Positions 1 to 20,884 of a DNA stretch of 20,884 nucleotides are shown here, one piece after another. The stretch comes from a virus. Under the pieces are notes generated by a model. It did no database searches. It was given only the letters and a program-made list of their open reading frames with translations, and was not told the origin of the DNA. Numbering within the stretch: the stretch's first letter is position 1; every line of letters begins with the position of its first letter. The DNA lies in the IMG/VR virus record IMGVR_UViG_3300030389_002398, positions 1 through 20,884 of that record; one strand, given 5' to 3'. Position numbers and translations under genes: made by a program.

Positions 1-1
1 T

Positions 2-250
2 AATGGTTTTCAGGCTGACGACATTGCAATTTTACAGCATGAGGTAAACCAAGCTTTGGGGAGACGCATCGGAGAAAAGAGAGATGCTATCAAAGAATTA
101 GAGAAAATGCCGCAAGTGGATAATTTAGATTGCATCATTGCATCACCGCCAAAGGTGATTAGGTTTCTTGAAGAACTTATGGAACAGCTTGAGCGTGATC
201 AAGATTATGTTAATCAACATTTGGGCAGGGTTTTAAAACAAATTTCATAG
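2..250 (+). CDS. Hypothetical protein, C-terminal part (5' end outside window)
   Basis: The frame is open from base 2 without a convincing start, so this is the last 82 residues of a gene entering from the left. A TTG at 56 is in frame but has no ribosome binding site. The visible protein is charged and helical (segments GEKRDAIKELEKM and FLEELMEQLERDQDYV), which suggests a coiled coil or a small phage regulatory or accessory protein. I recognise no family. It runs toward the minus-strand gene ending at 357, and two hairpins separate the two. Confidence 0.6.
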   Translation, partial: NGFQADDIAILQHEVNQALGRRIGEKRDAIKELEKMPQVDNLDCIIASPPKVIRFLEELMEQLERDQDYVNQHLGRVLKQIS

Positions 251-259
251 TGATAGTAT

Positions 260-307
260 GGGGTAGAGATGGGCTTGGGACCGGCTAGTTAAAAAATTCT
301 CTACCCC
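260..307. repeat. 10-bp perfect inverted repeat, 28-nt loop
   Basis: GGGGTAGAGA at 260-269 is the exact reverse complement of TCTCTACCCC at 298-307. It lies between two convergent genes just after the stop at 250. The loop is long and there is no T-run after the right arm, so it is not a canonical terminator. It could be an RNA stem or a protein site. Confidence 0.6.
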
Positions 308-330
308 GTACATAATACGCATATGAGTAA

Positions 331-358
331 GGGGCGGTTTATACCCGCCCCCATTTTT
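331..358 (+). terminator. Rho-independent terminator between convergent genes
   Basis: GGGGCGG (331-337) pairs with CCGCCCC (345-351) around a 7-nt loop and is followed by CA and TTTTT (354-358). The orientation fits termination of the gene ending at 250. The T-run overlaps the stop codon of the minus-strand gene. On the minus strand the hairpin has no U-tract. Confidence 0.7.
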
Positions 359-740
359 AAAGATAACCGTTAAGCAATGCATTCATATAGCCTTCACTCT
401 TTTCTTTTTGCTTGGGGTTTCTTAGTGATTCGATTCGTCTTCTCTCTGCGATAACATATTCATTATCTTTACCAGATGGCAGACGGTTGCCTTGTCCGCA
501 CAATCCTAAGTTACCTCGATAAGGCTCGTTTACATCCATAGAATAATTGAAGCTTGTCAGAAAGTTTTCATCATCGAAGTCTGGATCAACAATATCGTAA
601 TGTGCTTGCAGTTCGTTCATACTATTTACGTTAATGCGATTTAGCACATTTAGTCTACGGGTAGTTCGAGCATCGTTATTAATAATACTCTTACTGTGTT
701 TTGGAATGGGGCCAATATCTTCCTCTTTTTCTAAACTCAT
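357..740 (-). CDS. Hypothetical protein (127 aa)
   Basis: This is the only convincing minus-strand gene in the window. On the coding strand AAGGAT followed by an A-run sits just before the ATG at 740, a good ribosome binding site. The protein is polar with no membrane segment. An Asp-rich centre (DPDFDDENF) and a basic Arg/Lys/Glu-rich helix near the C-terminus (ERRRIESLRNPKQKEK) stand out. I recognise no family. It is divergent from the cyclotransferase operon across a short shared promoter region with a symmetric repeat, so it could be a co-regulated or regulatory protein; that is inference from position. Confidence 0.7.
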   Translation of the reverse strand: MSLEKEEDIGPIPKHSKSIINNDARTTRRLNVLNRINVNSMNELQAHYDIVDPDFDDENFLTSFNYSMDVNEPYRGNLGLCGQGNRLPSGKDNEYVIAERRRIESLRNPKQKEKSEGYMNALLNGYL

Positions 741-774
741 TTTTTTATCCTTTTTATTGAAAATGTTTTCCTAT

Positions 775-815
775 ACTATTGACTATGGACTATACATTAC
801 TATATTGTCAATAGT
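775..815. promoter_or_regulatory. Divergent promoter region with 9-bp inverted repeat (putative operator)
   Basis: ACTATTGAC (775-783) and GTCAATAGT (807-815) are perfect inverted copies separated by 23 bp. A plus-strand promoter fits inside: TTGACT (779-784), 16-bp spacer, TATATT (801-806). On the minus strand TTGACA (806-811) reads toward the 740 gene, with a weaker CATAGT at 782-787, so two face-to-face promoters would overlap. Each arm of the repeat covers one -35 box. This is what an operator shared by two divergent promoters would look like. The regulator is unknown. Confidence 0.6.
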
Positions 816-848
816 GTGATGAACAAAATTTATGAAAGGAATATCACA

Positions 849-1304
849 ATGAGTAAATTATATTTGGCCTACGGGTCTAATCTTAATAAAAAGCAAATGG
901 CTGTACGATGTCCAACTGCCAGGCCCGTTGGCTCTGCTATGATTTATGGTTGGGAACTCGTGTTTCGCGGCGTTGCTGACATTGTTAAATCAAAAGATGA
1001 AAACATGTGTGTGCCTGTCGGTCTTTGGGAACTTGAGCCAGAAGACGAATTGTCTTTAGATGTTTATGAAGGCTATCGTTATCCTCATGACAGTAATCTT
1101 TACGACAAGATTAAAGTCGCTGGTATCATGACTTACCAAATGACATCAGATGGCATCTATGCACCTAGTACATCTTACTTTAACTCTATCTTAGAGGGTT
1201 ATCGTGATTTTGGGCTAGATACTAGCTATCTGTACGATTCGGCTGGTTGGGCTGGGTATCAAAGCAATCAGTCTGACAACGTGTTTGGATTGGAGGCTGT
1301 GTAA
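849..1304 (+). CDS. Gamma-glutamylcyclotransferase-like protein (GGCT/AIG2-like fold)
   Basis: This 151-aa protein has the hallmarks of the gamma-glutamylcyclotransferase superfamily, whose members release 5-oxoproline from gamma-glutamyl amides. The N-terminus carries the substrate-loop signature YGSNL (residues 8-12) followed by a typical RCP motif. LDVYEG at 70-75 places the likely catalytic glutamate at E74. The tail PSTSYFNSILEGYRDFGL is also typical. The ATG at 849 is chosen because GAAAGGA (834-840) lies at proper spacing; a GTG at 816 in frame has no such site. It heads a four-gene operon, with its stop overlapping the next start. In bacteria such enzymes are known to neighbour amidoligases, and a predicted amidoligase lies at 4340. 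The true substrate is unknown. Confidence 0.85.
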   Translation: MSKLYLAYGSNLNKKQMAVRCPTARPVGSAMIYGWELVFRGVADIVKSKDENMCVPVGLWELEPEDELSLDVYEGYRYPHDSNLYDKIKVAGIMTYQMTSDGIYAPSTSYFNSILEGYRDFGLDTSYLYDSAGWAGYQSNQSDNVFGLEAV

Positions 1305-1525
1305 TGGACTATGAAAAAATGTATGACCGTCTACTTGATGTAACTGAAGAGTTTAACAAGCAAGGCGCAACGCCTTTTCAAGTCGCAAATGTTATGTCAA
1401 GGTTCGTGGTCGAATTATCATTTGACTGCGCCCCTGATCCAAGACAAGCAACTCATTTAATTATGACTGCGATTACTGATCGCTTTGACCGTGATTTTGA
1501 TGAAGAAATGAAAGAGAGCGCATAA
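1304..1525 (+). CDS. Hypothetical protein (73 aa), cyclotransferase operon
   Basis: The ATG overlaps the stop of the cyclotransferase gene in a TAATG, implying translational coupling. The protein is soluble, acidic and mostly helical, with no membrane segment or recognisable motif; its C-terminus is strongly acidic (DFDEEMKESA). It is followed by another TAATG overlap. I do not recognise the family. The context suggests an accessory early gene. Confidence 0.75.
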   Translation: MDYEKMYDRLLDVTEEFNKQGATPFQVANVMSRFVVELSFDCAPDPRQATHLIMTAITDRFDRDFDEEMKESA

Positions 1526-1647
1526 TGAGCATGATGCAAAAGGTTTACAAAGTTGTTCGACAGTATCTTAATAAAGAGGAAGCCAGATATTTTGCTATCA
1601 GGTTTACTGAAATTAAACTGAAAGACAAAAAGGAGATTAAGGAATGA
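1525..1647 (+). CDS. Small basic protein (40 aa)
   Basis: A short frame that fills the gap between two genes exactly: its ATG overlaps the upstream stop (TAATG at 1523-1527) and its TGA overlaps the next ATG (ATGA at 1644-1647). The product begins MSMMQKVYKVVRQY and ends in a Lys-rich helix (KLKDKKEIKE), pI clearly basic. No family is recognised. The double overlap is the main support for it being translated. Its 3' end also carries AAAGGAG and AAGGA, which serve as ribosome binding sites for the following gene. Confidence 0.6.
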   Translation: MSMMQKVYKVVRQYLNKEEARYFAIRFTEIKLKDKKEIKE

Positions 1648-1835
1648 TTTATAAAGGCATTTCTTGGGCTTGCATTTTGTTCGGCCTGATTTTGTTCGGA
1701 TCGTCTTATGAACTTCTCAAATACCAGCAAACTGCTGGTGAGATTGTCGCCATGATTATGGTCGGAATTATGGGTTCTGTTGTTATCGTAATGGGCCTGT
1801 TTGGATTGTGGGAACTAAGACGTAAAAAAGCCTGA
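1644..1835 (+). CDS. Small two-helix membrane protein
   Basis: 63 aa with two predicted membrane segments (about residues 7-22 and 34-54) and a positively charged tail (LRRKKA), consistent with insertion in the inner membrane. AAAGGAG and AAGGA precede the ATG, and the gene overlaps the previous one by ATGA. Small two-helix phage proteins of this shape are sometimes holins or superinfection or membrane-modifying proteins, but there is no family signature and no endolysin nearby, so I leave the function open. It is the last gene of the operon that starts at 849; its stop lies inside the left arm of a 15-bp inverted repeat. Confidence 0.7.
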   Translation: MIYKGISWACILFGLILFGSSYELLKYQQTAGEIVAMIMVGIMGSVVIVMGLFGLWELRRKKA

Positions 1836-1877
1836 TTTACTGTCACGCTGTCAACTGTCAAATGACAGTAAATCAGG
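1831..1877. repeat. 15-bp perfect inverted repeat overlapping the operon end
   Basis: Arms at 1831-1845 and 1863-1877 are exact reverse complements (left arm CCTGATTTACTGTCA). The 17-nt loop holds two more copies of the CTGTCA motif. The left arm includes the stop codon of the membrane-protein gene. No T-run follows either arm, so a cruciform or protein-binding role is more likely than termination, although the stem could shield the 3' end of the mRNA. Confidence 0.75.
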
Positions 1878-2040
1878 TGACAGTAAAATGTTTATATTTA
1901 TCAGATAGTTATGACCTTACTGTCACAACTGTCAAGTTAAAGTAAAAAGTGTGACAGTTTGTGTAACTTGTTGTAATCATTGCAACTATCACAACTGTCA
2001 CAACTGTCATATATATATATATGTATGGGGACATGACAGT
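1839..2040. repeat. Iteron-like cluster of ACTGTCA/TGACAGT
   Basis: Ten exact copies of the heptamer lie in about 200 bp. Forward (ACTGTCA): 1839, 1854, 1919, 1928, 1994, 2003. Reverse (TGACAGT): 1863, 1878, 1952, 2034. One-mismatch copies start at 1847 and 1985. Three copies extend to TCACAACTGTCA (1923-1934, 1989-2000, 1998-2009), and adjacent copies are spaced 9 bp apart. The cluster runs into an AT-rich alternating tract (about 2009-2026) and lies just before terS. Candidate roles are a replication origin with iterons, a terminase recognition (pac/cos) site, or a multi-operator control region. Nothing in the sequence decides between them. Confidence 0.85.
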
Positions 2041-2054
2041 CCCCCATATATATA
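2018..2054 (+). promoter_or_regulatory. Strong hairpin in the terS leader
   Basis: Bases 2018-2032 pair with 2039-2054 through 15 base pairs with one bulged C (2045) and one G-T wobble. The six-base loop is ATGACA, so the last TGACAGT repeat spans loop and stem. The GC core is GGGGAC/GTCCCC and the outer stem is alternating AT. It ends about 20 nt before the terS start. It could extrude as a cruciform or act as a leader stem controlling terS translation. Confidence 0.6.
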
Positions 2055-2075
2055 ACTAAAATGGAGAGTGTTTTC

Positions 2076-2591
2076 ATGCCGCAAGCAGGTGAAGATTTAA
2101 CCAAAGAACAACGTCATGCTGGATTGAAAAAACTAACACCTCAACAGCAAAAATTTCTTAACAACTATTTCAATGGAGATATGACGCAAACAGGAGCGGC
2201 CAGAGAAGCAGGGTATAAAAATGCCTCTGTAAGTGCTGTAAGGCTGTTGCGTAATCCTGTGGTGCAGGAACGTCTGGAAGAGATGAGACTCGAAGCCAGA
2301 ACAAAATATGGGGTTACTATCGACAAGTCTGTAAGAGACTTAAAGCAGATGAGAGATCAGGCTTGGGAACTCGGCAGGTTCGGGGAAGCTATTCGGGCTG
2401 AAGAGCTAAGATTAAAAGCAACTGGACTACTGGTTAATAAAAGCCATGTCATGCACGAAGACGTAACGCAAATGGGCAGAGAGCAAGTTCTTGAAAAACT
2501 TGAGGAGTTTAAGCGCATGGCCCAACGTAGAATGAAAGACATAACGCCAGCATCTAATGATGTGGTGGATATAGCAGAAGATAATAAATAA
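2076..2591 (+). CDS. terS: Terminase small subunit-like protein (TerS)
   Basis: 171 aa. The N-terminal region LTPQQQKFLNNYFNGDMTQ followed by GAAREAGY and VSAVRLLRNPVVQERLEE is the classic helix-turn-helix head of the terminase small subunit (Terminase_2-type), which recognises phage DNA and loads the large subunit. A helical oligomerisation region follows, and the C-terminus is polar and acidic. I chose the ATG at 2076 because GGAGAG (2063-2068) lies 7 nt before it; the in-frame ATG at 2061 has no binding site. TerL lies nearly 6 kb away at 8492, instead of next door. The repeat cluster directly upstream is a candidate binding region, though in many phages the site lies inside the gene. Confidence 0.85.
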   Translation: MPQAGEDLTKEQRHAGLKKLTPQQQKFLNNYFNGDMTQTGAAREAGYKNASVSAVRLLRNPVVQERLEEMRLEARTKYGVTIDKSVRDLKQMRDQAWELGRFGEAIRAEELRLKATGLLVNKSHVMHEDVTQMGREQVLEKLEEFKRMAQRRMKDITPASNDVVDIAEDNK

Positions 2592-2797
2592 AGCCATAAT
2601 CGGGCATGTAACACCGTTTCGGGGGGTAGGCGAGGACTTTCGGGGTCGGGGATCGGGCTTGTTCCTGGAGTTTTGTGCAAAATGTTCGGGTTTTTCGGGG
2701 TCGGGCCTTCGGGCTTGGCCTTTTTTGCGTGCTGCGTCCCAGGAGGGCAGCAAAAAATGTTCGGGTTCGGGGTGCTGCTGCCTGGAGATCGGGGTAT

Positions 2798-2819
2798 AAC
2801 CCGAATATTTGTTCGGGTT
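2798..2819. repeat. Palindromic CCCGAA...TTCGGG element, copy 1
   Basis: AACCCGAA (2798-2805) and TTCGGGTT (2812-2819) are perfect inverted arms around TATTTG. The core matches CGAAYAWWTGTTCG, shared with the copies at 3003, 3940 and 16553. Confidence 0.65.
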
Positions 2820-3002
2820 TTTGGGCCACGCGCCAGGGAGACTTGCCTGGCTGCCTGGAGTGATCGCCAGGGAAAAGCTTTCGGGCCTCGGGCTTTACAA
2901 ATAATTGTTCGGGTTTCGGGACTTTTGCCTGGCTGCTCTTCCTGGTCTAAGACATCAGCCCCAGGCAAACCTCATCTCTATCCTGGTGATAAGGAAAAAA
3001 CC

Positions 3003-3016
3003 CGAACAATTGTTCG
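3003..3016. repeat. Palindromic CGAACAATTGTTCG element, copy 2
   Basis: A perfect 14-bp palindrome, about 130 bp upstream of the gene at 3144. It has the CGAAC-N4-GTTCG layout of the Gram-positive-type LexA box, but no regulator in the window can be tied to it. Confidence 0.65.
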
Positions 3017-3088
3017 ATTTTGTCCAGGCGACCAGCCAGGTGGGCATATGATACTTTTTTGGTTTTATGTGTTTTTTTTCTTGATTAA

Positions 3089-3119
3089 GTATGAAAAGTA
3101 TTGCACACTATATATAGTG
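3089..3119. promoter_or_regulatory. Candidate operator/promoter region of the 3144 operon
   Basis: CACTATATATAGTG (3106-3119) is a perfect 14-bp palindrome, 24 bp before the start codon at 3144. Just upstream TATGAAAAG (3090-3098) matches the half-site of the palindromic operator at 4050-4071. A TTGATT at 3081 could be a -35 box, but no good -10 box sits at ideal spacing. The shared half-site suggests common control of the 3144 and 4114 operons. Confidence 0.45.
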
Positions 3120-3143
3120 AAACGAAAATAAGGAAACAAAACG

Positions 3144-3590
3144 ATGACTGATAAAACTTGTGCAGAGCGCATTGAAGAACAGTACAACAACACATTAGAA
3201 TATATTCACGCGGCTTCTGACTATTTCGATCTTGACAAGGACGAAAGAGAGAGCCACCCACAACACGCCAGCGAATATTGCAATTACGAAGATTTTTTCG
3301 ATTGCATCAACCAGTACGGCTTAAGCTGGGACTATGTATGTAAAGAGGACGACCCGAAAGGTTGGGGCTTCTACCGTTGGCAGTTGTCTTGGGGTGGACC
3401 ATCTGATGAGTTCCGCATCTACACGAAAAACGAAGACACAAACGAGATTGATAAAATCGAATACAGGTTCCATGATTGGTTTGATGGGGCAGGCAAATGG
3501 TGCGGTGACAGTCTAGTGAAGCATTGCGCGGAAATGTTTCTTGAGTGCGAGCAAAAAATGCCTTACGAGCATGAGATGGAAGCCGCGTAA
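3144..3590 (+). CDS. Hypothetical phage protein with WGGPS motif (148 aa)
   Basis: The ATG follows AAGGAAAC at good spacing. The protein is acidic and soluble, rich in aromatic residues and Cys. The central block YGLSWDYV ... WQLSWGGPSDEFRIY ... FHDWFDGA resembles conserved hypothetical proteins that I recall from phages and mobile elements, in which a short beta-sheet carries a SWGGPS turn. No catalytic residues or known function can be assigned. It forms a two-gene transcription unit with 3611-3781, ended by a clear terminator. TTCGGG-rich islands lie on both sides, so the unit looks like an inserted accessory cassette. Confidence 0.75.
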   Translation: MTDKTCAERIEEQYNNTLEYIHAASDYFDLDKDERESHPQHASEYCNYEDFFDCINQYGLSWDYVCKEDDPKGWGFYRWQLSWGGPSDEFRIYTKNEDTNEIDKIEYRFHDWFDGAGKWCGDSLVKHCAEMFLECEQKMPYEHEMEAA

Positions 3591-3610
3591 TTAATGAAAG
3601 GATCAGGATT

Positions 3611-3781
3611 ATGACACTTACAAAAGACAACATGATCAATATGTATTTAGACTGGTTTAATAACTTTCTGACAGTGCAGGCCTTTGCAGATCATTACCAG
3701 CTATCAACAGAAAAAGCTGAGCAAGTAATAAATCAAGGTAGGTATGAACATGAAAAGCGCGTATTTGCTGATTTGTTATAA
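3611..3781 (+). CDS. Small helical protein (56 aa)
   Basis: This short gene is preceded by AAAGGATCAGG, a usable ribosome binding site. The sequence reads as an N-terminal Tyr/Trp-rich helix followed by TVQAFADHYQLSTEKAEQVI, which looks like a helix-turn-helix-like small domain seen in short phage and proteobacterial proteins, and then NQGRYEHEKR. It may be a small DNA-binding or accessory protein. It lies 20 nt after the 148-aa gene, and a rho-independent terminator follows 30 nt later. Confidence 0.65.
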   Translation: MTLTKDNMINMYLDWFNNFLTVQAFADHYQLSTEKAEQVINQGRYEHEKRVFADLL

Positions 3782-3811
3782 CTAAACAAAGATACTTCAC
3801 CGTAACAAACT

Positions 3812-3837
3812 GACCCGCCTTGCGCGGGTCTTTTTTT
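3812..3837 (+). terminator. Rho-independent terminator
   Basis: GACCCGC (3812-3818) pairs with GCGGGTC (3824-3830) around CTTGC and is followed by seven T residues (3831-3837). It closes the 3144-3781 operon. Confidence 0.9.
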
Positions 3838-3838
3838 G

Positions 3839-3876
3839 TTCGGGTTTCGGGTTCGGGTTTCGGGTTCGGGTTCGGG
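3839..3876. repeat. Near-tandem TTCGGG array (six copies)
   Basis: TTCGGG starts at 3839, 3846, 3852, 3859, 3865 and 3871, that is every 6 or 7 bp, directly after a terminator. One further copy is at 3893. The same motif dominates the gene-free island at 2600-3016. Confidence 0.85.
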
Positions 3877-3890
3877 CCTTCATTGTAATT

Positions 3891-3955
3891 TGTTCGGGTT
3901 TGAGCTGCGGGCCGTGCTGAGCTGCTGCGGGCCAATAACCCGAACATTTGTTCGG
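3891..3955. repeat. Nested inverted repeats of the TGTTCGGG family
   Basis: TGTTCGGGTT (3891-3900) and AACCCGAACA (3937-3946) are perfect inverted copies. Between them GCTGCGGGCC occurs twice (3904-3913 and 3924-3933). The right arm is shared with a second palindrome, CCGAACA-TT-TGTTCGG (3940-3955), so two alternative hairpins compete for the same bases. The next 90 bp are AT-rich and lead into the promoter at 4047. Confidence 0.7.
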
Positions 3956-4046
3956 AAAAAATTATTTTTGAATCAGCTCAATAATTTTGAATCTAAAAAC
4001 GTCTACATGATGAGACAAAAAAAGATCTGAAAATGTTCGGATAATG

Positions 4047-4076
4047 TTGACTATGAAAAGCTTTTCATAGTAGAAT
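4047..4076 (+). promoter_or_regulatory. Sigma70-like promoter with palindromic operator in the spacer
   Basis: TTGACT (4047-4052) and TAGAAT (4071-4076) are separated by 18 bp. Bases 4050-4071 form a perfect 22-bp palindrome centred on AAGCTT (half-site ACTATGAAAAG), filling the spacer and touching both hexamers. A repressor bound here would block polymerase. A TGTTCGG half-site lies just upstream (4034-4040). The start codon of the 4114 gene is 37 nt downstream of the -10 box. Confidence 0.75.
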
Positions 4077-4113
4077 CAAGGTGTGAGAAACGAACCAAAT
4101 AGGAGTCAAAAAA

Positions 4114-4320
4114 ATGACACAGTTTAGAAAATCAAAATCTTCAAGAATGTCTGTTGTCTATTCAAGCTTGCGTCTTGATAGTGGCGCAACAATGGACTTC
4201 CTAACAGACGCAACTGGACTCAGTGAGTCTAATGTTAGGCGCATGATTTCAGAGTTAAGAATCATCTTAACTGGTCATCATGATATCGTTTTTGAAAACG
4301 GTTTTTATAAAATAGTGTGA
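4114..4320 (+). CDS. Small winged-helix-like DNA-binding protein (68 aa)
   Basis: The ATG follows TAGGAG at good spacing. Residues 10-45 (from SRMSVVYSSL through GATMDFLTDATGLSESNVRR to the ISELR helix) read as a helix-turn-helix; the tail DIVFENGFYKIV could form a small beta wing. The block aligns without gaps to the C-terminal domain of the neighbouring amidoligase-like protein, with 13 identical residues of 40 including GA, D, G, VRR, I, E and R. It is first in the operon behind the palindromic promoter, so autoregulation by binding 4050-4071 is a reasonable guess, not shown. Confidence 0.7.
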   Translation: MTQFRKSKSSRMSVVYSSLRLDSGATMDFLTDATGLSESNVRRMISELRIILTGHHDIVFENGFYKIV

Positions 4321-4339
4321 GAGTTTAGGAGAATAAAAA

Positions 4340-5461
4340 ATGAAACATCTAGAACAAGGTTTTATGGTATCAGGTAGCGAGTGTGAAATAGGTGATGTCC
4401 CACCTGATCGTGCTACATCTGCTTTAAATGATGCTGGAATCAACGGCGTTTGGGTAACAACAGACGCATCTGGCGGGGTCTCAGCTGAAATAGTTTTTCC
4501 GCCGTTGCCAATATTTCATCCGCGCACAAAAGAATTTTATGAGTCTGTTTACAGAGTCTTAGATTCGATTGGTGCTGATATTAACACTGGCTGTGGTCAT
4601 CATGTAAGCTTTAGCACAGCACAAGTGACCAATATGTCTGAAGATGAATTTTTTGATCATGCGATCAACTTGGCTAGTTCTACTGATTACCACGATCCAA
4701 ACTCTGCAAAATATCCAAGCGGGGATCTTTATGGTGATCCAATGCCTTTTGAATTGGTAAAAGATGTTGTCTATAGGTACGGATTGCATCAACGTGACAT
4801 TAACCGCATGTTGCCAGATTCTCGGCATGATAACAGCATGTGTTATGAATTATATAACAAGGTCAGGCATAATGATTTTGATCGTATGGATAACGTGACT
4901 CGTTTGTCTAGTCACCTAGGCGGGAAATTCGCCGCTATAAATCTGAGTAAGTTTAACAGCGGCATCATTGAGTTCAGACAACATGCGGGAACTACAGATG
5001 CTGAAAAGATCTTTAATTGGATCGAATTAATTCAAAATATGTTTCAATGGTCTGATAATAACAGACTGTCTTATGACAGTTCGCAAACGACTCCGGAAAT
5101 GCCTTATAGAAGAGTATCAAAAAAAGGCGTTGCTTGGGCATTATGCAGAACTTCAAACGGTGCAAGTGTTCAGGACATTATGGATCGAGTCGGATGGACT
5201 GCTAACGATGTTCGCAGAACTATCTGTGAATTTAGACGCGAGCAAGGCTCAGATGATATTGTCCAAACAATTAGCCAATTAAACAACGGCGCATCACATG
5301 GAGACGGCCCGACTCACACTCGCTACATTATCAGAGAGACGCTAGGCAATGGGATCTCATTATTGCCAGAAAATCAGATTGGACAGACTAGCGTTTTTGC
5401 TGGACTATCAGATGAATGCTTTGAATACATGCAACAACGAATAATCACGCTAGGTCATTAG
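4340..5461 (+). CDS. Amidoligase-family protein with C-terminal winged-helix-like domain
   Basis: 373 aa. Residues 1-240 show the layout of the amidoligase family (Amidoligase_2, glutamate-cysteine-ligase/glutamine-synthetase-like fold). There is a GxExE metal-binding motif at 12-16 (GSECE), AEIVFPPL at 49-56, a TGCGHHVS strand at 83-90, and the signature IEFRQHAGT at 210-218 followed by a helix with FNWIEL. These enzymes are predicted ATP-dependent ligases joining an amine to a carboxylate, often a glutamate side chain. Residues 260-310 hold a helix-turn-helix-like domain homologous to the 68-aa protein encoded just upstream. The remaining 60 residues are unassigned. AGGAG precedes the ATG and a terminator follows. 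The natural substrate could be a phage or host protein, peptidoglycan peptide or small metabolite. Confidence 0.82.
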   Translation: MKHLEQGFMVSGSECEIGDVPPDRATSALNDAGINGVWVTTDASGGVSAEIVFPPLPIFHPRTKEFYESVYRVLDSIGADINTGCGHHVSFSTAQVTNMSEDEFFDHAINLASSTDYHDPNSAKYPSGDLYGDPMPFELVKDVVYRYGLHQRDINRMLPDSRHDNSMCYELYNKVRHNDFDRMDNVTRLSSHLGGKFAAINLSKFNSGIIEFRQHAGTTDAEKIFNWIELIQNMFQWSDNNRLSYDSSQTTPEMPYRRVSKKGVAWALCRTSNGASVQDIMDRVGWTANDVRRTICEFRREQGSDDIVQTISQLNNGASHGDGPTHTRYIIRETLGNGISLLPENQIGQTSVFAGLSDECFEYMQQRIITLGH

Positions 5462-5479
5462 AGCCTAGCCGAATCACTT

Positions 5480-5511
5480 TAGGCCATGCGATTCGTATGG
5501 CCTATTTTTTT
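5480..5511 (+). terminator. Rho-independent terminator after the amidoligase gene
   Basis: TAGGCCAT (5480-5487) pairs with ATGGCCTA (5497-5504) around a 9-nt loop and is followed by seven T residues (5505-5511). Confidence 0.9.
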
Positions 5512-5542
5512 GTCTTTTTTTCAAGGTACCCTATAACCGAAT

Positions 5543-5578
5543 CCGAACAAATGATCGGGATCGCAGTCAGGCCCGATC
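5543..5578. repeat. Degenerate CCGAACAAATG(A)TCGGG palindrome overlapping a 7-bp stem
   Basis: CCGAACAAATGATCGGG (5543-5559) differs by one base from the dispersed palindrome seen at 3003, 3940 and 16553. Its right part GATCGGG (5553-5559) can also pair with CCCGATC (5572-5578). It lies in the 240-bp gene-free gap before the promoter at 5647. Confidence 0.45.
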
Positions 5579-5646
5579 CCCGTTGTTGTCGACCTGTTGT
5601 TGCAGTCGCGTTTGCACCGAGTTTTACAAAAACAACCAACTTAATC

Positions 5647-5675
5647 TTGACAGAATGGGAAAACAATTTCATACT
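5647..5675 (+). promoter_or_regulatory. Sigma70-like promoter upstream of the 5706 gene
   Basis: A perfect TTGACA (5647-5652), a 17-bp spacer and CATACT (5670-5675, four of six consensus bases). It lies just ahead of the ribosome binding site AAAGGAGA (5693-5700) of the 5706 gene. No promoter of this quality is seen between here and the terminator at 19382, so it may feed the regulator and morphogenesis genes. Confidence 0.65.
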
Positions 5676-5705
5676 ACACTAAATAATCATGCAAAGGAGA
5701 CGAAA

Positions 5706-5951
5706 ATGAGTGAGATGAGATACAGAATGAAGATGGGTGAGGAGTTTGAGTTCACTGCTGCCAGTGATGAGCAGTTTTTAGGTACCCTACGAGCCAGGCA
5801 TATGTACGCAAAGAGTGATGACGGTGAGTTTTTACGTCAGATTGCCGCGTCAGCTTGTGAATCTACGGGTAAATCGATTGATTTTTCAGATGTTCCGTCA
5901 TTTAAGCGCAGTTTAATGGATGCTGGCGTTTTGGAGGTTATAAATGGCTAA
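5706..5951 (+). CDS. Small acidic hypothetical protein (81 aa)
   Basis: I start it at the ATG preceded by AAAGGAGA at ideal spacing; the frame is open further upstream but runs through the promoter. The protein begins MSEMRYRMKMGEEFEFTAAS, is acidic and shows no membrane segment. The family is not recognised. It overlaps the XRE regulator gene by 8 nt, so the two are likely co-translated, and the pair may act together as regulator and partner. One of three AGGTACCCT repeats lies within it (5780-5788). Confidence 0.7.
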   Translation: MSEMRYRMKMGEEFEFTAASDEQFLGTLRARHMYAKSDDGEFLRQIAASACESTGKSIDFSDVPSFKRSLMDAGVLEVING

Positions 5952-6315
5952 GAGATTGGCGCATTCCAACTGGACTGCGAGTGATTTACAGGCGAAAAGA
6001 GAGGCTTTGGGCATGAATAAGGCTCAAATGTCTAGGGAGTTGGGCGTTAGTTACCGACAATACATGTATTATGAGCGTGGTCACACGAGGATTAGCAAGG
6101 GTTTGGAGCAATTTGTCGAGGGGTTGTTTAGTTCTGAGGGAGATGATGCTGTTGTATCCAAAGGTACCCTGTCCAGTTTTGAAAAAGAGCGAATAAATCG
6201 TCTTTTGGACGCTTTAGAAACACACCCCGTTGATGATTTAGATGATTTGACGCGAAAAATTTTACATCAGTCATCTGAGGAAATATCGCTTTTGTTGTCA
6301 AAGGTAGCTAATTAG
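5944..6315 (+). CDS. XRE-type helix-turn-helix transcriptional regulator
   Basis: 123 aa. Residues 12-45 (from DLQAKREALGMNKAQMSREL through GVSYRQYMYYERG) form the classic Cro/CI-type helix-turn-helix, with the MNKAQMSRELGVS recognition unit and the ERG that closes the domain. The C-terminal half (FEKERINRLLDAL ... LTRKILHQSSEEISLLLS) is helical and probably dimerises; there is no peptidase domain as in LexA or lambda CI. GGAGG precedes the ATG. The position between the early and morphogenesis blocks suits a switch regulator. Candidate operators include the AGGTACCCT repeats (5524, 5780, 6162) and the palindrome at 4050; none is proven. Confidence 0.85.
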   Translation: MAKRLAHSNWTASDLQAKREALGMNKAQMSRELGVSYRQYMYYERGHTRISKGLEQFVEGLFSSEGDDAVVSKGTLSSFEKERINRLLDALETHPVDDLDDLTRKILHQSSEEISLLLSKVAN

Positions 6316-6353
6316 CATATGATTGACCTGTCCAATTAATTTGAGGCAGGCAA

Positions 6354-8492
6354 ATGGCACAAAACAGACAAATGGGTGCGGGTATGATGCCCCCTCCAGC
6401 TTCTCCAGCTAATCCTACGGCGGTAAATTTTCAGAGCGACCCTAATATGCGTCAGCAGTTTAAGGGCTTTATGTCTGGTTTATCGAAGAAGATGGAGCAA
6501 CAGCAGCCTATGATGCCTGCGATGCAGGCTCCTTTGTCAACTCCTATGCCGATGCAGAATGTGGATATTTTTCAGCCTATGCCTATGGCGATGGGTGGTT
6601 CTGTGCCTCGTTCAACGAATATTGCGGGTCAGCCTCACATGTTATCGTACATTACTCCTGGCGAGGCTAATGTTTTGCAGTCTATGGGTGGTTCTGGCGC
6701 TCCTGGGCCAGGTGGTATTCCGTCATTTTTCTTTGATTTTGATGAGGGTGATGTTACTGGTCAGGGGCGGGACGTTGATTACAGTCCTAGCGGTGGCTCC
6801 ACTAATTTTAGCTCTGGCAACGGTAGTTTTAGTTCAGATGATAGCGATAGCGGCTCTACCACTGGTTTAAACTTAACCTATAGTGACGGGACTCCTGCTG
6901 GTGTTGCGATTAGAGGCAATACCATCACTGGCGGCACTATAACGGGTGGTTCAGACCCAGTGGCTGCGGGTTTTGGTGGTGGTAGTAGCAGTGGTGTTGA
7001 TGACAGCGCTGAATTTTTAGGCATTCCACAATTTGGTGTTGGTCGTCGTCCTTTTGCACAGATGAGTCGCACTGTTATTCCGTCAACTGTTGATATTACT
7101 GATGATTTGCGTGCTGGTGCAAGTAGAGATGCTTTATCTAGCGCTTTAAGCAGCGCTCAAAGATCCATGCTTAATGATGCGTATGCTCAACAAGCTAGAG
7201 ATACTTTATCAAGTCCTCTAACAGGACCGTTGTCTACGACGTTATCAACTCCTATTTCCAAGAGTGGGTTTACTGATGATTTGAGAGCGGCCAGAACCAA
7301 TCTTTTACTAGATGCTGATGCTGTTGCGAATTTAGCTGCTCAGGATGCCAATCTTCTTATGACTGATTTTGGTGGTCCAGAAGAGAGAAGCAGAGAGGCT
7401 ATGGATGCTGAAGCACAAAGGCTTTCTATGGGTGGCGGTCAGGTTAATGTAGATCCTGTAACTGGTGCATTAAGTTCTATTCCTGTGCCGATTGCTATGC
7501 CTGATGCGGTTAGAGAGCAAAGGGATTTGTTTGGTAGCGCTTCTGATGTTCAAGCCATGCAAAATCCTTTTAATCGTGGTGAGGCTGCTGGTGAGAAGGT
7601 TGCTCAAGGCCAGCCTTCTGCTATAGCGGTTGAAGAGGCTAACCCGCCTGAGTTTGGTTTACCTGACACTGTTTTTGATGCGGGTGCGTTTACCGCAGAT
7701 GAGGTGCAGTCTGCTATAAATGCTGCTCGTGCCAAAGGTGGCGACACAACAACTGTAGAAGCAGGCCGTGGCCTTGGCGCTCGCCAGGTTTTTGACACAT
7801 TGGGCGCAAAGGCTCCTGAAGACCAAAGTTTTCTTGGCGCTTTATATGACACAATTACTGGCAGGCAGTATCCTACTGAGGAAGAAATTAACCAAGGCGT
7901 TATTGATGCACAAAATCGCCGAACCACCGCCACTCTGGGTTTCCAAGACCCTAGATTTGGGGGCGTGGCTCCACCTGTAAACACTCCTGGCGCTGTTACA
8001 AGAAGTGCGCTTAGTCAACTTGAGTCTCGCGCCAATCGTCAAGGAAGCGGCATTTTAGGTGCATTTACAAATTTCAGCGCTAGAAACGCTAGAAATATGT
8101 ATAACGACATTGTTATAAAAGGTTACGAACCTATTTATGACAATCGTGGTCAGATTGTTGCAACAAGAGTGCCCGGAACAAATATTTTAGGCCGTGGCTC
8201 TGTTGAGTCACGCATTCCTGGTCGGGAGTTTGCTGGTGCTGGTGGTAATGGCGGTCAGCCTATTAGGTCAGATTTATTAAAACCATCAAAGCCAGATACA
8301 GATGACCCAGATAAAGATGAGGATGATGTTGTTGGTGGCCCCACTCCTCCTCCTGTAGTTATCCCACCGTTTCAAACAGGAGAGGCGGCAAAAGTGGCTA
8401 ATCCTCTTGGTTTTGGTTATGGTCAGTACACTCCAACTGGCAGCAACCTTGAATCTTCTGTTGATAAGTTTATAAAAATGCTTGGCGGGTGA
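6354..8492 (+). CDS. Large Gly/Pro/Met-rich phage protein (712 aa), probably virion-associated
   Basis: GAGGCAGG precedes the ATG. The first 90 residues are low-complexity Met/Pro/Gln-rich (MQAPLSTPMPMQ, QPMPMAMGGSVPRS). A conserved-looking block follows, HMLSYITPGEANVLQSMGG then APGPGGIPSFFFDF (about 95-130), a module I recall from many marine phage proteins of unknown function. Then come long Gly/Ser-rich segments, helical Ala-rich stretches, and a proline-rich C-terminal linker (GGPTPPPVVIPPF) before a final QYTPTGSNLESSVDKFIKML. No enzymatic motif or membrane segment is evident. Its stop overlaps the TerL start. An internal, ejected or tail-associated virion protein is a guess from size, composition and place. 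Confidence 0.75.
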   Translation: MAQNRQMGAGMMPPPASPANPTAVNFQSDPNMRQQFKGFMSGLSKKMEQQQPMMPAMQAPLSTPMPMQNVDIFQPMPMAMGGSVPRSTNIAGQPHMLSYITPGEANVLQSMGGSGAPGPGGIPSFFFDFDEGDVTGQGRDVDYSPSGGSTNFSSGNGSFSSDDSDSGSTTGLNLTYSDGTPAGVAIRGNTITGGTITGGSDPVAAGFGGGSSSGVDDSAEFLGIPQFGVGRRPFAQMSRTVIPSTVDITDDLRAGASRDALSSALSSAQRSMLNDAYAQQARDTLSSPLTGPLSTTLSTPISKSGFTDDLRAARTNLLLDADAVANLAAQDANLLMTDFGGPEERSREAMDAEAQRLSMGGGQVNVDPVTGALSSIPVPIAMPDAVREQRDLFGSASDVQAMQNPFNRGEAAGEKVAQGQPSAIAVEEANPPEFGLPDTVFDAGAFTADEVQSAINAARAKGGDTTTVEAGRGLGARQVFDTLGAKAPEDQSFLGALYDTITGRQYPTEEEINQGVIDAQNRRTTATLGFQDPRFGGVAPPVNTPGAVTRSALSQLESRANRQGSGILGAFTNFSARNARNMYNDIVIKGYEPIYDNRGQIVATRVPGTNILGRGSVESRIPGREFAGAGGNGGQPIRSDLLKPSKPDTDDPDKDEDDVVGGPTPPPVVIPPFQTGEAAKVANPLGFGYGQYTPTGSNLESSVDKFIKMLGG

Positions 8493-9976
8493 TGAACAAT
8501 CATTTTGATATACCTGTTGAATTTCTTACGGATGATGAGGTAGCAGAGCTTGGCAAGATTGTAGAGCGGCTTGAAGAAGTTTCTAAAAGAGATGAAAATC
8601 AAGATTCTTTTTTATCTTTTGTAAAAAGCGTGTGGCCTACCTTCATTGAAGGAAATCACCACAAAATTTATGCAGAAAAACTGCAACGTGTAGCTGAAGG
8701 TAAGCTAAAGCGTTTAATTATTAACATGCCGCCCAGACACACAAAGTCTGAGTTTGCGTCATATTTGTTTCCTGCTTGGCTTATGGGCCGCAATCCAAAT
8801 ACTAAGATTATTCAGGCAACGCACACGGCTGAGTTGGCTGTTGGTTTTGGTCGTAAAGTTAAGAACTTGATAGATAGTGAAGTATATCGTGATGTATTTC
8901 CTGAACTAAAGCTTGCTGCCGATGCCAAGGCATCTGGTCGCTGGTCTACATCTAAAGGGGGCGAGTATTATGCTGTTGGCGTTGGTGGTGCGCTGGCTGG
9001 TCGTGGTGCTGATTTGTGCATCATTGATGATCCTGTATCTGAACAAGATGCGTTATCACCTACAGCACTCGATAATATTTACGAATGGTACACATCAGGT
9101 CCAAGACAAAGACTCCAGCCAGGGGGATCGATAATTATCGTGATGACACGGTGGAGCATACGAGATTTAACAGCGAAAGTGTTGCAGAAGCAAGCAGAGG
9201 GCGGAGCGGACAACTGGGAAGTTGTGGAGTTTCCAGCGATATTTCCAGATACAGACAACGTGTTGTGGCCCGAATACTGGAAACGAGAAGAGCTAGATGC
9301 CGTTAGAGCGTCTATTCCTGTAGCTAAGTGGAATGCTCAGTATTTACAAAATCCAACAGCCGAAGAAGGGGCGATTATCAAAAGAGAGTGGTGGAATGTT
9401 TGGGATAGTGGTAGCCCGCCTGCCTGTTCGTACATCATACAGTCATACGACACGGCCTTCTCTAAATCAGAGAGAGCGGACTACTCTGCTATTACTACTT
9501 GGGGCATTTTTGAGCCTGTAGATGGAGACGGCGAGGCCATCATCTTACTTGATGCCCAGCGAGGTCGATGGGATTTTCCAGAGCTTAAAGAGGTTGCCCA
9601 AGATTTATATACAGAGTTTGAGCCAGACATGGTGCTTATTGAACAAAAGGCCAGTGGTATGCCGCTCACTCAGGAACTGCGGAGAATGGGGGTGCCTGTC
9701 ACGCCCTTTACCCCTTCGAGAGGGGCAGATAAGTTTACACGGATGAATGCTTGTGCGCCTGTTTTTGAGTCTGGTATGGTGTGGCGACCTGATATGAATT
9801 TTGCTGAAGAGGTTGTTGAGGAATGTGCCTCGTTTCCTAACGGTGAACATGATGACTTGGCTGATTCGATGACACAGGCTATACTCAGGTTCAGACAGGG
9901 TGGATTTATCATTACTCCCTCTGATTACGATGAAGATGAATACCGTGAATTTAATAGGAAACGGGAGTATTACTGA
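8492..9976 (+). CDS. terL: Terminase large subunit (TerL)
   Basis: 494 aa, a normal length for the DNA-packaging motor ATPase/nuclease. The ATPase domain shows a Walker A-like MPPRHTKS (79-86), Walker B LCIIDD (175-180) and a coupling motif MTRW (218-221). The nuclease domain has an RNase H-like triad of acidic residues in SYDTAF (D320), VLIEQKASG (E384) and HDDLADS (D454/D455). The ATG at 8492 overlaps the previous stop (TGATG); a GTG one codon earlier is also possible. It powers packaging of concatemeric DNA into the prohead with TerS and portal. Its partner terS is at 2076, unusually remote. Confidence 0.97.
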   Translation: MNNHFDIPVEFLTDDEVAELGKIVERLEEVSKRDENQDSFLSFVKSVWPTFIEGNHHKIYAEKLQRVAEGKLKRLIINMPPRHTKSEFASYLFPAWLMGRNPNTKIIQATHTAELAVGFGRKVKNLIDSEVYRDVFPELKLAADAKASGRWSTSKGGEYYAVGVGGALAGRGADLCIIDDPVSEQDALSPTALDNIYEWYTSGPRQRLQPGGSIIIVMTRWSIRDLTAKVLQKQAEGGADNWEVVEFPAIFPDTDNVLWPEYWKREELDAVRASIPVAKWNAQYLQNPTAEEGAIIKREWWNVWDSGSPPACSYIIQSYDTAFSKSERADYSAITTWGIFEPVDGDGEAIILLDAQRGRWDFPELKEVAQDLYTEFEPDMVLIEQKASGMPLTQELRRMGVPVTPFTPSRGADKFTRMNACAPVFESGMVWRPDMNFAEEVVEECASFPNGEHDDLADSMTQAILRFRQGGFIITPSDYDEDEYREFNRKREYY

Positions 9977-10593
9977 TGGCAAAAGATAAAGAAAAAGCAC
10001 CCACTAGAAAAGAGATGGATGAGTTATATGAGATTTTCAAAGATGAAGTGCCATCTGGCTTTAATTTACCAGTGGGAAAAGAGGGTAAAGAAAAAATTAT
10101 GAAAGCATTACGAAAAATTAGAGGTATGGCAAAAGGTGGCGTGGCTGGCTCAAGAAATAGAGAAGCTGACATGCGCCAAAGAAATGAAATGCGTCAAATT
10201 AGAGAGATGATGATGGGTGAGTCTGGTGCCTCTCTGTCAGATCGTGATAGAAGTCTCATAAATCAATTGATAGGCACGGATGACTTTATTCCCTCCAGGA
10301 AAGATGTTGGTGTTCGTGGAAGACAAATGATAATGGATATTTTAGGTGGCGCTGGAAGGCCTATGTCTGACGCTGATAGACAATTAGTGAACGACATTAT
10401 GAGAGCCAGAAACATGGAGGAAGGTGGTGAAGCTGTTCCTGCAAAATTCAAAGGATTTTCTAAGTTGCCTGAAAAAGTTCAGAAGAAAATGGACCCTAAC
10501 CTTGCTCAGAAATATAAAAAGGGCGGGGCTGTTGGCAGTTGCCGTGGTATGGGTGCTGCTTTGCGCGGTGGCAAGTTCTCTGGGGTGAAGTGA
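9976..10593 (+). CDS. Hypothetical protein with Gly/Arg-rich C-terminal tail (205 aa)
   Basis: The start overlaps the TerL stop (TGATG). The protein is charged and helical, with an internal duplication: SLSDRDRSLINQLIGTDDF and PMSDADRQLVNDIMRARN share an S-D-x-D-R-x-L-[IV]-N pattern. It ends in KKGGAVGSCRGMGAALRGGK then FSGVK, a tail shared with the next two small proteins. No enzymatic motif is seen. Tails of this RGMGAA-RGGKF type are, as I recall, common on small proteins of uncultured marine phages. The location between TerL and portal suggests a virion or assembly role. Confidence 0.75.
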   Translation: MAKDKEKAPTRKEMDELYEIFKDEVPSGFNLPVGKEGKEKIMKALRKIRGMAKGGVAGSRNREADMRQRNEMRQIREMMMGESGASLSDRDRSLINQLIGTDDFIPSRKDVGVRGRQMIMDILGGAGRPMSDADRQLVNDIMRARNMEEGGEAVPAKFKGFSKLPEKVQKKMDPNLAQKYKKGGAVGSCRGMGAALRGGKFSGVK

Positions 10594-10595
10594 TT

Positions 10596-10805
10596 GTGGC
10601 TGACATTCTGGATAAATTTACCAAAGCGGAGCTTAGAAGGATTTTGCGTGGTGATTTAAAAAATCAATACGGCGATGAATACGATGCTCATATTAAGATG
10701 TTAGATAATCAGCAAAAAGGCATTCAAAATTTTCCGATTACTAAAAAGCGCTATGGTGGCGCTGTTCTTAAAGGCCGTGGTGGTAAGTTTAAAGGAGTTT
10801 CATAA
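10596..10805 (+). CDS. Small basic protein with shared GGAV-KGRGGKFKGVS tail (69 aa)
   Basis: The likely start is the GTG at 10596 (VADILDKFTKAELRR), 2 nt after the previous stop and preceded by GGGGTGAAG; the longer open frame upstream merely overlaps the end of the neighbouring gene. The helical body contains LRGDLKNQYGDEYDAHIKML. The last 16 residues, GGAVLKGRGGKFKGVS, are nearly identical to the end of the next gene product. The stop overlaps the next ATG (TAATG). Confidence 0.7.
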   Translation: MADILDKFTKAELRRILRGDLKNQYGDEYDAHIKMLDNQQKGIQNFPITKKRYGGAVLKGRGGKFKGVS

Positions 10806-10999
10806 TGGCAAAGCCTTTTAAATCAAGAAAAGAAATAGCTAAAGGTTTTCAAAAGAAACCCCCTAGAGTGTTTAAAAAGCAGGGCAAGATAGCTGATTTT
10901 ATAAGAGCCATTCAAGGAGAGCTTCCTCCGTTTAAAAAATACGAGAGCGGTGGGGCCGTAACAAAGGGACGTGGTGGCAAGTTTAAGGGTGTTTCATAA
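10805..10999 (+). CDS. Small basic protein with shared GGAV-KGRGGKFKGVS tail (64 aa)
   Basis: Coupled to its neighbours by TAATG overlaps on both sides; AAAGGAG (10791-10797) serves as ribosome binding site. It is very basic (FKSRKEIAKGFQKKPPRVFKK). The C-terminal GGAVTKGRGGKFKGVS matches the preceding gene product at 15 of 16 positions. Outside the tail the two proteins show no clear similarity, so the tail behaves as a portable module. Function unknown. Confidence 0.72.
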   Translation: MAKPFKSRKEIAKGFQKKPPRVFKKQGKIADFIRAIQGELPPFKKYESGGAVTKGRGGKFKGVS

Positions 11000-11112
11000 T
11001 GTTATTCGAGGTTGGGGCGGACAATTTTAGCCAAGGTGAAGCCCTTCATTCTAGGCTTGGCGTAAGAGAACCCTCCACTCAAAGCGTCAGGTTGTTCGTT
11101 CCAACGCTGTAA
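10999..11112 (+). CDS. Very short hypothetical protein (37 aa)
   Basis: A frame from the ATG that overlaps the previous stop (TAATG) to a TAA at 11110-11112, filling the gap before the portal gene. The product starts MLFEVGADNFSQGEALHSRL. No family is recognised. Support is the coupled start, the reading frame filling the gap, and AAGG-containing sequence upstream (GTTTAAGGG at 10981-10989). It could be a leader peptide for portal translation or just a gap frame. Confidence 0.45.
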   Translation: MLFEVGADNFSQGEALHSRLGVREPSTQSVRLFVPTL

Positions 11113-11124
11113 AAGGGGTATGAG

Positions 11125-13572
11125 ATGGCTATAGAAAAAGGCACAGGTGCTGGCGGTGATAATGTCATCCCTATGAATACACAGGAACAGATAGATATTC
11201 TTGAAATGCCTGTTGAGCCTGGTCAAGTAACAATGGATGATGGCTCTGTTATTGTTGGCGACATCACTGAAGAAATGATAGCAGCAGAAGTGCCAGTAGA
11301 AATACCCTTTAACTCTAACCTCGTTGATTTTATGGATGAGGCAGAAACCACAGCTATCGCCTCTGACTTGGTTGGTGAGATTGAGGATGACTTGTCATCT
11401 CGTGAGGATTGGGAAGAAGTTTACAAAAGAGGCATTGATCTTCTTGGTATGAATTATGAAGACAGATCGCAGCCATTTGAAGGCGCATCTGGCGTAATTC
11501 ATCCTCTTTTAGCCGAATCAGTTACACAGTTTCAAGCGCAGGCTTATCGTGAATTATTGCCTTCTGGCGGTCCTGTTCGCACACAGATAATTGGTGATCA
11601 GAACAAAGAAGTCTTAGCGCAAGCTGAACGTGTTAAGAACTATATGAATTATCAGATTACTTATGAAATGGAGGAGTATGATCCTGAACTGGACCAAATG
11701 CTTTTCTACCTTCCTATCATAGGCTCTACTTTTAAAAAGATTTACTTTGATCCTCTTTTGCAAAGAGCCGTATCTAAATTTGTTCACGCCGAAGACCTCA
11801 TTGTTCCTTACAGTGCAACTGATTTAGCATCAGCAACACGCATTACGCATGTTGTTAAGATGGATAAAAACGAAATAAGAAAGCTACAGCTTACAGGCTT
11901 TTACGCTGATATAGACCTACCTGGAGATGGCTATGGAGATGAAGATTACTCTGATGTCAAAGAAACCATAGATGAAATACAGGGCATTTCTCCATCAGGT
12001 TCCAGCGAAGAGGTAACATTATATGAGGTTCATACAAATTTAGACTTGTCTGGGTTTAAAGATGTAGATGCAAATGGTGAAGAGACTGAGTTAAAGCTTC
12101 CATACATCGTTACAATTGTAGAAAAAAGTGGCAAAGTTCTGGCGATTCGCCGTAATTATGATGAAACAGATCCTTTGCGCCGTTCTAAACCTTATTTTGT
12201 ACATTACAAGTTTTTGCCTGGTTTAGGTTTTTACGGTTTTGGCCTTACACATATGATTGGCGGACTGTCTCAAGCAGCAACGAGCTTGTTAAGACAGCTA
12301 ATTGATGCTGGCACCCTGTCCAACCTCCCAGCGGGGTTCAAGGCTCGTGGCGCTCGTATCCGTGACGAGGACGAACCACTAAACCCTGGTGAGTTTCGTG
12401 ACATTGACGTTGCGGGTATGGACATCCGCCAATCGCTTATGACGCTGCCATTTAAAGAACCCTCTCAGACGCTATATTCGCTCTTAGGCACGCTTGTTGA
12501 TTCTGGTCGTAGATTTGCATCTTTAGCTGATATGAAAGTCGCAGAGATGGGTGGAGAGACACCTGTAGGTACAACTATGGCGATTATGGAACGCGGCACA
12601 AAAGTTATGTCTGCAATTCACAAGCGCTTGCATTATTCACAAAAAGTTGAATTTAAGCTTTTAGCTAACGTGTTTGCTAGATTTATGGCTCCCATGTACC
12701 CATACGCGATACCAGGCGCACCGCCAGAGATTAAGGTTGCAGATTTTGATGATCGTATAGATGTTTTGCCTGTATCAGATCCTAACATTTTTTCTATGTC
12801 ACAGCGGATTGCCTTAGCCCAAACAGAGCTACAATTGGTTCAGTCAAACCCAGAGATACATGGAAACGAACAAGGTTTGTACCAAGCTTATCGCAAAATG
12901 TATGAAGCACTAGGAGTTACAAATGTCGATGCGATCTTACCTCCACCTCCTGCTCCTCAACCTACGAATCCAGCTAAGGAAAACCAAGAGGCAATGCGCG
13001 GAAAAGCTCTACAAGCCTTTCCAGAGCAAAATCATCAAGCTCATATTGAATCCCATTTGGCGATTATTGCAACGCCTGTGGCGCAAGCTAACGCATCGAT
13101 AGTTATGACATTGCAGGGCCATGTTCAGGAACATCTTGGATTTATGGCTGAGTCTATGGCGCAAGAAGAGATTATAAATCAACTTTCTCCTGAAGAACAA
13201 ATGCAGCTTCAGTCCTCACAAGAGGGTATGATGGCATTTCAGACAGAGGTTGCTTCTCGTGCGGCAGAGTTAATTGGTGAGCTTACAGAGCAATATGCAC
13301 AAGCTGTTACGCCTCCGCCACAGACAGACCCTCTTGTTGCTATACGTCAACAGGAGCTAGCATTGCGTGAAGCTGACATTCAGCGTAGAGCTGAAGAGGC
13401 GAAGGACAGAGCGCAGCTTGACCGTGAAAAAGAATTGAATGATCAAGTAGAGGCTCAAACACGTTTAGGCATTCAACAAGAGGCTCTTAATCAAAAAACA
13501 AGAGTTGCAGAAGAGCGTATTCAAACTCAAAGAGATATTGCCGCTCTTAATAACATGACGAAAGGTCGATAA
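11125..13572 (+). CDS. Portal protein
   Basis: 815 aa, start preceded by AAAAGGGG. The protein has the character of large portal proteins of uncultured marine phages. An acidic N-terminal region (about 1-95) leads into MNYEDRSQPFEGASGVIHPL, the region where portal proteins resemble each other, followed by EYDPELDQMLFYLPIIGSTF and a long central domain with GLGFYGFGLTHMIGGLSQAA, GARIRDEDEPLNPGEFRDID and ETPVGTTMAIMERG. The last 90 residues are a charged coiled coil (ELALREADIQRRAEEAKDRA onward). Portal forms the dodecameric ring at the head vertex through which TerL pumps DNA. The position after TerL and before scaffold and capsid fits. I judge the fold from motif pattern, not from a search. 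Confidence 0.88.
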   Translation: MAIEKGTGAGGDNVIPMNTQEQIDILEMPVEPGQVTMDDGSVIVGDITEEMIAAEVPVEIPFNSNLVDFMDEAETTAIASDLVGEIEDDLSSREDWEEVYKRGIDLLGMNYEDRSQPFEGASGVIHPLLAESVTQFQAQAYRELLPSGGPVRTQIIGDQNKEVLAQAERVKNYMNYQITYEMEEYDPELDQMLFYLPIIGSTFKKIYFDPLLQRAVSKFVHAEDLIVPYSATDLASATRITHVVKMDKNEIRKLQLTGFYADIDLPGDGYGDEDYSDVKETIDEIQGISPSGSSEEVTLYEVHTNLDLSGFKDVDANGEETELKLPYIVTIVEKSGKVLAIRRNYDETDPLRRSKPYFVHYKFLPGLGFYGFGLTHMIGGLSQAATSLLRQLIDAGTLSNLPAGFKARGARIRDEDEPLNPGEFRDIDVAGMDIRQSLMTLPFKEPSQTLYSLLGTLVDSGRRFASLADMKVAEMGGETPVGTTMAIMERGTKVMSAIHKRLHYSQKVEFKLLANVFARFMAPMYPYAIPGAPPEIKVADFDDRIDVLPVSDPNIFSMSQRIALAQTELQLVQSNPEIHGNEQGLYQAYRKMYEALGVTNVDAILPPPPAPQPTNPAKENQEAMRGKALQAFPEQNHQAHIESHLAIIATPVAQANASIVMTLQGHVQEHLGFMAESMAQEEIINQLSPEEQMQLQSSQEGMMAFQTEVASRAAELIGELTEQYAQAVTPPPQTDPLVAIRQQELALREADIQRRAEEAKDRAQLDREKELNDQVEAQTRLGIQQEALNQKTRVAEERIQTQRDIAALNNMTKGR

Positions 13573-13573
13573 A

Positions 13574-13864
13574 ATGACAGCAAGTTCAGTAAGCAGAAAA
13601 GTAGCTGAGGCAGAAAAAGCTAAAAAAGTGGAGCGTAGAAATGCCATTATCGAAAGGCAAAAGCCAAAAGACGATATCGTCAAACATATCGAAACTGAGG
13701 TCAGAGGGGTATCCGCAGAGACAAGCAGTAGCGATAGCGTTATCGACAGCGGGAAAATCAAAGCCACCCCAGCGCCAAAAGCAAAAGCCAAAAAAGCCAG
13801 TGGCGCTAAAAAAGGGGGGAGTAGTAAAAAGGTTCTCTCCGATAGCAAAGCCACAAAAATTTAA
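13574..13864 (+). CDS. Possible overlapping gene, Lys/Ala-rich (96 aa)
   Basis: The frame begins one base after the portal stop, with AAAGG (13560-13564) at good spacing. It covers most of the DUF6496-like gene in another frame. The N-terminal 35 residues are a plausible charged helix ([19 protein letters not shown]). The rest is Ser/Lys/Ala-rich, the kind of sequence that can arise from the codons of the other frame. It may be real, a short leader, or spurious. Confidence 0.3.
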
Positions 13865-13877
13865 AGGCATTTTCTGA
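13641..13877 (+). CDS. Small basic phage protein, DUF6496-like (78 aa)
   Basis: GGAG (13630-13633) lies 7 nt before the ATG. The N-terminal [20 protein letters not shown] then [16 protein letters not shown] matches a very widespread small phage domain (I recall it as DUF6496: glycine and lysine-rich start, a helix, then QAVAIAL). The second half is Lys/Pro/Gln-rich and ends [22 protein letters not shown], which resembles the GGAV...KFKGVS tail of the three proteins before portal. The function of the family is unknown. The stop overlaps the next ATG (TGATG). Confidence 0.8.
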
Positions 13878-14083
13878 TGAGTGCAGAAGAAGTAGCAAGA
13901 AAACTATTAGAACTGAAGATACTGCCACGCTTTATGATGCTGTGTATGACAGGTGTATATATACGTTGTATTGAGTGGGCATTATCACAACCAGATTTAA
14001 CAACTCAGCAGGCTTCACTAATTTCAGTCGTCACGGGTGCAATGACAGGAAGTCTGGCAGTCTGGTTAAATTCTGAAAAATGA
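13877..14083 (+). CDS. Small membrane protein (68 aa)
   Basis: There are two hydrophobic segments, about residues 14-32 (ILPRFMMLCMTGVYIRCIEW) and 46-63 (ISVVTGAMTGSLAVWL), with a short polar turn DLTTQQ. Similar small proteins are, as I recall, frequent next to portal genes in marine phages and are sometimes labelled holin-like; there is no direct evidence for lysis. TGATG overlap at the start and ATGA overlap at the end couple it to both neighbours. Confidence 0.75.
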   Translation: MSAEEVARKLLELKILPRFMMLCMTGVYIRCIEWALSQPDLTTQQASLISVVTGAMTGSLAVWLNSEK

Positions 14084-14298
14084 AAGAGTTTGTTCTTGTT
14101 ATCTCTATGTGGGGTTATACAGGTGTAGAATGGGTATACGTTGGAAACCAAATAGTTTTGCAGCAATCTTTTACGCAAGAACAATGTTACCATTTGTTAC
14201 AAAAAGATATGTGGAAAGCAAATTATAACAACGAGTATTTTAAGATGAATATTCAATGTTTTCCTAAAGATTGTGCTGGGAAAGAAGTGTGTGATTAA
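14080..14298 (+). CDS. Hypothetical Cys-containing protein (72 aa)
   Basis: The ATG overlaps the previous stop and the stop overlaps the next ATG. The N-terminus MKEFVLVISMWGYTGVEWVY is hydrophobic and could be a short signal or membrane anchor. Four Cys are present (CYHLL, IQCFPKDC, KEVCD), which may form disulfides if exported to the periplasm. Its architecture parallels the product of the 14683 gene: short N-terminal hydrophobic stretch followed by a small Cys-containing domain. Family not recognised. Confidence 0.7.
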   Translation: MKEFVLVISMWGYTGVEWVYVGNQIVLQQSFTQEQCYHLLQKDMWKANYNNEYFKMNIQCFPKDCAGKEVCD

Positions 14299-14696
14299 TG
14301 CCAGCAAAGTTAAATGAGAACACTGAAGTAGCACTGCCGCTACGCAATATCATATCTATGGTTGCAGCAGCATCTCTAGCTACATGGGCGTATTTTGGGA
14401 TTATAGAACGCCTGAATCAGATTGAAACCAACATTACGATGATGGAATCTGATGTTCAACATAATACAGAGTTTAGAATAAAGTGGCCTCGTGGCGAAAT
14501 GGGCAGTCTGCCAGCAGATTCAGAACAATACATGCTAATAGAGCATTTGGCTGGTGAGTTGGAAAAATTGCAAACAGATATAGAATCTGGTAAGGCTCCT
14601 TTTGATCAACAGCAAAAGTTGACATTAGATTTTTACGAGCGCCGTATTACAAGTTTGGAAGAAAACTTAGAGAATATGAGAAATGGGGATAATTGA
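14298..14696 (+). CDS. Membrane-anchored coiled-coil protein (132 aa)
   Basis: TAATG overlap at the start. A transmembrane helix lies near residues 15-36 (PLRNIISMVAAASLATWAYF), then coiled coil ERLNQIETNITMMESDV, the block NTEFRIKWPRGEMGSLPADS and EQYMLIEHLAGELEKLQ, and a C-terminal coiled coil (ERRITSLEENLENM). I recall the FRIKWPRGEMGSLPADSEQ block from numerous marine phages as a conserved hypothetical. It could work with the small membrane neighbours in lysis or DNA entry; unproven. Confidence 0.75.
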   Translation: MPAKLNENTEVALPLRNIISMVAAASLATWAYFGIIERLNQIETNITMMESDVQHNTEFRIKWPRGEMGSLPADSEQYMLIEHLAGELEKLQTDIESGKAPFDQQQKLTLDFYERRITSLEENLENMRNGDN

Positions 14697-14907
14697 AACC
14701 TCAATAATTTTGATATTGTATATGTCAGGGTCTATCGTTGAGCATGTGGGCTATGATAATATATCAATGTGTTTAAGGGCTAAAAGACACATTGAGCGCA
14801 CTGGTTGGAAAGACAGTGAATATAAACGATATGCTTGTGAGAAGAGAACTGTAGAACTAAAGGAGGGTGTAGACGGCAAGCCGTATGTGCTGAAAATAGT
14901 GGAGTAG
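14683..14907 (+). CDS. Small protein with N-terminal hydrophobic segment and Cys pair (74 aa)
   Basis: It overlaps the previous gene by 14 nt. The N-terminus MGIIETSIILILYMSGSIVE is hydrophobic and could anchor or export the protein. The remaining domain has two Cys (ISMCLRAKRHIE and RYACEKRTVEL). A weak GAGAA lies upstream, so the exact start is uncertain. No known family. It resembles the 14080 product in organisation. Confidence 0.65.
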   Translation: MGIIETSIILILYMSGSIVEHVGYDNISMCLRAKRHIERTGWKDSEYKRYACEKRTVELKEGVDGKPYVLKIVE

Positions 14908-14911
14908 TAAA

Positions 14912-15358
14912 TTGTTAGCCGAACTCGCCGCAGCAAATGCCGCCTTTAGTATTATTAAAAAAGCTGTCCAGAATACTGGAGACATAGCCAAAGCAGGAAG
15001 AGCTATATCAGATTTTGTTATAGCAAAGGAGGAACTGCAACGAAAAGGCAATAAGAAAAAGAGGTCTGGAGTTCGTTCATCTGATTTAGAAGAATTTATG
15101 GCGCTAGAGTCCATTCGGCAAAAAGAACTACAATTGAAACAAATCATGATATACACAGGCAGGCCTGGGCTTTGGCAGGATTGGCAAAGGTTTCAAGCAG
15201 AAGCTAGAAAAGAAAGAAGAGTAAGAGAGGAACTTGCAAGGCGCAGAAGAGCTGAGATAATGGATGCCATTGGAATAGGCTCAGTAGTGTTATTAATAGC
15301 GGCTATGGTTGCTGGGTTGGTTGCTTGGGTTGCTTGGCTAAAAGGAATGTTTGATTAA
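14912..15358 (+). CDS. Conserved phage protein with GRPGLW motif and C-terminal TM (148 aa)
   Basis: TTG start, preceded by GGAG (14901-14904). The N-terminus LAELAAANAAFSIIKKAV is an amphipathic/hydrophobic helix, then FVIAKEELQRKGNKKKR, EFMALESIRQKEL, and the diagnostic TGRPGLWQDWQRFQAEARKE, all typical of a conserved hypothetical found in many marine tailed phages. A transmembrane helix at about 124-142 ends the protein. The role is not known; the neighbouring holin candidate suggests a membrane-linked function late in infection. Confidence 0.8.
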   Translation: MLAELAAANAAFSIIKKAVQNTGDIAKAGRAISDFVIAKEELQRKGNKKKRSGVRSSDLEEFMALESIRQKELQLKQIMIYTGRPGLWQDWQRFQAEARKERRVREELARRRRAEIMDAIGIGSVVLLIAAMVAGLVAWVAWLKGMFD

Positions 15359-15377
15359 AGGAAAAAGGGAGGGTGTT

Positions 15378-15758
15378 ATGTTTCAAGCGCTTATTGGACC
15401 TATCGCATCGTTGGCAGGCTCATTTGTTGAGGGGCAAGTTTCCAAGCAAAAGGCGAAAGCAACTCTTGCACAAACTGAGGCAGAGGCAAAAGCTGAAATA
15501 ATGAAAACCGCAGCTACCCACGACAGTAAGTGGGAGTTGATTATGGCTGAGTCTACAAAATCGTCCATTAAAGATGAAATAGTCACGGTAATTATACTTA
15601 TTCCCCTAATTTTAGTCTTCATTCCTGGTATGGAACAAATTGTTAAAAATGGTTTTGACCGTTTGAATGAGCTTCCTGAGTGGTACACATACCTAGTTTT
15701 CCTTACAATATCTGCGGCACTAGGAATCAAAGGTGTGGACAAATTTAGGAAAAAGTAA
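15378..15758 (+). CDS. Holin candidate, 3TM/GTA_holin_3TM-like (126 aa)
   Basis: GGGAGGG precedes the ATG at 15378; an in-frame ATG at 15351 overlaps the previous gene. The N-terminus is a weakly hydrophobic helix (FQALIGPIASLAGSFV), then an Ala/Glu/Lys-rich helix, WELIMAESTKSSIKDEI, and two strong hydrophobic segments (about 69-84 and 102-118) separated by EQIVKNGFDRLNELPEW. The SW/KDE-TM-loop-PEW-TM layout resembles phage holins of the GTA_holin_3TM type, which form membrane holes for lysis. No endolysin is visible in the window, so this rests on family resemblance only. Confidence 0.65.
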   Translation: MFQALIGPIASLAGSFVEGQVSKQKAKATLAQTEAEAKAEIMKTAATHDSKWELIMAESTKSSIKDEIVTVIILIPLILVFIPGMEQIVKNGFDRLNELPEWYTYLVFLTISAALGIKGVDKFRKK

Positions 15759-15952
15759 TGGACGTTATTGCCTTAACAGAACATTTATTAAAGAACATAC
15801 GTCAGCAAAAAGAGGACTACACGACAATGCTGGCGAATGGTGCGGTAGAAGATATGGAAAACTACCGATTTGTGGTGGGTCAAATACGCGGACTGACTTA
15901 CTGTGAAGAAGAAATAAGAGCCGCGATGAAAGGTGTCATTGAAGATGGCTAA
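15758..15952 (+). CDS. Small helical protein (64 aa)
   Basis: TAATG overlap with the holin candidate. The sequence LTEHLLKNIRQQKEDYTTML ... MENYRFVVGQIRGLTYCEEE is a helical hairpin pattern common to small phage proteins located near GroES-like or structural genes, as I recall. No enzymatic features. Its end overlaps the co-chaperonin start by 8 nt. Confidence 0.75.
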   Translation: MDVIALTEHLLKNIRQQKEDYTTMLANGAVEDMENYRFVVGQIRGLTYCEEEIRAAMKGVIEDG

Positions 15953-16430
15953 AAAACTATTCGTGCCTGAAAGGGTTGCGGCAAATATGAAGTCTGATAC
16001 GCCACAGACTAAAATCCCAAAGGCGATTGAAAAGGCTTTACCAGAGCAAGAAGAAAACAAAAACACAGAAAATCCAGAAAATATGGATGTTTCTGCCCTT
16101 GATAGATTGCCAAACCCTGTAGGTTATAGGCTTTTGGTAATCCCATATTACCCCCCAGCCAAGACAAAAGGCGGCATTTATGTGCCAGATGCCACTCGTG
16201 ACAGAGAGGCATTTGCAACAGTTGCAGCGTATGTTGTTAAGGTTGGCCCTGATGCATACAAAGATCAAGATAAGTTCCCTTCTGGCGCTTGGGCGCATGA
16301 GAAATCTTGGGTTCTTATGGGAAGATATGCTGGAAATAGGTTCAAAGTGGAAGGTCTTGAGGTTCGTCTCATAAATGACGATAATATTATCGCCACTATA
16401 CTTGACCCAGCAGATATCTCATATGTATAA
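15945..16430 (+). CDS. GroES-like co-chaperonin
   Basis: 161 aa, longer than bacterial GroES (about 97 aa) because of a polar 50-residue N-terminal extension (KSDTPQTKIPKAIEKALPEQ onward). The Cpn10 domain shows NPVGYRLLVIPYYP (57-70), the mobile-loop equivalent KTKGGIYVPD (73-82), a DAYKDQDKFPSG segment (103-114), GRYAG (126-130) and the closing strand INDDNIIATI (143-152). It is expected to cap host GroEL to help fold the capsid protein, as gp31 does in T4. I take the ATG at 15945, since AAAGG (15929-15933) is well spaced; an in-frame GTG at 15933 is less likely. Scaffold and capsid genes follow. Confidence 0.93.
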   Translation: MAKKLFVPERVAANMKSDTPQTKIPKAIEKALPEQEENKNTENPENMDVSALDRLPNPVGYRLLVIPYYPPAKTKGGIYVPDATRDREAFATVAAYVVKVGPDAYKDQDKFPSGAWAHEKSWVLMGRYAGNRFKVEGLEVRLINDDNIIATILDPADISYV

Positions 16431-16448
16431 AAAAGGTGGAGGGGCATT

Positions 16449-17381
16449 ATGGAAGATGTAATGAATCAAGAAGCGCAAACACCGTCAGAAGAAAACATCA
16501 CTGTTGATGTTGAGGATTCTGATCAAAAAGTAGAAGTCAAAGAAGAAAAACCCGAACAAATGTTCGACTCTTCTGATGAGCAAGAAGATGATGGCGCTTC
16601 TGGTGAAGAGCTTGAAAATTATAGTGGCAACGTACAAAAGCGCATAAATCAGTTAACAGCTAAACGCAAACAAGCATTAGAAGAGGCTGAAGCGGCTTAT
16701 CAATACGCTCAACAGGTTCAGCAACAGAATGAGCAAATGAAAGCTCGTCTTCAGGAGCTTGACCAAGGTTACACTAACGAATATGGCGCTCGTGTTGATT
16801 CTCAGCATGAACAAGCAAAGAAGCTTTTAAAAGAAGCTCGTGAGCTTGGGGATTTTGAAAAAGAGGTAGAGGCACAAGACTTAATCGCTCGTTTAGCTGT
16901 AGAAAAAGAGCGTGTTCGTGTTCAAAAGGCTCGTCAGGAACAAGCGCAGCAACAACCTCAAGAGGAACAACAGGCTCAAGCGCCGCAACAACAAAAGCCA
17001 CAAAAAACTGAAGATTTAGACCCAAAGTTACAAACTTGGATGAGCAAGAACGAATCTTGGTTTGGTAAAGATATGGTTATGACTAGAGGCGCTCAAGCTA
17101 TTCATGAAATGCTAGTAGGCATGGAAGGCTTTGATCCTACCAGTGATGAGTATTATTCGGAAATAGATAAGAGGATGCGTGTAGAGTTTCCTCATAAGTT
17201 TCAGTCGCAGCGGCAAAACGCCCAAGCAGTTGCGCCTGCGTCCTCTGGACGGTCTGTGAAATCAGGGCGGAAAAAGACGGTGGAATTAACACCAGGTCAA
17301 GTGGCTTTCGCTAATAAGATGAAGATTCCTCTTGAGCGGTACGCAAAAGAAGTCGCTAAATTAAACTCAAGGAGTGCATAA
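16449..17381 (+). CDS. Scaffold-like head assembly protein (310 aa)
   Basis: GGAGGGG precedes the ATG. It has an acidic N-terminus (1-60), a long coiled coil (about 65-150, QLTAKRKQALEEAEAAYQYA onward), a Gln-rich linker (QQQPQEEQQAQAPQQQ), and a C-terminal basic segment GRKKTVELTPGQVAFANKM that continues to KIPLERYAKEVAKL. This C-terminal LTP-helix layout is typical of phage scaffolding proteins, which guide the capsid protein into proheads. It lies upstream of the decoration and capsid genes as expected. A CGAACA-AA-TGTTCG palindrome lies in its 5' part (16553-16566). Confidence 0.8.
   Translation: MEDVMNQEAQTPSEENITVDVEDSDQKVEVKEEKPEQMFDSSDEQEDDGASGEELENYSGNVQKRINQLTAKRKQALEEAEAAYQYAQQVQQQNEQMKARLQELDQGYTNEYGARVDSQHEQAKKLLKEARELGDFEKEVEAQDLIARLAVEKERVRVQKARQEQAQQQPQEEQQAQAPQQQKPQKTEDLDPKLQTWMSKNESWFGKDMVMTRGAQAIHEMLVGMEGFDPTSDEYYSEIDKRMRVEFPHKFQSQRQNAQAVAPASSGRSVKSGRKKTVELTPGQVAFANKMKIPLERYAKEVAKLNSRSA
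16553..16566. repeat. Palindromic CGAACAAATGTTCG element inside the scaffold gene
   Basis: Inverted arms CGAACA and TGTTCG around AA, encoding the PEQMFD stretch. It is the only strong copy of this palindrome family outside the left regulatory region. Confidence 0.55.
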
Positions 17382-17836
17382 TGGCTGATCGCACAAGTAG
17401 GGATTCGCAAACCCGTGAAAAAAAAGCGAGAGTGGAAACTTGGCGACCACCATCTACTCTTGAGGCTCCAGAACCGCCAGTTGGTTTTAAACACCGCTGG
17501 ATTCGTGAGTCGGTTATGGAATTTGATGACCGAAATAACGTCCATAAGCGCCGCCGCGAAGGTTGGGAGCTTGTAAGGTCGGAAGATTACCCTGATTTCG
17601 ATGCACCTGTCATTGACGAAGGAAAAAACGCTGGCGTAATCGGCGTAGGTGGTTTGGTTCTTGCTCGAATACCTGAAGAGATTGTGGAACAACGTGATGC
17701 GCATTATCGCAATGTCACAGAAAATCAAATGGATGCTGTAGATAGAGATTGGATGCGTGAGTCTAATGCGGCTATGCCCAAACTCGCTCCACAGCGCTCA
17801 AGTAAAGTAACTTTTGGCTCAAAGGGCCAAAACTAA
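17381..17836 (+). CDS. Conserved structural-cluster protein of unknown function (151 aa)
   Basis: TAATG overlap with the scaffold gene. It starts MADRTSRDSQTREKKARVET with WRPPS, then GFKHRWIRES ... REGWELVRSEDYPDFDAPVI, GVIGVGGLVLARIPEEIVEQ and a C-terminal MPKLAPQRSSKVTFGSKG. This pattern is widespread upstream of capsid genes in marine phages as I recall, without an agreed function. It is soluble with basic ends. A minor head protein or assembly factor is a guess. Confidence 0.75.
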   Translation: MADRTSRDSQTREKKARVETWRPPSTLEAPEPPVGFKHRWIRESVMEFDDRNNVHKRRREGWELVRSEDYPDFDAPVIDEGKNAGVIGVGGLVLARIPEEIVEQRDAHYRNVTENQMDAVDRDWMRESNAAMPKLAPQRSSKVTFGSKGQN

Positions 17837-17856
17837 CCTCATAAGGAGAGTTTAAG

Positions 17857-18444
17857 ATGGCAAATAAAGACGCCTCTTTTGGTCTACGTCCTGCACGGAT
17901 GATGAACGGCTCTGCTTTCATGAACCAACAAAACCGTTATCGTATCGCTTCTGGTGATAGCACAGCTATTTTCCAAGGTGATCTCGTAGAGGCCTTAACT
18001 GCTGGCGTTATCGCTCGTATGGCTGCTGGAGATGGTGGATTTGTTCTTGGTGTGTTCAATGGATGCCGTTACACAGACCCCACAACTGGGAAGGAAACCT
18101 TCTCAAACAGCTACCCTGGTTCAATTGCAGCTTCAGACATTGAGGCTTTCATAATTGATTCACCAGATGTAGTTTACGAAATTCAAGCAGACGACACATT
18201 CCCTGTGGCTGACCTGTTTGGCAATTTCGACATCGTTGACCAATCACCTGTAGGTGATACTAGCTCAGGCATTTCTCGCATGGAGCTTGATGTCACTACT
18301 GGCGCAACAACTGCAACACTGCCTCTGAAAGCGATTGACATTTCGCAAGACCCAGAGAACAGCGATGTAGCAAGCGCAAATACAAATGTGATGGTCGTTA
18401 TCAACAACCACTTGCTGTCCGCTGGCACAACTGGCTTGGCATAA
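17857..18444 (+). CDS. Capsid-associated (decoration-like) structural protein (195 aa)
   Basis: AAGGAGAG precedes the ATG. The protein is beta-rich: FGLRPARMMNGSAFMNQQNR, GDLVEALTAGVIARM, then VLGVFNGCRYTDPTTGKETF, AFIIDSPDVVYEIQADD and a C-terminal NTNVMVVINNHLL. This organisation resembles small capsid-stabilising proteins located directly upstream of the major capsid gene in many uncultured phages. It ends 12 nt before the capsid gene. Protein name and role are inferred from position and pattern. Confidence 0.7.
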   Translation: MANKDASFGLRPARMMNGSAFMNQQNRYRIASGDSTAIFQGDLVEALTAGVIARMAAGDGGFVLGVFNGCRYTDPTTGKETFSNSYPGSIAASDIEAFIIDSPDVVYEIQADDTFPVADLFGNFDIVDQSPVGDTSSGISRMELDVTTGATTATLPLKAIDISQDPENSDVASANTNVMVVINNHLLSAGTTGLA

Positions 18445-18456
18445 GGAGACTAGATA

Positions 18457-19365
18457 ATGGCTATTTCAAGAGCGCAACTAGTTAAAGAACTAGAGCCAGG
18501 CCTGAACGCCTTGTTCGGCATGGAATACGACCGCTACGATGCACAACATGCAGAAATCTACGATACTGAATCATCAGACCGTGCGTTTGAAGAAGAGGTA
18601 ATGCTCGTAGGTTTTGGTAACGCTCAGACTAAGGCTGAGGGTGCAGGTGTTTCTTTCGATAGCGCTTCAGAAGCATTTACAGCTCGGTACAATCACGAAA
18701 CGATTGCACTGGCATTTGCTTTAACTGAAGAGGCAATGGAAGATAACTTGTATGATCGCCTTGGCGCTCGTTACACTCGTGCATTAGCTCGTTCAATGTC
18801 GCACACAAAGCAAGTTAAAGCTGCTGCCATTCTTAATAATGCGTTTGACAGTAACTTTGCTGGTGGTGATGGCAAAGAGTTGTGTGCCACCGACCACCCG
18901 CTTGCTGGTGGAGGCACGTTCCGCAATGAGTTGGCAACTGCTGCTGATCTCAATGAAACTTCTTTAGAGAACTCTCTCATTGATATCTCAACTTTTGTTG
19001 ATGAGCGAAACATGATTATTGCGTTAAGAGGAACCAAGCTAATTGTTCCAACACAGCTTCAGTTTGTGGCGGATCGTTTGCTTGAGTCTACATTACGCAC
19101 AGGCACAGCCGATAATGATGTAAACGCAATCAACAACATGGGCATGTTGCCAGAGGGTTACGTTGTTAACAACTTCTTAACAGACCCAGATGCCTTCTTT
19201 ATCAAAACAGACACTCCAAATGGATTTAAACATTTTGAGCGTACTCCAATGTCCACAGGCATGGAAGCTGACTTTGATTCAGGCAACATGAGGTTTAAGG
19301 CTCGTGAGCGTTACAGCTTTGGCTTTTCAGACCCCCGTTGTGTATTTGGTTCCCCAGGAGCTTAA
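18457..19365 (+). CDS. Major capsid protein (HK97 fold expected, Mu gpT-like)
   Basis: 302 aa, about the usual size. AAGGAG precedes the ATG. An N-terminal helix (SRAQLVKELEPGLNALFGME), an E-loop-like region, LAFALTEEAMEDNLYDRLGA, and the segment CATDHPLAGGGTFRNE match what I know of Mu gpT-like major capsid proteins of marine phages. The C-terminus contains the P-domain/A-domain strands (GFKHFERTPMSTGMEADFD, FKARERYSFGFSDPR). It is followed by a strong terminator, as expected for an abundantly made protein. The co-chaperonin and scaffold upstream complete the head module. Confidence 0.88.
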   Translation: MAISRAQLVKELEPGLNALFGMEYDRYDAQHAEIYDTESSDRAFEEEVMLVGFGNAQTKAEGAGVSFDSASEAFTARYNHETIALAFALTEEAMEDNLYDRLGARYTRALARSMSHTKQVKAAAILNNAFDSNFAGGDGKELCATDHPLAGGGTFRNELATAADLNETSLENSLIDISTFVDERNMIIALRGTKLIVPTQLQFVADRLLESTLRTGTADNDVNAINNMGMLPEGYVVNNFLTDPDAFFIKTDTPNGFKHFERTPMSTGMEADFDSGNMRFKARERYSFGFSDPRCVFGSPGA

Positions 19366-19381
19366 TACGAATAATTGTTCT

Positions 19382-19411
19382 AAAAGGGCGGCTTCCATGT
19401 CGCCCTTTTTT
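19382..19411 (+). terminator. Rho-independent terminator after the major capsid gene
   Basis: AAAAGGGCG (19382-19390) pairs with CGCCCTTTT (19401-19409) around a 10-nt loop; T residues run from 19406 to 19411. A degenerate CGAATAATTGTTC element (19368-19380) lies just before it. Confidence 0.9.
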
Positions 19412-19414
19412 ATT

Positions 19415-19478
19415 GTATAGTTAACCATCCCTGACAGTCGTATGGTTCGACTGACACTAGCCACGACAGGAGATTAAA
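19415..19478 (+). promoter_or_regulatory. Leader region with small stem before the 19479 gene
   Basis: After the terminator, a TATAGTT (19416-19422) could be a -10 box, but no clear -35 box is present because the upstream bases belong to the terminator. CAGTCG (19435-19440) and CGACTG (19448-19453) form a 6-bp stem with a TATGGTT loop. The ribosome binding site AGGAGA (19468-19473) follows. Confidence 0.35.
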
Positions 19479-19961
19479 TTGGCTAACACTACTTTTAACG
19501 GTCCCGTCCGTTCAGAAAACGGGTTCAAAAACGTCATTAAAAGCGCCACAACTGGTGAACTTACCAGCGAAATGACACTTTCTGTTTATACCGCAACTGT
19601 AACAGTCGCTAACGGTGCTACAACAGGAAAAGAGTCATCTATTGGCATTCCGTCAAACTTTATCCCTATGGGCGTGATGATCGCTGTAACTGGCGCAGCT
19701 TCTAATGCTGTCAACCTTGTTGATATCGGCACAGATGCTGATACAGACGGATTTGTTGACGGTATTACTGCCGCAGTAAACTCAACAGGATTTAAAGGGT
19801 TCTTCCCTTGTAATGGTGTGCTAGGTATGTCTGGTGGAGCAACCACAGCTGCTACAGCCACCGCAGATGAGGTTGAGGTTGTAGTTTCTGGTGATCCAGG
19901 TGCTGACACAACAATAGTGATGAAGTTTATAGGCATTTCTAGCTCATCAGACGCTTCGTAG
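19479..19961 (+). CDS. Structural protein, MANTTFNGPVRSENGF type (160 aa)
   Basis: TTG start, preceded by AGGAGA. The N-terminus TTFNGPVRSENGFKNV is a hallmark I recall from many marine phage proteins located after the capsid gene. The rest is beta-strand and Ala/Thr/Gly-rich (MTLSVYTATVTVANGATTGK; GIPSNFIPMGVMIAVTGAAS), with a Gly-rich C-terminal half ending in MKFIGISSSSDAS. It has the character of a head fibre or capsid decoration protein. No enzymatic motif. Confidence 0.75.
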   Translation: MANTTFNGPVRSENGFKNVIKSATTGELTSEMTLSVYTATVTVANGATTGKESSIGIPSNFIPMGVMIAVTGAASNAVNLVDIGTDADTDGFVDGITAAVNSTGFKGFFPCNGVLGMSGGATTAATATADEVEVVVSGDPGADTTIVMKFIGISSSSDAS

Positions 19962-19970
19962 GAGGCTATT

Positions 19971-20252
19971 ATGGCTGGTCCAGTAAAAGCCTTTAATCAT
20001 GCACAAGGAGCATCTGCCGCAGTTGTTGGCCCTGCAAGGTCGAGAATACGTCAGATTGTGATATTTGCTGATGCAGCAGGCGCTTTCACAATAAAGAATG
20101 GAAGTGCTAGTGGAGAGGTTTTAATTACACAAACTTTTCCTACAGGGCTTCATCATCTAAATATTCCTGATGATGGTATTATAGCCACTGACGGCGCATT
20201 TGTTGCAGCGTTTACAGGCTCTAGTAATCAGTTGACAATATTCTTGTCATAA
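19971..20252 (+). CDS. Small structural protein (93 aa)
   Basis: TAGGAGG precedes the ATG. A compact beta-rich protein: GPARSRIRQIVIFADAAGAF, NGSASGEVLITQTFPTGLHH, LNIPDDGIIATDGAFVAAF and LTIFLS. Similar small beta-sandwich proteins are, in my memory, common in virion gene clusters of marine phages. Probably a decoration or connector subunit; the exact role is unknown. Confidence 0.7.
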   Translation: MAGPVKAFNHAQGASAAVVGPARSRIRQIVIFADAAGAFTIKNGSASGEVLITQTFPTGLHHLNIPDDGIIATDGAFVAAFTGSSNQLTIFLS

Positions 20253-20262
20253 GGAGTTGGCT

Positions 20263-20547
20263 ATGGCTCGTAAAAGAGACAAGCAGCCGCCTAAAACAAA
20301 AAAGTATTTCCGCCCCACAAAGAAAGGGGCGGGAATGACTAAGGCTGGTGTTGCTCGTTATAGACGAGAAAACCCTGGTTCTAAACTTAAAACCGCAGTA
20401 ACTGGCAAAGTTAAAAAAGGATCTGCTGCCGCTAAAAGGCGTAAATCTTTTTGTGCTAGAAGCGCAGGTCAAATGAAGAAGTTTCCTAAAGCGGCAAAAA
20501 ATCCTAATAGCCGTTTACGCCAAGCAAGGCGGAGGTGGAAGTGTTAA
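20263..20547 (+). CDS. Very basic small protein, DUF6321-like (94 aa)
   Basis: AAGGAG (20251-20256) fits the ATG at 20263; a TTG at 20257 abuts the Shine-Dalgarno sequence and is rejected. The GAGMTKAGVARYRRENPGSK then LKTAVTG and GSAAAKRRKSFCARSAGQM blocks match a widespread phage domain that I recall as DUF6321. The protein is strongly positive throughout and ends RLRQARRRWKC. DNA or RNA binding, or a packaged basic protein, is likely from charge alone. The 3' end overlaps the next gene. Confidence 0.8.
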   Translation: MARKRDKQPPKTKKYFRPTKKGAGMTKAGVARYRRENPGSKLKTAVTGKVKKGSAAAKRRKSFCARSAGQMKKFPKAAKNPNSRLRQARRRWKC

Positions 20548-20792
20548 ATTTCAATACTTTAATTAGTGGCGCTACTCTAGCTTTTATCGGCTGGATAGCT
20601 TTTTCTGTTGTTGAGTTAAAAACAGAAACTGCCGTGATATCTGTTAAGGTAGACCAAAATCATAAGCTTTTAGCAGAACTTTGGGATTTCTATTTACAGG
20701 AGAGGGTCAATGCCGATATCGCGTGGACAACTCGCAAGCCAAATTTCAAAACCTCCACAAAAGAAAAAATGGAGCAAGAAGCGAAAAGCTAA
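20541..20792 (+). CDS. Small single-TM protein (83 aa)
   Basis: GGAGG (20531-20535) fits a GTG start at 20541; an in-frame GTG at 20535 overlaps the binding site. A single hydrophobic helix (about residues 6-24, NTLISGATLAFIGWIAFSVV) is followed by a short coiled coil (VISVKVDQNHKLLAELW) and a polar tail. This layout is shared by many small phage inner-membrane proteins, some of them spanin- or holin-associated. The last 83 nt also encode the start of the next gene in another frame. Confidence 0.65.
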   Translation: MLNFNTLISGATLAFIGWIAFSVVELKTETAVISVKVDQNHKLLAELWDFYLQERVNADIAWTTRKPNFKTSTKEKMEQEAKS

Positions 20793-20865
20793 GATAAACT
20801 GCAAACGTCCTAAAGGTTTTAGTCAAAAAGCATATTGTGCTGGCAAGAAGAAGAGAAAGAAATGA
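20710..20865 (+). CDS. Small Lys-rich protein with GFSQKAYCAGKKK end (51 aa)
   Basis: GGAGAGGG (20699-20706) precedes the ATG at 20710. The product begins MPISRGQLASQISKPPQKKK, is extremely basic, and ends with INCKRPKGFSQKAYCAGKKK, a short motif I recall from many phage proteins with two conserved Cys. It overlaps the TM protein gene in another frame over 83 nt. Recognisable conserved residues and a good ribosome binding site argue that both frames are used. Function unknown; nucleic-acid binding is likely. Confidence 0.75.
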   Translation: MPISRGQLASQISKPPQKKKWSKKRKAKINCKRPKGFSQKAYCAGKKKRKK

Positions 20866-20884
20866 ATAAAAACAAAAAAGCAAA
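20862..20884 (+). CDS. Start of a further gene, cut by window end
   Basis: ATG overlaps the preceding stop (ATGA at 20862-20865), the linkage used by many genes here. Only MNKNKKA is visible, so nothing can be said about function. Confidence 0.4.

Follow-up and report, generated by a model that had tools for sequence, protein, structure and literature searches.

Results and discussion

A repeat array with origin-like architecture adjoins terS

The DNA analysed here (20,884 nucleotides, hereafter the window) makes up nearly the entire 21.8-kb virus record IMGVR_UViG_3300030389_002398. It carries genes for the large terminase subunit (TerL), an SU10-type portal and a major head protein, a GroES-like gene listed among the open reading frames near 16 kb, and the small terminase gene terS (Terminase_2, PF03592; 2076–2591, plus strand), the reading frame of which opens at 2061, the alignment favouring a start at 2076. 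A DNA search of a phage collection left the window without a match; the closest TerL proteins in that collection (56–61%) are those of 023Pt_psg01, the pelagiphages HTVC027P and HTVC023P, and DSL-LC04. Searches of IMG/VR identified 65 loci with a close TerS, plus more distant clades, and the relatives analysed below are metagenomic contigs. Upstream, at 849–1304, lies a gamma-glutamyl cyclotransferase-like (AIG2) gene that is also present in 53 related contigs.

The region directly upstream of terS contains a dense array of the heptamer ACTGTCA. As the preliminary description had reported, there are ten exact copies, all within 1839–2040 (six on the plus and four on the minus strand), together with two near copies, two 9-bp tandems, a 15-bp perfect inverted repeat and an AT tract; the coordinates it gave for the cluster are right. 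That such a cluster is far beyond chance also holds: ACTGTCA occurs 16 times in the 20.9-kb window against 2.5 expected, the maximum in 100 shuffled sequences was 6, and the Poisson probability of ten copies in 202 bp is about 2e-23.

We propose, on the strength of the repeats and of a layout kept in relatives, that positions 1831–2056 form an iteron replication origin consisting of array, AT tract and stem-loop. The left iteron cluster (1839–1884) has copies at 1839–1845 and 1854–1860 and the near copy GCTGTCA at 1847–1853 on the plus strand, and copies at 1863–1869 and 1878–1884 on the minus strand; the inverted repeat (1831–1877, with arms 1831–1845 and 1863–1877) holds iterons of this cluster. 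An IHF-like site, TATCAGATAGTTA (1899–1911, plus strand), follows with one mismatch to the consensus, which many relatives match perfectly at about the same position. The central iterons (1919–1958) comprise a tandem on the plus strand (1919–1925 and 1928–1934) and an inverted copy on the minus strand (1952–1958), and the right triplet (1985–2009, plus strand, 9-bp spacing) comprises the near copy ACTATCA at 1985–1991 and exact copies at 1994–2000 and 2003–2009. Several copies of a short repeat thus adjoin an AT-rich element, the (AT)n tract at 2009–2022, which is found in nearly all relatives of the first clade and is a candidate DNA unwinding element. Just past it lies a GC stem-loop, GGGGAC-ATGACA-GTCCCC (2027–2044, plus strand), with the repeat core in its loop and the inverted iteron at 2034–2040 (minus strand) included. 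Neither this stem-loop nor the conserved framework between the repeats, including the IHF-like site, was part of the preliminary description. A search of Rfam returned matches only far below the curated cut-offs.

Relatives keep the layout and switch the letters

The same array layout is found upstream of terS in about 60 related phage contigs, the comparison covering first-clade loci with enough upstream sequence. The left part is a two-orientation cluster, the centre a tandem pair with an inverted copy, and the right part a tandem group followed by a (TA)n tract and then a hairpin, which precedes terS or a small open reading frame ahead of terS. The framework between the repeats is conserved across these relatives, and the letters of the unit differ as a set, being ACTGTCA, ACTTGCA, ACTTTCA, ACTTACA, GGTTAGC, ACTTTGG, GGTTTGG, GGTTGCA or GGTATCA/GGTGTCA; a matrix of counts for ten unit heptamers is nearly diagonal. 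In a third clade, ACTTACC units stand upstream of terS in a comparable layout. A direct search for stems found a GC stem-loop with the type's own core in or beside the loop for every array type, and the stems of relatives have many sequences, with both sides altered in step and pairing preserved.

The preliminary description had counted a lack of conservation of the repeats, in position or sequence, among close relatives as evidence against it. Position, orientation and framework are conserved, and the unit letters are not: they switch together with a putative DNA-binding domain, as described below. Because the letters change while the layout stays, divergence of the repeat sequence is a misleading sign against the array.

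A single array was seen in each of G001 (54 kb), G002 and G004, records that may be incomplete. Pattern searches of IMG/VR for the array returned, by contig name, only contigs already in the set, with no satellite borrowing the origin seen among them. Two arrays are mixed. One contig (L028) has seven GGTTTGG units, mainly on the left, and three GGTTAGC units on the right, a mixture that points to an assembly chimera or else to recombination within the array itself. Another (L101, in G010) has seven GGTGTCA units plus AGGAACC/AGAACC tandems in place of the main unit of the others, and is perhaps an array in transition.

The C-terminal domain of a primase-helicase follows the unit

Conserved neighbour proteins were clustered into families, and each family was compared with the unit type. 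Divergence over whole proteins followed unit type only weakly in nearly all families and singled out none of them, because only a few residues carry the signal; family 13 alone scored high, on the basis of few, closely related phages. The sole neighbour found to follow the switches residue by residue is a Toprim/RepA-like primase-helicase, the gene of which lies a few kb upstream of terS; the signal is in the last 100 residues of the protein. The gene in our phage would lie beyond the left end of the record, and its product is taken from L094, which is about 95% identical over window positions 1–2632 and has its helicase gene about 1.1 kb beyond the point matching the left end of the window. 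Residue numbers below are those of L094.

Residue 649 is Q or M with units starting in AC and R or K with units starting in GG, and residue 657 is N, Q or S with AC units and E or A with GG units. Residues 671–678 vary with the core of the unit. At 673–678 the protein reads Q(S/A)(T/S)IDR with a TGTCA core, QY(T/I/V)ADQ with TTAGC, QWT(V/I)DQ with TTTGG, QHQMDR with TTGCA (DNVIGR in L009), QPQ(M/L)DR with TTACA, ESSIGR with TTTCA and TSSIDR with TATCA. In a scan of all 373 variable columns of the 724-residue helicase across 26 distinct proteins, 649 (MQ versus KR) and 657 (NQS versus AE) rank first for AC versus GG, both with perfect separation, and those ranking highest for the core are 674, 676, 678 and 671. 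A 12-residue window scan of the difference between different-unit and same-unit pairs peaks at 668 with an excess of 0.40, against a best excess of 0.12 outside the C-terminal domain. One contig with a discordant array, L014 (see below), was left out of both scans and of the tree that follows.

Relatedness and exceptions

Per-column mutual information across all families is confounded by shared ancestry, which inflates the simple scores of other families, and it was therefore replaced by comparisons of close pairs, a tree and the window scan. The helicases of L105 and L107, the arrays of which are built from GGTTGCA and GGTTAGC, differ at none of 687 residues outside 645–680 and at 6 of 36 inside. 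Within the gene, the densest DNA changes between the two fall at the recognition helix, which lies in a moderately diverged stretch starting about 370 bases earlier. A second island, of 70–73% identity, is at the array; past the helicase gene there are indel or unalignable stretches, and the alignable DNA between helix and array is mostly 92–100% identical. Two pairs that share a unit show the opposite pattern, with 62 differences outside 645–680 and 1 inside (L098/L099) and 96 outside and 1 inside (L108/L109). On a tree built from residues 1–630, AC/GG switches five times, with the class of residue 649 in step each time, and the core and the helix undergo eleven changes each. The pairwise probabilities for switched pairs, which range from 8e-6 to 4e-9 in four of five (0.22 for L109/L110), are descriptive because the stretch 645–680 was picked from the same data; the column and window scans are less biased.

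Three cases found after the pattern had been drawn agree with it. L217 (R649, QYIADQ) has GGTTAGC units in a flank that otherwise goes with ACT types, L234 (M649, QPQLDR) has ACTTACA units, and the third clade combines Q649/Q657 with ACTTACC, which counts as one ancestral state and not as many tests. One exception was seen in L014, where an ACTTGCA array accompanies a protein of the GGTTAGC type (R649/QYVADQ). The contigs closest to it at the helicase are not those closest at the array, and we therefore regard it as a mosaic, either natural or of assembly. In the more distant second clade, M649 goes with ACTTACA or ACTTACC but also with GGTTACA (L201, L202 and L206), so that residue 649 is no clean guide to the first two bases there.

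The helicase and related replication systems

The helicase has a strong match to AAA_25 (PF13481) and a weak match to Toprim. Its match in the PDB is RSF1010 RepA (1g8y, E 2.4e-6), to which it is homologous, and it also matches primase/helicase PHROGs, phage WO RepA-like proteins and Rhizobium phage primase/helicase proteins. The C-terminal domain alone gave no clear sequence match in Pfam or the PDB. A full-length AlphaFold model is poor (mean pLDDT 53.8); with low confidence it places C-terminal helices at 623–641, 655–658 and 673–685 and strands at 689–693 and 701–705. This predicted helix-helix-helix-strand-strand order matches that of a winged helix, in which the tracking residues would fall at the start of the third helix. 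A scan of bacterial genomes turned up two closer homologues only, in MAGs of Maricaulis and Rhodobacteraceae, and no array was detected there.

The helicase of P4 alpha is of the SF3 type, and P4 uses two iteron regions, ori and crr. The helicase core seen here is AAA_25/RSF1010-RepA-like and not SF3, and one array was seen per genome in the three possibly incomplete records named above; moreover, in contrast to P4, the unit and the residues reading it switch together across at least nine types. In a single chain the protein has a strong AAA_25 match, a weak Toprim match, primase PHROG matches and a predicted winged helix, and may therefore be built along the lines of P4 alpha. P4 alpha itself combines primase, helicase and winged-helix domains in one polypeptide; the winged helix binds the origin repeats, and unwinding and priming follow (PMC4234260, which cites Ziegelin and Lanka 1995 and Yeo et al. 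2002). The origin-binding function that we suggest for the present helicase thus has a precedent. Because the helicase class differs, we do not place the protein among the P4 alpha members, the proposed likeness being one of function.

RSF1010 (IncQ) resembles our phages in its RepA, to which the helicase is alike by sequence, and in the layout of its origin, where the iterons adjoin an AT-rich stretch and replication starts at hairpins. RSF1010 divides the work among three separate polypeptides, RepA, RepB' and RepC (PMC4234260), whereas here the primase-like region, the helicase and the iteron-tracking domain all lie in one protein. The phage WO protein gp5, described as 'similar to RepA of plasmid RSF1010', is homologous over 74–98% of the helicase at 39–43% identity. 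The pelagiphages HTVC023P and HTVC027P are among the nearest named relatives in the packaging module (TerL 56–59%), and a GroES co-chaperone gene is common to them and our phage, but their group has PolA, a different helicase and a different primase (PMC9599517), and the word 'iteron' is absent from that paper.

Coupled switching has been described in the PLE satellites of Vibrio cholerae, in which the DNA-binding domain of RepA_N varies in concert with the iterons of the origin and the two are exchanged as modules, an origin-directed nuclease being the likely pressure proposed (PMC8263062). There the switch involves the whole N-terminal domain, two groups and iterons of roughly 30 bp (PMC8263062). 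Here, by contrast, it occurs in the phage's own genome, with iterons of 7–9 bp, at least nine types and a few switched residues in a C-terminal domain.

A model for the array, and its alternatives

The array, its conserved layout, the coordinated changes of its letters and their residue-level coupling to one helicase domain are observed. From the layout and the coupling we conclude that the array is very probably an iteron replication origin, read by the C-terminal domain of this marine phage's own primase-helicase, with coupled switching of specificity; among the readings that the preliminary description had offered, a replication origin with iterons is thus strongly supported. Cumulative GC skew, which it had put forward as a check, tracks the gene strand and is uninformative on the origin. 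Binding, origin activity and the roles of AT tract and stem-loop are here judged from sequence. In this model, the winged-helix domain of the primase-helicase would bind the 7–9 bp iterons on both strands and thereby load the helicase beside the AT tract, which would then melt, and the loop of the adjoining hairpin would present the core once more, perhaps to mark where priming or loading takes place. Specificity would have two parts: residues 649 and 657 would distinguish AC from GG in the first two bases, and the recognition helix (671–678) would read the core that follows. Array and reading head would have changed jointly on many occasions, in at least one of them through the exchange of separate patches.

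Pac sites often lie directly upstream of terS, and the preliminary description had named a terminase recognition site. The TerS proteins of L097 (ACTTGCA) and L098 (GGTTAGC) are, however, identical at 170 of 170 residues, as are those of L004 (ACTTGCA) and L095 (ACTTTCA), and the TerS family shows no coupling to unit type. Since identical proteins face different arrays, TerS is not a sequence-specific reader of the repeats, and we reject that role; that the array is a pac site recognized by TerS is extremely improbable. Equally little credence can be given to an operator cluster for the XRE protein of the phage (5944–6315), which had also been raised. Its gene is a conserved downstream neighbour that encodes an HTH_3 domain, but the HTH segment is near-identical in G000 (ACTGTCA), L004 (ACTTGCA) and L008 (ACTTTCA), and across the family there is little sign of coupling with the unit.

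The array might instead serve as a control region or operator to which the same helicase domain, or some other regulator, binds in order to set when terS and the structural genes are transcribed late, with the origin elsewhere. Iterons can double as autoregulatory operators, and the array does sit between a small open reading frame and terS, with its hairpin just before the start codon. The coupled domain, on the other hand, belongs to a replicative primase-helicase and not to a typical regulator; the AT tract, the IHF-like site and the many repeats in two orientations suit an origin better; and the searches of G001, G002 and G004 showed no array besides this one. We consider this alternative unlikely. 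More improbable still is that linked inheritance alone produced the coupling, recombining segments having carried array and helicase along together with no direct recognition between them. The two are a few kb apart, these phages are mosaic, and common descent can raise simple association scores, as it does in other families. Linkage alone, however, fits poorly with a coupling limited to a few residues of one domain, with the 687 identical residues and the largely shared alignable DNA between helix and array in L105 and L107, and with the tracking of all five AC/GG switches on a tree of the rest of the protein.

If the array is an origin read by the primase-helicase, it bears on a long-standing puzzle, namely how an initiator changes its origin specificity when all iterons and the protein must change together. 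These phages offer natural material for it, in the form of nine or more specificities, a sub-site switched independently at least five times and a pair of helicases whose only differences fall within the reading domain, so that both a protein-DNA recognition code and the way in which initiators and origins evolve as pairs become directly testable, and the origin type of uncultured phages could be read from sequence. More speculatively, and with somewhat less than even confidence, we suggest that origin specificity evolves like an immunity type, array and reading head, kilobases apart, being exchanged together under a modular residue-to-base code. Selection could then favour origins that escape recognition by relatives infecting the same cell, or by parasites that target the origin, a pressure similar to the one proposed for the PLE satellites. 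Were such a code to hold, the origin sequence would be predictable from the protein, and the reverse.

Other observations

In the replication module of G001, a C-5 cytosine methyltransferase is encoded (L068, 6253–7272), which is present in some relatives and not in all. Two intergenic stretches of the window (2590–3060 and 3835–3960) are rich in TTCGGG/TCGGGTTCGGG-like and CCTGG/CCAGG repeats, and similar GC-rich repeats occur in relatives. The gene at 4340–5461 encodes an Amidoligase_2 protein with a weak C-terminal match to DUF3489; roughly half of the related contigs have it too.
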